Assembly: GCF_030813515.1 (NCBI RefSeq) | Contig: NZ_JAUSUK010000002.1 | Coordinates: 682,001 to 746,000, forward strand | Length of the DNA stretch: 64,000 nucleotides | Reading direction: 5' to 3' | Source: Rhodopseudomonas julia | Lineage (GTDB): Bacteria > Pseudomonadota > Alphaproteobacteria > Rhizobiales > Afifellaceae | In this document: one piece after another, positions 1 through 64,000 of the stretch | Numbering within the stretch: the first letter of the stretch is position 1 | How the letters are laid out: each line of letters starts with the position of its first letter | Made by a program: the position numbers and the translations under genes | Notes under the pieces: generated by a model | Told to the model about the DNA's origin: nothing | The model's database searches: none | What the model saw: only the letters and a program-made list of their open reading frames with translations

Positions 1-859
1 CGGCGACGACCGGGCCATAGACCGCTCCGGCGAATTGCTGCATCCGCGCGAAGAACGAGTTTCCGTCGAAGAGCCGCGGTACGCTCTGGAAGAGGGCGAG
101 ATTGGGATCCTCCTCCATGCGCGCCACCATGCGCAGGACGGTGTCCGCCCGCATCAGGCTGTCGGCATCGAGGACGAGCATGAAATCGTAGCGTCCGCCC
201 CAATTGGCGACGAACTGCTCGATGTTGCCGGCCTTCTTGGCCGAGTTGATCGCGCGTCTGCGATACCAGACCGGCAAGGTGCCGGCGAGCGCGTCGGTCA
301 GCCGGTGCATGGCCAGCGTCTCGCGCACCAGGGATTCGGCGCGGTTGGAATCCGATAAGACGACGATTTCGAAGGCGTGCGCCTGGCCTGCGCGCGCAAT
401 GTCCTCGGCCATCGCCTGCAGGCTGGCGGCGACCATGTCGGCATCTTCGTTATAGACCGGCATGACGATCGCGGTGCGACTGGAGAGCGGGCGCTGCGGG
501 ACCGGCGGGGTCGGCTTCTGGCGTGGGGCCAGGAGCCCGGCGACGGCAAAGCTCGTCGACATCGCGATCCAGGAATAGGTGATGGCGAAGAGGATCGTCA
601 TGATCCCCTCAAGGATGGTGACGCCGCCAGCCGAGACGACGGCGATCATCTCGTGCACGCCGTAGTAAATCAGGCCGCCCGCGGTCAGGATCGCAATCAG
701 CCGCGCATAACGTGCCGCGGCAGGATTGCTGCGCGGCAAAGCATCGACCGGCTCCTTCGAAAAGTCTTGCTGCGGCATCGCCAGCGGATGCTGCGGCGGC
801 ATCGGCCCGAAGGGCCGCAAGACCCGCTCGTCAGGATGGTCGTGCTTCTGCTCGCTCAT
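1..859 (-). CDS. opgH: Glucans biosynthesis glucosyltransferase OpgH (MdoH), C-terminal part missing
   Basis: Inner-membrane glycosyltransferase that polymerises glucose from UDP-glucose into the backbone of osmoregulated periplasmic glucans. Only the first 286 codons lie in the window. After a soluble N-terminal stretch there are two hydrophobic segments (about residues 52-105), then a family-2 glycosyltransferase start with VMPVYNED, the segment NSAKKAGNIEQF and the nucleotide-sugar motif VLDADSLM. The ATG overlaps the opgG stop by 4 bp (ATGA), so the two are translationally coupled. Homologues run to roughly 600-850 residues, so more than half of the protein is outside. The truncation is a window-edge effect, not a mutation. 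Confidence 0.93.
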   Translation of the reverse strand, partial: MSEQKHDHPDERVLRPFGPMPPQHPLAMPQQDFSKEPVDALPRSNPAAARYARLIAILTAGGLIYYGVHEMIAVVSAGGVTILEGIMTILFAITYSWIAMSTSFAVAGLLAPRQKPTPPVPQRPLSSRTAIVMPVYNEDADMVAASLQAMAEDIARAGQAHAFEIVVLSDSNRAESLVRETLAMHRLTDALAGTLPVWYRRRAINSAKKAGNIEQFVANWGGRYDFMLVLDADSLMRADTVLRMVARMEEDPNLALFQSVPRLFDGNSFFARMQQFAGAVYGPVVA

Positions 860-2421
860 TGGGGGACCCAACGGTAGAGCCAGGTTTCGCTGGCGGGCTC
901 GCCGTTTGCGGCGAGACGCACGCGGAATTCCGTCAACTGATCCTCCGGCTCAAAGAGGAACGTCGCTCTGACACCCCCGACAAGGGGGTTGGGCTGCAAC
1001 ACCTGTCCCTTGATGGTGCCGTGATTGGCAGAGACCTCCAACGACAGGCCGTCAAACGCCGGAAGAGTGCCCTCTTCGGGAATGAAATCGATGACATAAA
1101 GGTTGCTGGTGTCGTGAAAGTTCCGTCCGGCGCGGCTGTCGGCGGCATAAAGCGAGCCGGATGGAGCTTTCGGCCGGTCGGTCCAGCGCATGCGGTAGGC
1201 GAAGGAATAGGGCGCACCCGGGCTGACGTCGTAAGACGGACGCCAGAAGGTGACGATATTGTCGTGGATTTCCTTGTCGGTGGGGATTTCCAGAAGCTCC
1301 ACCTGACCGTTTGCCCAGGTGCCGATCGGCTCGATCCAGACGCTCGGGCGGCGCTCGTAGCGGGCTTCCAGATCCTGGAAATCCTGAAAGTCGCGCGCGC
1401 GCTGGACGAGACCGAAGCCGCGTGGGGCGGGATCCATAAAGGACGAGGATTGCAGCGTCGGATAGTTCGAGAGCGGCCGCCAGATCCACTCGTTGTTGCC
1501 AGTCAGCATCTGCAGGCCGTCGCTGTCATGGACCTGCGGGCGGTAATCGTTGAAGCCCGTGCGGTTGAGCGGTCCGAAGAGGAACATCGATGTGAGCGGC
1601 GCAAGGCCGACATGATGCAAGGGCTGGCGCGGGAAAAGCTCACCCGTCACCTCGATCACCGTGTCGCGGCCCGGACGCACGACAAAGCGATAGGCCCCCG
1701 TCGTCGACACGCTGTCGAGGAGCGCATAGATGTTCAGAACCTCTTCACCAGGCTCAGGCTTCTCGATCCAGAACGCGGTGAAACGGGGAAATTCTTCGCC
1801 TTCCGGATCGCCGGTCTTGAGGGCGAGGCCGCGCGCAGACAGCCCGTAATATTGCCCCTGGCCGACGGCGCGGAAGTAAGTCGCGCCCTGAAAGACCAGG
1901 AACTCGTCCCACACATTCGGGCTGTTGATCGGATTGTGGACGCGGAAACCGGAGAAGCCGATATCGACACCTGCGGGTGGCTGCGGCGCCTGACGGAAAT
2001 TGTACATCGACGGGTCGTAGGCGACCTGATGGGCCTCGCCGTTGTCGACGATGAAGATATTCACCCGCTCTTTGAAAAGCGCGCCGCGATGGAGGAAGTC
2101 CAGCTGGAAGGCGAGGCCTTCGTCGCGCCAGAGTCTGGCTTCCCGCCGGAATTCGATCTCGCGGAACTGCGCGTAGTTGAGATCGGCAAAGTCGGCCGGA
2201 AGGTCTTCTTCCGCCTCCTTGAAAGGGCGCTCGGCAAGAGCGCGAGCCTGAGACTTCAGGCCATCCCAAGAAAACGCGTTGTTGCTGGGGGGCGGCGCTG
2301 CGATTTCGGGCGCCGGATTTTCGGGTGTGTCTGAGGAAGCGCCCCGTTGGGCGAATGCGTTGCCGCTTGCGCTTGATGCCGCGGCCGCGAGAGAAGCAAC
2401 GAGAAAGGCCCGCCTGTCCAT
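856..2421 (-). CDS. opgG: Periplasmic glucan biosynthesis protein OpgG/OpgD family
   Basis: Periplasmic protein needed with OpgH to make osmoregulated periplasmic glucans. The N-terminus has a twin-arginine type signal (MDRRAFLVASLAAA) ending near an AFAQ cleavage site, and the rest matches the OpgG beta-sandwich family throughout, with motifs such as YDPSMYNFR, DEFLVFQGATYFRAVG and SNLYVIDF. A Tat signal is typical of OpgD in enterobacteria, so OpgD is an alternative name. I chose the ATG at 2421; a TTG two codons upstream (2427) is also possible. It is first in a two-gene operon with opgH and is divergent from ettA across 281 bp, where a dyad CATGCT/AGCATG (2505-2530) is the only clear symmetry. 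Confidence 0.93.
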   Translation of the reverse strand: MDRRAFLVASLAAAASSASGNAFAQRGASSDTPENPAPEIAAPPPSNNAFSWDGLKSQARALAERPFKEAEEDLPADFADLNYAQFREIEFRREARLWRDEGLAFQLDFLHRGALFKERVNIFIVDNGEAHQVAYDPSMYNFRQAPQPPAGVDIGFSGFRVHNPINSPNVWDEFLVFQGATYFRAVGQGQYYGLSARGLALKTGDPEGEEFPRFTAFWIEKPEPGEEVLNIYALLDSVSTTGAYRFVVRPGRDTVIEVTGELFPRQPLHHVGLAPLTSMFLFGPLNRTGFNDYRPQVHDSDGLQMLTGNNEWIWRPLSNYPTLQSSSFMDPAPRGFGLVQRARDFQDFQDLEARYERRPSVWIEPIGTWANGQVELLEIPTDKEIHDNIVTFWRPSYDVSPGAPYSFAYRMRWTDRPKAPSGSLYAADSRAGRNFHDTSNLYVIDFIPEEGTLPAFDGLSLEVSANHGTIKGQVLQPNPLVGGVRATFLFEPEDQLTEFRVRLAANGEPASETWLYRWVPQ

Positions 2422-2702
2422 ACTCAACTCATAATTATCGGAAAGGACGCGGGCCGAACGCCCGCGTTCCTAACGCGCCTCATAGCACTCGGTTGCCACG
2501 GAAACATGCTTTTTTTGGCGTTGCAGCATGGTTATGCGCGCGGTGAAAGGCTTCGAAATCGGGTCTGCAGCCGTTCGATAGGAAGAAGTTGTGGCAGAGA
2601 TGGGGCGCAAGCACGGGGCGTGCTGCCATTGCTCCCAGCCGCTGCCTCGCTTATGTGGGCTGAAATTCCCTCGCATCCCGAAGACAACGGAGATCGGCGA
2701 CC

Positions 2703-4361
2703 ATGGCGCGCCAGTTCATTTATCATATGTCCGGCCTGTCCAAGGCCTATTCCGGCGGCAAGAAGGTTTTGGACAACATCCACCTGTCCTTCTATCCGGA
2801 TGCCAAGATCGGCGTTCTCGGCCCGAACGGCTCGGGTAAGTCGAGCCTTCTGCGCATCATGGCCGGGATCGACAAAGAGTTCACCGGCGAAGCCTGGGCG
2901 GCCGACGGCGCACGCGTCGGCTATCTGCCGCAGGAGCCGCAGCTCAACCCCGCCAAAGACGTCAAGGGCAACGTGATGGAAGGGGTCGCCGCCAAGCAGG
3001 CGATTCTCGACCGCTACAACGAGCTCATGATGAACTATTCCGACGAGACGGCGGAAGAGGCGGCAAAGCTTCAAGATCAGATCGATAGCGCCAATCTTTG
3101 GGATCTCGATTCAAAGGTCGACATGGCCATGGAGGCGCTGCGCTGCCCGCCGGGCGAGGCTGACGTCAATGTCCTCTCAGGTGGCGAACGCCGCCGCGTG
3201 GCGCTGTGCAAGCTGCTTCTGGAAGAGCCCGACCTTCTCCTCCTCGACGAGCCGACGAACCATCTCGATGCGGAGACAGTGGCGTGGCTCGAAAAGCATC
3301 TGGAGCAGTATCCGGGCGCCGTCCTGATCGTCACCCACGATCGTTACTTCCTGGACAATGTCACGGGTTGGATCCTCGAGCTCGATCGCGGCCGCGGCAT
3401 TCCCTATGAGGGCAATTACACGGCCTATCTGGATTCCAAGTCGAAGCGCATGAAGCAGGAATCGCGCGAGGACGAGGCACGCCAGAAGGTCATCGCACGC
3501 GAGCGCGAATGGATGGGCCGCTCGCCGCAGGCGCGTCAGGCGAAGTCCAAGGCCCGCATCAAGGCTTATGACGAGCTTCTGAAAGCGAATCAGGAACGCA
3601 TGGCAAGCCGCGATGCGCAAATCGTTATTCCGCCGGGCCCGCGCCTCGGCGACGTCGCCATCGAGGCGGAGGGGCTGACGAAAGGCTTCGGCGATCAGCT
3701 GTTGATGGAGGACCTCTCCTTCAAGCTGCCGCCGGGCGGCATCGTCGGCGTCATCGGTCCGAACGGTGCCGGTAAGACGACGCTCTTCCGCATGCTGACG
3801 GGGCAGGAGACGCCAGATGCCGGCGAGATCCGTCTCGGCGACACGGCCATCCTCGGCTATGTCGATCAGAGCCGCGACGACATGGACCCGAATGCGAGCG
3901 TTTGGCAGGAGATTTCCGGCGGGGCGGAGGTGATCCAGCTCGGCAAGCGCGAGATGAATTCGCGTGCCTATGTCGGCGCCTTCAACTTCAAGGGCGGCGA
4001 TCAGCAGAAGCCGGTCGGCAAACTCTCCGGTGGTGAGCGCAACCGTGTGCATCTCGCGAAGATGCTGAAATCGGGCGCCAACATTCTGCTGCTCGACGAG
4101 CCGACCAACGATCTCGACACGGAGACGCTCGCGGCGCTCGAAGAGGCGCTCGAAGATTTCGCCGGCTGCGCCGTGGTCATCAGCCACGATCGCATGTTCC
4201 TCGACCGTCTCGCGACGCACATCCTCTCCTTCGAAGGCGACAGCCATGTCGAATGGTTCGAGGGCAACTTCGAGGCCTATGAAGAGGACAAGAAGCGGCG
4301 GCTCGGCACCGACGCTGTCGAGAACCCGCGGCGGATCAAATACAAGCCGCTGACGCGGTGA
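2703..4361 (+). CDS. ettA: Energy-dependent translational throttle protein EttA (ABC-F)
   Basis: Soluble ABC-F ATPase that binds the ribosomal E site and links translation to the ATP/ADP ratio. At 552 residues it has the usual EttA length. It has two ABC domains: the first with Walker A GPNGSGKS (residues 40-47), signature LSGGERRR (about 158-165) and Walker B LLLLDEPTNHLD; the second with GPNGAGKTT, LSGGERNR and ILLLDEPTNDLD. The charged linker between them (PtIM region, around EWMGRSPQARQAKSKAR) is typical of ABC-F proteins. There are no membrane segments, so it is not a transporter. It appears to be a single-gene transcript with GGAG 10 bases before the ATG and a terminator directly downstream. 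Confidence 0.96.
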   Translation: MARQFIYHMSGLSKAYSGGKKVLDNIHLSFYPDAKIGVLGPNGSGKSSLLRIMAGIDKEFTGEAWAADGARVGYLPQEPQLNPAKDVKGNVMEGVAAKQAILDRYNELMMNYSDETAEEAAKLQDQIDSANLWDLDSKVDMAMEALRCPPGEADVNVLSGGERRRVALCKLLLEEPDLLLLDEPTNHLDAETVAWLEKHLEQYPGAVLIVTHDRYFLDNVTGWILELDRGRGIPYEGNYTAYLDSKSKRMKQESREDEARQKVIAREREWMGRSPQARQAKSKARIKAYDELLKANQERMASRDAQIVIPPGPRLGDVAIEAEGLTKGFGDQLLMEDLSFKLPPGGIVGVIGPNGAGKTTLFRMLTGQETPDAGEIRLGDTAILGYVDQSRDDMDPNASVWQEISGGAEVIQLGKREMNSRAYVGAFNFKGGDQQKPVGKLSGGERNRVHLAKMLKSGANILLLDEPTNDLDTETLAALEEALEDFAGCAVVISHDRMFLDRLATHILSFEGDSHVEWFEGNFEAYEEDKKRRLGTDAVENPRRIKYKPLTR

Positions 4362-4383
4362 GGATCACACACGGTCTTGGCTC

Positions 4384-4410
4384 GGGGCGCTTCGGCGCCC
4401 CTTGCTTTTT
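4384..4410 (+). terminator. Rho-independent terminator after ettA
   Basis: Perfect 7-bp stem GGGGCGC/GCGCCCC closed by a TTCG tetraloop, followed by TTGCTTTTT. It sits 22 bases after the ettA stop and just before the convergent permease gene. Confidence 0.85.
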
Positions 4411-4421
4411 GCGGCTTTCGG

Positions 4422-5741
4422 CTAGGCTTTTGTCTCGCTCTGCGGGCCCGTATGGCGCCGCTGGCCGCGGCGCCAGATGAGAACCGCTTCCACGAGGATG
4501 GCCGCGAGATAGGCGCTTACGAGCCAGGCGAGGCTCACCTTGTCCTCCTGCCAAGTGTGCCACATCAAGACGGCGAAGCTCGCCGCGGCAAGGAGGCTGC
4601 CTGCGGCCGGCAGGAGCGGCGACATCTTGATCCGCCGCGCGAGGCGGAAGGCCGCGAGGTTCACGGCGGTGAAGATCACCAGGAAGGTGGCACTCGCAAA
4701 GGTCGAGATGACCTGCAGGGGCGCGGCAAGCGTGAAGCCGATCGCAAGCGCCGTCAGGACGATCAGGGAGACGAAGGGCACCGGGCGGGTGCGTTCGCGC
4801 ATCGAGAAGATTTTCGGCAGGGCATGTTCGCGTGCCATCACCATGGCGAGGCGCGCCGCACCGAAGAGCGTGGCGTTGATGGCCGAGGCTGTGGAGAGGA
4901 GGGCGGCGATGCCGATCAGCGTGAAGCCCGCCGCACCGAGTGTCGGGCGGGCGGCGACGGCGAGCACGTATTCCTGATCCTTCTGGATCTCCTGGGGCGT
5001 CAGATTGCCGAGAGCCGCGATCGCGACGACGACATAGATCGCGGTGGTGACGAGGATGGCGATGACGATCGCCCGCGGCAGGTTTCGCTCCGGGTTCGCC
5101 ATTTCATCGACGGCGTTCGGAATGAGTTCGAAGCCTTCATAGGCGACGAAAATGAGCGCGATCGCGGCGATCGGCGCTGTGATGCCGAGATTGAAGACCG
5201 GCACGAAATGGTCGGCCTTGATGCCGCCCATGGCGACGGCTGCAAACAGCGCCAGAATGGCGAGCTTGATCGCCACGACACCGAGCTCGACGCCGCCGGA
5301 GATTTTCGCCCCGATGAGATTGATCGCGAGGAAAAGGCCGAGGACGAAGGCGCCCAAGGCGCCGGGTGCCCAGGCCGGATCAGCCGTCGCAGGCAGAAGG
5401 CTCGCGCCATATTCACCGAAGGCGCTCGCATAAAGGGCGAGCGTGCCGACATAGCCAGCCACAAGCAGCCAGCCCGCGACGCCGGCGATTGCGGGTGCGG
5501 CGAATGCCTTCTCGATATAGGTGAAACTGCCGCCGTCATCACGGAACGTGAGGCCGAGGCGGGCGTAGGAGAGGCCCGTCAGAAGCGCGATCGCGCCACC
5601 GCCTGCGAGCGTCAAGGCGACCGCGTGGCCGGCTGTCGCCATCGCCAGGCCGAGAACGGCGAAGATGCCGCCGCCAATCATGCCGCCGATGCCGAGAGCG
5701 GTCACCTCGACGAGGCTGAGCTTTTCCGATTTTTGCGCCAT
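4422..5741 (-). CDS. APC-superfamily amino acid permease
   Basis: Integral inner-membrane transporter of 439 residues, very hydrophobic, with about 12 predicted helices. The N-terminus carries the APC signature: a first helix broken at GIGGMIGGGIFAVLG (substrate and ion site), then helix 2 and GGSFTYIEKAF. GYVGTLALYASAFGEYG and IFVAYEGFELIPNAVDEM (helix 6 region with NPERNLPRAI after it) also match the family. Proton-coupled amino acid uptake or exchange is the family role, but the substrate cannot be read from the sequence. It stands alone, convergent with ettA and separated by 106 bp from the MBL-fold gene on the same strand. Confidence 0.88.
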   Translation of the reverse strand: MAQKSEKLSLVEVTALGIGGMIGGGIFAVLGLAMATAGHAVALTLAGGGAIALLTGLSYARLGLTFRDDGGSFTYIEKAFAAPAIAGVAGWLLVAGYVGTLALYASAFGEYGASLLPATADPAWAPGALGAFVLGLFLAINLIGAKISGGVELGVVAIKLAILALFAAVAMGGIKADHFVPVFNLGITAPIAAIALIFVAYEGFELIPNAVDEMANPERNLPRAIVIAILVTTAIYVVVAIAALGNLTPQEIQKDQEYVLAVAARPTLGAAGFTLIGIAALLSTASAINATLFGAARLAMVMAREHALPKIFSMRERTRPVPFVSLIVLTALAIGFTLAAPLQVISTFASATFLVIFTAVNLAAFRLARRIKMSPLLPAAGSLLAAASFAVLMWHTWQEDKVSLAWLVSAYLAAILVEAVLIWRRGQRRHTGPQSETKA

Positions 5742-5847
5742 CTTGTCCGTTCGCCAGGAATTGCAGCTCTGCTTCGCCCCACGGCAAGTGATAACGCCGA
5801 CGGAGGGGGAAGGTGCAACTGCGGACCAGATCTAGACGATTGAGGGC

Positions 5848-6825
5848 CTAGTGTCCCGGCAGCACCAGCACTTTCGGGTCGAGCGGCAGGGTGGCGACGG
5901 AGACCGTGGTTTCTGCGCTCGGATTGATCTCGACGGCAAAATCCTCGCCGAGGCGCGAGAGGAAGCGCTGCAGTGTCCCCATGCCGAAATAATGCATGGG
6001 AAGGATGAGGCGGGATTTCAGCACTTTCAGCGTTTCCACGACGGCGTCCTGGCTCATCGTATAGGAGCCGTCGACCGCCACCATGACGATGTCGAGCTGG
6101 CCGATGACGCCGAGATCTTCCGGCGCCAGCACGTGATGGAGGTGGCCGAGATGGCCGATGCACATACCGGCCGTCTCGAAGATGAAGATGGAATTGCCCG
6201 CCGTCTCGCGGCCGCCGAAGCTGCGAATGTCGGTCGGCACGTTGCGGATGAGGACGTCGCGGAGGGTGAGGTTGTGGTGCGCTTCGCCGCCTTGCGGGTT
6301 CCAGCCGCGCAGCACATGGGCGATCGCCGGATCGGGCTGGTCGGTGTAATGCGAGGAATGGGCGTGGTTCATGGTGACGACGTCCGGCGTTACGCCGCCG
6401 GCCCAGCCGTCGTAATCGGTGGCGATCGTCACACCCTCGGGGCTTTCGATGAGAAAGGTGGCGTGACCGAGGAAGCGGATCGTCACCTCGCCCTGGTCGG
6501 GCGGCGTCAGGGCGAAGGGTTTGCCCTGGATGAGGCGCCGCGCTGGCACGTCGAGGCGGCGATAGCTCGCATAAAGCGTGGGCGGGGCGGCTTTTGCGAT
6601 CGCGAGGCAGCGGCTCGGCGTCTGGCGCGCGGTCTGCTCCTGAGCCGGCAAGGGCGCGGCGTTTGCCGCCCCGCCAAGGGGCCCGATCAAGGCGGCAAGC
6701 GTGATGATCGCAGCGCTGATCTTGCGGGCGATCTTACTGGCGACCGGGCGGGCGATCGCGCAGGTAAAGGCAGGGGAGGCTGCTCCCCTCATCCACAGCC
6801 GGCGGAGTGGCGAAAGCGGCCGCAT
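5848..6825 (-). CDS. Exported MBL-fold metal-dependent hydrolase (UlaG-like)
   Basis: Metallo-beta-lactamase-fold protein of 325 residues with an N-terminal hydrophobic export or anchor segment (SAAIITLAALIGPLGGAANA), so probably periplasmic. The fold starts at GEVTIRFLGHATFLIE, characteristic of the UlaG/YycJ-like branch. The metal motif HxHxxH is read as MNHAHSSHYTD, and further histidines lie at GHLGHLHHVL and LPMHYFGMG. The substrate is unknown. The start is supported by GGAGAG about 5 bases before the ATG at 6825. It is transcribed toward the permease, with no obvious operon partner. Confidence 0.8.
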   Translation of the reverse strand: MRPLSPLRRLWMRGAASPAFTCAIARPVASKIARKISAAIITLAALIGPLGGAANAAPLPAQEQTARQTPSRCLAIAKAAPPTLYASYRRLDVPARRLIQGKPFALTPPDQGEVTIRFLGHATFLIESPEGVTIATDYDGWAGGVTPDVVTMNHAHSSHYTDQPDPAIAHVLRGWNPQGGEAHHNLTLRDVLIRNVPTDIRSFGGRETAGNSIFIFETAGMCIGHLGHLHHVLAPEDLGVIGQLDIVMVAVDGSYTMSQDAVVETLKVLKSRLILPMHYFGMGTLQRFLSRLGEDFAVEINPSAETTVSVATLPLDPKVLVLPGH

Positions 6826-6949
6826 GCCATCTCTCCGATCATGCCTTCATCTGATGGAATGTAGCGGCGGGTGCGTGTGACGCAACGCCGGCTGGACCTC
6901 TACACGGCAACTTGACCGAACCGGGAGGTTGCGGCCTTTGTTGGTGTCG

Positions 6950-7006
6950 GCCTGGCGGGCGGGGGATTTTGCGCGGCAGTTATGCCTGGCGGGATTTTGC
7001 GCTGCA
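6950..7006. repeat. Imperfect direct repeat upstream of the OYE gene
   Basis: The decamer GCCTGGCGGG occurs at 6950-6959 and 6984-6993, and each copy is followed by an ATTTTGCGC(G/T)GCA block (6966-6978 and 6994-7006). The first copy has six extra bases between the two parts. It lies 50-110 bases before the reductase start and could be a control site or a small tandem duplication. Confidence 0.55.
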
Positions 7007-7057
7007 CCTAGTTAGAGGCGGACCGACACCCGCCCGCCGTTTTAAGAAGGGAAGTTC

Positions 7058-8164
7058 ATGTCTGAGACGCTGCCGAAACTCTTTCAGCCTATCGATCTCG
7101 GTCCCGTACCGCTTGCCAACCGCATCGTCATGGCGCCGTTGACGCGCAGCCGGGCCGACGAGGACGACGCACCCCGGGACTGGCATGTGGAATATTACCG
7201 CCAGCGCGCCTCTGCCGGCCTCATCATCGCCGAAGCGACGCAGATTTCCCCGCAGGGCAAAGGTTATGCCTGGACGCCGGGCATTCATTCAGACCTGCAG
7301 GTGGAGCGCTGGCGTGCGGTGACCGACGCCGTGCACGACGCCGGCGGGAAGATCGTCCTGCAATTGTGGCATGTCGGGCGCATCTCGCATCCCGATCTGC
7401 AGCCGAACGGCCAGTTGCCGGTCGCACCGTCTCCGATCAAGCCGGACGTCAAAGCCTTCACCGAGGACGGGTTCAAGGACGCCGTGGAGCCGCGGGGGCT
7501 CAGCGCCGATGAGCTGCCGGATATCGTAGACGACTACCGCAAGGCGGCCGCGAACGCTCAGCGTGCCGGTTTCGACGGCGTCGAAATCCATTCCGCCAAT
7601 GGCTATCTGCTCGACCAGTTCTTGCGCGACAAGACCAACAAGCGCCACGACACCTATGGTGGCTCGATCGACAATCGCATGCGGTTCCCGCTGCAAGTGG
7701 TCGATGCCGTCGTCGATGTCTGGGGTCCGGAGCGCGTCGGGATCCGCATTTCGCCGGTCAGTCCCGCGAACGATATTGCCGATTCCGATCCGGAGATGCT
7801 TTTCCGCGCCTATGTGCGGGAACTCTCCGAAAGACGGCTCGTCTATCTGCACGTCATCGAGGGTGAGACGCGCGGTGCCCGCCAGCCCGACGGGCAGTTC
7901 GACGTCACGACGTTGAAACGGGATTTTTCCGGCCTCTACATCGGCAACAACGGCTATACGCGCGAGCTCGCGATCTCGGCCGTCGAAGAGGAGAAGGCCG
8001 ATCTCGTCGCCTTCGGGCGGCCGTTCATCTCCAATCCCGACCTCGTGGAGCGGCTCAAGCGGAATGCTCCGCTCGCCGAGCCGGACCAGGCGACGTTCTA
8101 TGGCGGCGACGAGCACGGATATACAGACTATCCGACGCTTTCCGCCGAGCCGGCATCCGCCTGA
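7058..8164 (+). CDS. Alkene reductase, Old Yellow Enzyme family (NemA-like)
   Basis: FMN-dependent ene-reductase using NAD(P)H to reduce activated C=C bonds or nitro groups and N-ethylmaleimide-like electrophiles. The 368 residues form one TIM barrel, the usual length. Visible motifs: NRIVMAPLTRSR with the flavin-site threonine, the substrate-binding pair His178/Asn181 and the proton donor Tyr183 in IHSANGYLLDQFL, TYGGSIDNR, and the phosphate-binding C-terminal part IGNNGYTRELA...VAFGRPFISNPDL. GAAGGGAAG lies before the ATG. It is monocistronic. In other bacteria such genes often have a TetR regulator (NemR) beside them; none is present here. Confidence 0.93.
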   Translation: MSETLPKLFQPIDLGPVPLANRIVMAPLTRSRADEDDAPRDWHVEYYRQRASAGLIIAEATQISPQGKGYAWTPGIHSDLQVERWRAVTDAVHDAGGKIVLQLWHVGRISHPDLQPNGQLPVAPSPIKPDVKAFTEDGFKDAVEPRGLSADELPDIVDDYRKAAANAQRAGFDGVEIHSANGYLLDQFLRDKTNKRHDTYGGSIDNRMRFPLQVVDAVVDVWGPERVGIRISPVSPANDIADSDPEMLFRAYVRELSERRLVYLHVIEGETRGARQPDGQFDVTTLKRDFSGLYIGNNGYTRELAISAVEEEKADLVAFGRPFISNPDLVERLKRNAPLAEPDQATFYGGDEHGYTDYPTLSAEPASA

Positions 8165-8270
8165 ACGAAAGTTTTGACAGATCCGCGCTCCGCTTCTTGA
8201 AAAGGCCCACTTCTTGAATCGTTTGGGGGCCGCGCCAGGTTGCGGGGCGCGGGAATCAGCAGGAGATCTC

Positions 8271-9452
8271 ATGCGCGCGAAATGTATGTGGACGGCGGCC
8301 GTCTTCGGTCTCGTCCTTGCGACGCCGGCTGCCGCTCAGCAATGCGGCGGCGACTTTTCGACCTGGCTCAACGGCGTGAAGCGGGAGGCGGCCGCCGCTG
8401 GCGTGTCCGATCGGGGCCTTTCCGCCCTTTCCGGTGTGCAGCTCGATCGGCGGGTCATTTCGCGCGATCGCGCGCAGGGCGTGTTCACTCAGACTTTTGC
8501 CGAATTCGCGGGCCGTATGGTCAACGATTATCGGCTGAAGAACGGACGCTCGCTTCTCAACAAATATGCCTCGACCTTCTCGCGCATCGAGCAGCAATAC
8601 GGCGTTCCAGGACCGGTGATTTCGGCGTTCTGGGCGCTGGAGACGGATTTCGGCGCCAATCAGGGCGATTTCGATACGCTCAACGCGCTTGCCACGCTTG
8701 CGCATGATTGCCGAAGGCCGGAGCTTTTCAGGCCGCAGCTCATCGCCGCCTTGAAGCTCCTCGATCGCGGCGACCTTGCACGCTCGGAGATGAAGGGTGC
8801 CTGGGCGGGTGAGCTCGGCCAGACGCAGATCCTGCCTTCGGATTATCTCGCCTCCGGCGTCGACTTCGACGGCGACGGACATGTGAACCTGAAGAAGAGC
8901 GTTCCCGACGTGCTCGCGACCGCCGGCAATTTCCTGAACCGCCTCGGCTGGCGTGCGAACGAGCCGTGGCTGCAGGAGGTCGTGATTCCGGCCGATCTGC
9001 CTTGGGCGGAGGCCGGGCTCTACAACAAAGTGCCGGTGAGCAAGTGGGAATCCTGGGGCGTGAAGGCGCGTTCGGGCAATCTTCCGGGCGGTTCTTTGCC
9101 CGCCTCTTTGGTCCTGCCGATGGGACGCAACGGGCCAGCCTTCCTCGCCTATCCGAACTTCCATGTCTTCCTGGAATGGAACCAGTCGCTCGTTTACGCC
9201 ACCACGGCCGCTTATCTCGCGACGCGTCTCGATGGGGCTCCGCGTGCGGATATGGGCAATGCCTCCTCCGGTCTGTCGTCTGCGCAGATGAAGCAGCTGC
9301 AACAGGCGCTTCTCGACAAGGGTTATCAGGTCGGAAAGGTCGATGGCATTCTGGGCGCGATGACGCGTGACGCCGTGCGCTCCGAACAGCTGCGCCTCGG
9401 CCTGCCTGCCGATGCCTGGCCGACAGAAGAGCTGCTCGCCAAGATTCGCTAG
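8271..9452 (+). CDS. Lytic murein transglycosylase, MltB family, with peptidoglycan-binding domain
   Basis: Periplasmic enzyme cleaving the MurNAc-GlcNAc bond of peptidoglycan with 1,6-anhydro ring formation. The start at 8271 is set by GGAG six bases upstream and gives a clean signal peptide (MRAKCMWTAAVFGLVLATPAAAQ); a longer frame from 8214 would bury it. The SLT_2 domain follows, with the catalytic glutamate expected in SAFWALETDFGANQG and the family segments GELGQTQILPSDY and DFDGDGHVNL. The C-terminal 60 residues (LSSAQMKQLQQALLDKGYQVGKVDGILG) form a PG_binding_1 domain. Total 393 residues. No lipobox, so probably soluble in the periplasm. Confidence 0.92.
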   Translation: MRAKCMWTAAVFGLVLATPAAAQQCGGDFSTWLNGVKREAAAAGVSDRGLSALSGVQLDRRVISRDRAQGVFTQTFAEFAGRMVNDYRLKNGRSLLNKYASTFSRIEQQYGVPGPVISAFWALETDFGANQGDFDTLNALATLAHDCRRPELFRPQLIAALKLLDRGDLARSEMKGAWAGELGQTQILPSDYLASGVDFDGDGHVNLKKSVPDVLATAGNFLNRLGWRANEPWLQEVVIPADLPWAEAGLYNKVPVSKWESWGVKARSGNLPGGSLPASLVLPMGRNGPAFLAYPNFHVFLEWNQSLVYATTAAYLATRLDGAPRADMGNASSGLSSAQMKQLQQALLDKGYQVGKVDGILGAMTRDAVRSEQLRLGLPADAWPTEELLAKIR

Positions 9453-9592
9453 ATGTGAGCGTTCGCTGTCCGGATGATGGCCTGAGTGCTGTCGCGGCGA
9501 AACAAACCCTTCATGATCTCAAGGCTAAACGACCTCCGCAGGGATGCGCGAAGGGGGCCGTTTGGCCGCGAGAGTGTTGGGGAGAGCGCCAG

Positions 9593-10273
9593 TTGCCAGA
9601 ATACCGGGTCGCACAGGTGTGCTTTTCAGAGGGTGGCAAGGCCTATCCCGTCAATTCCAAATACGCCGTGGAACCCGGTCAGTTTGTGATCGTCCGGGTG
9701 GAGGGGAAGTTTACGCCTCTCCAGAAGGCGAAGGTCGTCTCGGTCGATTACTGGAAGGGTGCCTGCAAGCACAGCGTCGTATGTCGGGCCGAGCGCGCCG
9801 AAGAATACGGAAGCGGCCCTGAGGGCGTTGCAACCGAGGAGGATCTCGATCGCTTTCTTCTCGGCTTTATGCGGATGACGAAATGCGCTGTCGTTCGAGA
9901 GATGCCTCAATCCCAACGACAATATGAACCGCATCCGCGCTGGGATGTTGCGTATTATTCCGAGAGATCTTTTCAAAGCGTGCGCCCGGATGGCTACGGC
10001 ACGGCCGGAAAGCTCGTGATCATCGGTCGTGGCGAGCTCTGTTACCGGGCGCCCGATGACGGGCAACACATCTGGATGGCCGATGGCGCGCTTCTCGCAG
10101 ACAAGGTCGGGGCTTTGCCGCTTCCCATCCGTGACGGCAACGTTTACCGCCGGGCAGCGGAGAACGCTGAGTGGCCGCTCGCCGTCGATCTGCGTCCCGC
10201 TGACCGGAGCCTTGCCGACATCAAGTCCGTCATTGGCGGCAACGGATATCTGTCCGACGATGTGTATCTCTGA
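9593..10273 (+). CDS. Unrecognised 226-residue protein
   Basis: I do not recognise this protein. The frame is open from a GTG at 9455, but the only good ribosome site (GGGGAGAG, 9579-9586) stands before a TTG at 9593, giving MPEYRVAQVCFSEGGKAYPV. The first 55 residues read as alternating beta-strands (YRVAQVCF, FVIVRVEG, KAKVVSVDYW), like the small barrel at the start of some phage and PriA-like proteins; this is only a resemblance. The rest is mixed alpha/beta with several cysteines and a possible strand-rich module around GTAGKLVIIGRGELCY. There is no signal peptide or membrane helix. It ends convergent with the P-loop gene. Confidence 0.55.
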   Translation: MPEYRVAQVCFSEGGKAYPVNSKYAVEPGQFVIVRVEGKFTPLQKAKVVSVDYWKGACKHSVVCRAERAEEYGSGPEGVATEEDLDRFLLGFMRMTKCAVVREMPQSQRQYEPHPRWDVAYYSERSFQSVRPDGYGTAGKLVIIGRGELCYRAPDDGQHIWMADGALLADKVGALPLPIRDGNVYRRAAENAEWPLAVDLRPADRSLADIKSVIGGNGYLSDDVYL

Positions 10274-10279
10274 TCGCCA

Positions 10280-10301
10280 GGCGCGGGGCCGACACCGCGC
10301 C
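10280..10301. terminator. Hairpin between convergent genes
   Basis: Perfect 7-bp stem GGCGCGG/CCGCGCC with an 8-base loop, 7 bases after the stop of the unknown gene and before the convergent P-loop gene. No T-tract on either side, so its role as a terminator is uncertain. Confidence 0.35.
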
Positions 10302-10342
10302 CGATAAGGGGCGTTCATTTCCGACGGGAAGGCCGACCTCGA

Positions 10343-10891
10343 TTAAAAGCGTTCGAGCGCCTTTGCTACATCGTCTGCCAATTCGTCGCTCGGGCGCTTG
10401 CCGGAAAGACGGAGAACGGGCGCGGACTGCGCGCTCAACCACCGCTCGTGCTGCGCGATGTTGCGGCCCGTAAACGAGGGGTCGTCATAGCGTGAAGCCC
10501 AATCTCGGAATGCCAGATGCGCTTCGTGCATGTCTCCGCCCGGCAGGATGCGTGCGCCATGTCGCTCAGCTTCGCGCTGATCCAGACGTTGGAGTCGAAT
10601 GCTGGTGGGTGTCTTCAGAAACACGATGAGATCGACGTCGTGGATCAAGGCATCACCCCATCCGATGAATGACCCCGTCAAGATCCATCCCTGAGAAGCG
10701 GCCTGTCTTTCCTGGATAAGGCGCACACGATCTTCCGCGGGGCGTTTCGTGCTGAAAGGAGGATCGGTCGGCATCCAGTAGAAGTCGTCGACATCGAGAT
10801 GCGGAACACCGAACCGCCCGGCCAGGAGAATCCCAAGCGTTGAAACGCCAGAGCATGATGCCCCCGTCAGGTACAACCGCGGTCTATCCAT
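10343..10891 (-). CDS. Adenylate-kinase-like P-loop protein
   Basis: Small cytoplasmic P-loop protein of about 182 residues. From the ATG at 10891 it begins MDRPRLYLTGASCSGVSTL: a Walker A loop in which the invariant lysine is replaced by valine. This substitution is seen in a group of annotated adenylate-kinase-like ATPases, so it need not mean a dead protein. A DDFYW segment, WILTGSFIGWGD, VDLIVFLKTPTSIRLQRL (Walker B-like strand) and an arginine-rich lid (QREAERHGARI) fit a nucleoside or small-molecule kinase fold. The substrate is unknown. A longer start at 10966 is possible but adds unstructured sequence and has no better ribosome site. Confidence 0.72.
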   Translation of the reverse strand: MDRPRLYLTGASCSGVSTLGILLAGRFGVPHLDVDDFYWMPTDPPFSTKRPAEDRVRLIQERQAASQGWILTGSFIGWGDALIHDVDLIVFLKTPTSIRLQRLDQREAERHGARILPGGDMHEAHLAFRDWASRYDDPSFTGRNIAQHERWLSAQSAPVLRLSGKRPSDELADDVAKALERF

Positions 10892-11101
10892 CTGACTGTC
10901 GCCCCAAACGAAAGCGGGGCTTTTATCGTGGCGGGCGCCCGTGCTCAATGATGGAGAGCTCCGCATAATTCACGCTCGGACGAACAACCGCAGGCTTTAG
11001 TCTCGGAAGGCGTTGATCGCAGCTTCTGCCGTGCTATTGCGTGAAACCTTGAAAATCGAACTCTTTGGCAGGACGTTCGATGTGCCCGCCTTGGGGGGCG
11101 G

Positions 11102-11115
11102 CGGCAAATTTGCCG
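11102..11115. promoter_or_regulatory. 14-bp perfect palindrome upstream of the ABC importer
   Basis: CGGCAAATTTGCCG, 65 bases before the binding-protein start. A second, looser symmetry follows: TCTGCC (11124-11129) with GGCAGA (11142-11147). This is a possible operator; no regulator gene is adjacent. Confidence 0.4.
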
Positions 11116-11179
11116 GCATCGGGTCTGCCACGGGGCAATAAGGCAGATTTCCTTTCTCTCAATCTTGAAAGGCGTTCAT

Positions 11180-12157
11180 ATGCAGACCCTCAAAGCTCTT
11201 GCTTTGGCCGCGCTCGCACTCGGCATTGCCGGCGCCGCGACCTTCGAGGAAGCCAAGGCGCAGGACACGAAGACCGTCGCCATCACCTATATCGTCGAGC
11301 ATCCGGCTCTCGATGCCGTGCGCAAGGGGATCATCGAAGGTCTCGCCGAGCGCGGTTACAAGGAAGGTGAAAACCTCAAAATCGTTTCGCGCTCGGCTCA
11401 GGGCAATATGGCGACGCAGGCGCAGATCGCGTCGGAATTTGCCGGGCTGGAGCCCGATCTCGCCGTCGGCATTTCGACCCCCTCCGCCCAGGCCGTCAAA
11501 CACGCGCTCAAGAACACGCCGGTGATCTTTGCCGCCGTCACCGATCCGGTCGGTGCGGGCCTTGTGGAAAGCCGCGAAAAGCCGGGTGGTCTCGTCACGG
11601 GAACAAGCGACCAGCAGCCTTACGAGCCGATGCTCGAGCTCATCAAAGAGCTGATGCCCGACGCCACGAAACTCGGGGTCATCTACAATCCCGGTGAGGC
11701 CAATGCGGCCAAACAGGTGGAAGATCTCAAGACCGCGGTCGAGCCTTTCGGCATGACGCTCGTCGAGGCGCCTGCGGCGCAGTCGACGCTCGTCGCCGAC
11801 GCTGCGCGCAGCCTTGTCGGCCGCGCGGACGCCGTGCTCTTGCCGGTCGACAACACGGTCGTCTCGGTGCTTGAAGGCGTCGTCACGGTCGGCGAACGGG
11901 CCGGTCTGCCGGTGTTTGCTTCCGACGTCGATTCCGTCAATCGCGGCGCCATCGCCGCCCTCGGCTTCGACTATTACAAGATGGGCGTCCTGTCCGGCGA
12001 AATGGCGGCCGATATCCTGGAAGGCAAGTCGCCGGCCGATATCCCGGTTGCCGTCTCCGACAGCCAGGACCTTTATCTCAACGCCAGCTCGGCCGAGAAG
12101 ATGGGCGTCACCCTTCCTGACGACATGCTTGCCAAGGCGAAGAAGGTCGTTCGCTAA
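11180..12157 (+). CDS. ABC transporter substrate-binding protein (TrpX/ABC_sub_bind type)
   Basis: Periplasmic binding protein of 325 residues. The start at ATG 11180 has AAAGG upstream and gives the signal peptide MQTLKALALAALALGIAGAA; an in-frame TTG at 11165 would only add five residues. The mature part is the ABC_sub_bind fold (PF04392 type), with the typical strings VAITYIVEHPALDAVRKGI, FAAVTDPVGAGLV, KLGVIYNPGEANA and LPVDNTVVSVLEGVV. In Gram-positive bacteria this family (TrpX) serves tryptophan uptake; in alphaproteobacteria the ligand is mostly unknown. It is followed at once by its permease and ATPase. Confidence 0.9.
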   Translation: MQTLKALALAALALGIAGAATFEEAKAQDTKTVAITYIVEHPALDAVRKGIIEGLAERGYKEGENLKIVSRSAQGNMATQAQIASEFAGLEPDLAVGISTPSAQAVKHALKNTPVIFAAVTDPVGAGLVESREKPGGLVTGTSDQQPYEPMLELIKELMPDATKLGVIYNPGEANAAKQVEDLKTAVEPFGMTLVEAPAAQSTLVADAARSLVGRADAVLLPVDNTVVSVLEGVVTVGERAGLPVFASDVDSVNRGAIAALGFDYYKMGVLSGEMAADILEGKSPADIPVAVSDSQDLYLNASSAEKMGVTLPDDMLAKAKKVVR

Positions 12158-12159
12158 TT

Positions 12160-13089
12160 ATGAGTCTTTTCGCCTTTGCTGGCGCCCTTGAATCGGGACT
12201 TCTGTTTTCGCTCGTCGCGCTCGGGGTGTTTCTCTCGTTCCGCGTGCTCGACTTTCCCGATTTGACGGTCGACGGCAGTTTTCCGCTCGGAGCGGCGGTC
12301 GCAGCTGCCGCTCTCGCCTCCGGTGTCGATCCGTTTCTTGCAACCGGGCTTGCGATCGTCGCAGGCTGGGGGGCAGGGCTCGTGACAGCGCTTCTCAACG
12401 TGCGCTTCGGCATTATGAACCTTCTGTCCGGCATCCTGACGATGGTGGCGCTTTTCTCCATCAATCTCAGGATCATGGGCGGGCCGAACGTGCCCCTCTA
12501 CAATGTCGATACGGTGTTCGACGTGGCGCAATCCTGGTTCGATTTCGGGCTTTGGACAAATACGGTCCTGATTGCGATCGTGGCTTTTGCGGCCAAGTTC
12601 CTCGTTGACTGGTTCTTGAAGACCGAGCTGGGGCTCGCCTTGCGTGCGTCCGGTGAGAACCCGGCCATGGCGGAGGCGCAGGGAATTGCGGTTGGGCGCA
12701 TGGCGCTCGTCGGCATGGCGATCAGCAACGGCCTCGTCGCGCTTGCCGGCGCCCTTTTCGCGCAGCTGCAAGGCGTGGCGGACGTCTCCATGGGTATCGG
12801 CACGATCGTGACCGGCCTTGCCGCCCTCATCATCGGCGAGGCGATCCTCGGCCGGCGCATGGTCTTCGTCGCCACGCTCGGCTGCATCGTCGGCGCGCTC
12901 GTCTATCGTCTCTTCATTGCCCTGTCGCTCAGTGCCGGTTTCATCGGCATCCAGCCGCAGGACCTCAATCTCGTGACGGCGATCGTCGTTGCGATCGCGG
13001 TCGTCCTGTCCAAAGGGCGCGCACAAAGAAACCGTCGCAGGGCCGGCATGACGCCACGCCGTGCGGCCGCCGCCAAGAGGGCCGGCTGA
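12160..13089 (+). CDS. ABC transporter permease (TrpY-like)
   Basis: Inner-membrane permease of 309 residues with about 8-9 hydrophobic helices, of the branched-chain/LivH-like permease superfamily. SFRVLDFPDLTVDGSFPLGAA and RFGIMNLLSGILTM are typical of the permeases paired with ABC_sub_bind proteins; the cytoplasmic coupling segment is around LALRASGENPAMAEAQGI, as in LivH proteins. It starts 2 bases after the binding-protein stop and overlaps the ATPase start by one base (TGATG). The basic C-terminal tail (RAQRNRRRAGMTPRRAAAAKR) is cytoplasmic. Confidence 0.9.
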   Translation: MSLFAFAGALESGLLFSLVALGVFLSFRVLDFPDLTVDGSFPLGAAVAAAALASGVDPFLATGLAIVAGWGAGLVTALLNVRFGIMNLLSGILTMVALFSINLRIMGGPNVPLYNVDTVFDVAQSWFDFGLWTNTVLIAIVAFAAKFLVDWFLKTELGLALRASGENPAMAEAQGIAVGRMALVGMAISNGLVALAGALFAQLQGVADVSMGIGTIVTGLAALIIGEAILGRRMVFVATLGCIVGALVYRLFIALSLSAGFIGIQPQDLNLVTAIVVAIAVVLSKGRAQRNRRRAGMTPRRAAAAKRAG

Positions 13090-13886
13090 TGCTGTCCTTG
13101 AATAACATCCACGTCACCTTCAATGCCGGCACGCCGACGGAGGTGAGGGCGCTCAGCGACATCAACCTCAAGATCGCGGATGGTGAGTTCGTCACCGTCA
13201 TCGGGTCGAACGGTGCCGGCAAATCGACGCTTCTGTCGGTCGTCGTCGGAACGGTGAAGCCTGAACGCGGCAGCGTGCATCTCGATGGCGAGGACGTCAC
13301 CGCATGGTCTCCGCACCGGCGGGCGATGCATGTCGGCCGGGTCTTTCAGGAGCCGCGGCTCGGCACCTGCTCGTCTCTGTCGATCGAGGAGAACCTTGCG
13401 CTCGCGGCTGCGCGCGGCAAAAGCCGGGGTTTGAAGGGCGCGCTCGGCACCCGGCAGAACCGCAAATGGCTCGCCGACCAGGTGGCGAAGCTCGAGATCG
13501 GGCTGGAAGACCGCATGACGCAGCCGGTCGGCACCCTGTCGGGCGGGCAGCGCCAGGCGATCAGCCTGTTGATGGCGACGCTTCTGCCGATGAAGATCCT
13601 CGTTCTTGACGAGCACACCGCCGCCCTCGATCCGGGTGCTGCGGCAAAAGTCCTGGCGCTGTCCACAGAGATCGCCGAGACGCGCAAACTCACCACCTTG
13701 ATGGTGACGCATTCGATGCGCGATGCGCTGGCCGTCGGCCACCGCACCATCATGATGGATTCCGGCCGCATCGTCCTCGACTTCACCGAAGAGGAGCGAG
13801 CGAAACTCACCGTTCAGGATCTCTCAAGCCTGTTCGGGCGTGCGATCGGCAAGCAGCTCGACGACGACAAGCTGATGCTCGCGTAA
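13089..13886 (+). CDS. ABC transporter ATP-binding protein (TrpZ-like)
   Basis: Cytoplasmic ATPase of the importer, 265 residues, single nucleotide-binding domain. Walker A is GSNGAGKST, the Q-loop is VFQEPRLGT, the signature LSGGQRQAISLLMA, Walker B KILVLDEHTAALDP and the switch histidine is in MVTHSMRDA. The histidine in DEHTAALDP instead of the usual proline is characteristic of this importer subfamily. It is the last gene of the three-gene unit. The binding protein, permease and ATPase form one complete importer, and no enzyme or regulator is attached that would suggest the substrate. Confidence 0.92.
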   Translation: MLSLNNIHVTFNAGTPTEVRALSDINLKIADGEFVTVIGSNGAGKSTLLSVVVGTVKPERGSVHLDGEDVTAWSPHRRAMHVGRVFQEPRLGTCSSLSIEENLALAAARGKSRGLKGALGTRQNRKWLADQVAKLEIGLEDRMTQPVGTLSGGQRQAISLLMATLLPMKILVLDEHTAALDPGAAAKVLALSTEIAETRKLTTLMVTHSMRDALAVGHRTIMMDSGRIVLDFTEEERAKLTVQDLSSLFGRAIGKQLDDDKLMLA

Positions 13887-14009
13887 GAGTTTTTCACAGG
13901 CTGTGAAGAACGGCCTGTGGAGAGCGGTGGAGCGGCGTGAACAAGGCGTGGATTGCCTGTGCACGCATTGTGGACGAGTTGTCGATAAGTTTGCGGCTGA
14001 GTGGAGAGC

Positions 14010-15191
14010 TCAGTCGGCCATCGTCTCGATCGCGGCAAAACCTTCCGGCTTGTCGCCTTCGTCGAAGGGGGTTTTCACTTCCACGACCGTATCGGGATAA
14101 AAGCCGTTGAAGCGGCTTCGAAGCGACAGAGAATAGGCGCCGATATGGCCGATCTCGATCCAGTCGCCGGTGTCGACCGTCTCCGGCAGCCAGAAGGGGC
14201 GCGAGAGGATATCGACCGAATCGCAGGTGGCGCCGCAAACCTTGAAGGGCACGATCTCGTGCGGATTGCCGGAGCGGCGCTTGCGGGCCGGATCGGGAAT
14301 GAAGCGGGCGGGAAGGGTGATCTTGCCCGTCCAGGAATCTGAGAGCGAAGCCCAGATGCCGTCGTTGATGTAGATGCGCTTGCCCTTTTTCAGGAGCACG
14401 CGGACGATCAGCGAAATGGAGCGGGCGACGATGACGCGACCCGGCTCGGCAATGAGGGGCAGGTCGGCAAAGCCCCATTCCGTCAGGTCTTTTCGAAGCC
14501 GCGCCATGATCTCGTCGCGGTCCGGCATGATGCGCTTCTTGCGGCGCGGATCGTAGCCGTAGGGCGCCGGAAATCCGCCGCCGACATCGAGCGCCGTCAG
14601 CTCGACACCGGAGCGGGCACGCACCCAATCGGCGGAGCCGAGGGCGCGCTCGTAGATTTCCGGGTCTTCGATCTGGCTGCCGACATGGAAACAAAGGGCG
14701 GGCTTGAACCCGATGCCGGCGATGCGCTGCAAAAGCTCCACCGCATGGGCGGGGGTGGCGCCGAACTTCTTCGACAATTCGTAGGTTGCCGAACCCTTGG
14801 TCTGCAGGCGCACGAACAAGGTCAGATCTGCCGGATCGAAATCGAGCGCCCGCACGATCCGCAGAATTTTTGCGACCTCGTCCTCATGATCGAGAGAGAG
14901 GGTGCGGATGCCGTAGCTTTCGAGCGCCAGGCGAATATCCGACTGCGCCTTCACCGGGTGCATGTAGAGGAGTTCGGCGTTGGGCGAGGCTTCGCGCGCA
15001 GCCGCAAACTCGGCGGGACTGGCGACGTCGAAGGTTTTCACGCCGGCATCGGCGATGGCCTTGAGAACGAAGGGCTCGCCATTGGTTTTGACGGCATAGG
15101 CCGTCTTGCCAGGGAACGCCTGCGCAAAATGCGCAACGTCCTCGGCGAGGACCTGTGGATGGAAACAATAGACCGGAACATCCGGCCGCAT
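14010..15191 (-). CDS. Fold-III PLP-dependent decarboxylase (ornithine/lysine decarboxylase family)
   Basis: Cytoplasmic PLP enzyme with an alanine-racemase-like N-terminal barrel and a C-terminal beta domain, 393 residues. It probably decarboxylates ornithine and/or lysine to putrescine or cadaverine. PLP lysine is Lys35 in AYAVKTN. Other family motifs are CFHVGSQ, DVGGGFPAPY (phosphate loop), AEPGR and, near the C-terminus, CGATCDSVD, with the cysteine and aspartate that complete the partner active site in the dimer. The ATG at 15191 has a poor ribosome site, and the frame stays open for 27 codons upstream with family-like sequence (TIKTFTDAREAALE) but no ATG, GTG or TTG, so the true N-terminus is uncertain. 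Confidence 0.9.
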   Translation of the reverse strand: MRPDVPVYCFHPQVLAEDVAHFAQAFPGKTAYAVKTNGEPFVLKAIADAGVKTFDVASPAEFAAAREASPNAELLYMHPVKAQSDIRLALESYGIRTLSLDHEDEVAKILRIVRALDFDPADLTLFVRLQTKGSATYELSKKFGATPAHAVELLQRIAGIGFKPALCFHVGSQIEDPEIYERALGSADWVRARSGVELTALDVGGGFPAPYGYDPRRKKRIMPDRDEIMARLRKDLTEWGFADLPLIAEPGRVIVARSISLIVRVLLKKGKRIYINDGIWASLSDSWTGKITLPARFIPDPARKRRSGNPHEIVPFKVCGATCDSVDILSRPFWLPETVDTGDWIEIGHIGAYSLSLRSRFNGFYPDTVVEVKTPFDEGDKPEGFAAIETMAD

Positions 15192-15358
15192 CTCCAGCGC
15201 AGCCTCGCGTGCGTCGGTGAAAGTTTTGATCGTTTTGGCCCCGTCGTCTTCAGGAATCGCCGTTGGCGGTGTTTAGCAGGACAGGGCGGCCGGGCGAAGA
15301 CCCGGCGTCATATTATCCGCTGCGTCTTCTCCGCTTCGGCGCACGGTCTCGATCGGCC

Positions 15359-15733
15359 TTAGCGCAGCTCGTCCATATCGTGGGTGCGGGGTCTGCGCCT
15401 TGCGCCGGCGATGGCCAATGCCGGGCGGGGGGCCGGGCGCGGAGACAGAGACGGGAGCGCCATCAGGCGCAGCCGCCGGCGTCGTTTTGGGCCGATCGGC
15501 GGTTCATCGCGCTCGTCTGCCGACAGAAGGACGCCGCTTGCGGTCACCGCGCCACCGAACGTCAGAGCAAAGAAAGCAGCGAGAAGGCTGAGCGGCAGAA
15601 GGGGCGTGGAGGAGTGAGAGATCAACGTCCACAAGCCGCCGGTGTCGAATCCCAGCAGCACCGCCAGAAACAACCAGCCGACGAGGGCGCCGAGGGCAAT
15701 GTGCACGAACAGGAAGCGCAAAAGATGGGGCAC
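15359..15733 (-). CDS. Small two-helix membrane protein, unknown function
   Basis: Protein of 124 residues starting at a GTG (15733) that has GGAGG eight bases upstream. Two hydrophobic segments (about residues 5-28 and 44-68) are followed by an arginine-rich tail (GPKRRRRLRLMAL, GARRRPRTHD) that should lie in the cytoplasm. I know no function for it; similar small membrane proteins occur in other Rhizobiales. It lies upstream of, and on the same strand as, the decarboxylase with a 167-bp gap. Confidence 0.65.
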   Translation of the reverse strand: MPHLLRFLFVHIALGALVGWLFLAVLLGFDTGGLWTLISHSSTPLLPLSLLAAFFALTFGGAVTASGVLLSADERDEPPIGPKRRRRLRLMALPSLSPRPAPRPALAIAGARRRPRTHDMDELR

Positions 15734-16028
15734 GGTCGCGTCCTCCGTAAAAGCAGAACTCTATAATACTTCTAAGTTGATATCTAGGCACGAAAACGGC
15801 GCTGGAAAGCAGTTCTCGGACCCTTGCCGGGGCGAGCGCGCAAAAAAAATCTATGTCGGCTTAAGGGGATTGTCGCGTCGCAACACGCCTAAGCAGCTGG
15901 TATTTATGATAAAAAACTCCTGCGGCGACCTGCCGCATGAAGAGAACAATGCGTCGCAATGACGAAAATCGTTCCTGTCAGCAATGTTTGGCGTTAGACT
16001 TTAGGCGTAAAAGATGCGGGAGGATGCC

Positions 16029-16112
16029 ATGAACCTGGCGAAATCAATCAACATGATCGCCTTGATATCTGCCTTTGTCTTTATCTGCGCGATTGTGCTG
16101 GGCGCGGTGTGA
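16029..16112 (+). CDS. 27-residue single-helix membrane peptide
   Basis: A short frame encoding MNLAKSINMIALISAFVFIC followed by AIVLGAV. A strong ribosome site, GGGAGGA, stands a few bases before the ATG. The N-terminus is short and positively charged and the remainder is one membrane helix. The preceding AT-rich region (15760-16010) could hold its promoter. It is too short for standard gene calling. Function unknown; it may be a small membrane regulator or stress peptide. Confidence 0.6.
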   Translation: MNLAKSINMIALISAFVFICAIVLGAV

Positions 16113-16138
16113 TATCGGCGACGTTCAACTCTTCTTCG

Positions 16139-16166
16139 GCTGCGCGGCGGGATCATGCCGCGCAGC
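16139..16166. terminator. 10-bp hairpin overlapping the metF stop codon
   Basis: GCTGCGCGGC (16139-16148) pairs perfectly with GCCGCGCAGC (16157-16166) around an 8-base loop. The metF stop (16153-16155) lies in the loop. There is no T-tract, but the position between convergent transcripts suggests a bidirectional termination or 3' end structure. Confidence 0.45.
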
Positions 16167-17046
16167 ATGTCCTTTCCCCTTCGAAAACCCCTGCCGCCTG
16201 CAAGACCGCTGAGACGAGGCGGTGCTGGTTCATCGTGTAGATGTGAAAACCGGAGACGCCGCGTTGCGCGAGATCGTCGATCTGGCGTGCGGCGAGGTCG
16301 ACCGCGGCTTCGAAATGCGCCTCACCTGAAAGCTCCGATAGCGGCAGAAGATGCGGCGGGATGCGCGCGCCGCAGCGGCCGGCAAAGGAATGCACGGCGG
16401 CGAAACGGTGCACCGGCAGGATGCCCGGCACGATCGGGATCGTGATGCCGGCCGCCGCAACCTTCTCCACGTAACGTTCGTAATCGTCGTTGTCGTAGAA
16501 GAACTGCGTGAGGGCGCGTGTCGCGCCGGCATCGACTTTGCGCTTCAGAATGTCGATCTCGGTGTCCCAGTCGGGGCTTTCCGGATGGCGCTCCGGATAG
16601 GCGCTGACGGAGATCTCAAAATCGTCGATGCGTCGCAGCCCGCGGATCAGGTCGGCCGTATCGGTATAACCTTGCGGATGCGGCGCATAGGGCGTGCCGG
16701 GCCCCTCGGGCGGGTCGCCGCGCAGCGCCACAAAATGCCTGACGCCGAAGGTCTCAAAGGTTGCGATCGCCTCATTCGTGGCGGAGCAGGCGGCAGCGAC
16801 GCAGGTGAGATGCGCAGCCGTCGGCAGGCCGATTTCCTGCGTCAGCATCTCCACCGCCGCGAAAGAACGATCCTTCGACGAGCCGCCGGCGCCATAGGTG
16901 ACGGAGACGAAATCCGGCGCAAAGGCCTTCAGCCGCTCTGCCGTGTCTTTGAAGGCGGCGAATTGCTCGGGCTTTTTGGGCGGAAAGAACTCGAATGAGA
17001 GCTCAAGCCTTTCAGGCCCGACGGCGTGGTGTGCTGCAAGCGTCAT
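16153..17046 (-). CDS. metF: Methylenetetrahydrofolate reductase
   Basis: Flavoenzyme reducing 5,10-methylene-THF to 5-methyl-THF for methionine synthesis. The 297-residue TIM barrel has the usual bacterial length. Family motifs are LSFEFFPPKKPEQF (with the catalytic Glu), FVSVTYGAGGSSKDRS, AHLTCVAA, FVALRGDPP and ALTQFFYDND. The start at ATG 17046 overlaps the stop of the upstream ArsR-methyltransferase gene by 4 bp (ATGA), so the two are co-translated. A longer open frame to 17202 is only the overlap with that gene. Control is likely from the operator before the upstream gene. Confidence 0.95.
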   Translation of the reverse strand: MTLAAHHAVGPERLELSFEFFPPKKPEQFAAFKDTAERLKAFAPDFVSVTYGAGGSSKDRSFAAVEMLTQEIGLPTAAHLTCVAAACSATNEAIATFETFGVRHFVALRGDPPEGPGTPYAPHPQGYTDTADLIRGLRRIDDFEISVSAYPERHPESPDWDTEIDILKRKVDAGATRALTQFFYDNDDYERYVEKVAAAGITIPIVPGILPVHRFAAVHSFAGRCGARIPPHLLPLSELSGEAHFEAAVDLAARQIDDLAQRGVSGFHIYTMNQHRLVSAVLQAAGVFEGERTCCAA

Positions 17047-18053
17047 GCGAGCGCTCCTTCGTGGAGGGGTTCCGCCTCTTCGTCGGCTTCGGCCTTGAAG
17101 GCTGTCGCGATGGTGACCGTCAAATGCTCGTCCTCCTTGGTCGGAGAATCGGGGGCGAGGTGCTGGATGGAAAATTGCTTGAGGGCGGTGGCCGACAGCC
17201 ATTGCGTCAGCTGCTCGTCGGAAAAGCCGAGCCTCAGATGCGCATGCTTCTGGCGCAGGAATTCCAGATGATGGGGCGCGAAGTCGACGACGAGCAGCAT
17301 CCCACCCGGCGCCAGGACTCGAGCCGCCTCTGCCAGCGCTGCCCGCGGTTCTTCCAGAAAGTGCAGAACCTGATGGATGACGACGACGTCAAAGGACGCG
17401 CGCGGCAGGGGAAGGTTGAGCGCGTCGCCGCTGCGCAACCGCACATGCGAGAGACCAGCGCGTTCAAGGCTCGTCCTGGCAAGCGCGAGCATCTGCGGCG
17501 ATCGATCGATGCCCGTCAGCCGCTCGGCGCAATCGGCGAGGAGTTCGAGCATGCGGCCGGTGCCGGTGCCAATGTCGAGCAGGGAGCGATAATGGTGGCC
17601 GCTGAGAGCCGCGCGGATTGCCGCCTCGACCTCCTTTTCCGGCACGTGCAGGGAGCGCAGCCGATCCCATTCCTCGGCATGGCGCGCAAAATAGAGTTCT
17701 GCCGTTTCCTGATTGCGGCGGCGGATGAGTTCCAATCTGTCGCGATCGCGGCGCAAATCCGTCTCGTTGCGCAACGGATCTGTCTGCATGGCAGCAAGGG
17801 CCGCTCGCGCCAATGCTGCCGCTTCGCCATCGGAGGCCAGCCGGTAATAGACATGCGCGCCTTCCGGCAGCCGGCGAATGATGTCAGCCTCGGTCAAAAT
17901 TTTCAGATGCCGGGAGATCCGCGGCTGCGACTGTCCGAGGATTTCGACGAGCTCCTTGACGGGACGCTCGCCCTCGGCAAGCAGCGCCACAAGGCGAAGC
18001 CGGGTTTCGTCGGCAAGCGCCTGGGCGGCGCGCATGAGCTTCGTCAGGCCCAT
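17043..18053 (-). CDS. ArsR-family regulator fused to a SAM-dependent methyltransferase domain
   Basis: Two-domain protein of 336 residues. Residues 1-75 form an ArsR winged helix (ALADETRLRLVALL, recognition helix QSQPRISRHLKILTEA, wing EGAHVYYRL) without any cysteine, so it is not a thiolate metal sensor. Residues about 110-330 are a class I methyltransferase with motif I LLDIGTGTGRMLE (158-170) and VVVIHQVLHFLEEP. It is coupled to metF by a 4-bp overlap. ArsR-type SahR controls methionine-cycle genes in other Proteobacteria in response to S-adenosylhomocysteine; by inference the fused domain senses SAM or SAH here. The ATG at 18053 has GAGG upstream; a TTG at 18068 is rejected because it falls in the operator. 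Confidence 0.88.
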   Translation of the reverse strand: MGLTKLMRAAQALADETRLRLVALLAEGERPVKELVEILGQSQPRISRHLKILTEADIIRRLPEGAHVYYRLASDGEAAALARAALAAMQTDPLRNETDLRRDRDRLELIRRRNQETAELYFARHAEEWDRLRSLHVPEKEVEAAIRAALSGHHYRSLLDIGTGTGRMLELLADCAERLTGIDRSPQMLALARTSLERAGLSHVRLRSGDALNLPLPRASFDVVVIHQVLHFLEEPRAALAEAARVLAPGGMLLVVDFAPHHLEFLRQKHAHLRLGFSDEQLTQWLSATALKQFSIQHLAPDSPTKEDEHLTVTIATAFKAEADEEAEPLHEGALA

Positions 18054-18066
18054 CGAGACCTCTTTC

Positions 18067-18098
18067 AAAAAGATATAAAGATAACATTATATCTTTTT
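18067..18098. promoter_or_regulatory. 12-8-12 perfect inverted repeat, probable operator of the ArsR-metF operon
   Basis: AAAAAGATATAA (18067-18078) and TTATATCTTTTT (18087-18098) are exact reverse complements around 8 bases. On the minus strand the repeat contains a TATAAT -10 element (18086-18091). It ends 13 bases before the ArsR start and is strikingly AT-rich for this genome. AT-rich dyads of this form are typical ArsR-family sites, so autoregulation is likely. Confidence 0.8.
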
Positions 18099-18231
18099 CC
18101 TGGATGGTGCAACGGGCGGTGTCCCAATGCCGGGCGGAGCCGATCGTCGCGTCGCGCCCGCCCTATCGCCTCATGGTCTCATCGCCTTGTGCTTGCGACG
18201 CTCTCACGCTTGAACCGCGCCGCCACCTTCG

Positions 18232-18256
18232 CCTTAACTCCTTCGAGAGGAGAAGG
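18232..18256 (+). promoter_or_regulatory. trmO: Hairpin covering the trmO ribosome-binding site
   Basis: CTCCT (18238-18242) pairs with AGGAG (18248-18252) across a 5-base loop, and CCTT (18232-18235) extends the stem with AAGG (18253-18256) past a 2-base bulge. The paired AGGAGAAGG is the only good ribosome site for the ATG at 18260, so the stem would hide it. Confidence 0.5.
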
Positions 18257-18259
18257 CGC

Positions 18260-18838
18260 ATGGCGGAAGACAGGACGGATTTCGGGCCAGCAGGTTCTGG
18301 CTCGCGGCAGGAAAAGCCGGATGTCGGGGCCCGCTCGTGGGAAAACCCGACGCGGGAGGGTGAGATCGCACTCGGCTTCGATCCCGGGAAGCAAGCGCCC
18401 GATGCCGGCGTCGTCTATATCGGTCATGCCAGGACGCCGTGGACGGAACGCGGCGAATGTCCGCGCAACATCCGCCAGGCGCGGGAGCGAGCCGAGAGCG
18501 AGCCGCATCTGCGCTTTTTCCTTCAAATCGACGAACCCTATCGGCCAGGACTTGCCGATTATCGCCCGGGCCAGGCGGCCTTCGTCCTCATGTGGATGGA
18601 CGGTGCGCGACGCGATCTGATCGTCCAGGCACCGAAGCACCGCGAGCGGCCGGCCGGTGTCTTCTCTTTGCGTTCGCCAGTGCGGCCCAATCCGATCGGG
18701 CTGTCGCTCGTCTCTATTGCGGAGGTCGACCAGGAGAGCGGCGTCATTCTCGTCGATGCCCTCGACTGTCTCGATGGCACGCCGATCATCGATTTGAAGC
18801 CCTGGACCCAGACGGCGGACATTCCGGCAGCACGCTGA
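18260..18838 (+). CDS. trmO: tRNA (t6A37) N6-methyltransferase TrmO (TsaA/YaeB family)
   Basis: SAM-dependent enzyme that methylates t6A37 of tRNA-Thr(GGU); 192 residues with the beta-barrel TsaA fold. Conserved pieces are YIGHARTPWTER, a loop with CPRNIRQAR, FSLRSPVRPNPIGLSLV and DALDCLDGTPIIDLKPW. The ATG at 18260 follows AGGAGAAGG; the open frame from 18104 includes no better start and would add unrelated sequence. It is divergent from the ArsR-metF operon, with the ArsR operator lying between them, so that regulator might also act on trmO; both processes use SAM, but this is only inference. Confidence 0.88.
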   Translation: MAEDRTDFGPAGSGSRQEKPDVGARSWENPTREGEIALGFDPGKQAPDAGVVYIGHARTPWTERGECPRNIRQARERAESEPHLRFFLQIDEPYRPGLADYRPGQAAFVLMWMDGARRDLIVQAPKHRERPAGVFSLRSPVRPNPIGLSLVSIAEVDQESGVILVDALDCLDGTPIIDLKPWTQTADIPAAR

Positions 18839-19080
18839 ATTTTGGCTCGCACCCCAAGGTTTCCGCGGCCGTGCCCAAGGTGAGGGCCGGTCGTGTTGCC
18901 GCAGGCCTTGAAACCGCCGTCTTCGGCATCCATATGGTTGGCATCTGAGGGGCGGCTTCTGGGCTGCCCGCGCCGCAAGCCCCGCGAAAGCCGGGCGGCG
19001 CATACTCCCAATCAATCCATCACATCGCTGAACGCAGCCGCGGAGCGCGGCGCGAAAGTGAGTCAAAGGACACCCGAATT

Positions 19081-19284
19081 ATGCACACAGGCAACGTTGT
19101 CTGGTTCGACACCCGCAGAGGCTTCGGCTTCATTCGCCCCGATGAGGGCGCCGACATTTTCGTTCATCGTACCGCGTTGGAGCGCGCCGGGCTGGCGACG
19201 CTTCAGCCCGACCAGATCGTCTTCTTCGACGTCGAGATGCGCGATGGCGCTCCGACGGCGACGGATCTGACCGCCCTCAATTGA
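19081..19284 (+). CDS. Cold-shock domain protein
   Basis: Single cold-shock domain of 67 residues that binds single-stranded RNA or DNA as a chaperone. RNP1 is RGFGFIRP (residues 13-20) and RNP2 is DIFVHRT (25-31); the usual lysine of KGFGFI is replaced by arginine. AAAGGA lies 10-11 bases before the ATG. The gene has a 242-bp upstream region with several GC-rich complementary segments, as is usual for long csp leaders, and a hairpin terminator downstream. It is a single-gene unit. Confidence 0.93.
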   Translation: MHTGNVVWFDTRRGFGFIRPDEGADIFVHRTALERAGLATLQPDQIVFFDVEMRDGAPTATDLTALN

Positions 19285-19324
19285 GGGCGGGCCCCGGTCT
19301 CGGGGACACGAACACTTTCCATGG

Positions 19325-19349
19325 ACGGGCCGCCGCGTGCGGCCCGTTT
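19325..19349 (+). terminator. Hairpin terminator after the cold-shock gene
   Basis: Perfect 9-bp stem ACGGGCCGC/GCGGCCCGT with a 5-base loop and a short TTT run. It lies 40 bases past the stop and before the convergent cytochrome gene. Confidence 0.65.
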
Positions 19350-19378
19350 CGATTCCGGCTGCCTCGTTCGGCCAGGCG

Positions 19379-19699
19379 TCAGCCGCGAAGCCCTTCGATA
19401 TAGGCCGTGAGGTCGCGGATTTCCTGCCGCGTCAGGCTCATATCCGGCATCACCGGATGCGGATCGGCGAGAAAGGCTGCAAGCGCGGAGATCCCGTTCC
19501 GGTATTTTTGCCCAATCGCGGCGAAGCTCGGGGCCGCGGGCGTGGCGCTCGTCTGCGTCTCCGAGACGACGTGGCAGGTGGCACACCATTTCTCGGCGAT
19601 CGCCCTTCCCTCCTGCGGATCTCCGGCCGCGAGGGCAGGCGGGGCGAGAGATACGAATATCGCGCAAGCGCAGATCGAGCGATGGAGGGGCAAGGACAT
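19379..19699 (-). CDS. Class I c-type cytochrome
   Basis: Small periplasmic electron carrier, 106 residues. The signal peptide (about 1-25) ends at PALAAG. Haem is attached at CATCH (Cys39, Cys42, His43) and the distal ligand is probably Met84 or Met87 in PVMPDMSL. The C-terminal helix LTRQEIRDLTAYIEGLR is typical. The start at 19699 has GGAGG five bases upstream; a longer frame to 19735 lacks support. No oxidase or dehydrogenase gene is adjacent, so its partner is unknown. Confidence 0.9.
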   Translation of the reverse strand: MSLPLHRSICACAIFVSLAPPALAAGDPQEGRAIAEKWCATCHVVSETQTSATPAAPSFAAIGQKYRNGISALAAFLADPHPVMPDMSLTRQEIRDLTAYIEGLRG

Positions 19700-19823
19700 G
19701 GAGGCCTCCGAAGAGTTTCTTGGCACCGTGCGCATGTTAAACCGCAGATCGGCGTTCTTCAGCGGACGCTTCGCCGCTTGCCCGTCTCGCCGACACCCGG
19801 CCAGGGCCTAGATAGGCGCTGTC

Positions 19824-20057
19824 ATGGAGGTCCTGGAGCATGTCTTTCAATCGGAGGCGTTGAAGCTGGCGCTCTACGTGCCTGCCGACAGGACGCTCTA
19901 CATCGCCTTCCATACGGGCCGCATTTACCGCTACGACGACATCCCCGAAGCGGTCTTCACCGGGCTCACGGAGGCGCAGTCGGCGGGCGTTTATTTCAAT
20001 GCTGTCGTTCGTCATTATTCGTATCGGGAGGTGGAGACGACGTCTCTGCAGCGCTAG
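19824..20057 (+). CDS. KTSC domain-containing protein
   Basis: A 77-residue protein made of one KTSC domain, which also occurs as a C-terminal appendage of some lysyl-tRNA synthetases. The pattern is clear: LKLALYVPADRTLYIAFHTG, YRYDDIPEAVFTGL and AQSAGVYFNAVVRHYSYREV. The function of the free-standing form is unknown. Its last 62 bases overlap the 3' end of the convergent secreted-protein gene, so the transcripts are complementary at their ends. Confidence 0.82.
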   Translation: MEVLEHVFQSEALKLALYVPADRTLYIAFHTGRIYRYDDIPEAVFTGLTEAQSAGVYFNAVVRHYSYREVETTSLQR

Positions 20058-20538
20058 GGGACGGGCGCGGCCGTGGCTTCAGCGTGAGCGAGCCGGTATA
20101 TTCCAGCGCCGTCCGGTCCTTCAGGTTGAGAATATAACGGATGGTCCCGCCGCCGCTCAGCCCGCGATATTTGCCGGTGCCATCGATGGCGGCCCATTCG
20201 CCGCCGCGCTCTCCGTCCGAGGTCCAGGAGAGCCACCAGAGATCGCGGTCATGGTCGATGGTCGTGCAGATCCCGGCCCCAAATGGCGCCTCGCCTTCGG
20301 CGGTGTAGAGGGTGCCCACACAATCCTGAGCGCTCAAATGCAGCGGGCTCGCCTCCTTCTTGTCCTTGACGATGCCTTTCTGGACGATGGTGGTGAGGCG
20401 GCGCCCGTCGCCGAGCCGCGTCTGCCGGTTGGTCGTCGTGTAGACGACGGTGCCGTCTGTCTCCAGCGCGGGGACTTGCGCCTGGGCTGCCGTGGGCGCA
20501 ATCACCGTCAACACCAGCACAAAAATGGCGGCTCGCAT
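19996..20538 (-). CDS. Secreted protein of unknown function
   Basis: 180 residues with a clear signal peptide (MRAAIFVLVLTVIAPTAAQA) preceded by a strong GGAGG site. The mature part is rich in beta-strands and ends in GTGKYRGLSGGGTIRYILN, a pattern seen in allene-oxide-cyclase-like or dirigent-like barrels, but this is only a visual resemblance. There are two well separated cysteines (QDCVG and GICTT) that could form a disulfide. The proline- and serine-rich tail (about the last 30 residues) overlaps the convergent KTSC gene by 62 bp. Confidence 0.68.
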   Translation of the reverse strand: MRAAIFVLVLTVIAPTAAQAQVPALETDGTVVYTTTNRQTRLGDGRRLTTIVQKGIVKDKKEASPLHLSAQDCVGTLYTAEGEAPFGAGICTTIDHDRDLWWLSWTSDGERGGEWAAIDGTGKYRGLSGGGTIRYILNLKDRTALEYTGSLTLKPRPRPSPSAAETSSPPPDTNNDERQH

Positions 20539-20661
20539 GAGATCTGCCTCCCCCCGGTACGGTCTCGACCAAAGCGCAGGATGAGGCAGCTTATGGTTGC
20601 AGGCAAGCCGGCTGTTGCGAAGAGCCGCGCGAGCCCTTTGCCTCCGCTTTTCGTCCGCCGC

Positions 20662-20862
20662 TCAGCGGTTGAAAAACCACAGGATGAGCGACAGGACGAG
20701 GCTTACGATCACCATCGTGGTGATCGGAAAATAGAACGAGACATTTTCCCGCTCGACCGCGATGTCGCCGGGCAGGCGGAAGAGGTCGAGCTTTGAGACG
20801 AGCGGCCAGAGGAGGCCCGCCGCGACGAGGGCGAGCCCAATGACGATCAGTGTCTTCGACAT
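20662..20862 (-). CDS. DUF2905 family small membrane protein
   Basis: 66 residues with two membrane helices (TLIVIGLALVAAGLLWPL and FPITTMVIVSLVLSLILWFF) separated by LDLFRLPGDIAVERENVSFY, which is the hallmark of DUF2905. Function unknown. It lies downstream of msrB on the same strand with a 29-bp gap, so it is probably cotranscribed. Confidence 0.88.
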   Translation of the reverse strand: MSKTLIVIGLALVAAGLLWPLVSKLDLFRLPGDIAVERENVSFYFPITTMVIVSLVLSLILWFFNR

Positions 20863-20891
20863 GGTTTGTCTCGGCTCTCACGCGGTGTGCG

Positions 20892-21344
20892 TCAGCTCTT
20901 TTCGAATTCGAGCGCGGCCGAATTCATGCAATAGCGCAGACCCGTCGGTCGTGGCCCGTCGGGGAAGACGTGACCGAGATGGCTGTCGCAGCGGGCACAG
21001 CGTGTCTCAATGCGGCGCATGCCGTGGGAATTGTCCTCGATCTCGCGCACATGTTCTGGATCGACGGGCTCGTAGAAGCTCGGCCAGCCGGTGCCGGATT
21101 CGAATTTCGTCACCGAGCGGAAGAGCGGCAGGCTGCAGAGCTTGCAAGTGTAGACGCCATCTTCTTTGTTGGTGAGAAGACCGCCGCAGAAGGGCGTCTC
21201 CGTGCCGTGGTCGAGCATGATGTGGCGCTCTTCCGGCGTCAGCTTTTCAGCGAGCCTGTCGCGTTCGGCGCCGCGGATCGGCGTCAGATCGTAGCCGGAT
21301 TGCGAGACATGGCGGCCATCGGTCTTGGCGGCGGTGTCGGTCAT
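20892..21344 (-). CDS. msrB: Peptide-methionine (R)-S-oxide reductase MsrB
   Basis: Repairs methionine-R-sulfoxide in proteins with thioredoxin as reductant. 150 residues from the ATG at 21344, which has AGGGAGA upstream. It is the zinc form, with Cys67/Cys70 (CKLC) and Cys116/Cys119 (CARC). The catalytic cysteine is Cys139 in [42 protein letters not shown] and Cys53 (TPFCGG, a possible resolving residue) also match the family. No signal peptide, so cytoplasmic. Confidence 0.95.
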
Positions 21345-21553
21345 GAGAATTCTCCCTGTTTCAAAAGGCATATAGGGAGCGATTGCCGGCTGCGAAGACG
21401 GTACCCGGCGATCGGCTGCATCTTCTGGTCATGAGGATGGTCGATGTGCGTGTCGATCAGCGCCGGTCCTGCGGGGGGAGGAGAGGCGCCTGGCGGCGGG
21501 AACGAACCCTGTGCGCCCTGCATTGTGGCACGGAACATAAGACGGAGAACGAA

Positions 21554-21742
21554 ATGGCTGAAAGCTCGGGCGGCAACACCTTCCTCGCCTTCATCGTCGG
21601 GGCGCTTCTCGTCCTCGTCGTCATCCTCTTCCTGGCACTCGGCGGCGTGAACCTCTTCACCGGTGGTGGCGGCGGTGGGCCAGACGTGAACGTCGACATC
21701 CAGGCGCCTGCGCCGGGTGGTGGCGATGGCGGTGGCAACTGA
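21554..21742 (+). CDS. 62-residue single-helix membrane protein with glycine-rich tail
   Basis: Starts at ATG 21554 after GGAG. One membrane helix (FLAFIVGALLVLVVILFLAL) is followed by LFTGGGGGGPDVNVDIQAPAPGG and ends in a glycine-rich tail. Very similar short proteins are common in Rhizobiales and have no assigned function. The larger open frame from 21383 is not supported. It is divergent from msrB. Confidence 0.68.
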   Translation: MAESSGGNTFLAFIVGALLVLVVILFLALGGVNLFTGGGGGGPDVNVDIQAPAPGGGDGGGN

Positions 21743-21805
21743 GCAGGTCGCAAGGTTTTCTCTCAAGACGGCGCGGAGGATTTCCGCGCCGTCCGTGCAT
21801 GAGCG

Positions 21806-24800
21806 TCAGGCTGCCCCAAAACCCCCGCCGGTCGGGGTGGTGACGATCACCGCTTCGCCGGCCTTCAGGAGGGTCTGATCGGCGCCTTCGAGTTCTTCGA
21901 GGCTTCCGTCGAGGCGGCGGACTTCGGTTTTGCCGACATGTCCGGCCTCGCCACCCTTGAGCCCGTGCGGGGCAACTTTTCGGTGGGAGGAAAGGATGGC
22001 GCAGTCCATTTCTTCCAGGAAGCGGATGGTGCGGCGCGTGCCTGATCCGGCGGAAAACGCGCCGCGGCCGCCCGAGCCGTGGCGGATGTGGAAATCCTCA
22101 AGCAGCACCGGATAGCGCATCTCCAGAACTTCCGGATCGGTGAGCCGCGAATTGGTCATGTGCACATGGACGCCATCGGTGCCGTGGAAGCCGGTGCCGT
22201 CATTCATTGTGCCGGCCGGTGAGCCCGAACAGATCGTCTCGTAATATTGATAGGTGGCGTTGCCGAAGGTGAGGTTGTTCATCGTGCCTTCGGAGGCGGC
22301 CATGGCGCCGAGCGCGCCGAAGAGGGCGTTCGTCACCTGCTGGCTCGTCTCGACATTGCCGGCGACGACGGCGCGGGGATATTCCGGCGACAGCATCGAA
22401 CCTTTCGGCAGCACGATCTCGATCGGCTCCAGGCAGCCGGCATTCATCGGGATGTCGGCCTCCACCATGACGCGGAAGGCATAAAGCACGGCCGCGCGCG
22501 TCACAGGGGCAGGGGCGTTGAAGTTGTTCTCCTTCGCCTCAGACGTGCCGGTGAAGTCGACCTTGGCGGAACGGTTCTCCTTGTCGACGGTGATCGCGAC
22601 CTTGATCACGGCGCCCTGGTCGGTTTCGACGGAGAATTCCGAATCCTTCAGGCTCTCGATGACGCGGCGGACGCTTTCGGCCGCATTGTCGCGAACATGG
22701 CGCATATAGGCCTGGACGACGTCGAGGCCGAACTCCGCCACCATCTTGCGCATCTCTGCCACGCCCTTTTCGTTGGCAGCAATCTGCGCCTTCAGATCGG
22801 CGATGTTCTGGTCCGGGTTGCGGCAGGGATAGCGATGGTCGGTCAACAGCTCGCGGAGCGCATCTTCGCGGAATCGGCCCTGATCGACGAGTTTGAAATT
22901 GTCGATCAGAACGCCTTCCTCGTCGACATTCGTTGCTCGCGGCGTCATGGAGCCCGGCGCCACGCCGCCGACATCGGCATGGTGCCCGCGCGAGGCGACC
23001 CAGAAGAGGATCTGGTTGCGCGCCTCGTCTCCCGATTCGGCGAAGACCGGCGTGACGACGGTGATGTCGGGCAGATGCGTGCCGCCGTTGTAGGGGGCGT
23101 TGAGGGCGTAGACGTCGCCGGGTCGAATGTCCGGATTCTTCTCGCGCACCGTCTCCACCGAGCGGTCCATGGAGCCCAAATGCACCGGCATGTGCGGGGC
23201 GTTGGCAACGAGCGTACCGTTCGGTCCGAAGACGGCGCACGAGAAATCGAGCCGTTCCTTGATGTTCACGGAATAGGCGGTGTTCTGCAGCGTCACGCCC
23301 ATCTGCTCGGCGATCGACATGAAGAGGTTGTTGAAGATCTCCAAGAGCACCGGATCGGCCTTGGTGCCGATCGCGTGGTCGCGCGCCATCGCTTCGGTGC
23401 GCGTCAGGATGACGTGGTTTTTCGCCGTGATCTCCGCCGACCAGCCGGGCTCGATGACGATCGTCTGGTGATCCTCGATGATGAGGGCCGGGCCCTTCAG
23501 ACGAGCGCCGGGGAAGAGCTCGGCGCGCTGCGCAATCGCCGCGTCGTGCCAGGCTCCGGCCGAAAAGAAGCGGATGGTGGTTTGCGGCTGTATGTCCTCA
23601 GAGGTTGTGTCCGTTTCCGGCTCGTCGATGTCGGCGCCGCCGCCGACGGCCTCCACTTCCACCTGCTCGGCGATCAAAGGCTTGTCGTCGTAGATGAAGC
23701 CGAACTGGGCGCGGTGGGCGTCTTCGAAGTCGGATCGCATTTCGGCCGCCCTGCCGAAAGGCACGGGGATCGGCGTGTCGGTACCCTCGTAGCGCAGATG
23801 CGCCTTGGCGATAATCGTGATGGCTGAATCGCTTATCGCCTGGTCTTGAAGCTCTCTACGCGCCTCTTCCTCAAGTTCTGATTCAACGCGTTGAAGTTCT
23901 GATTCAGCGTCCGCTGCAAGCGGCAGGACCGTGGCGCGGCTTTTGTTGGCGCGCACATCGGCGAGGCCCATGCCGTAGGCGGAGAGGACGCCCGAAAGCG
24001 GGTGGATATGCACCTTCTGCATGCCGAGCCGGTCGGCGATCTGGCAGGCGTGCTGGCCGCCGGCGCCGCCGAAGCAGGAGAGCGCGTAATGGGTGACGTC
24101 GTGGCCGCGCTCGACGGAGATCTTCTTGATGGCGTTCGCCATGTTTTCGACGGCGATCTTGAGGAAGCCGTCGGCGATCTCCTCAGGCGTTCGGTGCCTG
24201 CCGTTCTCGTCTGGTCCGATCTCCTCCGCGAGCGCTTCGAACCCCTGTTTCACCGCCTCGATATCGAGCGGTTCGTCCTGGTTCGGGCCAAAGATCGCCG
24301 GGAAATTCTCCGCCCGGATTTTTCCGGCCATGATGTTGGCGTCGGTGACGGTGAGGGGGCCGCCGCGGCGGTAGGCGGCTGGTCCGGGATCGGCACCGGC
24401 GGAGGCGGGCCCGACCTGAAAGCGGCCCGAGGCGTAAGAGAGGATCGAGCCGCCGCCGGCGGCCACCGTGTGGATGCGCATCATCGGGGCGCGCATTCTG
24501 ACCCCCGCCACTTCCGTCTCGAAGGCGCGTTCGAGATCGCCCGCATAATGCGAGACGTCCGTGGAGGTGCCGCCCATGTCGAAGCCGATGATCTTGTCGA
24601 GCCCGGCCATCTTCGCGGTCTCGGTCGCGCCAACGACGCCGGCGGCGGGGCCTGACAGGATCGCGTCCTTGCCGGCGAAGAGTTCGGCCGCCGTCAGGCC
24701 TCCCGAAGACATCATGAACATGAGGCGCGGCGCATCGGGATCATGCGGCTCGGCGGGATCGGCCGTTTCCTTGATGCCGAGATCGCGGGCGACGCGGGCG

Positions 24801-25483
24801 ATGTAGCGGGCGAGGATCGGCGAGAGATAAGCGTCGACCACTGTGGTGTCGCCGCGGCCGACGAGCTTTACGAGGGGCGAGGTTTCGTGGCTGACGGAAA
24901 CCTGGGTGAAGCCCATGTCGCGGGCGATTTTCGCCACGGTCGCCTCGTGCTCGGGGTATTTCCAGGCATGCATGAAGACGATCGCCAGCGCGTCGAAGCC
25001 GTCGTCCTTCAAGGCCCGAAGCGTTGTGCGGATCGCCGCCTCGTCGGGCGCCGCCTCGACCGTGCCGTCGGCACGCACGCGCTCGTCGACCTCCTCGACG
25101 CGATCATAGAGGAGGTCCGGAAGGATGATCTTCTTGGCGAAAATATCGGGCCGCGCCTGGTAGCCGATACGAAGCGCGTCGCGGAAACCTCTGGTGATCA
25201 AAAGCGCGGTGCGCTCGCCCTTGCGCTCCAGAAGCGCATTGGTGGCGACCGTCGTGCCCATTTTGACGGCGCCGATCTTCTCCGAGGGCATCGTCTCGCC
25301 CGCCGGAACCTCAAGAAAGCGGCGGATCGCTTCGATCGCCGCATCGTCATAGGCGCCGGGATTTTCCGACAGAAGCTTCATGGCGGAGAGGGTGCCCGCG
25401 GGATTGCGGGCCACCACATCGGTGAAGGTGCCGCCCCGGTCGATCCAGAAGTCCCATTTCCTGCCGGCTTCCGATTGTGTCAC
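21806..25483 (-). CDS. Hydantoinase/5-oxoprolinase, fused HyuA-HyuB type
   Basis: ATP-dependent cyclic amidase of 1,225 residues. The N-terminal half is HyuA (actin-like ATPase fold; [43 protein letters not shown]) and the C-terminal half is HyuB ([77 protein letters not shown]). The fused order is that of 5-oxoprolinase, so 5-oxoproline to glutamate is the leading guess, but hydantoins or other lactams are possible. I place the start at GTG 25483 because GGGAGAG lies seven bases upstream; an ATG at 25522 has none. Divergent from a TRAP transporter, which probably imports its substrate. Confidence 0.9.
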
Positions 25484-25536
25484 GATCGTCTCTCCCGTCG
25501 CACGATTGGCTATCGGAAGCATGTCGGGAAGAAAAC

Positions 25537-25553
25537 GTCAACACAACGTTGAC
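25537..25553. promoter_or_regulatory. GTCAAC-N5-GTTGAC palindrome between oxoprolinase and TRAP genes
   Basis: Perfect 6-bp arms, with a nested palindrome CAACGTTG (25545-25552). The right arm contains TTGACA, a consensus -35 element for the TRAP operon (plus strand). The site lies in the 152-bp divergent region, 54 bases before the oxoprolinase start, and is a good candidate for the winged-helix regulator at 28545. Confidence 0.6.
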
Positions 25554-25635
25554 AAATCGTCGGGGTGCGAACAGTCTCGGCGCAGCTGCGGGACGCCGGC
25601 TCGGGCTCTCGCGAAAACCAAGAGGGAGAGCATCG

Positions 25636-26622
25636 ATGTACAAGACATTTCTGGGGGCGCTCGCGGCCGCCGGCTTCACGGTCACGGGCTTCGCGCTGAC
25701 GGCAGCGCAGGCGCAGACCGCCTGGGACATGCCGACACCTTATGGCGACAGCAATTTCCACACCCAGAACATCGCCCAGTTCGCCGAGGACGTGAAAGAG
25801 GCGACGGGCGGCGATCTCACCATCACCGTCCATTCGGCGGGATCGCTTTTCAAGCATCCGGAGATCAAGGATGCGGTGCGCAAGGGATTGGTGCCGATCG
25901 GCGAGGTGCTCGTCTCGCGGCTGTCGAACGAAGATCCGATCTTTGGGCTCGATTCGGTGCCCTTCGTGGCGACGAGCTATGACGACGCCAAGAAGCTCTA
26001 CGACGCGCAGAAGCCGGAGCTTGAAAAGGTGCTCGACCAGCAGGGCCTGACGCTTCTCTATTCGGTGCCGTGGCCGCCGCAGGGCCTTTACACCATCAAG
26101 GAAGTGATGAAGGTCGAAGACCTCGCCGGCCTTAAGATGCGTGCTTACAACGCTGCGACAGAGCGGCTTGCCCAGCTTGCGGGCGCGGTGCCGACGCAGG
26201 TCGAAGTGCCCGATCTGCCCACCGCCTTTTCCACGGGCCGCGTGGAAGCGATGGTGACCTCGCCCTCGACAGGCGCCAATTCCAAGGCCTGGGATTACGT
26301 CAAAATCTATACGAACACGCAGGCCTGGCTGCCGAAGAACATGGTCTTTGTGAACAAGCGGGCCTTCGAGAGCCTGCCGGAGGAAGACCAGAAGGCCGTG
26401 ATGGAAGCGGCGGCGGCTGCTGAGACGCGTGGCTGGGAGGCCTCCAAGACGGAGACTGAGGAGAAGACCCAGGAGCTCAAGGACAACGGCATGACGGTCG
26501 CTGAGCCGACCGACGAGCTGATGAGCGGTCTGAAGAAGATCGGCGAGACGATGGCCTCGGAATGGGGCGAGGAAGCGGGTGAACCCGGCAAGGCCGTCCT
26601 GGAAGACTACAAGAGCATGTGA
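25636..26622 (+). CDS. TRAP transporter substrate-binding protein (DctP type)
   Basis: Periplasmic solute receptor of 328 residues. The start at 25636 has GAGGGAGAG upstream and gives a signal peptide ending at LTAAQAQ. The DctP fold is shown by YGDSNFHTQNIAQFAEDV, VHSAGSLFKHPEIKDAVRKG, LAGLKMRAYNAATERLAQ and PTAFSTGRVEAMVTSP; the arginine in LKMRAY normally binds the ligand carboxylate, so an organic acid is expected. It is first in an operon with DctQ, DctM and a winged-helix regulator, and divergent from the oxoprolinase. Confidence 0.93.
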   Translation: MYKTFLGALAAAGFTVTGFALTAAQAQTAWDMPTPYGDSNFHTQNIAQFAEDVKEATGGDLTITVHSAGSLFKHPEIKDAVRKGLVPIGEVLVSRLSNEDPIFGLDSVPFVATSYDDAKKLYDAQKPELEKVLDQQGLTLLYSVPWPPQGLYTIKEVMKVEDLAGLKMRAYNAATERLAQLAGAVPTQVEVPDLPTAFSTGRVEAMVTSPSTGANSKAWDYVKIYTNTQAWLPKNMVFVNKRAFESLPEEDQKAVMEAAAAAETRGWEASKTETEEKTQELKDNGMTVAEPTDELMSGLKKIGETMASEWGEEAGEPGKAVLEDYKSM

Positions 26623-26679
26623 GGCAACGCGGCCGGCTCAGATCTGAGCCGGCCGCTCCCGTTTGAGCGGAGGATAACG

Positions 26680-27237
26680 ATGCGCAAGGCGCTCGACATG
26701 CTCTATGACGCCTCCGCGATCGCAGCGGCTCTTGCGATCGTGGCGATTGCGGTTCTCGTCTCCGTGCAGGTGCTCGGGCGCGTGGCCGACAAGGCGCTGC
26801 AATTTCTGGGCTATCCCGTCTACGGCTTTCTCATCCCGTCGCTTGCCGAAATCTGCGGCTTTCTGTTGGTAGCGGCATCATTTCTGGCGCTCGCCTCGAC
26901 GCTGCGCCATGGCGTGCATATCCGCGTCAATCTCCTCCTGCAGTCCGTGCCGGAAGCGGCACAGCGCCCGCTCAACGCTTTGGTTCTCACAGCGGGCACG
27001 GCGCTTTGCGGCTTCCTCGCCTTTCAGGGGGTGAACCTCGTCCTTGAATCCTATCGGTTCGGGGAGGTTTCTTTCGGCATCATCCCGATCCCGCTGTGGA
27101 TCCCGCAGACGGCGATGGCGGCAGGTCTCGTCATCCTGACGGTTGCGCTTCTCGACGATCTCCTCGTGCTTCTTCGCGGACAGGTTCCGGTCTTCGCCCA
27201 GCACGAGGGCGAGGATCTCGTGGAAGGACGCGAGTGA
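26680..27237 (+). CDS. TRAP transporter small permease (DctQ type)
   Basis: 185 residues, four predicted membrane helices, the normal DctQ layout. The typical central segment is PSLAEICGFLLVAASFLALASTLRHG, followed by VHIRVNLLLQSVPEAAQ and a last helix IPLWIPQTAMAAGLVILTVALLDDLLVLLRG. GGAGG stands before the ATG. It supports the large permease in sodium-driven uptake. It ends in a 1-bp overlap with dctM (TGATG). Confidence 0.9.
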   Translation: MRKALDMLYDASAIAAALAIVAIAVLVSVQVLGRVADKALQFLGYPVYGFLIPSLAEICGFLLVAASFLALASTLRHGVHIRVNLLLQSVPEAAQRPLNALVLTAGTALCGFLAFQGVNLVLESYRFGEVSFGIIPIPLWIPQTAMAAGLVILTVALLDDLLVLLRGQVPVFAQHEGEDLVEGRE

Positions 27238-28541
27238 TGGGTCTCGGCACAATCTCCGCGCTTCTCGCTTTCGGTCTCCTCGGCGCGCTCGGTCTCGGCC
27301 TATGGGTGGCGCTGTCGCTTCTCGGCGTGGCGCTCGTCGCCATTCTTCTGATGACCAACGTGCCGGCCGGCGCCGTGACGGCGACGGCGGCCTGGGGTGC
27401 GTCGAATTCCTGGGATCTGACGGCGCTGCCGATGTTCATCTGGATGGGCGAGATTCTCTTCCGCACGCGCCTGTCTGAGGACATGTTCGCTGGCATCTCG
27501 CCCTTCATGCGGCGCATTCCGGGGCGGCTTCTGCACGTCAATATCGTCGGCTGCGCCATCTTTGCCGCCGTCTCGGGCTCCTCGGCCGCCACCACGGCCA
27601 TGATCGGGCGCATGTCGTTGCCGGAGCTGCGCGGTCGTGGCTACGACGAGAAGATGGCGATCGGAACACTTGCCGGGTCTGGCACGCTCGGGCTTTTGAT
27701 CCCACCCTCGATCATCCTCATCGTCTATGGCGCGGCGACGGAGCAGTCGATCGCGCGTCTCTTTATCGCCGGCATCCTGCCCGGCGCGATGCTCGCCTGC
27801 CTCTTCATGGGCTATGTCGTCGTCTGGTCGCTCCTGCGCCGTTCCGGCATGCCGGAGGCCGATCCCTCGACGACCTTGCGGCAGAAGTTTTCGGCTGCGC
27901 GCCGGCTTCTGCCCGTCGTTCTCCTCATCGTCGGCGTCATCGGCTCGATCTATGCGGGGCTCGCGGCGCCGACGGAGGCGGCGGCGATCGGCGTCATGCT
28001 GGCGCTTCTGCTCTCCTGGGTGACGGGCACTCTGACGAGGGCAAGCTTTGCCGAAGCGCTGATGAGCGCCACGCGCACCTCCTGCATGATTGCCTTCATT
28101 CTCATGGGGGCGGCGGTTCTCACCGTTGCTATGGGATTTACGGGCATCCCGCGGGAGCTCGCCTCGGCAATCGGTGCGATGGATTTGTCGCCCGCCGCAC
28201 TTCTGGCGGCACTCACGCTCCTTTTCATCGTTCTCGGCTGTTTTCTCGACGGCATTTCGGTGGTGGTGCTGACGACCTCCGTCATCCTGCCGATCGTGGA
28301 GGCCGCCGGCTTCGACCTCATCTGGTTCGGCATCTATCTCGTTCTTGTCGTGGAAATGAGCCAGATCACGCCGCCTGTTGGTTTCAATCTCTTCGTTCTG
28401 CAGGGCATTACGGGCCACAACATCTTCAAGGTGGCGGTGATGGCGCTGCCCTTCTTTCTCATCATGGTCGTGGCGGTGGCGCTGATCGCAGCGTTCCCAG
28501 AGATCGCGCTCTTCCTGCCGCGCACCATGCTCGCAAGGTGA
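27237..28541 (+). CDS. TRAP transporter large permease (DctM type)
   Basis: 434 residues, about 12 helices plus re-entrant loops. The family strings are clear: LTALPMFIWMGEILFRTRLSEDMF, GSSAATTAMIGRMSLPELRGRGYD, GTLAGSGTLGLLIPPSIILIVYG, GLAAPTEAAAIGV and EMSQITPPVGFNLFVLQG. It is the transport channel of the TRAP system, driven by an ion gradient. It starts within the last base of dctQ, and the winged-helix gene follows after 3 bases, so all four genes are one operon. Confidence 0.94.
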   Translation: MGLGTISALLAFGLLGALGLGLWVALSLLGVALVAILLMTNVPAGAVTATAAWGASNSWDLTALPMFIWMGEILFRTRLSEDMFAGISPFMRRIPGRLLHVNIVGCAIFAAVSGSSAATTAMIGRMSLPELRGRGYDEKMAIGTLAGSGTLGLLIPPSIILIVYGAATEQSIARLFIAGILPGAMLACLFMGYVVVWSLLRRSGMPEADPSTTLRQKFSAARRLLPVVLLIVGVIGSIYAGLAAPTEAAAIGVMLALLLSWVTGTLTRASFAEALMSATRTSCMIAFILMGAAVLTVAMGFTGIPRELASAIGAMDLSPAALLAALTLLFIVLGCFLDGISVVVLTTSVILPIVEAAGFDLIWFGIYLVLVVEMSQITPPVGFNLFVLQGITGHNIFKVAVMALPFFLIMVVAVALIAAFPEIALFLPRTMLAR

Positions 28542-28544
28542 TCC

Positions 28545-29075
28545 ATGGCGGCGACCCCTAAACGAAACACGGAGATCGGCCCGATCGTGTCGGCCGCGCA
28601 TCTCGCGGAAGGGGGGATGCCCGCGCTTTCGGAAGTCGAGTTCGCGCTGGAGATGGCGAACAACGCCTTTTCGCGCTGGATGGTGCGCGGCATGGCCGCC
28701 GCCGGTGTGGACGGATTGTCGGCGCTCGACGTCCTCGTTCTTCACACGGTCGCGCATCGCGCAAGGATGAAGACGGTCGCCGACATCTGCCTCGTTCTCA
28801 ACATCGAGGACACGCACACCGTCACCTACACGCTGAAGAAGCTGGAGCGGCTCGGCCTCGTCTCCTCCAGCCGACGCGGCAAGGAGAAGGCAGTCGCCGT
28901 CACGAGCGAGGGCGAAGCGGCGTGCTTGCGTTACCGCAAAATCCGCGAGATCCTGCTTGTGGAGGCGGTGAAATCGCTCGGCCTCGACGAAGCGGAGATG
29001 AGCCGGCTTGCCGCGCTGCTCAGGGCACTCTCCGGCCATTACGACCAGGCGGCGCGTTCAGCCGTGTCATTGTAG
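28545..29075 (+). CDS. MarR-like winged-helix DNA-binding protein
   Basis: 176 residues. After a variable N-terminus there is the dimerisation helix LSEVEFALEMANNAFSRWM, then a winged helix: LSALDVLVLHTVAHR, MKTVADICLVLNIEDTHTVTYTLKKLERLGLV (recognition helix) and wing SSSRRGKEKAVAVTSEG. This is the HTH_27/MarR group. AAGGTG is before the ATG, and the gene follows dctM by 3 bases, so it probably regulates the TRAP/oxoprolinase locus through the palindrome at 25537. rnpB begins 49 bp downstream. Confidence 0.85.
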   Translation: MAATPKRNTEIGPIVSAAHLAEGGMPALSEVEFALEMANNAFSRWMVRGMAAAGVDGLSALDVLVLHTVAHRARMKTVADICLVLNIEDTHTVTYTLKKLERLGLVSSSRRGKEKAVAVTSEGEAACLRYRKIREILLVEAVKSLGLDEAEMSRLAALLRALSGHYDQAARSAVSL

Positions 29076-29124
29076 TCATGGCTCCGGCATTGACGCCGCC
29101 TTCCGCCAATGCCACCTGTCGCGC

Positions 29125-29556
29125 GCCAGCCGGCCGGACGGCCGCTCCGCCAAGTCTCGAAAGGGCGGCGGGGAGGAAAGTCCGGGCTCCATGGAAACAC
29201 GACGCCGGGTAACGCCCGGCGAGGGAAGCTGCGCCGCAAGGCGCAGATGAACCTCAGGGAAAGCGCCACAGAGAGCAGTCTGCCTCTCCGCTTCGGCCGA
29301 GAGGTGAGGGTGAAAGGGTGGGGTAAGAGCCCACCGCGGACGCAGCAATGCGGACGGCACGGCAAGCCCCGTCGGGAGCAAGACCGAGAAGGGGCGGCAG
29401 GGACGAGCGTCTTCGGGCGTTCACGTCCAGGCCGGTTTTCAGGCCAGCCGCTCGGGTGGGTCGCGAGAAGCGCCGGGTAACCGGCGCTCCAGATGAATGG
29501 TCGTCACGTCGCGGGAAACCGCGGCCGTACAGAACCCGGCTTACAGGCCGGCTGGC
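29125..29556 (+). ncRNA. rnpB: RNase P RNA, bacterial type A
   Basis: Catalytic RNA that matures tRNA 5' ends. The ends pair as helix P1: GCCAGCCGGCC (29125-29135) with GGCCGGCTGGC (29546-29556). The universal core is present: GGAGGAAAGTCCGGGCTCCA near the 5' end (29172-29191) and ACAGAACCCGGCTTACAGGC at the 3' end, which form P4 and flanks. The central AGGGTGAAAGGGTGGGGTAAGAG and GGGTAACGCCCGGCGAGG also fit. Length is about 432 bases, larger than E. coli but typical of alphaproteobacteria. Confidence 0.96.
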
Positions 29557-29573
29557 ATATTTCCCGGATCAGG

Positions 29574-30275
29574 TCAGACGGTTGGATCGGCGGAGGCCAA
29601 AGCCGTCTTCACGCGTCCGCAATAGGCTGCCGCGCCGGAGGTCATCCGCGTTGCGTAATGGCCGGCATTGTAGCGCAGAAGCGTGCCGCAGGTCGTGCCG
29701 CCGCCGAGTTCATAGGCCCGGGCGAGATAGCGCATGCCCCATTCGAGGTTGGTTTCCGGATCGTAGAGGGCCTGGATGGAGCCGGTGTAACCGAGGCCGC
29801 GTGCCGTCGCCGGTTTGATCTGCATGAGGCCGATCTCGCCGGCGCTGCCGGTGGCGCGTGGATTGAAGCGGCTTTCCACCATTACCACGGCGCTCGCCAG
29901 TTCCACCGGCACGCCATGCTTTGCGGCCGCCTTGGCGACGAGCGCATGCAGGTCGCTGGCCGGCTTTGCGGTCTTCCCGGCCGTGTCCTTCTTCACTTCG
30001 GCCGTTTTCTCGGTGCGCGCAACGGCTTCTGTGCTGCCTGTGGTTTTGGGTGCCGCGTCGTGCGCACGGGCGATGATGAAGGCTTTCGAGCTGTCACCCG
30101 AGGTGGCACGTGGCGTATGCGCGGTCTTTTGCGTGCCGGTGTCGCTCTTTTCGGTTTTGGTTTCGGATGCGGCCTGCCGCTGTGCGCCGATGATTAGATC
30201 TTTGGAGGCATCATCTGCGAAGGCAGGCTGGATGAAGGCGGCCCCTAGCAGGACCGCTGCAATCGTTCTCTTCAA
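29574..30275 (-). CDS. SLT-domain lytic transglycosylase
   Basis: 233 residues, exported by MKRTIAAVLLGAAFIQPAFA. A low-complexity linker rich in Thr, Lys and Ala (residues about 25-105) precedes a compact SLT domain: VVMVESRFNPRATGSAGEIG with the catalytic glutamate in VESRF, LMQIKPATARGLGY, YDPETNLEWGMRYLARAYE and LLRYNAGH. It cleaves peptidoglycan glycan strands in the periplasm. Its 3' end lies 17 bp from the end of rnpB, in the opposite direction. Confidence 0.9.
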   Translation of the reverse strand: MKRTIAAVLLGAAFIQPAFADDASKDLIIGAQRQAASETKTEKSDTGTQKTAHTPRATSGDSSKAFIIARAHDAAPKTTGSTEAVARTEKTAEVKKDTAGKTAKPASDLHALVAKAAAKHGVPVELASAVVMVESRFNPRATGSAGEIGLMQIKPATARGLGYTGSIQALYDPETNLEWGMRYLARAYELGGGTTCGTLLRYNAGHYATRMTSGAAAYCGRVKTALASADPTV

Positions 30276-30404
30276 CTTTGACCCCTTTGCCGGTCTCTTC
30301 CGGGCGGGGCGGGTAAAAAGCGCAGATGGCCAGAATGTGCGGGTTCCAAGGTCATTTGATGGAACGCGGCATGTGACGCAGGGGCCGGCAAGCCCCTGAA
30401 CGGA

Positions 30405-31163
30405 CTAAATTTCGTCGATGGAGGCGAGGAGCTTGTGCAGCGTGCGGAATGTCGAATGATCGACGATGCCGTCGATGCGCTCGGGCCGGAAGTGCCTCTG
30501 GAAGGCGCCGACGACCGTCCGGGTGCGCTCGTCATAAACCCCGGTGACGGCGACGCAATAGCCATAAAGGGCAAGGAGGCTCTGAATGTCGGCGACCTCC
30601 TCGCCTTCGGCGCCAGGAGCGAGGAGCGGTTCGGGCGAGGCGGGCTCCGGCGAGACGAAATGGCCGATCCCCGCCTCCGCGAGACGATGCCAGGGAAAGA
30701 GTTCGCCCGGATCGAGCTTGCGATCGGGGGCGACGTCGGAATGGCCCAGAACGCGCCTCGCCGGGATCTTGTGGCGTTTCAGAATATCCTGGCAAAGGGC
30801 GATGACGCTGTCGATCTGTCGGTCGCCGAACGGCGGCAGCGTTGCGCCTTTCTCAAGTGCGGCATGGCCCCAATTGGCGATCTCGATGCCGATCGAGCGG
30901 GCATTGATATCGCTTGCCCCATTCCATGAAGAGCGGCCGGCGTGCCAGGCGCGCTCCTTTTCGTCGACGAGCCGGAGACGCGTGCCATCCGTGCGGACGA
31001 GATAGTGGCAGGAGACTTGTGCGTGCGGATCGCGCAGCCGGGCGAGGGCTTCGTCCTCTTTCTCCATGCCTGTATAATGCAGGAGAAGGATATCGACCGG
31101 CTCGCCATTGCGGGAATTGAAGTTGGGGGACGGTTGCCATTCACCGAGGAGGCTGTTTCTCAT
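30405..31163 (-). CDS. N-acetylmuramoyl-L-alanine amidase, AmpD-like, with peptidoglycan-binding domain
   Basis: 252 residues. An amidase_2 domain (zinc amidase) has the first ligand in LLLHYTGM, the fold motifs VSCHYLVRTDG, ERAWHAGRSSWNG and SIGIEIANWG, and the remaining zinc ligands in LGHSDVAPDRKLDPGELFPW. A C-terminal PG_binding_1 domain (EEVADIQSLLALYGYCVAVT...VGAFQRHFRPERIDG) follows. There is no signal peptide, so it is a cytoplasmic AmpD-type enzyme acting on recycled muropeptides, as inferred. Its ATG overlaps the stop of the TerB-DnaJ gene by 4 bp. Confidence 0.92.
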   Translation of the reverse strand: MRNSLLGEWQPSPNFNSRNGEPVDILLLHYTGMEKEDEALARLRDPHAQVSCHYLVRTDGTRLRLVDEKERAWHAGRSSWNGASDINARSIGIEIANWGHAALEKGATLPPFGDRQIDSVIALCQDILKRHKIPARRVLGHSDVAPDRKLDPGELFPWHRLAEAGIGHFVSPEPASPEPLLAPGAEGEEVADIQSLLALYGYCVAVTGVYDERTRTVVGAFQRHFRPERIDGIVDHSTFRTLHKLLASIDEI

Positions 31164-31876
31164 CGCTTCGCGGTCGAGCCTCGCGAGGCGAGGGAGCGCC
31201 CGCGGCCGATTTCCTCCCAGGCGGCGTTGATTGCGGCAAGTCGGTCATTGGCGATCGCGATGAATTCCTCCGGCACGTTGCGGGCAATCAGGCGATCGGG
31301 ATGGTTCTCGCGAACGAGCTCGCGGTAACGGTCCCGCAGCCGTTTTTCGTCCCATGAGGGATCCGCGCCGAGAACCAGCCAGGGATCGGCCTCACCCATA
31401 TGCACATGGCGGGCCCGAATGCGCTCGAAATCGCGCCCTTCGAAGCCGAAGATGGCTCCAACCTGCTCCAGATAAGAGAGTTCGCGCTGATGCACGGCGC
31501 CGTCCGCCTTGGCGATCGCGAAGAGGGCGTCGAGGATATCTTCCAGCATCGCCGGATCGTCTTGCAGGAGGCGCGCGGCATCCTGCGCATAGGCTTCGAA
31601 CCCTGCAATGTCGGCGCTCGCCAGACGGTAGATGCGAGCAACGCTCTTCTCGTCTGCCGGTGGGACGGTGAAGAGCCTCTCGAACGTCTCAATTTCCTCG
31701 AAGGAGACGATGCCGTCAGCCTTCGCCATTTTTGCGGACAAGGCGATCATCGCGATCGTGAAGGTGATCTCCTTGCGCCTCTCGCTGCCTGAGAGCTGCA
31801 GCAGGACATCGCGCAGGCCGGCGATTGCCTCGCCCGTGCGATCAAGGAAATCGGACAGACGCGACCAGATGCTCAT
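31160..31876 (-). CDS. DjlA-like TerB/DnaJ co-chaperone
   Basis: 238 residues. The middle (about 30-150) is an all-helical TerB-like domain (LSAKMAKADGIVSFEEIETFERLF and FAIAKADGAVHQRELSYLEQV, with paired acidic motifs). The C-terminal 65 residues are a J domain: DPWLVLGADPSWDEKRLRDRYRELVRENHPDRL with the invariant HPD for DnaK stimulation. The N-terminus has no membrane helix, unlike enterobacterial DjlA. It is coupled to the amidase by a 4-bp overlap and lies just upstream of the dcw cluster in the opposite direction. Confidence 0.87.
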   Translation of the reverse strand: MSIWSRLSDFLDRTGEAIAGLRDVLLQLSGSERRKEITFTIAMIALSAKMAKADGIVSFEEIETFERLFTVPPADEKSVARIYRLASADIAGFEAYAQDAARLLQDDPAMLEDILDALFAIAKADGAVHQRELSYLEQVGAIFGFEGRDFERIRARHVHMGEADPWLVLGADPSWDEKRLRDRYRELVRENHPDRLIARNVPEEFIAIANDRLAAINAAWEEIGRGRSLASRGSTAKR

Positions 31877-32491
31877 GGATGTCCTGCCGAGGTGGTGAAG
31901 CGAGCTGCCAGCGGCACCAGAGCCGCTTTTGTGTCCCTAGCGGGGCAAAAGTGTCCAGGCAAGAACAAGCGAACGCCCGAACGAGACCCCAGGTCTGGCA
32001 TCGAGACATGAGCCTCGATGGCCTGCCTCGATCCTGAAGCTCCGAGATTAAGCGAGCAAGGCAGCGCGACGCGAACGTCGCGCTGCCTCGGGCCGCCAGG
32101 CCGGCACCCGATCGGCCGGCGGCCAACCCTTTGCCCGCTCGTTCTGTAACGGTCGCAGAGAGCTTTGCGTTCCGGTGTCGTCTCTCTCTACGCGCCTCTC
32201 CCACGGTGAGGGAAATGCTTGCCGGCAAAGGACTTAAGCGATCGGGCGCGCGCCCGCTTACCGCTTGTTTACCTTGAGGGCGCATGTCTCCCAGACCATC
32301 CGAGCGGTGCTTGCGCCCGCCAGATTCCATTGCAAACCATGGCATCCCATGCTATCCCATGAATACCCGGAATGGCTCGGTCATGGTGATGCGCGTGGGG
32401 TCTTCGGCGCGCTGCACCTTTGACGTTTGCTGAATGCCGTGACGTTGCCGGGAGAGGGCGGCTCGATGACCGCTATGGGGTGTGCAGGCGT
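31877..32491. other. 615-bp intergenic region upstream of mraZ with three hairpins
   Basis: No convincing gene. Three stems follow one another: CATCGAG/CTCGATG (31999-32020); a 13-bp stem AGGCAGCGCGACG/CGTCGCGCTGCCT with loop CGAA (32059-32088); and GGCCGCC/GGCGGCC enclosing GGCCG/CGGCC with one bulged A (32091-32124). A palindrome CGGGCGCGCGCCCG sits at 32243-32256. Next come the MraZ box and a promoter candidate TTGCAA-N17-TATCCC (32330-32358). The hairpins may form a small RNA, or termination structures for either strand. Confidence 0.5.
32321..32370 (-). promoter_or_regulatory. mraZ: MraZ box: five decameric repeats before mraZ
   Basis: Read on the minus strand the decamers are CGGGTATTCA, TGGGATAGCA, TGGGATGCCA, TGGTTTGCAA and TGGAATCTGG, that is, TGG(G)N repeats at an exact 10-bp step. 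The known MraZ operator is a set of TGGGN repeats with 5-bp spacers. The box overlaps a promoter candidate and a GATTC methylation site (32323-32327) and ends 121 bases before mraZ. Confidence 0.75.
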
Positions 32492-32959
32492 ATGGATGGG
32501 TTCGTGGCAACCTTCACCAACCGGCTCGATGCGAAGGGCCGGGTGTCGGTGCCTGCCCAGTTTCGTGCAGTGCTTGCGCGGGAAGGGACGGAAGGGCTGT
32601 TTTGTTATCCCTCACTCGACCAGGACGCGATCGATTGCGGCGGCGCTCGTCTTCAGGACGAGATCAGCAAGCGCCTGCAAGCCTTCGAGACGTTCTCGGA
32701 GGATTACGAGACCCTTTCCACGGCCTTCTACGCCGACAGCCGTCTCCTGAAGATCGATCAGGACGGTCGCATCATGCTCCCCGAGGAATTCATCGAGTTC
32801 GCCGGCATCAAGGATGCGGCCGTGTTTGCCGGTCTCGGCCTCAAATTTCAGATCTGGGAGCAGGAGAAATTCCAGGCGCGCCGTCAGGTCGCCCGCTCCA
32901 GGCTGCGCAGCATCATTCGTTCGCTCGATGGCAAGCGGCCTTCCGAGGACGACGCGTGA
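32492..32959 (+). CDS. mraZ: Transcriptional regulator MraZ
   Basis: First gene of the dcw cluster; an AbrB-fold ring protein that represses its own operon. 155 residues with two SpoVT/AbrB repeats: [17 protein letters not shown] (about 8-24) and the second copy around [22 protein letters not shown]. The start at 32492 gives [17 protein letters not shown], matching family N-termini, although the ribosome site is weak (AGGCGT). It overlaps rsmH by one base (TGATG). Confidence 0.95.
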
Positions 32960-33981
32960 TGGGCGGGTCGGAAAGCCTGCCGAACAATTCTCTGCATGTG
33001 CCGGTAATGCTTCAGCCGGTCATGGAGGCTCTCAACGTGCGCGCCGACGGGCGCTACATCGACGGAACTTTCGGAGCCGGCGGCTATAGTCGCGCGATCC
33101 TCGAGGCGGGCGGTGCGGTTCTGGCGATCGACCGCGATCCGAGTGCGATCGCCGGTGGCGCCGCGCTTCAGGAAGAATACGGCGCGCGTCTGCGCCTCGT
33201 CGAAGGCCGTTTCTCCGAGCTTGAGGCGATCGCCGAAGACAACGATTTCATGCCCGCCGATGGCGTCGTTCTCGATATCGGCGTCTCCTCCATGCAGCTC
33301 GATCAGGCCGAGCGCGGCTTCTCCTTCCGTTTCGATGGGCCGCTCGATATGCGGATGGGTGCCGACGGTCCCTCGGCCGCCGACGTCGTCAACCGTGCGT
33401 CGGTCAACGATCTTCAGCGCATTATCGGCCACCTCGGCGAAGAGCGTCGGGCCGGACGTATTGCGCGCGCGATCGTCGCCGCCCGCGACGAAGAGCCGAT
33501 TACCCGCACGGCTGCGCTTGCCGCCATCGTCGAGAAGGCCGCCGGTGGGCGTGCCCCGGGCTCTCATATCCATCCTGCGACACGCACATTCCAGGCGTTG
33601 CGCATCTTTATCAACCGTGAACTCGATGAGCTCGTCGAGGCGCTGGCGGCAGCCGAGCAGGTTCTGGACGAGGGCGGCCGGCTGGTCGTCGTCGCCTTCC
33701 ATTCGCTCGAGGATCGCATCGTCAAGCGCTTCCTGCGTTTGCGCAGCGAGGAGCTGCGCGGTTCGCGTCACCAGCCGCTGAACGTCGGCCCGGCGCCGAG
33801 CTTCAAGGCGCTCAATCGCGGCCTCAAGGCCGATGATGCGGAAACTGCGCGCAATCCCCGGGCTCGCTCCGCGGTGCTGCGTGCGGCCGAACGCACCGCA
33901 GCTCCCGCTCACCCTCTCGATATCACGCGCCTCGGCGTGCCGCGTCTTGTCGGTGTCGCCGGGCCGGAGGCCTTCGCATGA
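32959..33981 (+). CDS. rsmH: 16S rRNA (cytosine1402-N4)-methyltransferase RsmH (MraW)
   Basis: Methylates C1402 of 16S rRNA at the P site. 340 residues. It has [31 protein letters not shown] (SAM motif I), [20 protein letters not shown] and [17 protein letters not shown], all standard. The start is ATG 32959, fused to the mraZ stop (TGATG). Its stop overlaps ftsL by 4 bp. Confidence 0.96.
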
Positions 33982-34334
33982 TGCGTGTTCTCAACATCGT
34001 CGCCATCGCCGCGGCGCTCATCGCGGCCTTTTCCGTTTTCAATCTGAAGTACCAGGCTGAGGGCGTCGCCAAAGAGGTCGCGGAGCTGCAGCGGAGGGTC
34101 GATCAGGAGAAGGAAAGCCTGTCGCTCCTGCGCGCCGAGTGGAGCGTTCTCAACCAGCCGGAACGCGTTGAGGAACTCGTCACGCGGCATGCCGAAGCTC
34201 TCGACCTCGCGCCCGTCGAGCCGGCGCAACTTGCTGATCCAAGGCAGATTCCCATGCGAAGCATCGCTCCGAGCGAGCAGGACCGTGACCTTCTGACCGG
34301 CCTCGCCGGCGACCTTGTGGAGAAACTCCAGTGA
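33978..34334 (+). CDS. ftsL: Cell division protein FtsL
   Basis: Small bitopic divisome protein, 118 residues: a membrane helix ([22 protein letters not shown]) then a periplasmic coiled coil ([33 protein letters not shown]). With FtsQ and FtsB it controls the FtsWI synthase. Sequence conservation is low, so the call rests on size, topology and position. Overlaps of 4 bp join it to rsmH and ftsI. Confidence 0.88.
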
Positions 34335-36085
34335 GCGTCACGACCGAAGCCTTCAAGCCGGACAATTCATGGCGGGAGAGCAGCTGGAGGCATCTTGCTT
34401 CGCGCCCGCGCCAGCCCTCGATCACCCGAGCCGGCGACAATGAACGTCTGCGCTGGCGTGTCGTCTTCGCGATGGCAGCCTTCGGCGTGCTTTACGCAGT
34501 TCTCGCCGGGCGGCTCGTGCATTTGGGGCTCGCTGCCAACGGCGATGATATGCGCACCGCCGGTGCGGCGAGTGCTGTCGCGGCTGCGCGGCCCGACATC
34601 GTCGACGAGAACGGCGAGATCCTTGCAACCGACATCAAGACGGCGTCGCTTTACGCCGAGCCCCGCCGCATCGTCGATGCCGACGAAGCCGCAGAGCAAT
34701 TGTCTCTGGTTTTCCCGGAATTCGATCGCGACCGGCTGCGGCGCGATCTTGCCACCAATGCCGGCTTCCTTTGGCTGAAGCGCGAAATCACGCCGGATCA
34801 GCGCCGGCGTGTGCATGAACTCGGTCTGCCGGGCATCGGTTTCGTCTCTGAAAACCGCCGCTTCTATCCCGGTGGCCCGACCGTTTCCCACATCCTGGGT
34901 GCGGTCAATGTCGACAATCAAGGCATTGCCGGCATGGAAAAGTATATCGATGACAGCGGCCTTGCGGATCTGCATCAGGCGGGCTTTGCCACCGAACACG
35001 GCCTGGAGCCGGTCAAGCTCTCCATCGATCTGCGCGTCCAGCATGCGGTTCGCAGCGAGCTCGAGACCGCGATGGGCAAGTACACCGCCAAAGCCGCCAT
35101 CGGCATCGTGCTTGATGTGAAGACCGGTGAAGTCGTCGGCATGAGCTCGCTGCCGGACTTCGACCCGAATATCCCCGCTCAGGCTCTCGACAAGGATCGG
35201 CTCAATCGCGCCACCGTCGGCGTCTACGAGATGGGCTCGACCTTCAAGACGTTCACGACGGCCATGGCCCTCGATTCAGGGCTCGTGCACCTGAACGACA
35301 CGTTCGACGCGAGCAAGCCGCTGCGCATCTCGGGTTTCACCATTCACGATTTCCACGGCAAGCACCGCGCCCTGAGCGTGCCGGAGATCTTCATCTATTC
35401 GTCGAATATCGGCACGGCGAAGATGGCGCTCGAATGCGGCATCCCCATGCAGCAGGAATTCCTGGGCAAGCTCGGCCTTCTCGACGAGTTGCGCACCGAA
35501 TTGCCGGAGGCCGGTGCGCCGCTGAAGCCGAGGGAATGGACGAAGCTCTCCTCGGTCACGATTTCCTTCGGTCATGGCATCTCGGTGTCGCCGTTGCAGA
35601 CGGCAGCGGCCGGAGCGGCGCTGATGAACGGCGGCTATTATATTCCGCCGACGTTCCTGCCGCGCGACGAACGGACCGCGGCGGAGCTCTCGCGCCGGGT
35701 CGTCAAGCCGGAGACGAGCGCCGACATGCGCAAGCTGATGCGGCTCAACGTCCTCAAAGGTTCTGGTCGCCGTGCGGCCGTTCCGGGCTACCGCGTCGGT
35801 GGCAAGACGGGTACGGCCGAAAAGGTGGTGAACGGCAAATACGCGAACGACAAGCGCCGCAACGCCTTCCTGTCGGCTTTCCCGATCGACGATCCCCGCT
35901 ATCTCGTCCTGGTGGTCATCGACGAGCCGAACCCGGAGAAGCCTGGGTTGCCCGCCACGGCCGGTATGAATGCCGCCCCCACGACCGCCGCCATCATTCG
36001 CCGGATCGCCCCGATGCTCGGCATCAAACCGCTGCTCACCGATCCTGAAGAGGATCTGGCGACGACCATCGCAGCGATCGAGTAG
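34331..36085 (+). CDS. ftsI: Septal peptidoglycan transpeptidase FtsI (PBP3)
   Basis: Class B penicillin-binding protein that cross-links septal peptidoglycan with FtsW. 584 residues: a short cytoplasmic tail, one membrane helix (VVFAMAAFGVLYAVLAGRLVHLGL), the PBP dimerisation domain, and the transpeptidase domain with the active serine in GSTFK (Ser303), SSN in IYSSNIGTAK and KTGT in VGGKTGTAEK. The start is GTG 34331, overlapping the ftsL stop as GTGA. The long cytoplasmic segment before the helix (about 40 residues) is usual in alphaproteobacteria. Confidence 0.96.
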   Translation: MSVTTEAFKPDNSWRESSWRHLASRPRQPSITRAGDNERLRWRVVFAMAAFGVLYAVLAGRLVHLGLAANGDDMRTAGAASAVAAARPDIVDENGEILATDIKTASLYAEPRRIVDADEAAEQLSLVFPEFDRDRLRRDLATNAGFLWLKREITPDQRRRVHELGLPGIGFVSENRRFYPGGPTVSHILGAVNVDNQGIAGMEKYIDDSGLADLHQAGFATEHGLEPVKLSIDLRVQHAVRSELETAMGKYTAKAAIGIVLDVKTGEVVGMSSLPDFDPNIPAQALDKDRLNRATVGVYEMGSTFKTFTTAMALDSGLVHLNDTFDASKPLRISGFTIHDFHGKHRALSVPEIFIYSSNIGTAKMALECGIPMQQEFLGKLGLLDELRTELPEAGAPLKPREWTKLSSVTISFGHGISVSPLQTAAAGAALMNGGYYIPPTFLPRDERTAAELSRRVVKPETSADMRKLMRLNVLKGSGRRAAVPGYRVGGKTGTAEKVVNGKYANDKRRNAFLSAFPIDDPRYLVLVVIDEPNPEKPGLPATAGMNAAPTTAAIIRRIAPMLGIKPLLTDPEEDLATTIAAIE

Positions 36086-36096
36086 GTGACAGGTCT

Positions 36097-37611
36097 ATGG
36101 CTTCCGACAAGGCCACCCCACCGCGCCGGCTCGGCAAGCTCTTCGGCGACGAGGCTTCCGTTGCCGACGATGCCGCCGAGGTGTGGATCTCCGGACTGAC
36201 TGCGGACAGCCGCGAGGTGGTCCGGGGAACGCTCTTCGCTGCGTTGCCCGGCACGAAATCCGACGGCGCTTCCTTCATTCCGGATGCAGTGAAGAAGGGT
36301 GCGGCCGCGATCCTGACCGGCACGAAGCCTCTCGCTGAAGACCCTGGCGTGCCGGTCATCCGTGCTGCCGATCCGCGTCGTGCTCTGGCGGTCGGTGCCG
36401 CCAATTTCTTTGGGCGACAGCCAGAGCGCGTGGTCGCCATTACCGGGACGAGCGGCAAAACCTCGGTCGCCGTCTTCACGCGGCAGATTTTCGCCCATGC
36501 GGGCCTAAAGGCTGCGAGCCTCGGGACGATCGGGCTCGTGACATCGGATGGACAGACGAAACCGGGTCTCACGACGCCGGACCCCGTTTACCTGCATCGC
36601 ACGCTTGCCGAGCTTGCCAAGTCGGGCATCACGCATCTGGCGCTCGAGGCCTCCAGCCATGGCCTCGATCAGCGCCGGCTCGACGGCGTCAAGCTCGCGG
36701 CAGGCGGCTTCACCAATCTGTCGCGCGATCATCTCGATTATCACCGGACGCTCGAAGACTATCTTCTCGCCAAGCTCAGGCTTTTCGAGACGCTCCTGCC
36801 GGAAGGTGCGGCCGCCGTGGCCGATGCCGATCAGAAGGAAGCGATGCGGGTGAGGGCGATCGCCAGGCGCCGCAATCTCTCCTATCTGTCGATTGGCAAA
36901 GCCGGCGAGACGCTGCGACTTCTCTCCGTCACGCGCATGCCGGACGGGGCGCGGCTGCTCCTCGAGGTGAACGGCGAAAAACGCTACGTGCCACTGCCTC
37001 TCATCGGAGAGTTCCAGGTTTCAAACGCCTTGATGGCCGCATGCCTTGCCATGGGGGCTGGGCTTTCGGTCGATCAGGCGCTTGCGGCTTTGCCGGAACT
37101 CAAAGGCGCGCCCGGGCGGCTGGAGCTTGTCGGGAGCCATCCGAACGGGGCGCAGGTTTTCGTCGATTACGCGCATAAGCCGGGTGCCATCACGGCAGCA
37201 CTTCAGGCGCTTCGCCCGCATACGCAGAACCGTCTTGTCATCATATTCGGGGCTGGCGGCGATCGCGATCCCGGCAAGCGCGAGCTGATGGGCGAGGCGG
37301 CGCGGGAGGCTGCCGATCGGGTCATCGTCACCGACGACAACCCCCGCAGCGAAGATCCGGCTTCAATCCGCCGTGCCATCATGGCTGCCGTGCCGAATGC
37401 ACGCGAGGTCGGTGACCGGCACGAGGCAATCCGACAGGGGATTGCCGGGCTCGAACCCGGCGACGTCCTGCTTGTGGCCGGCAAGGGGCACGAGACGGGC
37501 CAGACGGTCGGCGATCAGGTGCTGCCCTTTTCTGATCAGGAGGAGGTGCGCAAGGCGCTGGCGGAACTTGCCAGCGAAGCTCCGCAAGAGGTGAAGGGAC
37601 AGCCATTATGA
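36097..37611 (+). CDS. murE: UDP-MurNAc-L-alanyl-D-glutamate:meso-DAP ligase MurE
   Basis: Adds meso-diaminopimelate to the growing UDP-MurNAc peptide. 504 residues with the Mur ligase three-domain layout: N-terminal UDP-binding part (ISGLTADSREV), ATP loop VAITGTSGKTSVAVF, the carbamylated-lysine segment and the C-terminal DNPR motif (TDDNPRSEDP), which selects meso-DAP over lysine. It starts 11 bases after ftsI with AGGTGA upstream and overlaps murF by 4 bp. Confidence 0.96.
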   Translation: MASDKATPPRRLGKLFGDEASVADDAAEVWISGLTADSREVVRGTLFAALPGTKSDGASFIPDAVKKGAAAILTGTKPLAEDPGVPVIRAADPRRALAVGAANFFGRQPERVVAITGTSGKTSVAVFTRQIFAHAGLKAASLGTIGLVTSDGQTKPGLTTPDPVYLHRTLAELAKSGITHLALEASSHGLDQRRLDGVKLAAGGFTNLSRDHLDYHRTLEDYLLAKLRLFETLLPEGAAAVADADQKEAMRVRAIARRRNLSYLSIGKAGETLRLLSVTRMPDGARLLLEVNGEKRYVPLPLIGEFQVSNALMAACLAMGAGLSVDQALAALPELKGAPGRLELVGSHPNGAQVFVDYAHKPGAITAALQALRPHTQNRLVIIFGAGGDRDPGKRELMGEAAREAADRVIVTDDNPRSEDPASIRRAIMAAVPNAREVGDRHEAIRQGIAGLEPGDVLLVAGKGHETGQTVGDQVLPFSDQEEVRKALAELASEAPQEVKGQPL

Positions 37612-39083
37612 GTCCTTTGTGGCGGATAGCCGAATTTCTGGCCGCCACGGAGGGGCGCCTGGAGGGCGGCGTGCCTCAACCGGCCTGGTCCGACGACGAG
37701 ACGGCCGGCGCGATTTCGCCCATGAGCATCACCGGCATCTCGATCGACAGCCGCACGGTCGGCCCGCGAGAAGCCTTTTTCGCCATCAAGGGCGATCGGT
37801 TCGACGGCCATGATTTTGCCGAGGCTGCCCTGAAGCGGGGCGCCGCGCTCGCCGTCGTCTCCGAAGATCGTCGCGAGGAACTTTCCGGCGGACCTTTCGT
37901 GGTCGTGCCGGACGATCCCCTGAAGGCGCTCGAACGCCTCGGCATCGCTGCACGTGCGCGCTCGCACGCCAAGATCGTCGCGGTGACGGGCTCTGTCGGC
38001 AAGACCGGCACGAAGGAAATGCTGCGGCTTGTCTTCTCGCTCCTCGGCGAGACACATGCGCCGGTCGGCTCCTTCAACAATCATTGGGGCGTGCCGCTGA
38101 CGCTCGCACGCCTTCCGGAAAAGGCGGCTTTCGGGATTTTCGAGATCGGCATGAACCATGCCGGCGAAATCAGTCCGCTGACGCGAATGGTGCGGCCGGA
38201 CGTGGCGATCATCACGACCGTGGGACCCGTCCATATCGAGTTCTTCGGGACGGTGGAGGCGATTGCCGATGCCAAGGCAGAGATTTTCGAGGGGCTCGAG
38301 CAGGGCGGAACGGCGATCCTCAATCGCGACAACGACCAGTTCGACCGTCTTGCCGGAGCGGCCCGAGCAAGAGGCGCGCGGATCGTCAGTTTCGGCGAAC
38401 ATCCCGATTCCGATGTCAGTCTCGTCGGCCTCATCGAAGAGGCGTCGGGCAGCCTGGTGACTGCGGATGTCTTCGGCGACAGCGTGCAGTATCGGCTGGG
38501 TGCACCCGGTCGGCATCTGGCGACAAATTCCTTGTCCGTGCTTGCGACGGTCGCCGTCCTTGGCGAGAGCCCGTCGGCCGCCGGTCACGCGCTGTCCGGC
38601 TTTTCAGCTCCTGTCGGGCGCGGGGCGCGCACGCGACTTCGCATCGGCGAGGGGTCGTTCACGCTCATCGATGAAAGCTACAACGCCAATCCGGCGTCGA
38701 TGCGTGCCGCGATTGCGCTTCTCGGTGCGGCCGAGCCCGCTTCGAACGGTCGCCGCATCGCCGTCCTCGGCGATATGGGAGAGCTCGGCGATCAGGCACC
38801 GGCTTTTCATGCCGAGCTTGTTGATAATCTTGCAACAGCGCGCGCCGATCAAATCTTTCTGGTCGGACCGCTCATGCATCATCTTTGGAATCACTTGCCG
38901 GAACGGGTACAGGGAGCCTATGCCGAGACTGCGGGTGAAATTGAGCCGATTCTTCTCGATGCGATCCGGCCGGGCGACGTGGTGATGGTGAAAGCCTCCC
39001 TGTCCACCGGCCTCGGCCGGCTGGTTGCGGCAGTGAAAGAGCGGTTTCCCGCAAGAGATCCAAGCGAAAAAGAAGAGAGCTGA
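37608..39083 (+). CDS. murF: UDP-MurNAc-tripeptide:D-Ala-D-Ala ligase MurF
   Basis: Completes the UDP-MurNAc pentapeptide. 491 residues. It has [29 protein letters not shown] loop [40 protein letters not shown] and [15 protein letters not shown], all MurF-specific. It overlaps murE by 4 bp (ATGA) and is separated by 5 bases from mraY. Confidence 0.96.
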
Positions 39084-39088
39084 GACGG

Positions 39089-40171
39089 ATGCTGGCCTAT
39101 CTGCAGAACTTCGCGGATGACTTCTCCGTCTTCAATATCTTCCGTTACATAACCTTCCGAACAGGGGCGGCGACGATGACGGCGCTGCTCTTCGTTTTTC
39201 TGTTCGGTCCGATGATGATCGAGGTGCTGCGCTTTCGGCAGGGCAAGGGCCAGCCGATCCGGGCCGACGGGCCGCAGACGCACTTCAAGAAGGCCGGAAC
39301 GCCCACGATGGGCGGGCTGATGATCCTGACGGGCGTCGTCGTTTCGGCGCTCCTGTGGTCTGACCTTTCCTCGCCGTATGTCTGGTGTGTGCTCCTGGTC
39401 ACGCTGGGTTTCGGCCTGATCGGTTTCTACGACGATTATCTCAAGGTGAAAGGCGCCTCCTCGAAAGGGTTTTCGGGGCGGGCGCGGCTCGGCTTCGAGG
39501 CGCTGATTGCCGGTGTCGCCGTCTATGTGATGATGCGCGCGGGCGAGGGCAGCAGCGCAACGGCGCTGACTTTGCCGTTCTTGAAAGAGACCGTCATCCA
39601 GCTCGGTATCTTCTTCATCGTATTCGGCGCCTTCGTGATCGTCGGCGCGGGCAATGCCGTCAATCTCACGGACGGGCTCGACGGGCTTGCCATCGTCCCC
39701 GTGATGATCGCCGCGGCGTCCTTCGGACTGATCGCCTATCTCGCCGGCAATATCCGCTTCGCCGATTATCTTCAGATCCACTACGTCGCCGGAACCGGCG
39801 AGCTTGCGGTTCTCTGTGGTGCGATGATCGGCGCCGGCCTTGGCTTTCTGTGGTTCAACGCACCACCGGCCGCAATCTTCATGGGCGACACCGGCTCATT
39901 GGCGCTTGGCGGCATGATCGGCGCCGTCGCTGTCGCCACCAAGCACGAGATCGTGCTCGCCATCATCGGCGGAATTTTCGTCCTGGAGGCGCTGTCGGTG
40001 ATCATCCAGGTCATGTCGTTCAAGCTCACCGGCAAGCGCGTCTTCAAGATGGCGCCGATTCATCACCATTTCGAGCAGATCGGCTGGACCGAACCGCAAG
40101 TGGTGATCCGGTTTTGGATCGTCGCTGTGGTCCTTGCCCTGATTGGCCTGTCCACGCTGAAACTCCGCTAG
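39089..40171 (+). CDS. mraY: Phospho-MurNAc-pentapeptide translocase MraY
   Basis: Makes lipid I from UDP-MurNAc-pentapeptide and undecaprenyl phosphate in the inner membrane. 360 residues, ten membrane helices. Catalytic pieces are [11 protein letters not shown] (Asp-Asp), [26 protein letters not shown] and [32 protein letters not shown] near the start is also typical. The gap to murD is 7 bases. Confidence 0.97.
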
Positions 40172-40178
40172 GCCGGCG

Positions 40179-41600
40179 ATGTCGATCCCTCTCGTCCATC
40201 TCAAAGACAAAAGCCTCGGGGTCTTCGGGCTCGCTCGCAGCGGGCTCGCTACGGTCAAGGCGGCTGTCAGCGGCGGGGCGCGCGTCTATGCCTGGGACAA
40301 CCGGGAAGATGCGCGTGCGAAGGCTGCGGGCGACGGCGTCACGCTCCAAGAGCCTGCCGAATGGCCCTGGGAAGAGCTTGCCGCTCTGGCGCTCGCCCCG
40401 GGAGTACCGCTCACGCATCCCGAACCGCATCCGATTGTCGGCATGGCAAGGGGCGCAGGCGTCGAGATCCTGTGCGATGTGGAGCTTCTGTTTCGCGAAC
40501 TTGAAGGCAAGGCCCGCTTCGTTGCCATCACCGGAACGAACGGCAAGTCGACGACGACGGCGCTCATCGGCCATCTCTTCGGCGAGGCTGGCATTTCGGT
40601 GGAAGTGGGCGGGAATATCGGACGCTCTGCGCTCGACCTCGCCGCACCTTCCTCGCCTGAGCACGTCTATGTGCTGGAGCTCTCCTCCTATCAGCTCGAT
40701 CTTTGCCACCGCCTTCGGCCCAACGTTGCGGTCTGGCTCAATTTGACGCCCGATCATCTCGACCGCCATGGGGACATGGCCGGCTATCGTCTCGCCAAGG
40801 AGCGGATCTTTGCGAAGATGGGTGCGGGCGATCTCGCCGTCCTCGGTATCGACGAGACGGATATGGAAGAGGTTGCCCTCGCGCTCGTCGAGAGGGCTTC
40901 GGCACCTCGTATCGCCCGCGTCACCGTGCGCGAGCGGGACGCGGCCGATATTCGCGTCGACGATGCCGGGCAGATGACGGATGCGCGCAGCGGCGAGACG
41001 CTCGACCTTTCGACTTTCCCCTCCCTGCGTGGGCGCCACAATTGGCAGAATGCCGTCTGCGCTTATGCGGCGGTCCGAGAGCTCGGCGTTCCGGTCTCTG
41101 CGATCACCGAGGGAATGGCAAGTTTTCCGGGTCTCGAACACCGTATGCAGATCGTCGGCCGGCGCGGCAAAGTGCTTTTCGTCGATGATTCCAAGGCGAC
41201 CAACGCCGATGCTGCCGCGCCCGCTTTGGCGACCTTCCAGCCTGTCTATTGGATCGTCGGCGGACGCCCGAAGGCGGGCGGCATCAACGGACTTTCCGGC
41301 TTCTTTCCCCGTGTCGCCAAGGCCTATCTGATCGGCGAAGCGGCCGACGAATTCTCCGCTACGCTTGCCGCGCGGGTCCCGCATGTCATCGCAGGAGAAC
41401 TCGCACGCGCCGTCAGGATGGCGGCCGAAGATGCGGCCCTCGATCCGGAGAGCGAGCCTGTCGTTTTGTTGTCGCCGGCTGCGGCGTCATTTGATCAGTT
41501 CGCCGATTTCGAGGCGCGGGGACGGGCGTTCGTCGCCGCCGTCAACGCGCTGGACGATGCATCCGCGCAGCAGGCTGCGCTCTCGGAGACCGCGTCATGA
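40179..41600 (+). CDS. murD: UDP-MurNAc-L-alanine:D-glutamate ligase MurD
   Basis: Adds D-glutamate to UDP-MurNAc-L-Ala. 473 residues. Domain 1 begins SLGVFGLARSGLATVKA (dinucleotide-like fold), the ATP loop is VAITGTNGKSTTTALIG, then LELSSYQLD, NLTPDHLDRHGDM, and the C-terminal domain with FPGLEHRMQIVG, FVDDSKATNADAA and WIVGGRPKAGGI. Overlaps ftsW by 4 bp. Confidence 0.96.
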   Translation: MSIPLVHLKDKSLGVFGLARSGLATVKAAVSGGARVYAWDNREDARAKAAGDGVTLQEPAEWPWEELAALALAPGVPLTHPEPHPIVGMARGAGVEILCDVELLFRELEGKARFVAITGTNGKSTTTALIGHLFGEAGISVEVGGNIGRSALDLAAPSSPEHVYVLELSSYQLDLCHRLRPNVAVWLNLTPDHLDRHGDMAGYRLAKERIFAKMGAGDLAVLGIDETDMEEVALALVERASAPRIARVTVRERDAADIRVDDAGQMTDARSGETLDLSTFPSLRGRHNWQNAVCAYAAVRELGVPVSAITEGMASFPGLEHRMQIVGRRGKVLFVDDSKATNADAAAPALATFQPVYWIVGGRPKAGGINGLSGFFPRVAKAYLIGEAADEFSATLAARVPHVIAGELARAVRMAAEDAALDPESEPVVLLSPAAASFDQFADFEARGRAFVAAVNALDDASAQQAALSETAS

Positions 41601-42745
41601 TCAGTCGTCGCGATCGTTCCCTGATTGCCGAATGGTGGTGGACCGTCGATCGCACGACGCTCTTCCTGGTGCTTCTTCTGCTCGCGGCTGGCGTCGTCCT
41701 GTCCTTTGCGGCGAGCCCGCCGGTTGCGGAACGCCTCGGCCTGTCGACCTATCATTTCGCACTCAGGCAGGCGATGTATGCGCCGACTGCGACAGCGATC
41801 ATTCTCGGCATCTCGCTGCTCACCCCGCGCCAGGTTCGGCGGCTTGCGCTTCTCATCCTCCTCGTCTCCTTGTCGATGATGGTCGCCGTGCTGTTCATCG
41901 GCGACGAGGTGAAAGGCTCGCGGCGCTGGGTCTATATCGCGGGCATGTCGTTGCAGCCGTCGGAGTTTTTGAAGCCCGCCTTCATCGTCATCGTCGCCTG
42001 GCTGTTTGCCGAGGGTTCCAAGCATCCGGAAGTGCCGGGCAAACTTCTCGCCGTCATCCTGCTCATCATCACGGCGGCACTCCTCGTGGCCGAGCCGGAC
42101 CTCGGCCAGACCATCCTGATCTTCTCCGTCTGGGGTGCCGTCTTCTTCCTCGCCGGCGTCTCTCTGCCGCTGGTCGGTGGGCTCGCGGGCACGGCCGTGG
42201 CCGGTCTCTTCGCCGCCTATTTCATGTTCCCGCACTTCACCTCGCGCATCGACCGCTTTCTCGATCCGGAAGGGGGCGACACCTATCAGGTCGATATCGC
42301 CATGCGCTCCTTCGAGCGCGGCGGCTGGTCGGGATCGGGACCGGGCGAGGGCGTGATGAAGCGGATCCTGCCGGATTCGCACACAGACTTCGTCTTCGCC
42401 GTGATCGCGGAGGAATTCGGCATCATCCTATGCCTCGCCCTGATCTGCATCTTCGGCTTCATCGTGATGCGGGGGCTCATGCATGCGCTTAGGCGCAAGC
42501 AACCGTTCGAGCGCATGGCAATTGCCGGCCTCTCGATTCAGATCGGCCTGCAGGCCTTCATCAATATGGGCGTGAACCTGCAGCTTCTGCCCGCCAAGGG
42601 CATGACCTTGCCGTTCATCTCCTATGGCGGCTCGGCGTTGCTTTCGAGCGCCGTCGTCATGGGCTTTATCCTGGCCCTGTCGCGCGAGCGCGCGGAGCGG
42701 AAGGTGACCGTCATGCCGCATTCGAGCTTTGCTGAGCAATTATGA
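41597..42745 (+). CDS. ftsW: Septal peptidoglycan glycosyltransferase FtsW
   Basis: SEDS-family polymerase that extends septal glycan strands from lipid II, paired with FtsI. 382 residues with ten helices. SEDS motifs include GSRRWVYIAGMSLQPSEFLKPAFI, AEPDLGQTILIF, GGWSGSGPGEGVMKRILPDSHTDF and the C-terminal LPAKGMTLPFISYGGSALL. Overlaps of 4 bp join it to murD and murG. Confidence 0.97.
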   Translation: MISRRDRSLIAEWWWTVDRTTLFLVLLLLAAGVVLSFAASPPVAERLGLSTYHFALRQAMYAPTATAIILGISLLTPRQVRRLALLILLVSLSMMVAVLFIGDEVKGSRRWVYIAGMSLQPSEFLKPAFIVIVAWLFAEGSKHPEVPGKLLAVILLIITAALLVAEPDLGQTILIFSVWGAVFFLAGVSLPLVGGLAGTAVAGLFAAYFMFPHFTSRIDRFLDPEGGDTYQVDIAMRSFERGGWSGSGPGEGVMKRILPDSHTDFVFAVIAEEFGIILCLALICIFGFIVMRGLMHALRRKQPFERMAIAGLSIQIGLQAFINMGVNLQLLPAKGMTLPFISYGGSALLSSAVVMGFILALSRERAERKVTVMPHSSFAEQL

Positions 42746-43860
42746 GCGATAAGACCAGGCCGTTGGCCTTGCTGGCCGCCGGGGGAACCGGGGGGCATCT
42801 CTTCCCGGCAATCTCTTTGCGGGCCGAGCTGAAAAAGCGCGGCTATGATGTGGCCATCGTCACCGACAAAAGAGCTGGGCAATACGCGACCGATCTGCCT
42901 GCAGACGAGCTCCACGCCATCGACGCGGCGACGCTTTCCGCCGGCAATCCGGTGCGCGCCGTCTCCTCCATGTGGAAGCTCTCGCGTGGCGTGATGCAGT
43001 CGCGCGGCCTGTTGCGGCGCCTCGGTGCCGATATCTGCGTCGGCTTCGGTGGCTACCCGACCGTACCGCCGCTGCTCGCCGCGCGCATGGCGCGCGTGCC
43101 CGCTCTCGTTCACGAGCAGAATGCGGTTCTCGGCCGTGCCAACAGGCTGCTGGTGAAGGCCGGTGCGGCGCTCGCCACCGGGTTTCCCGATCCGAAAGGT
43201 GCAGCCTCTGCGAAGCGCCTCGCTTTCACCGGAAATCCAGTCCGCGAAAGCGTCATCGATGCCGGCAAGATGCCCTATGAGCCTGCCGGCGAAGAGGACA
43301 GCATCCGCCTTCTCGTCTTCGGCGGCAGCCAGGGTGCGCGTGCTCTCTCTTCGCTGGTGCCCGAAGCGATCGCGCTTTTGCCGCGTGCGCTGCGCGCCAG
43401 GCTGCAGATCGTGCAGCAATGCCGGCCGGAGGATCTCGACACCGTGCGTCTTCTCTATGGTCGTCTCGACGTTTCGGCGGAGCTTGCGTCGTTCTTTCAG
43501 GATCTGCCGGCGAAGATCGGCGCAAGCCATCTCGTCATCAGCCGGGCCGGGGCGTCGACGGTGTCGGAACTCGCCGTTATCGGCCGTCCGGCCATCCTCA
43601 TTCCTTTTCCGCATGCCATCGACCAGGATCAGGCGGAGAATGCGCGCCTTCTCGCCGATGTGGGCGGCGGCTGGATGATGGAAGAAGCCTCCTTGACCGC
43701 TGAGGGCCTTGCCTCGCGGCTGAAGGAGCTGATAGCGCATCCCGACGAACTGGCCGCAGCGGCCGCAGCCGCGAAAAAGGCCGGGAGGCCGGACGCGGCC
43801 GAAAGGCTCGCCGATCAGGTCGACGAGCTCGTCAGCCTGACGCGAGGACATCGCCAATGA
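42742..43860 (+). CDS. murG: UDP-GlcNAc:lipid I GlcNAc transferase MurG
   Basis: Makes lipid II on the inner face of the membrane. 372 residues, GT-B fold. The N-terminal loop is [15 protein letters not shown], followed by [55 protein letters not shown] and the acceptor/donor segment [24 protein letters not shown] ending in DQDQAENA. Overlaps of 4 bp join it to ftsW and murC. Confidence 0.97.
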
Positions 43861-45269
43861 AAATGCCTTACAACATCGGCCCGATCCATTTCGTGGGGAT
43901 CGGCGGCATCGGCATGAGCGGCATCGCGGAGGTGCTGATCAATCAGGGCTGCCAGGTCCAGGGTTCCGATGTCTCCGACAGCCCCAATGTCGCCCGCCTG
44001 CGCGCGAAGGGGGCCGAGGTGATGATCGGGCATGCGGCGGAGAACCTCCGCAATGCGGCGGTCGTCGTCGTCTCTTCGGCCATCAAACGCGACAATCCGG
44101 AGCTGCAGGCGGCGCGTACGCAAGGCCTGCCGGTGGTGCGCCGTGCCGAGATGCTGGCTGAGCTCATGCGCCTCAAATCTGCGGTCGCCATCGGCGGTAC
44201 GCATGGGAAGACCACGACCACGTCCATGGTGGCCGCGCTGCTCGATGCCGGCGGTCTCGACCCAACCGTCATCAATGGCGGCATCATCAACGCATATGGC
44301 ACCAATGCCCGCATGGGTGACGGCGAGTGGATGGTGGTGGAGGCGGACGAGAGCGACGGCACATTCGTCAAGCTGCCGGCCGATGTCGCTGTCGTCACCA
44401 ATATCGATCCGGAACATCTCGACCATTACGGTTCGTTCGAAAAGGTGCGGGAGGCCTTCATGGCCTTCGTGGAGAATGTGCCCTTCTACGGCTTTGCCGT
44501 GATGTGCCTCGATCATCCAGAGGTGCAGTCCCTGGTGAAGCGTATCGAAGATCGGCGCATCATCACCTATGGCTCCAATCTTCAGGCCGAGGTGCGGTTT
44601 CACTCGGTGAGCTTCGTGCCGGGTGAATCGCATTTTTCGATCGAGCGGCGCGACCGGCTGACGGGCGAAACGGAGACGCTTTCCGACCTCGTCCTGCCGA
44701 TGCCGGGCATCCACAACGTCTCGAACGCGACGGCTGCGATCGCGGTCGCCCGTGCGCTAGGCGTGTCTGAGGCGGATGTGCGCAAGGGGCTCGCTTCCTT
44801 CGGTGGCGTCAAGCGGCGCTTTACGCTGACGGGGACCTGGAACGGCGTCGCCATCTATGACGATTACGGCCACCACCCGGTGGAGATTTCCGCGGTCTTG
44901 AAGGCTGCGCGCGCGAGCTGCCGCGGCCGCGTCATCGCCGTCGTGCAGCCGCACCGCTACAGCCGCCTCCACAACCTCTTCGATCAGTTCTGCGCCTGCT
45001 TCAACGATGCCGACACCGTCATCGTGGCCGATGTCTATTCCGCAGGCGAAGACCCGATCGAAGGGGCCGATCGCGACGGTCTCGTCGACGGGTTGCGGGC
45101 CGGCGGACATCGCGATGTGCGACCGCTTCCAAGCGAAGCGGAGCTTGCTCGCATGATCGCCGATATCGCGAAGCCGGACGACATGGTCTTGTGCCTCGGC
45201 GCGGGCTCGATCTCGAAATGGGCCAATGCTCTGCCGGGCGAACTCAATGCGCGAGACGAGGCCGCGTGA
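43857..45269 (+). CDS. murC: UDP-MurNAc:L-alanine ligase MurC
   Basis: First ligase of the stem peptide, loading L-alanine. 470 residues. [18 protein letters not shown] binds [20 protein letters not shown] binds ATP, then [38 protein letters not shown] and [14 protein letters not shown]; the C-terminal [12 protein letters not shown] is also typical. Overlaps murG by 4 bp. murB follows after 28 bases. Confidence 0.97.
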
Positions 45270-45297
45270 GCCTCAAGCTCGATCGGCGGGGATGGTG

Positions 45298-46239
45298 ATG
45301 CGCGCTCAGGAACTCGAGGGCCTGCTTGAAGGCTTCCGTGGCAAGCTGAAGGCGAACGAACCGCTCGCGCCGATCGTCTGGCTGCGGGCCGGCGGGCCGG
45401 CGGATCTGCTCGCCATGCCGGCCGATGTCGACGATCTCGCCTTTCTCTTGAACGCTCTGCCCGAAGAGGTGCCGGTGACCGTGATCGGGCTCGGCTCCAA
45501 TCTTCTCATCCGCGACGGCGGGATCGAAGGCGTTGTCGTGCGCCTATCCGGCAAAGCGCTGGGGAAAATCGAGGTCGATGGCGATCTCATTCGCGTCGGC
45601 ACCGCACTTCCCGACAAGCTCTTCGCCAAGGCAGCGCTCGAGGCGGGGCTCGGCGGTTTTGCGTTCTATCACGGGATACCGGGCGGGCTCGGCGGGGCGC
45701 TCAGGATGAATGCGGGCGCCAATGGCGGAGAAACCTGCGATCGGCTGATCGAGGCTGTGGCGCTCGACCGTCACGGCAACCGCCATGTGCTGACGAAGGC
45801 TGAGATGGGCTATTCCTATCGCCACAGCGACGCGCCCAAGGATCTGATATTCGTCGAAGCGCTCTTCAGGGGCGAAAAGCGGCCCGAGGACGAAATCCGG
45901 GCCGAAATGGATGCGGTACAAAAGCATCGCGAAGAGGCGCAGCCGATCAAAACCCGCACCGGTGGTTCGACCTTCAAGAATCCGCCCGGCCAGCGCGCCT
46001 GGGAGTTGATCGACGCGGCCGGTTGCCGGGGGCTCAAGATTGGCGGAGCGCGCGTTTCCGAGATGCACTGCAACTTTCTCATCAACGAGGATGAGGCCAG
46101 CGCCTACGACCTCGAATGTCTGGGCGAGACGGTGAGGGCGCGGGTTCTCGCCCATTCCGGCGTGCGGCTCGATTGGGAGGTCAGGCGCCTCGGCCGCTTC
46201 GGAGAGACGGGCGAGGTCGAGCCGTTCCTGGGTGCGTGA
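45298..46239 (+). CDS. murB: UDP-N-acetylenolpyruvoylglucosamine reductase MurB
   Basis: FAD enzyme that reduces the enolpyruvyl group to form UDP-MurNAc. 313 residues of the shorter type. [20 protein letters not shown] is the FAD-binding core, [20 protein letters not shown] follows, and the proton-donor serine lies in [30 protein letters not shown] is also typical. Three in-frame starts are close together (ATG 45292, GTG 45295, ATG 45298); I use the last because GGCGGGG is then best spaced. Confidence 0.95.
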
Positions 46240-46372
46240 GAGGCGTCTTTCAAAGAATTGCCGATCCATCTCTTAGTTAACGATTTCTAACCCTTTCGGG
46301 TCGAGATTGCGGCTTCGTTCGAATGCGGACCGAGCGCCAAGCGCGCCGGTTGGAGCAGAGGGAGGCGCTGCC

Positions 46373-47305
46373 GTGACCCGCAACACCCATATCGCCGTCT
46401 TGATGGGAGGCTGGTCGTCGGAGCGATCGGTGAGCCTTTCCTCCGGCAAATCCTGTGCCGATGCCCTCGAGGAACGGGGCTTTCGGGTGACGCGCGTCGA
46501 TGTCGGACGCGACATCGCAAAAGTTCTCAGCGATTTGCGCCCAGACGTTGCCTTCAACGCTCTGCACGGGCCATTCGGCGAAGACGGCAAGATCCAGGGC
46601 CTCCTGGAAACCCTAGAGATTCCCTACACGCATTCCGGTGTGCTCGCCTCCGCGCTCGCCATGCACAAGGTCAAGGCAAAGGCCGTCGTCGCGAATGTCG
46701 GCGTGCCGGTCGCAGAACAGCGGGTCGTCACCCGCGAGGAAACGGCGCGCGAACACGTCATGGCGCCCCCCTATGTCGTGAAGCCGATCAACGAAGGCTC
46801 GTCCTTCGGCGTGACGATCGTCCCTGAGGATCAGGCCCATCCGCCGCAATCGCTTCTCGGCGATGCCTGGACCTATGGCGAGGAGGTGCTGGTCGAGCAT
46901 TATGTTGCCGGCAAGGAGCTCACCTGTGCCGTTATGGGACGGCCCGGCGAGGAGGAGGCCTTCGACGTCATCGACATCGTTCCCGTGGGGCACGGCTTCT
47001 ATGACTTTGATGCAAAATATCTTCAGGGGGGCTCTAAGCACATTCTCCCGGCCAATCTTAAACCATTTGTTTACCAAAATATCCGCAGGTTCGCTTTGGA
47101 GGCGCATCGTGCCATCGGGTGTCGCGGAGTGTCTCGCAGCGACTTCAGGTACTGCGAGGAAAGCGATGAGCTCATCTGGCTGGAAGTGAACACACAGCCG
47201 GGCATGACGCCGACCTCCCTGGTCCCGGACATGGCGGCCCATGCAGGCCGCAGTTTCGGTGATCTGGTGACGTGGCTTGTGGAGGATGCATCGTGCCGAC
47301 GATAG
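46373..47305 (+). CDS. ddl: D-alanine:D-alanine ligase
   Basis: Joins two D-alanines for MurF. 310 residues, ATP-grasp fold. [65 protein letters not shown] and the metal-binding end [18 protein letters not shown] are diagnostic. The start is GTG 46373 with GGAGG about 7 bases upstream; the open frame from 46307 lacks support. The 133-bp gap before it, the longest between murE and ftsA, may hold a promoter. It overlaps ftsQ by 13 bp. A short AT-rich patch lies within it (about 47060-47095). Confidence 0.96.
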
Positions 47306-48207
47306 GGACGTGGCTGGCAGATCAGGGGGCTCGGGTCGACGCGTTGAGCGCCGGTCTCGGCCATACCCTGAATCGCGCCGTGCCGCCGCGCCTGCGTCGC
47401 ATCGTGGAAAAGATGCAGACCGGCCGGCAGCACCATTACGGCCAGGTCGCCGCGATCGGTTTCCTGGGCGCCACCATTCTTTACGGTCTGATCGCAGGCG
47501 GCCACATGCTGACGCTGCTCGACCGCACTGTCGCGGCCGCCTTTTTCGGCATCCAGGAAATCCGTATCGGAGGCGAGATCGAGACGCCAGAATCCGCGGT
47601 CGTCGATCAACTCGACATTCGCGGCGGATCTCTCTTGGGCTTTGATGCCAGCGATGCGCGTGAGCGGTTGATTGCGCTGCCCTGGGTGAAAGACGCCGAC
47701 ATCCGCAAGTTCTATCCGAACCGCCTCGACATCACTCTCACTGAGCGCGCGCCCTTCGCCCTTTGGCAGAATGACGAGATGATCTCGATCATCGACCGCT
47801 CCGGCGTGGTCATCGGGCCGTACAAGGATGTGCGCTTCGCCGGACTTCCGTTTGTCGTCGGCAAGGGTGCCGACAGCCGCGCCGACGGGTTCATGACCAT
47901 GCTGCAGCGGCACCCGTTCCTGGCAGAGCGCATGCGCACGGCCGTGCTCGTCTCGCAGCGCCGCTGGGATCTCGTCACGAAAAACGGCATCACGGTTCAG
48001 CTGCCGGAGAACGGCGTCGATGAGGCGATCGATCGTCTGAAGGCCCTGCAGGACAAGGACGACGTCCTGTCGCGCGAGATCGTTACCGTCGATCTGCGCC
48101 TCAAGGACCGTATCCGCATCGGCCTTGCGGACAACATGGCCGAAACCGTCATCAAGGAGAACGAATCGGTGATCCGGCGTCTCGCCAAAGCTGGGGGCGA
48201 GATTTGA
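47293..48207 (+). CDS. ftsQ: Cell division protein FtsQ
   Basis: Bitopic divisome protein that recruits FtsL/FtsB. 304 residues from GTG 47293, which has GGAGG seven bases upstream, inside the last codons of ddl. A long cytoplasmic N-terminus (about 50 residues) precedes a membrane helix ([21 protein letters not shown]), the POTRA domain ([20 protein letters not shown] to [14 protein letters not shown]) and the beta domain. The last codons overlap the ftsA TTG start by 4 bp. Confidence 0.93.
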
Positions 48208-49529
48208 ACGCCATCACTGAAAACGCCGGCTCCCGCATCAAGCCGCTTTCGCCCCGCCGCACCGCCGTGGTGAGCGTGCTCGATGTCGGCTCCTCGAAGA
48301 CCACCTGCCTCATTGCACGCTTGAAGCCGCTCGAAGGCGATCATCAGGCGGGCCGCACCCACCATGCCGAGGTGATCGGCTTCGGGCTGACGCGCTCGCG
48401 CGGTATCAAATCCGGTGCTGTCGTCGATCTGGAGGAAGCGGAAAAGTCGATCCGTATCGCCGTCGATCAGGCTGAGCGCATGGCCGACATGACGATCGGC
48501 TCGGTCATCGTCAACGTGTCGAGCGGGCGTCTGAAGAGCGATACTTTTTCCGCCACGGTCGAGCTGTCCACTTCGGGCGTGTCCGAGATCGATATTCAGC
48601 GCGTCCTGGGTGCGGGCTGCGCCAATTCCGTCGCCGATGGACGTGTCGTCGTTCATTCTCTGCCGATCGGCTATGCGCTCGACGGGCACAGGGGGATCGC
48701 CGATCCGCGCGGCATGCTCGGCAACGAGCTCGGGGTCGATATGCATGTCGTCACCGCCGACGAAGCGCCACTGACGAACCTCGAACTCGCCGTGAACCGC
48801 TGCCACCTCGAAGTGGAGACGGTGGTTGCGACGCCCTATGCGTCGGCGCTTTCAGTTCTCGTCGAGGACGAAGCGCAGCTTGGCGTCGCCTGCCTCGATT
48901 TCGGTGGCGGCACAACGAGCCTGTCGATCTTCTACGAAGGTCAGTTCATTCATGCTGCGAGCGTGCCGATCGGTGGCAACCACGTCACCATGGATATCGC
49001 GCGCGGCCTTTCCACCCGGCTTGCCGATGCAGAGCGTCTGAAGGCGCGCCACGGCTCGGCGCTGCCTTCGATCTCTGATGAAAAAGATATTCTGACGATC
49101 CCGCCTGTCGGCGAGGACGAGCGAGATGCCCCAAATGCGGTGCCGCGCTCGACGCTGACGCGCATCATCCGGCCGCGCATCGAGGAAACCCTCGAAATGG
49201 CGCGCTCGATGATCGACGAATCGGGATTTGCCGAGATCGTCGGCAAACGCGTCGTTCTGACCGGCGGGGCGAGCCAGCTCACCGGACTGACGGAAACGGC
49301 GCGGCGGGTGCTTGGACGCAATGTGCGTCTCGGCCGCCCGCAGCAGGGGACGAATGCTCTGCCTGAGGCGGTCAAGGGACCGGCCTTCGCGGCGGCGCTC
49401 GGCCTTATCACCTATCCCCAGGTCGCCCGCATCGAGCAGTTCAGGACGCGACGTCCGAGCCAGTTCGCGATGACCGGGACGGATGGATACTTCGCCCGCA
49501 TGGGGCGATGGATCAGGGAGAGTTTCTGA
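48204..49529 (+). CDS. ftsA: Cell division protein FtsA
   Basis: Actin-like ATPase tethering FtsZ to the membrane. 441 residues. VVSVLDVGSSKTTCLIARL is the phosphate 1 motif, VIGFGLTRSRGIKSGAVVDLEEAEKSI starts subdomain 1C, ACLDFGGGTTSLSIFYEG is phosphate 2 and VVLTGGASQLTGL the adenosine motif. The amphipathic C-terminal end GYFARMGRWIRESF is the membrane-targeting sequence. The start is a TTG (48204) inside the ftsQ stop (TTGA), with GGGGGCGAG upstream, unusual for such a key gene. Confidence 0.95.
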   Translation: MNAITENAGSRIKPLSPRRTAVVSVLDVGSSKTTCLIARLKPLEGDHQAGRTHHAEVIGFGLTRSRGIKSGAVVDLEEAEKSIRIAVDQAERMADMTIGSVIVNVSSGRLKSDTFSATVELSTSGVSEIDIQRVLGAGCANSVADGRVVVHSLPIGYALDGHRGIADPRGMLGNELGVDMHVVTADEAPLTNLELAVNRCHLEVETVVATPYASALSVLVEDEAQLGVACLDFGGGTTSLSIFYEGQFIHAASVPIGGNHVTMDIARGLSTRLADAERLKARHGSALPSISDEKDILTIPPVGEDERDAPNAVPRSTLTRIIRPRIEETLEMARSMIDESGFAEIVGKRVVLTGGASQLTGLTETARRVLGRNVRLGRPQQGTNALPEAVKGPAFAAALGLITYPQVARIEQFRTRRPSQFAMTGTDGYFARMGRWIRESF

Positions 49530-49614
49530 CGCGCGGCGCGGGCCGGGCGGGAGTGGAGAATAGGCGCGGGCAAGGCAGATGCCCGACGCGAGGACAGCGG
49601 CGAAAGGACAACAG

Positions 49615-51375
49615 ATGGCCATCAACTTGCATATGCCGGACCTTACCGAATTGAAGCCCCGGATCACCGTCTTCGGTGTCGGCGGGGCGGGCTGCAACGC
49701 GGTCAACAACATGATCGAAGCAGGCCTGCAGGGCGTCGACTTCGTCGTCGCCAACACCGACGCCCAGGCGCTGACGATGTCACGCGCCGACCGCGTGGTG
49801 CAGATGGGGGTCGCGGTCACGGAAGGCCTCGGCGCCGGATCGCAGCCGGAGATCGGGCGGGCCGCTGCCGAAGAAACGATCGACGAGATCAACGACCATC
49901 TGACCGGCGCGCACATGGTCTTCATCACCGCCGGCATGGGTGGCGGCACCGGCACCGGCGCCGCACCGGTGGTGGCGCGCGCTGCACGCGATGCCGGTAT
50001 CCTGACCGTCGGTGTTGTCACGAAGCCGTTCCAGTTCGAGGGCCAGCGCCGCATGCGCCTCGCCGAGGCCGGCATCAACGAGCTGACGCAGCACGTCGAT
50101 ACGCTGATCGTCATCCCGAACCAGAATCTGTTCCGCATCGCCAACGAGAAGACGACCTTCGCGGACGCCTTCGCCATGGCCGATGAAGTCCTTTATTCCG
50201 GTGTTGCCTGCATCACCGATCTGATGGTCAAGGACGGGCTCATCAACCTCGACTTCGCCGACGTCCGCTCCGTCATGCGCGAGATGGGCAAGGCGATGAT
50301 GGGCACCGGCGAAGCCTCCGGCGACAAGCGCGCCGTGGAAGCCGCCGAGAAGGCGATTTCCAACCCGCTCCTCGACGAGGTCTCCATGCGCGGTGCGCAG
50401 GGGCTTCTGATCTCGATCACCGGCGGTAAGGACATGACGCTGTTTGAGGTCGACGAGGCGGCAAGCCGCGTTCGCGAAGAGGTCGATGGTGATGCCAACA
50501 TCATCTTCGGCGCGACCTTCGACGAGAGCCTGGAAGGCGTTATCCGCGTCTCCGTCGTCGCCACCGGCATCGATCAGGAACAGCGCCAGTCGGAGAACAC
50601 CGAGCAGCGCATGCAGGAGTTGAAGCAGCGCCTGAAGAGCGTCGGCGGTCCCGCCGGACATGCCCGCCAGGCTCCCGAGCAGGTGGCGGCGAAGGCCCCT
50701 TCTTTCGAGGAGGCGATGGCTGAGGATCTGGAGCGTGAGCTTGCCGCTCCGCGTCAGCAGGTCGAGCGCCAGGTCGCCGCGGCAGCCGCCGCGGTGCCGC
50801 ACACGACCCAGCAGCCGCGCGCCGAAGTTCGCCAGGAGAAAGGCATCAAAATCGGCCCGTTTCGCCCCGAACCGTCCCTGATCGCGCCACGTGAGGCGCA
50901 TGACGAGATGGAGACGCGCGAGGCCCCGGTGCGTCGCCAGGAGGCTTTCGTTCCGCAGGCTGCAGAGCGGCCGGAGAGCGTGCAGCCCCGCATGCCGAAG
51001 GTGGAGGATTTTCCGGCCATCGCGCAGCGGCAGATCCATGCCAGCCGTGGTGCAGCCAATGAGGAAGAAGAGCGCCGTCCGCGTTCTCTCCTGCAGCGTC
51101 TGACGCACGGTCTCGCCAAGCACGGCGAGGGCGAGGAAGGTCAGGCTCCGCGTCAAGCTCGCGACATGGAAATCGAGCCGCGGATCGCTGCCGCCCCCGA
51201 GCGGGCGCCGGCTCGTCCGTCGGCGGCCGAGACCTTCGGCCGGCCGCAGCAGCGGCGTGCCGTCGATCAGGCGGCGCGCGGCGGTCTCGACCCGCATGGT
51301 CGCCCGGCAGCTGCTGGGCACAACGAGGACGACCAGCTGGAGATTCCGGCGTTCTTGCGGCGCCAGACCAGCTGA
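49615..51375 (+). CDS. ftsZ: Cell division GTPase FtsZ
   Basis: Tubulin-like GTPase forming the Z ring. 586 residues from ATG 49615 (AAAGGA upstream); an in-frame ATG at 49579 lacks a site. The GTPase domain spans about 1-320, with [28 protein letters not shown] (tubulin signature), [17 protein letters not shown] and [14 protein letters not shown] long low-complexity linker of about 250 residues rich in Ala, Arg, Glu and Pro follows and ends in the conserved tail [12 protein letters not shown] that binds FtsA and other partners. Long linkers are usual in alphaproteobacteria. Confidence 0.98.
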
Positions 51376-51412
51376 TAGGTGCTCACAGCCTGTAACGTTC
51401 TTGCGGCCCCGG

Positions 51413-51448
51413 CGTTTTTCGCCGGGGCCGCTTTTCTTATAAGCATCT
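51413..51448 (+). terminator. Strong rho-independent terminator after ftsZ
   Basis: Perfect 12-bp GC stem GCGGCCCCGGCG/CGCCGGGGCCGC, TTTTT loop, followed by TTTTCTT. It separates ftsZ from lpxC, so lpxC needs its own promoter. Confidence 0.93.
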
Positions 51449-51563
51449 GTTTTTGTGAAAAAAATCCGGGCGGCGCCGAATCTCAAATCGGTAACAAAAG
51501 GTAAGAAAGCTTGATTGGCGAAACTGTGATCGCTGCTGCTAGCTTCCGGCGCGTCGGGTGAGG

Positions 51564-51595
51564 GCCGGTCCCCTCCGATTCGCGATGCGACCGGC
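51564..51595 (+). promoter_or_regulatory. lpxC: Leader hairpin just before lpxC
   Basis: GCCGGTC (51564-51570) pairs perfectly with GACCGGC (51589-51595) around an 18-base loop that contains CCCTCC, an anti-ribosome-site-like string, and a GATTC site. It ends 8 bases before the lpxC ATG, where no good ribosome site is visible. Confidence 0.4.
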
Positions 51596-51603
51596 ACGAC
51601 AAC

Positions 51604-52575
51604 ATGAAAGATGGCTTGATGACACAGACCGCCCAGGGCGCCCAGAAGACGGTCCGCAGGGATGCGACACTTACGGGCATCGGCACGCATAGCGGTAAGC
51701 CGGTTACGTTGCGGCTGTGTCCTGCCGACCCGGATACGGGTATCGTCTTCGTTCGCCGCAACGAGGCGGGCGAGGAAGTTTCCATTCCCGCGCGGTCTTC
51801 CTCCGTCGTCGGCACGCAGATGTGCACGATCCTGGGCGATGGGGCCGGGCTTTCGGTCGCCACCGTCGAACATCTCTTGGCGGCTGTTTCCGCGCTTTCC
51901 ATCGACAATCTCTTGATCGAGGTCGATGGCGCCGAAATCCCGATGATGGACGGAAGTGCGGCGGCCTTCGTTGAGGCGATCGACGAGGCGGGGATCGCGA
52001 TGCAGCCTGCACGGGCGCGCGCGATCAAGGTTTTGAAGCCGGTACGCCTCGAGGTCGGTTCGTCCTGGGCCGAGTTTCTGCCCTATAGCGGACGTCGCTT
52101 CACCGTAGAGATCGATTTCGACTGCCCGGTCATCGGCCGGCAGAAGCATGCTGCCAATATCACCGCGAACGGCTTCCGCCGCGATATCGCGCGGGCGCGG
52201 ACCTTTGGCTACATGAAGGATGTCGAGGCGTTGTGGGCCAAGGGCCTCGCTCTCGGCTCCTCGCTCGACAACGCTGTGGTGATTGCCGACGACAAGGTCG
52301 TCAATCCCGAAGGCCTGCGCTATCAGGACGAATTCGTGCGCCACAAGCTGCTCGATGCCGTCGGCGATCTCGCCCTCGCCGGGGCGCCGATCATCGGTCA
52401 TTATCGTTCCTATCGCGGCGGCCACAAGGTCAACGCCATGGCGCTTGCGGCGCTTCTGGAAGACCGTTCGGCGTGGAGCTGGCTGGTCTCTTCCGATCCG
52501 GCGCCGCGTCGCAGTGAACAGGCGGAAGGCCTGCCCGGCTATTTCGCCCCAGCATTCGCCCCGGACCGTTCTTAA
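51604..52575 (+). CDS. lpxC: UDP-3-O-acyl-GlcNAc deacetylase LpxC
   Basis: Zinc enzyme for the first committed step of lipid A synthesis. 323 residues. ATLTGIGTHSGKPVTL opens the fold. The zinc ligands are His90 in TVEHLLAA and the His and Asp in VRHKLLDAVGDLALAG; the catalytic base motif is YRGGHKVNAMAL. Two starts are possible (ATG 51604 or ATG 51619), neither with a good ribosome site. The 5' region holds a hairpin. The gene follows ftsZ as usual but behind a strong terminator. Confidence 0.96.
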   Translation: MKDGLMTQTAQGAQKTVRRDATLTGIGTHSGKPVTLRLCPADPDTGIVFVRRNEAGEEVSIPARSSSVVGTQMCTILGDGAGLSVATVEHLLAAVSALSIDNLLIEVDGAEIPMMDGSAAAFVEAIDEAGIAMQPARARAIKVLKPVRLEVGSSWAEFLPYSGRRFTVEIDFDCPVIGRQKHAANITANGFRRDIARARTFGYMKDVEALWAKGLALGSSLDNAVVIADDKVVNPEGLRYQDEFVRHKLLDAVGDLALAGAPIIGHYRSYRGGHKVNAMALAALLEDRSAWSWLVSSDPAPRRSEQAEGLPGYFAPAFAPDRS

Positions 52576-52694
52576 GCCATCACCACATGGCGGCCATTTT
52601 TGCGTGCTGTTGCCCATCGCAGCCGGCCGGCATTTGCAATTGCGGTGTGCATGCGGCTTTGCAGTCGGCCGGATCTTCGATAAGGAGGCAGCCC

Positions 52695-52733
52695 GTGCCC
52701 TTTTGCTCCGTGTGGATGCATGACTTTCTCTGA
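52695..52733 (+). CDS. 12-codon leader ORF overlapping the bamD start
   Basis: The best ribosome site in this gap, AAGGAGG (52682-52688), stands 6 bases before a GTG (52695), not before bamD. The frame reads MPFCSVWMHDFL and stops at TGA 52731-52733, just past the bamD ATG at 52720. This is the layout of a translationally coupled leader peptide. It could also be a chance frame. Confidence 0.45.
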   Translation: MPFCSVWMHDFL

Positions 52734-53580
52734 AGCTACCAAGCCCGGGCTGCGCATCGTCGCCGCCAGTCTCCTCATTGCCTCGATCGGCGCTTCGCTC
52801 GGAGCCTGCTCGAACTTCGGCGATCGTACGAAGATCATCGAGGAGGAACCGACCGTCCCTGCCGACGTCCTCTACAACGAGGGCCTTGCGGCGATGAAGG
52901 AAGGCGAGACGACCAAGGCGAAAGAGAAGTTCGCCGAGATCGATAAGCAGCATCCCTATTCGGATTATGCGCGCCGTTCGATGATCCTGTCGGCCTATCT
53001 CAACTACAAGCGCGGCAATTACACGGATGCGGTGACCGAGGCGAAGCGCTTCGTGACACTCTTCCCCGCAAGCGATGATGCGGCGTACGCCCAGTACATC
53101 ATCGCCGAATCATATTACCGGCAGATCCCTGACGTGACGCGCGATCAGGAGATGACGCAGCGTGCGATCCTCGCCTACGGGCAGATCCTCAGCAAATATC
53201 CCGATTCGGAATATGCCGATGACGCTCGCCGCAAGATCGAGGTGGGTCGTGATCAGCTCGCCGGTAAGGAGATGCAGACCGGTCGCTACTACCAGGAGCG
53301 CGGCGAGTATCTGGCCGCGGTGAACCGATTCAAATCGGTCGTGGAAGCCTATCAGACGACCCGTCATGTCGAAGAGGCGCTGCATCGTCTGGTCGAGTGC
53401 TATCTGGCTCTCGGTCTCGTCGATCAGGCGCAGACGGCGGCTGCGGTGCTCGGACATAACTTCCCGGACAGCCCCTGGTACAAGGATTCCTATCGGCTTC
53501 TGGCCGGTCGGGGTGTTGAGCCGTCGGAAAGCAAGGGATCTTGGATCTCACGGGCCTTCCGCTCGGGGCAGGCCACCTGA
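52720..53580 (+). CDS. bamD: Outer membrane assembly lipoprotein BamD
   Basis: Essential lipoprotein of the BAM complex, which inserts beta-barrel proteins into the outer membrane. 286 residues. The signal peptide ends in lipobox SLGAC with acylated Cys30. Five TPR-like repeats follow, for example VPADVLYNEGLAAMKEGETTKAKEKF, YPDSEYADDARRKI and YYQERGEYLAAVNRFKSVV. The ATG at 52720 is the only sensible start, because the frame closes at TAA 52681, yet its own ribosome site is weak; a leader ORF overlaps it. Confidence 0.94.
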   Translation: MTFSEATKPGLRIVAASLLIASIGASLGACSNFGDRTKIIEEEPTVPADVLYNEGLAAMKEGETTKAKEKFAEIDKQHPYSDYARRSMILSAYLNYKRGNYTDAVTEAKRFVTLFPASDDAAYAQYIIAESYYRQIPDVTRDQEMTQRAILAYGQILSKYPDSEYADDARRKIEVGRDQLAGKEMQTGRYYQERGEYLAAVNRFKSVVEAYQTTRHVEEALHRLVECYLALGLVDQAQTAAAVLGHNFPDSPWYKDSYRLLAGRGVEPSESKGSWISRAFRSGQAT

Positions 53581-53595
53581 TAGCTTCCGGCGGCC

Positions 53596-55275
53596 ATGCT
53601 GGCCAACCTGACCATCCGCGACATCGTTCTCATTGAACGCTTGTCTATCGATTTTGCCGCCGGTCTCAGCGTCCTGACGGGCGAGACCGGCGCGGGCAAA
53701 TCGATTCTGCTCGATTCGCTGGCGCTCGCTCTCGGCGCGCGCGGCGATGCGGCGCTGGTGCGCTCCGGCGCGAGCCAGGGCCAGGTGACGGCCGTTTTCG
53801 ATCTCGTTCCGACGCATGCCGTCATCCGCACATGCGAGGACAACGGCATTGACGTCGACGGTCCCCTCGTTCTTCGCCGGCTGCAGTCGGGCGACGGTCG
53901 CAGCCGCGCCTTCATCAACGACCAGCCGGTGTCGGTTTCGCTGTTGCGCGAGATAGGCCATCAGCTCGTGGAAATTCACGGCCAGCACGACGAACGGGCG
54001 CTGGTCGCGCCCGAAGAACATCGCAGGCTCCTCGATGCCTTCGGCGGGCTCGAGCGCGAGCGGGCGGAGGTCGCCGGCCACGCCCAGGTTTTGAGAGAGG
54101 CAGAGCGGCAGGCCGAAGAGCTGCAAGCATCCATCGAAGCGGCGGAGCGGGAAGCCGATTTTCTGCGCGCCGCGGTGGAAGAGCTCGAAGCGCTGTCGCC
54201 GGAACCCGGCGAAGAGGAACGGCTTGCCGATCGCCGACGCCTTCTCATGCAGGCGGAAAAGGTCGCGGGCGACCTCAACGACGCGCTCGACATGCTGGGC
54301 GGCAATATCTCGCCCGTGCCGGATCTGGCCGCCCTGATGCGGCGCCTGGAGCGTAAGAGCGCCGAAATGCCGGAGGTGATGGACGCGATCGTGGAAGCGA
54401 TCGGGCAGGCGCTCGATCGTCTCGAAGATGCACGTTCAGGCCTCGCCGCGGCGATCACCGAGCTCGGCCATGATGCGGGCGAGCTCGAGCGCGTCGAGGA
54501 GCGGCTTTTTGCGATTCGGGCGGCGGCACGCAAATATCGCTGCGAGGCCGACGAGCTCCCGGGTGTCGCGGCGGATTTTGCGGCGAAACTCGAAGATTTC
54601 GAAAGCGGTCACGACCGGCTGGCGCGCCTGCAGAACGCGGTGCGGGAAGCCGAGGAAAGCTATGTCGCGGCGGCGCGCCTTCTGTCGGAGCGACGGGAAG
54701 AGGCCGCGCGAGGTCTCGAAGAGGCTGTGACCGCCGAATTGCCCGCGCTGAAGCTCGAAGCCGCGTCGTTCCACGTGCATCTGCAGCGTGACGATGCGCG
54801 GCGGAGTGCGGATGGCTTCGACACGGTGTCTTTCGAGGTCCAGACCAATCCGGGCACGGCGCGCGGGCCTTTGATGAAGGTCGCGTCCGGCGGCGAGCTC
54901 GCGCGTTTTCTTCTGGCGCTCAAGGTGGCGCTCGCCGACCGGGGGTCCGCTCCAACGCTCGTCTTCGACGAGATCGATTCGGGTGTCGGTGGGGCCGTGG
55001 CGGAGGCGATCGGGCGGCGGCTTGCCCGGCTCTCAGAACGCGTGCAGGTGATGTCGGTCACCCATGCGCCGCAGGTTGCGGCCCGCGCCAACGGCCATTT
55101 TGTCATCTCCAAACGCGTGACCGACGAAGGGCGCAAGACGTCGACGGCCGTGACCCGCGTTGAGGCTGAAGATCGGCGCGAGGAGATTGCGCGTATGCTC
55201 GCGGGCGCCACGATTACCGACGAGGCCCGGGCAGCGGCTGAACGGCTCATCGTGGGTGAGAGCCAAGCCTCTTGA
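53596..55275 (+). CDS. recN: DNA repair protein RecN
   Basis: SMC-like ATPase that holds broken ends together in recombination repair. 559 residues. N-terminal half-domain: MLANLTIRDIVLIERLSIDF and Walker A LTGETGAGKS (residues 28-37), then LVEIHGQHD. A central coiled coil is followed by the C-terminal half-domain with signature SGGELARFLLALKVAL, Walker B PTLVFDEIDSGVGG and VMSVTHAPQVAA. It follows bamD by 15 bases. Confidence 0.96.
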   Translation: MLANLTIRDIVLIERLSIDFAAGLSVLTGETGAGKSILLDSLALALGARGDAALVRSGASQGQVTAVFDLVPTHAVIRTCEDNGIDVDGPLVLRRLQSGDGRSRAFINDQPVSVSLLREIGHQLVEIHGQHDERALVAPEEHRRLLDAFGGLERERAEVAGHAQVLREAERQAEELQASIEAAEREADFLRAAVEELEALSPEPGEEERLADRRRLLMQAEKVAGDLNDALDMLGGNISPVPDLAALMRRLERKSAEMPEVMDAIVEAIGQALDRLEDARSGLAAAITELGHDAGELERVEERLFAIRAAARKYRCEADELPGVAADFAAKLEDFESGHDRLARLQNAVREAEESYVAAARLLSERREEAARGLEEAVTAELPALKLEAASFHVHLQRDDARRSADGFDTVSFEVQTNPGTARGPLMKVASGGELARFLLALKVALADRGSAPTLVFDEIDSGVGGAVAEAIGRRLARLSERVQVMSVTHAPQVAARANGHFVISKRVTDEGRKTSTAVTRVEAEDRREEIARMLAGATITDEARAAAERLIVGESQAS

Positions 55276-57480
<2,205 letters not shown>

Positions 57481-57493
57481 AGCTGCGAGAGGT

Positions 57494-57535
57494 GCGGCGC
57501 GGTTCGGATGGTCGTTCCGAAAGCTTCCGCGCCGC
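57494..57535. terminator. Bipartite hairpin after ligA
   Basis: GCGGCGCGG (57494-57502) pairs with CCGCGCCGC (57527-57535), enclosing a second stem TTCGGA/TCCGAA (57503-57521) with a 5-base bulge. No T-tract follows. It lies between convergent ligA and the DUF1127 gene. Confidence 0.45.
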
Positions 57536-57557
57536 CGGTAAAACCTGTCTCGGCATG

Positions 57558-57815
57558 TCAGGCTGGCCGGCATGTCGGCTTTCTGTCGGGCACCTGACCG
57601 GGCCAATCGATGGGCATGAACAGAGCCGCCTTGAAGAGAAGCGCGTGAGGCTGCGATGGCGGTGGCTGGTCGCTCGACAGCATTTTCGCGGCCACCTTGT
57701 CGACCTCGGCCGGATTGATGCCGATATCGTTGAGAAGATCGGGCGACAGGCCCCGAAGCTCGTGCGCGGCGTTCCGCTTGCGGCGGGCCCGGAGTAGCTG
57801 CTGTATGAATCTCAT
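57558..57815 (-). CDS. DUF1127 small protein
   Basis: 85 residues. The DUF1127 motif covers about residues 5-45: RARRKRNAAHELRGLSPDLL followed by NDIGINPAEVDKVA. The C-terminal 40 residues (proline-rich, then a weakly hydrophobic part) are an extension beyond the usual short form. GGAGG stands six bases before the ATG. The start codon lies inside a dyad that is repeated next to the divergent LysR gene. DUF1127 proteins in rhizobia are linked to small-molecule and RNA metabolism, but no exact role can be given. Confidence 0.85.
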   Translation of the reverse strand: MRFIQQLLRARRKRNAAHELRGLSPDLLNDIGINPAEVDKVAAKMLSSDQPPPSQPHALLFKAALFMPIDWPGQVPDRKPTCRPA

Positions 57816-57819
57816 TCAT
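57805..57819. promoter_or_regulatory. Dyad ATGAAT-N3-ATTCAT over the DUF1127 start
   Basis: Perfect 6-bp arms; contains a T-N11-A LysR-type core and a GANTC site (57808-57812). A 14-base string is shared, in the opposite orientation, with the site at 57927. Confidence 0.6.
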
Positions 57820-57926
57820 TGCCTCCATGAACAGTGATCAGCCTTGCCTCCTGGCTATGCCGATCGAGTGAGGCTAAGGTAGCTGTGCTCGTGCGGTTAT
57901 TCGAACGCGCAGAGTGCAAGGCAGAT

Positions 57927-57940
57927 TGAATGAGATTCAT
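57927..57940. promoter_or_regulatory. Dyad TGAAT-N3-ATTCA before the LysR gene
   Basis: The string TGAATGAGATTCAT is identical to the one on the minus strand at 57805-57818. It forms a T-N11-A dyad (57927-57939), contains GATTC, and ends 11 bases before the LysR ATG. Confidence 0.6.
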
Positions 57941-57951
57941 GTGAGGGTGGC

Positions 57952-58878
57952 ATGGACAAGACGAAGCTCGCGGCGTTGCCGCCACTGCACGCTCTAAGAA
58001 GCTTCCATGCGGCCGCCCAATGTGGGCGCTTTCGCGACGCGGCGAGCGCCCTCGGACTGACGGAATCGGCCATCAGCCACCAGGTGCGTAAGCTGGAGGA
58101 CTATCTCGGGGTGCGGCTGTTCGAGCGGCGCGGCAATGCCGTGCGGCTGACGGCTGCGGGCGAGACCTATTTTGAGGGTATCGATCCGGCCTTCGCGGCT
58201 ATCCGCCGGGCAACCGAACGGCTTGCAGGGCCCGGTGGTCGGGTGACGCTGACTTTGCCGACCTCGCTCGTCACGATGTGGCTGATCCCGCGGCTGATGG
58301 AGCTCGAGGCGGCGCTTCCGGAGATCAAGCTGCAGCTCGCGCCGTCGAACCGCATCATCGATTTGAAGCGCGAGCAGATCGATCTCGCCTTGCGGCACGG
58401 CAAGGGAAGCTGGCCGGGCATTTCCTCGGTGCATCTCTTCAACGAAGAGACCTTTCCGATCTGTCGCGCCGGCCTTCTGCCGAAAAACCCCGATCCGCAG
58501 GAGGTGCTGCGATCGGTCCGCCTCATCGTCAATGCCTCTCACAAGGAAGAATGGGCGGAATGGGCGCAGGCGCGTCAGATCGAGCCGCCGCCGCTCGACA
58601 ATGCGATGGTTTTCGATGGCACCGAGCAGATCATCGAGGCGGTGGCCGGCGGCGTCGGGCTCGGCATCGGACGGCGGCCGATGATCGATCGCTGGATCGA
58701 TGACGGGCGGGTGGAGGCGCCTTTCGGCACGGCCGATGAAAGCGGCTTTGCCTATTATCTCGCCTGGCGTGAGGATGTCGAACTCAGCGTCCCAGCGCGT
58801 CAGGTGGCGCGCTGGTTCGTTGCTGCCTGCAAGGGCAAGAAGGCCGCTGAGGCGATGTTCGCGCCGGTCGCCGCTTAG
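57952..58878 (+). CDS. LysR-family regulator, GcvA-like
   Basis: 308 residues. The N-terminal helix-turn-helix is PPLHALRSFHAAAQCGRFRDAASALGLTESAISHQVRKLEDYLGVRLFERRG, typical of the GcvA branch, followed by the periplasmic-binding-like effector domain (VTLTLPTSLVTMWLIPRLME). It is divergent from the DUF1127 gene; twin dyads lie beside both starts, so it probably controls itself and that gene. In Brucella and Agrobacterium the LysR protein VtlR controls DUF1127 genes, a useful parallel, though homology to VtlR itself is not shown. Its stop overlaps that of the convergent aminopeptidase gene by 4 bp. Confidence 0.92.
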   Translation: MDKTKLAALPPLHALRSFHAAAQCGRFRDAASALGLTESAISHQVRKLEDYLGVRLFERRGNAVRLTAAGETYFEGIDPAFAAIRRATERLAGPGGRVTLTLPTSLVTMWLIPRLMELEAALPEIKLQLAPSNRIIDLKREQIDLALRHGKGSWPGISSVHLFNEETFPICRAGLLPKNPDPQEVLRSVRLIVNASHKEEWAEWAQARQIEPPPLDNAMVFDGTEQIIEAVAGGVGLGIGRRPMIDRWIDDGRVEAPFGTADESGFAYYLAWREDVELSVPARQVARWFVAACKGKKAAEAMFAPVAA

Positions 58879-60725
58879 CGGACGATCGGGCGGCAGGATT
58901 CCTCGAGGAACTTGCGCTCCGCGTCGGTGTAATGCGGCCAGAAGGAAAGGCTTGCTCGCACCCTTGCATGGTAAAGGTCGAGCCAGGCGATCTCCGCCGC
59001 CGTCAGAAGTGCCGGCGAGATCAGGCGGAGGTCGATCGGCGCGAACGAAATCGTCTCAAAAGAGAGCATCGGCCTGTCGCCGCCGACCGGGACTTTTGGC
59101 TCGCGCACCACGATCAGGTTTTCGATGCGGATGCCGAAATCGCCCGGGCGGTAATAGCCCGGCTCGTTGGAGACGATCATGCCCGGCTCCAGCGCCACAT
59201 GGCCGCTCTTGGCGATGCGCTGCGGGCCCTCATGGACGGCGAGGAAGGAGCCGATGCCGTGGCCGGTTCCGTGATCGAAGTCGAGACCGGCCTGCCACAG
59301 AGGGGTGCGTGCCAGGACGTCGAGCTGCGCGCCCGAGGTGTCCTTCGGGAAATTCGCCATGGCAAGCGCGATATGGCCCTTGAGGACGCGCGTGAAGCGG
59401 TCGCGATAGAGCGTCAGGCGATCACAAGTCGCTTCCTCGCCCACCAGCACGGTGCGGGTGATGTCGGTGGTGCCGTCGCGATATTGCGCACCGGAATCGA
59501 TGAGATAGAGCTCGCCGACTTGAAGCGTGCGGTTGCTCTTCTCGGTGACGCGGTAATGGTTCATCGCCGCGTTCGGTCCCGTCGAGGAGATGGAATCGAA
59601 CGACACATCTTCGAGCTTGGAGCCGTCGAGCTCGGCCGTTTCGGTGCGGATCTCTTCGAGCTTCTTCGCCGCGTCGATCTCGCTCACGCTGCCGGCCGGC
59701 TGAAGATCGAGCCAGGCGAGGAAGCGGGTGACGGCGACACCGTCGCGAATATGCGCGGCGCGGCTGCCGGCGATTTCAGCGGCGTTCTTGCGGGCCTTGG
59801 GAAGCGCGATCGGGTCGGAGGCTTCGACGATCTCGGCGCCGCCTTCCTCGACGAGAAGCGCGACGGCTTCAGCCGAGCCCGCCGCATCATAAAGGGCCTT
59901 TGTTCCCTTTCCGAGAGCGCGCAGAGCGTCGGCGAATTCGGCCGGCTCACGGAGGCCAGCGAGGTCCGCGAGCGCGTCACGCACCGCATTGGAGAGCTTG
60001 CGCCCGTCGATGAAAAGGTCCGGCGCCTTGTCCTGGTGGACGATCGCGAAGGAGAGCGCCAGCGGCGTGTGCGGAACGTCGCTGCCGCGAATGTTGAACA
60101 GCCACGCGATCGAGGAAGGATCAGTCAGGACGACCGCCTGTGCCCGGCGTTTGGCAAGCGCTTCCCTCTGCTCGGCGATTTTCTCCGCGGCGCTGCGTCC
60201 GGCGAGTTCGTCGGGGTGCAGACGGACGGCGCCCGTCGGCGTTTCGGGACGGTCGCTCCAGGCGAGATCGATCGGATTCTCCGAGAGGGCGACGAGTTCG
60301 GCGCCAGCATTTTCGAGCTTCGCCGCCATGGAGCGGCGCTGGCTCCTCGTCGTGAGCCAGGGATCGAAGCCGATGCGGTCGCCTTCCTTGATCTTTTCGA
60401 CGAGCCAGTCCGTCGGGCTCTTGTCGCCGATGAAGACGACCTCGAAGGCGTCCTTGTCGACCTGCGCGGCCGCCTGCACGGTGTAGCGGCCATCGACGAA
60501 GAGCGCGGCTTCGTCGGCAAGCACGATGGCGGTGCCGGCCGATCCGGTAAAGCCTGTCAGCCAGGAAAGCCGCTCGGCCGCGGGCGGAACATATTCGCTC
60601 TGGTGCTCGTCGGCCCGCGGAACGATGAAGCCCGCGAGTTTCTGCTCTTGGAGAGAGGTGCGCAGCGCGGCCAACCGTTCAGCCGAATGGGTGGCGTCGC
60701 TCTTGTCGTCATAGGTCTGAAACAT
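58875..60725 (-). CDS. Aminopeptidase P family (M24B) Xaa-Pro peptidase
   Basis: 616 residues, the long three-domain form. Two creatinase-like N-terminal domains (RLAALRTSLQEQKLAGFIVPR, ALFVDGRYTVQAA) precede a pita-bread catalytic domain with metal ligands in YLIDSGAQYRDGTTDITRTV (two Asp), DHGTGHGIGSFLAVHEGP (His) and SNEPGYYRPGDFGIRIEN (two Glu). It cleaves the first residue before proline. No signal peptide, so cytoplasmic. Confidence 0.95.
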   Translation of the reverse strand: MFQTYDDKSDATHSAERLAALRTSLQEQKLAGFIVPRADEHQSEYVPPAAERLSWLTGFTGSAGTAIVLADEAALFVDGRYTVQAAAQVDKDAFEVVFIGDKSPTDWLVEKIKEGDRIGFDPWLTTRSQRRSMAAKLENAGAELVALSENPIDLAWSDRPETPTGAVRLHPDELAGRSAAEKIAEQREALAKRRAQAVVLTDPSSIAWLFNIRGSDVPHTPLALSFAIVHQDKAPDLFIDGRKLSNAVRDALADLAGLREPAEFADALRALGKGTKALYDAAGSAEAVALLVEEGGAEIVEASDPIALPKARKNAAEIAGSRAAHIRDGVAVTRFLAWLDLQPAGSVSEIDAAKKLEEIRTETAELDGSKLEDVSFDSISSTGPNAAMNHYRVTEKSNRTLQVGELYLIDSGAQYRDGTTDITRTVLVGEEATCDRLTLYRDRFTRVLKGHIALAMANFPKDTSGAQLDVLARTPLWQAGLDFDHGTGHGIGSFLAVHEGPQRIAKSGHVALEPGMIVSNEPGYYRPGDFGIRIENLIVVREPKVPVGGDRPMLSFETISFAPIDLRLISPALLTAAEIAWLDLYHARVRASLSFWPHYTDAERKFLEESCRPIVR

Positions 60726-60869
60726 GGCTTTCCTTACCAGCGGGCGCCGTCACGCGCCACTCTCGGCAGAGCCGCGACAGGCGAGGGGCTGACATGCGGG
60801 TGACGGCATTTTCGATCGCCGCGTTGAGGCGTATTTCGCACCCGAAGTTGCAACCGGGACTTGTGCATC

Positions 60870-61085
60870 ATGTCTCTCACTTTCGATCAGAGCGGCCATC
60901 TCGCACATCGGTCCAGACCAGCGCTGTGGCGGCGTATTCTGGATCGGCTGATGGCGGCACGGCTTGCCGAAGCACAGCACGCGGTGAACCTCTGTCTTTC
61001 GAAGCTCGACGATGACGAGCTTGCGCGTCTTGGCTATCGCCGCACCGACCTTGCGGCGATGCGGGACCGTTCGTCGCGGTTCTGA
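60870..61085 (+). CDS. DUF1127-like small protein
   Basis: 71 residues. WRRILDRLMAARLAEAQHAV and LCLSKLDDDELARLGYRRTD resemble the DUF1127 pattern of a basic helix followed by L-x-D-x-x-L-x-x-(I/L)-G, though less closely than the gene at 57558. The ATG at 60870 is preferred; a TTG at 60861 would add three residues. The ribosome site is weak. It is divergent from the aminopeptidase and shows no copy of the LysR dyad. Confidence 0.6.
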   Translation: MSLTFDQSGHLAHRSRPALWRRILDRLMAARLAEAQHAVNLCLSKLDDDELARLGYRRTDLAAMRDRSSRF

Positions 61086-61121
61086 TTTCCGACCAGGTGA
61101 CCGCCGCACCCGCAGCGTCGG

Positions 61122-61985
61122 TCACATGCGGTGCGACAGGACGAGCACGCTCCACTCGCCGAAGCGTCGATGTGTCTCGAGAGCAAAGCCCTGATTGCGG
61201 TAGGCCGCCGTCACGCGCGAGGCCTGGCTGTTGAGAATGCCGGAGAGCACCACGACGCCGTCCGTTTCGCTGGCGCGCGCCATTTCCGGCGCGAGCGCAA
61301 TCAGAGGTGCGGCCAGAATATTGGCGACGATCAGATCATAAGGTGCGCAGGCGGCGATCCTCGGATGGCGCAAGCCCATGGCGGTCATGGTCTCGACGAG
61401 ATGGCCGACGCCGTTGAGGGAGGCGTTTTCTGCCGCGATTTTTGTTGCGATCGGATCGATATCTGAGGCGAGAACGGGCTCACGCAAGAGCCTGGCGAGC
61501 GCGATCGCCAGGAGGCCGGTGCCCGTGCCGACATCGAGCGGACGGTCGAAGCGCCGGTATTTCAGCAATTCGTCGAGCGTTTCCAGGCAGCCGAGCGTCG
61601 TTGCGTGATGACCGGTGCCGAAGGCCTGGCCGGCATCGATTTCGATCCCCGTCCGTCCGGCCGGTATGGCGCTGCGATCATGGGCGCCATAAACGACGAA
61701 GCGCCCGGCCGGGACGGGCGCAAGCCCCTTCAATGACTGAGCCACCCAATCGGTCTCAGGAAGGATTTCGATGTCGAATTTCGATGCGTCCGCGCCGAGG
61801 GCGTCGCTGAGTCTCGCTCCGAGCGGGTCGAGTTCGTCGCCTTCGAGATAGAGTTCGACCTGCCAGTCCGTACCGGCTTCGCTCAAGGCGACGACGCCGC
61901 CTTCCTCTTCAAACGCCGCGTCGAGCCGATCCGAGAGAAGCTCCGCTTCCTCCCGGCCGCCTTTGAAACTGATACGTGCCGTCAT
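61122..61985 (-). CDS. prmA: Ribosomal protein L11 methyltransferase PrmA
   Basis: Methylates lysines and the N-terminus of L11. 287 residues. A divergent N-terminal substrate domain (FKGGREEAELLSDRLDAAFEEEG) is followed by the class I SAM domain: AFGTGHHATTLGCLETL, DVGTGTGLLAIALARL, VLASDIDPIATKIAAENASLNGV and DLIVANILAAPLIALAPEM, the PrmA signature. Its ATG overlaps the stop of the antiporter by 4 bp (ATGA). Confidence 0.95.
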   Translation of the reverse strand: MTARISFKGGREEAELLSDRLDAAFEEEGGVVALSEAGTDWQVELYLEGDELDPLGARLSDALGADASKFDIEILPETDWVAQSLKGLAPVPAGRFVVYGAHDRSAIPAGRTGIEIDAGQAFGTGHHATTLGCLETLDELLKYRRFDRPLDVGTGTGLLAIALARLLREPVLASDIDPIATKIAAENASLNGVGHLVETMTAMGLRHPRIAACAPYDLIVANILAAPLIALAPEMARASETDGVVVLSGILNSQASRVTAAYRNQGFALETHRRFGEWSVLVLSHRM

Positions 61986-63847
61986 GTCTTGGTTTTGTCT
62001 GTCTCTCGCTGGACCTTGCGACGCACGGATTTTTCCGTCGTGCGGTCCTGGTTTTCTGTCTCTGGCGGCACCATCGCAAGGATGCGCCCGGCATTCGAGG
62101 CGGCACGCTCCTGCGCCTGTTCAGCGAAAAAGAGGCTACCATCGGGTGCGACATACAACAGAATCTCCAGATCGTCGCCGCGCTCGTTGCGATAATCCTC
62201 GAAGGTGTATTCCTTCGTGAGCGGGGTCGATTGGATCTTCCAGCCGCTCGAAAGGCGCCGCTCGAGTTCCCAGTAGGAAACGCCGGAGGCGAGCAGGGGA
62301 CGGCCGCCGACCGTGACGGCCATGTTCTTCTTGCTGCCTGAATCCTCGTCGCGCTGACGGCCGATCTGAAAGACGTCGGTGCGGCCGAAATGCGGGCCGA
62401 AATCGGTGCAGACGAGAGCGTTGTAGGCGTCGTTGTCAGTCGCTGCGATGAGGTAGTCGTAGCGGTTGAACTCGACGGAGAATTCCGCGGGCTCCGAGAG
62501 GATTTCGCCGTAATAGGTCGGGATTTCCGTCTGGCGCAAAAGGCGCAGGCGCGACCAGTTGCGGTCGGCCACCATCGTCGGGATCTTCATCTCCTTGAGG
62601 CGGGCCGTCAGCGCCTTTGTGAAGTTCGATGCGCCGACGACGAGGATCCCCGAGCGGCGATCGGCAGCAAGACCCAGATGGCGCGCCAGCCAGGGGAGGG
62701 TGAAGCCGTGGACGACAACGGTGACGAAGACGAGCGCGAAGGTGATCGGCACCATCAGCGGGCCGTCGTCGACGCCGATCGCAGCAAGCTCCGTTCCAAA
62801 CAAACCTGCGACCGCGACCGCCACGATACCGCGCGGGGCGATCCAGCCGACGAGCAGGCGTTCTGAGAGTTTGAGTCCACTGCCGATCGTTGCCACGAGC
62901 ACGGAGAGCGGCCGCACGACGAGAAGCAGGACGACGATGAAGGCTGCGAGGCGCCAATTGAGGGCCGTGAGATCCGCCCAGGTGAGCGTCGCCGTGAGCA
63001 GCACGAAGACGCCCGAGACGAGGAGGACCGTCATCGTCTCCTTGAAGCGCTTCAGTTCGTCGAGGCTCGCGATGCGGGAATTGCCGAGCGTGATGCCGAG
63101 AACGGTCACGGCGACGAGGCCGGCTTCGGCCACCAAAAGATCGGTCGCGGCATAGGCGACGAGAACGGCCGCCAGGATGAGAGGCACTTTCAGGTATTCG
63201 GGCACCCAGCCGCGGGAGAAGACGGTGACAAGACCCCGGCCGAGAAGATAGGCGCCGGCGAGCGCCACGACGGCCGCCGCGACGATCGACATGGCGAAGT
63301 CGGAAAAAGCCTGCTCGTGATGGTTGATGAGAATGACTTCGAAGGCCAGAACCGCAAACAGGGCGCCGATCGGGTCGTTGATGATGGCTTCCCAGCGCAG
63401 GAGTGACGCGGGTCGCTGGGCAAGCCGGGCCTGGCGCAGAAGCGGCATGATGACGGTCGGCCCCGTCACCACGAAGAGGCCGGAAAGAACCGTCGCCGTC
63501 GGCCAGCTGAGATCGCCCACGAAATGGGCGGCGATCGTGCCGAGGAGGAAGGCGAGCGGCCCACCCAACAGGACGAGGCGCCGCACACCCATCGAAGTCT
63601 CTCGGATCTCGTGGAAATGCAGCGTCAGGCCGCCTTCGAACAGAATGATGGCGACGGCAACCGCGATGATCGGGCGCAAGAAGTCGCCGAAATCCGATTC
63701 CGGATCGATGAGGCCTAGCCCCGGTCCGATCAAAAGACCGGCGAGCGACAGGACGACGATCGCCGGCAGGCTGAAACGCCAGGACAGCCATTGGGCGGCA
63801 ATGCCGGTGGCGCCGATCAGCGCAATCTCGGTGATGATGTCGTGCAT
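61982..63847 (-). CDS. Cation:proton antiporter (CPA1) with C-terminal TrkA-N-like domain
   Basis: 621 residues from ATG 63847 (a TTG at 63886 is an alternative). The N-terminal 380 residues form about 12 helices of a CPA1 Na+/H+ antiporter, with the ion-site Asn-Asp in WEAIINDPIGALFAVL and the segment VGWIAPRGIVAVAVAGLFG. A nucleotide-binding TrkA-N-like domain follows (SGILVVGASNFTKALTARLKEM, DYLIAATDNDAYN), then a smaller C-terminal module. It exports Na+ or K+ for pH and ion balance. Coupled to prmA by a 4-bp overlap. Confidence 0.92.
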   Translation of the reverse strand: MHDIITEIALIGATGIAAQWLSWRFSLPAIVVLSLAGLLIGPGLGLIDPESDFGDFLRPIIAVAVAIILFEGGLTLHFHEIRETSMGVRRLVLLGGPLAFLLGTIAAHFVGDLSWPTATVLSGLFVVTGPTVIMPLLRQARLAQRPASLLRWEAIINDPIGALFAVLAFEVILINHHEQAFSDFAMSIVAAAVVALAGAYLLGRGLVTVFSRGWVPEYLKVPLILAAVLVAYAATDLLVAEAGLVAVTVLGITLGNSRIASLDELKRFKETMTVLLVSGVFVLLTATLTWADLTALNWRLAAFIVVLLLVVRPLSVLVATIGSGLKLSERLLVGWIAPRGIVAVAVAGLFGTELAAIGVDDGPLMVPITFALVFVTVVVHGFTLPWLARHLGLAADRRSGILVVGASNFTKALTARLKEMKIPTMVADRNWSRLRLLRQTEIPTYYGEILSEPAEFSVEFNRYDYLIAATDNDAYNALVCTDFGPHFGRTDVFQIGRQRDEDSGSKKNMAVTVGGRPLLASGVSYWELERRLSSGWKIQSTPLTKEYTFEDYRNERGDDLEILLYVAPDGSLFFAEQAQERAASNAGRILAMVPPETENQDRTTEKSVRRKVQRETDKTKT

Positions 63848-64000
63848 GAACCCGCTCTGCGCTGGAAGAGCGGGATTAAAGAGCAACTGCAGCCGCTTTC
63901 AAGCGCCGTTGGCGGAACTTTCGTCGAAAGTCTTTTGCTCAGAAGGCGGTTTGGACAGCTTGGACCTGCTTGCTCAGGTCGCTTCGACAAAACTGTCGAC

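Follow-up and report, generated by a model that had tools for sequence, protein, structure and literature searches.

The very large DUF1127 family consists of small proteins without settled function, and what has been described of their control comes from scattered systems. Parts of PMC7486931 describe the LysR-type regulator VtlR/LsrB as directly activating bab1_0914 and bab2_0512 in Brucella and atu1667 in Agrobacterium, place the A. tumefaciens vtlR gene next to trxB and the abcR genes and away from its small-protein target, and propose GCAT-N3-TG-N3-T as its box. Excerpts of PMC12595884 report three DUF1127 genes under VtlR regulation in B. melitensis. At the protein level, PMC12501420 describes binding of PhoR by short members of the DUF1127 family and cites Salmonella YjiS as a binder of SsrA. 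Within the partial texts covered by our literature search, no report of side-by-side LysR-DUF1127 pairing was found, although an earlier mention may exist. Among the titles listed in one literature search for the motif letters described below, none dealt with such a gene pair. Term searches of the retrieved text did not find 'LysR' in PMC11707872 and PMC12218461, and found DUF1127 in PMC11975290 in the reference list only.

The locus analysed here combines a DUF1127 gene with a divergently oriented LysR-type regulator gene (LTTR) in a 64 kb stretch of Rhodopseudomonas julia DNA, hereafter the window. The DUF1127 gene occupies 57558-57815 on the minus strand (85 aa, ATG at 57815, stop codon included), and its product starts with MRFIQQLLRARRKRNAAHELRGLSPDLLNDIGI and matches Pfam PF06568 at 32.2 bits, over the gathering cut-off of 23.3. 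The regulator gene lies at 57952-58878 on the plus strand (308 aa, stop codon included). Its product has the domain composition of an LTTR, with an N-terminal HTH_1 domain (74.8 bits) and a C-terminal LysR_substrate domain (115.9 bits), both over their cut-offs. We refer to it as GcvA-like, and not as GcvA, since its best NCBIfam match is GcvA (NF008352) at 228.3 bits, below the curated cut-off of 288. By sequence, its closest solved relative is 8y6u, titled glycine cleavage system transcriptional activator, and Afifella marina DSM 2698 carries the regulator at 93% identity. The gene next after the LysR gene (58875-60725) is M24 aminopeptidase-like.

The 14-mer TGAATGAGATTCAT occurs at 57927-57940 on the plus strand and, inverted, at 57805-57818 on the minus strand. 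Its symmetric core is the 13-mer TGAAT-N3-ATTCA, which forms a perfect dyad at both positions: site 1 (57806-57818) spans the DUF1127 start codon, and site 2 (57927-57939) stops 12 bp short of the LysR ATG at 57952, the 14-mer itself ending 11 bp before it. A T-N11-A site with inner symmetry is the signature of LTTRs, and such a site is thus present between regulator and divergent gene. Both dyads also contain a GANTC sequence. In these respects the sequence-only reading, which had placed two inverted copies over the DUF1127 start and 11 bp ahead of the LysR ATG and had described each as a symmetric T-N11-A site holding a GANTC, proved accurate.

The genome search for the 13-mer that this reading had proposed returned three exact sites in 3.79 Mb, namely sites 1 and 2 and a third inside a tRNA-Ala gene with anticodon GGC; 0.45 exact sites are expected from base composition, and the backwards control pattern had no exact site in the whole genome. 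The looser pattern TGA-N7-TCA occurs 11 times in the window, close to a shuffled mean of 10.03, yet three of these occurrences fall within the same 134 bp (57806, 57828 and 57927), where scaling of the shuffled mean gives approximately 0.02 per stretch. At up to three mismatches the 14-mer was not enriched over the window (3 found versus a shuffled mean of 3.2), so that it is the exact pair, together with where its members lie, that makes the finding significant. When one mismatch was allowed, the 13-mer had 29 sites in the genome (3 exact and 26 with one mismatch) compared to 2 for the backwards control, which makes a wider regulon possible; given the 26 one-mismatch sites, the sequence may not be private to the LysR/DUF1127 pair.

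LysR orthologues (E up to 1e-60) were found in 7 of 11 genomes of the family, and a divergent DUF1127 gene adjoins the orthologue in all seven. Site 1 is exact in four of them (G000, G002, G001 and G004), carries one mismatch in G003 and is lost in G007 and G010, while site 2 is exact in G000, G002, G001 and G003, carries one mismatch in G007 and G010 and is degenerate in G004 (3 mismatches). Missing conservation beside orthologous gene pairs, which the sequence-only reading had named as an outcome that would speak against it, was hence not observed: the gene pair is kept in 7/7 genomes, as is one dyad or more with no worse than a single mismatch, whereas both dyads at this standard are kept only in four of the seven genomes (G000, G001, G002 and G003). 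In the seven-genome alignment, mean arm conservation was 0.93 for site 2, 0.83 for site 1 and 0.81 for the middle element, compared to an average of 0.75 over 124 alignment windows; one alignment window only scored above the site 2 arms, and it overlaps site 2. Since site 1 overlaps the M-x-F-I codons, coding constraint could hold part of it. Site 2 keeps a distance of 108-113 bp from the DUF1127 ATG in each of the seven genomes but lies anywhere from 5 to 21 bp from the LysR ATG, a pattern that suggests a role of site 2 at the DUF1127 promoter.

The same alignment bears on two further proposals of the sequence-only reading. The first is a possible input from CcrM methylation, which would act on binding through the GANTC that each dyad holds. 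The window and G002 have GANTC in both dyads and G004 has it in site 1, but this amounts to 3/7 genomes for site 1 and 2/7 for site 2, so that the conserved GANTC within a regulator site that marks a CcrM-controlled promoter was not found. In A. marina the same spacer change, GAG to GAA, has occurred in both dyads and removes GANTC from both, leaving the dyads perfect. Within such a dyad, a G at the end of the spacer or a C at its beginning is enough to create a GANTC. We consequently regard an input from CcrM as quite improbable.

The second, offered there as an alternative, derives the LysR-side copy from duplication of the start of a DUF1127 gene. ATG AGA TTC AT can indeed be read in both copies; past the shared 15 bases, however, the flanks match at 5/39 and 10/39 positions, which is near chance. 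The frames that follow the LysR-side ATG vary when read by eye (MRFM-stop in G000 and G002, MKFM-stop in G001), and this ATG is in frame with LysR in G007 and out of frame in G010. Moreover, G007 and G010 retain the LysR-side copy while their DUF1127 start is without a dyad. A duplicated gene start is thus scarcely credible as the source of the second copy. The position of both copies near start codons would also suit dyads that act in RNA, as hairpins hiding a start codon or Shine-Dalgarno sequence. Folding of the two 51-nt leaders gave structures no better than those of shuffled sequences (z of 0.17 and -0.21), and the dyad hairpin was absent from both minimum-energy structures, which renders a role as RNA hairpins very improbable.

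Two further elements accompany the dyads. The weaker dyad TGA-N7-TCA at 57828-57840, whose TGA and TCA are kept in 7/7 genomes, is centred 22 bp inward of site 1, and a block of the form GCRYANRRYGC, conserved in the seven-genome alignment, lies at 57907-57917 with its centre 21 bp inward of site 2. The 4-bp arms of this block covary, reading GCGC/GCGC in G003 and G004 and GCAT/ATGC in G007 and G010, and its symmetry is imperfect in the other three genomes. A centre spacing of 21-22 bp would suit LTTR tetramers on paired half-operators, and either element could be the other half of such a tetramer site. A consensus promoter scan of 57780-57980 detected no sigma-70 promoter, and a terminator scan of the region likewise returned nothing. 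By eye, a candidate DUF1127 promoter can be read on the minus strand at 57877-57905, consisting of TTCGAA (57900-57905), a 17 bp spacer and CTACCT (57877-57882).

From this arrangement we infer LysR binding, the direction of regulation, the promoter positions and the role of the weaker dyads. The GcvA-like LTTR would recognise TGAAT-N3-ATTCA and, at site 2, would most likely switch the DUF1127 promoter. If DUF1127 transcription starts near 57870, a position judged by eye, site 2 would be centred near -63, and about -63 is the usual recognition position of LTTRs. Bound to site 2, just ahead of its own start codon, the regulator may also hold down its own production. Site 1, which spans the DUF1127 start and is lost in two genomes, could be a second operator that acts as a roadblock or aids the formation of a tetramer or loop.

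Occurrence of the dyad pair beyond this family was examined with a paired-dyad search relaxed by one base per arm. Among 397 genomes of the order it matched seven, four of which represent the same locus (G000, G001, G002 and G003). The other three genomes contributed five loci (L039 of G273, L041 of G387, and L040, L042 and L043 of G204), and none of these had a LysR or DUF1127 match with HMMs built in this analysis that recover both genes in 7/7 positives. L041 contains two tRNA-Ala genes. In L042, six TGAAC-N3-GTTCA dyads are clustered at 1456-1853. A GcvA-like LysR of 36% identity (L011, G040) has the same dyad upstream; the dyad is absent from its three closest orthologues (78-79% identity), and we take its presence to be due to chance.

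Pairing of DUF1127 genes with LysR genes recurs in the source genome and across the order. Of six DUF1127 matches in the source genome, four are divergent from a LysR gene (the window gene, C1:1440712, C1:1700712 and C2:439141), and the fifth, at C2:905500, adjoins a GntR/aminotransferase ORF of the MocR type. In the three source-genome pairs other than that of the window (L050, 1151-2329; L051, 2108-3481; L054, approximately 2142-3554), the LysRs are of different types, with best NCBIfam matches to GcvA, LrhA and YafC, all below the cut-offs.

The survey covered 63 Hyphomicrobiales genomes, 53 of which had a DUF1127 match. From 164 matches counted, 150 were examined and merged to 133 loci; the remaining 14 include the fourth LysR-paired gene of the source genome (C2:439141). 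A divergent LysR HTH was located at most 700 bp upstream in 52 of the 133 loci, a denominator that retains three loci with less than 500 bp of upstream sequence and no LysR match, and in 39 of 52 genomes. Two further loci, whose divergent LysR lies 728 and 769 bp away, were excluded from the 52, and one locus had a non-divergent LysR. The LysR HMM used was built in this analysis from 30 sequences, mostly GcvA-like. For comparison, 40 regions of 3.5 kb on survey-genome contigs, hand-picked away from DUF1127 matches and thus not random, contained two LysR genes, which implies a chance of approximately 0.005 per locus. Pairing was more frequent among weaker-scoring DUF1127 loci (45/88) than among the loci from the 50 best rows (7/45; Fisher p 6.5e-5). 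Beyond the order, 5 of 40 loci, hand-picked across the score range from 92 matches outside the source genome, were LysR-paired.

At 79 loci no divergent LysR lay within 800 bp, and an opposite-strand ORF could be scanned at 70 of them. The neighbours carried the MocR domains GntR (7) and Aminotran_1_2 (7), as well as Creatinase_N (7), Peptidase_M24 (5) and WYL (3), where the neighbour is the longest opposite-strand ORF and some are surely spurious. On a tree of 80 LysRs, the DUF1127 label changes 10 times, at least six of these changes being forced by the starred branches, in a tree whose bootstrap had not settled. Judged from these sequences, the LysR-DUF1127 pairs are of several origins.

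The window regulator falls in the GcvA-like part of the tree, and a second clade includes 35 paired regulators. The label LrhA-like for this clade reflects the best NCBIfam match of one member, at 144 bits versus a cut-off of 530. That the clade appears to consist of DUF1127-paired regulators throughout is partly an effect of sampling, because rows without DUF1127 come mainly from the GcvA-like search. From 37 intergenic regions, comprising the second clade and its two nearest paired rows, a box near ATTGATCNNTCCAACGAAT was obtained with a score of 559.2, compared to 287-306 in ten shuffles given the same number of restarts. Some four of these regions fit poorly or elsewhere: in L143 and L170 the best window is far from LysR, and the match is poor in L119 and L131. 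In a search for palindromic motifs, two further DUF1127-paired sets of the GcvA-like kind scored little or no better than shuffles (53.9 versus 45.9-52.3, and 39.3 versus 37.9-40.6).

A bare-DNA search with TTGATCNNTCCAACGAAT matched 39 of the 397 Hyphomicrobiales genomes, once each, and its backwards control matched none of them. Thirty of the 39 loci were read (L293-L322), and in all 30 LysR and DUF1127 genes lie divergently on either side of the box; the box had been derived in part from four of the genomes concerned (G058, G025, G067 and G020), and many loci come from close relatives. The 40 comparison regions contained no DUF1127 match. In 29 of the 30 loci, one being left out for a split domain match, the distance from the box to the DUF1127 domain had a standard deviation of 16 bp and that to the LysR HTH one of 51 bp. 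The tighter distance on the DUF1127 side indicates that the box is tied to that side. The second-clade box is separate support, at the level of sequence, for LysR-DUF1127 pairs carrying dedicated putative operators.

This bears on a further explanation of the window dyads, in which a different palindrome-binding regulator, not LysR, binds TGAAT-N3-ATTCA and controls the pair. Symmetric 13-mers fit many dimeric regulators; yet outside the tRNA gene the exact sites of the genome lie only beside the LysR gene, at least one site, exact or with one mismatch, persists in all seven examined genomes that keep the LysR orthologue, the T-N11-A form with inner symmetry is that of an LTTR site, and pairs of another clade carry a different box of their own. 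We therefore regard control by another regulator as unlikely. The dyads are very probably the LysR operators of a divergent LysR-DUF1127 module, and the intergenic region would serve as its shared control region, in which LysR recognises the dyads; we assign this explanation as a whole a probability of roughly 0.78. That one LysR protein governs both genes, as had been suggested from the sequence alone, is likewise favoured by the placement of the sites, their conservation and the recurrence of the pairing.

With about two in five examined DUF1127 loci of the order having a divergent LysR, each such protein gains a candidate regulator and a testable operator, and the recurring pairing suggests a dedicated switch, encoded alongside, for many of these poorly understood proteins. 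More tentatively, and with the odds rather against it, many DUF1127 proteins, mainly the weaker-scoring ones, could be dedicated partners of a back-to-back regulator: the regulator would turn on a small arginine-rich protein, which would act back on the regulator or on the sensed pathway, as has been described for members of the family binding PhoR or SsrA. Such a module would have formed repeatedly with LysR, in line with the at least six label changes, also with MocR-type regulators and perhaps with WYL proteins.

Compared to the known systems, the locus shares with VtlR/LsrB a LysR-type regulator and, as a putative target, a gene of the DUF1127 type. Unlike A. tumefaciens vtlR, the window LysR gene lies beside ligA and an M24 peptidase gene, not trxB, and the VtlR box GCAT-N3-TG-N3-T, with 7 matches in the window, has none between 57780 and 57960. 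The E. coli yjiR-yjiS pair likewise has a DUF1127 gene divergent from a regulator gene, but YjiR is of the MocR type, in which a regulator is fused to an aminotransferase, and is not a LysR. The pattern described here unites these scattered reports on VtlR-DUF1127 and yjiR-yjiS. Classical divergent LTTR regions such as those of GcvA and AmpR resemble this locus in their divergent target, in a T-N11-A site near the LysR start and in weaker dyads about two helical turns off; here, in contrast, the putative target belongs to the DUF1127 family, its start codon lies under one of the dyads and the regulator scores below the NCBI cut-off for GcvA. For a single locus, then, the arrangement is classical, and the new part is the recurrence of the module together with the separate box of the second clade.
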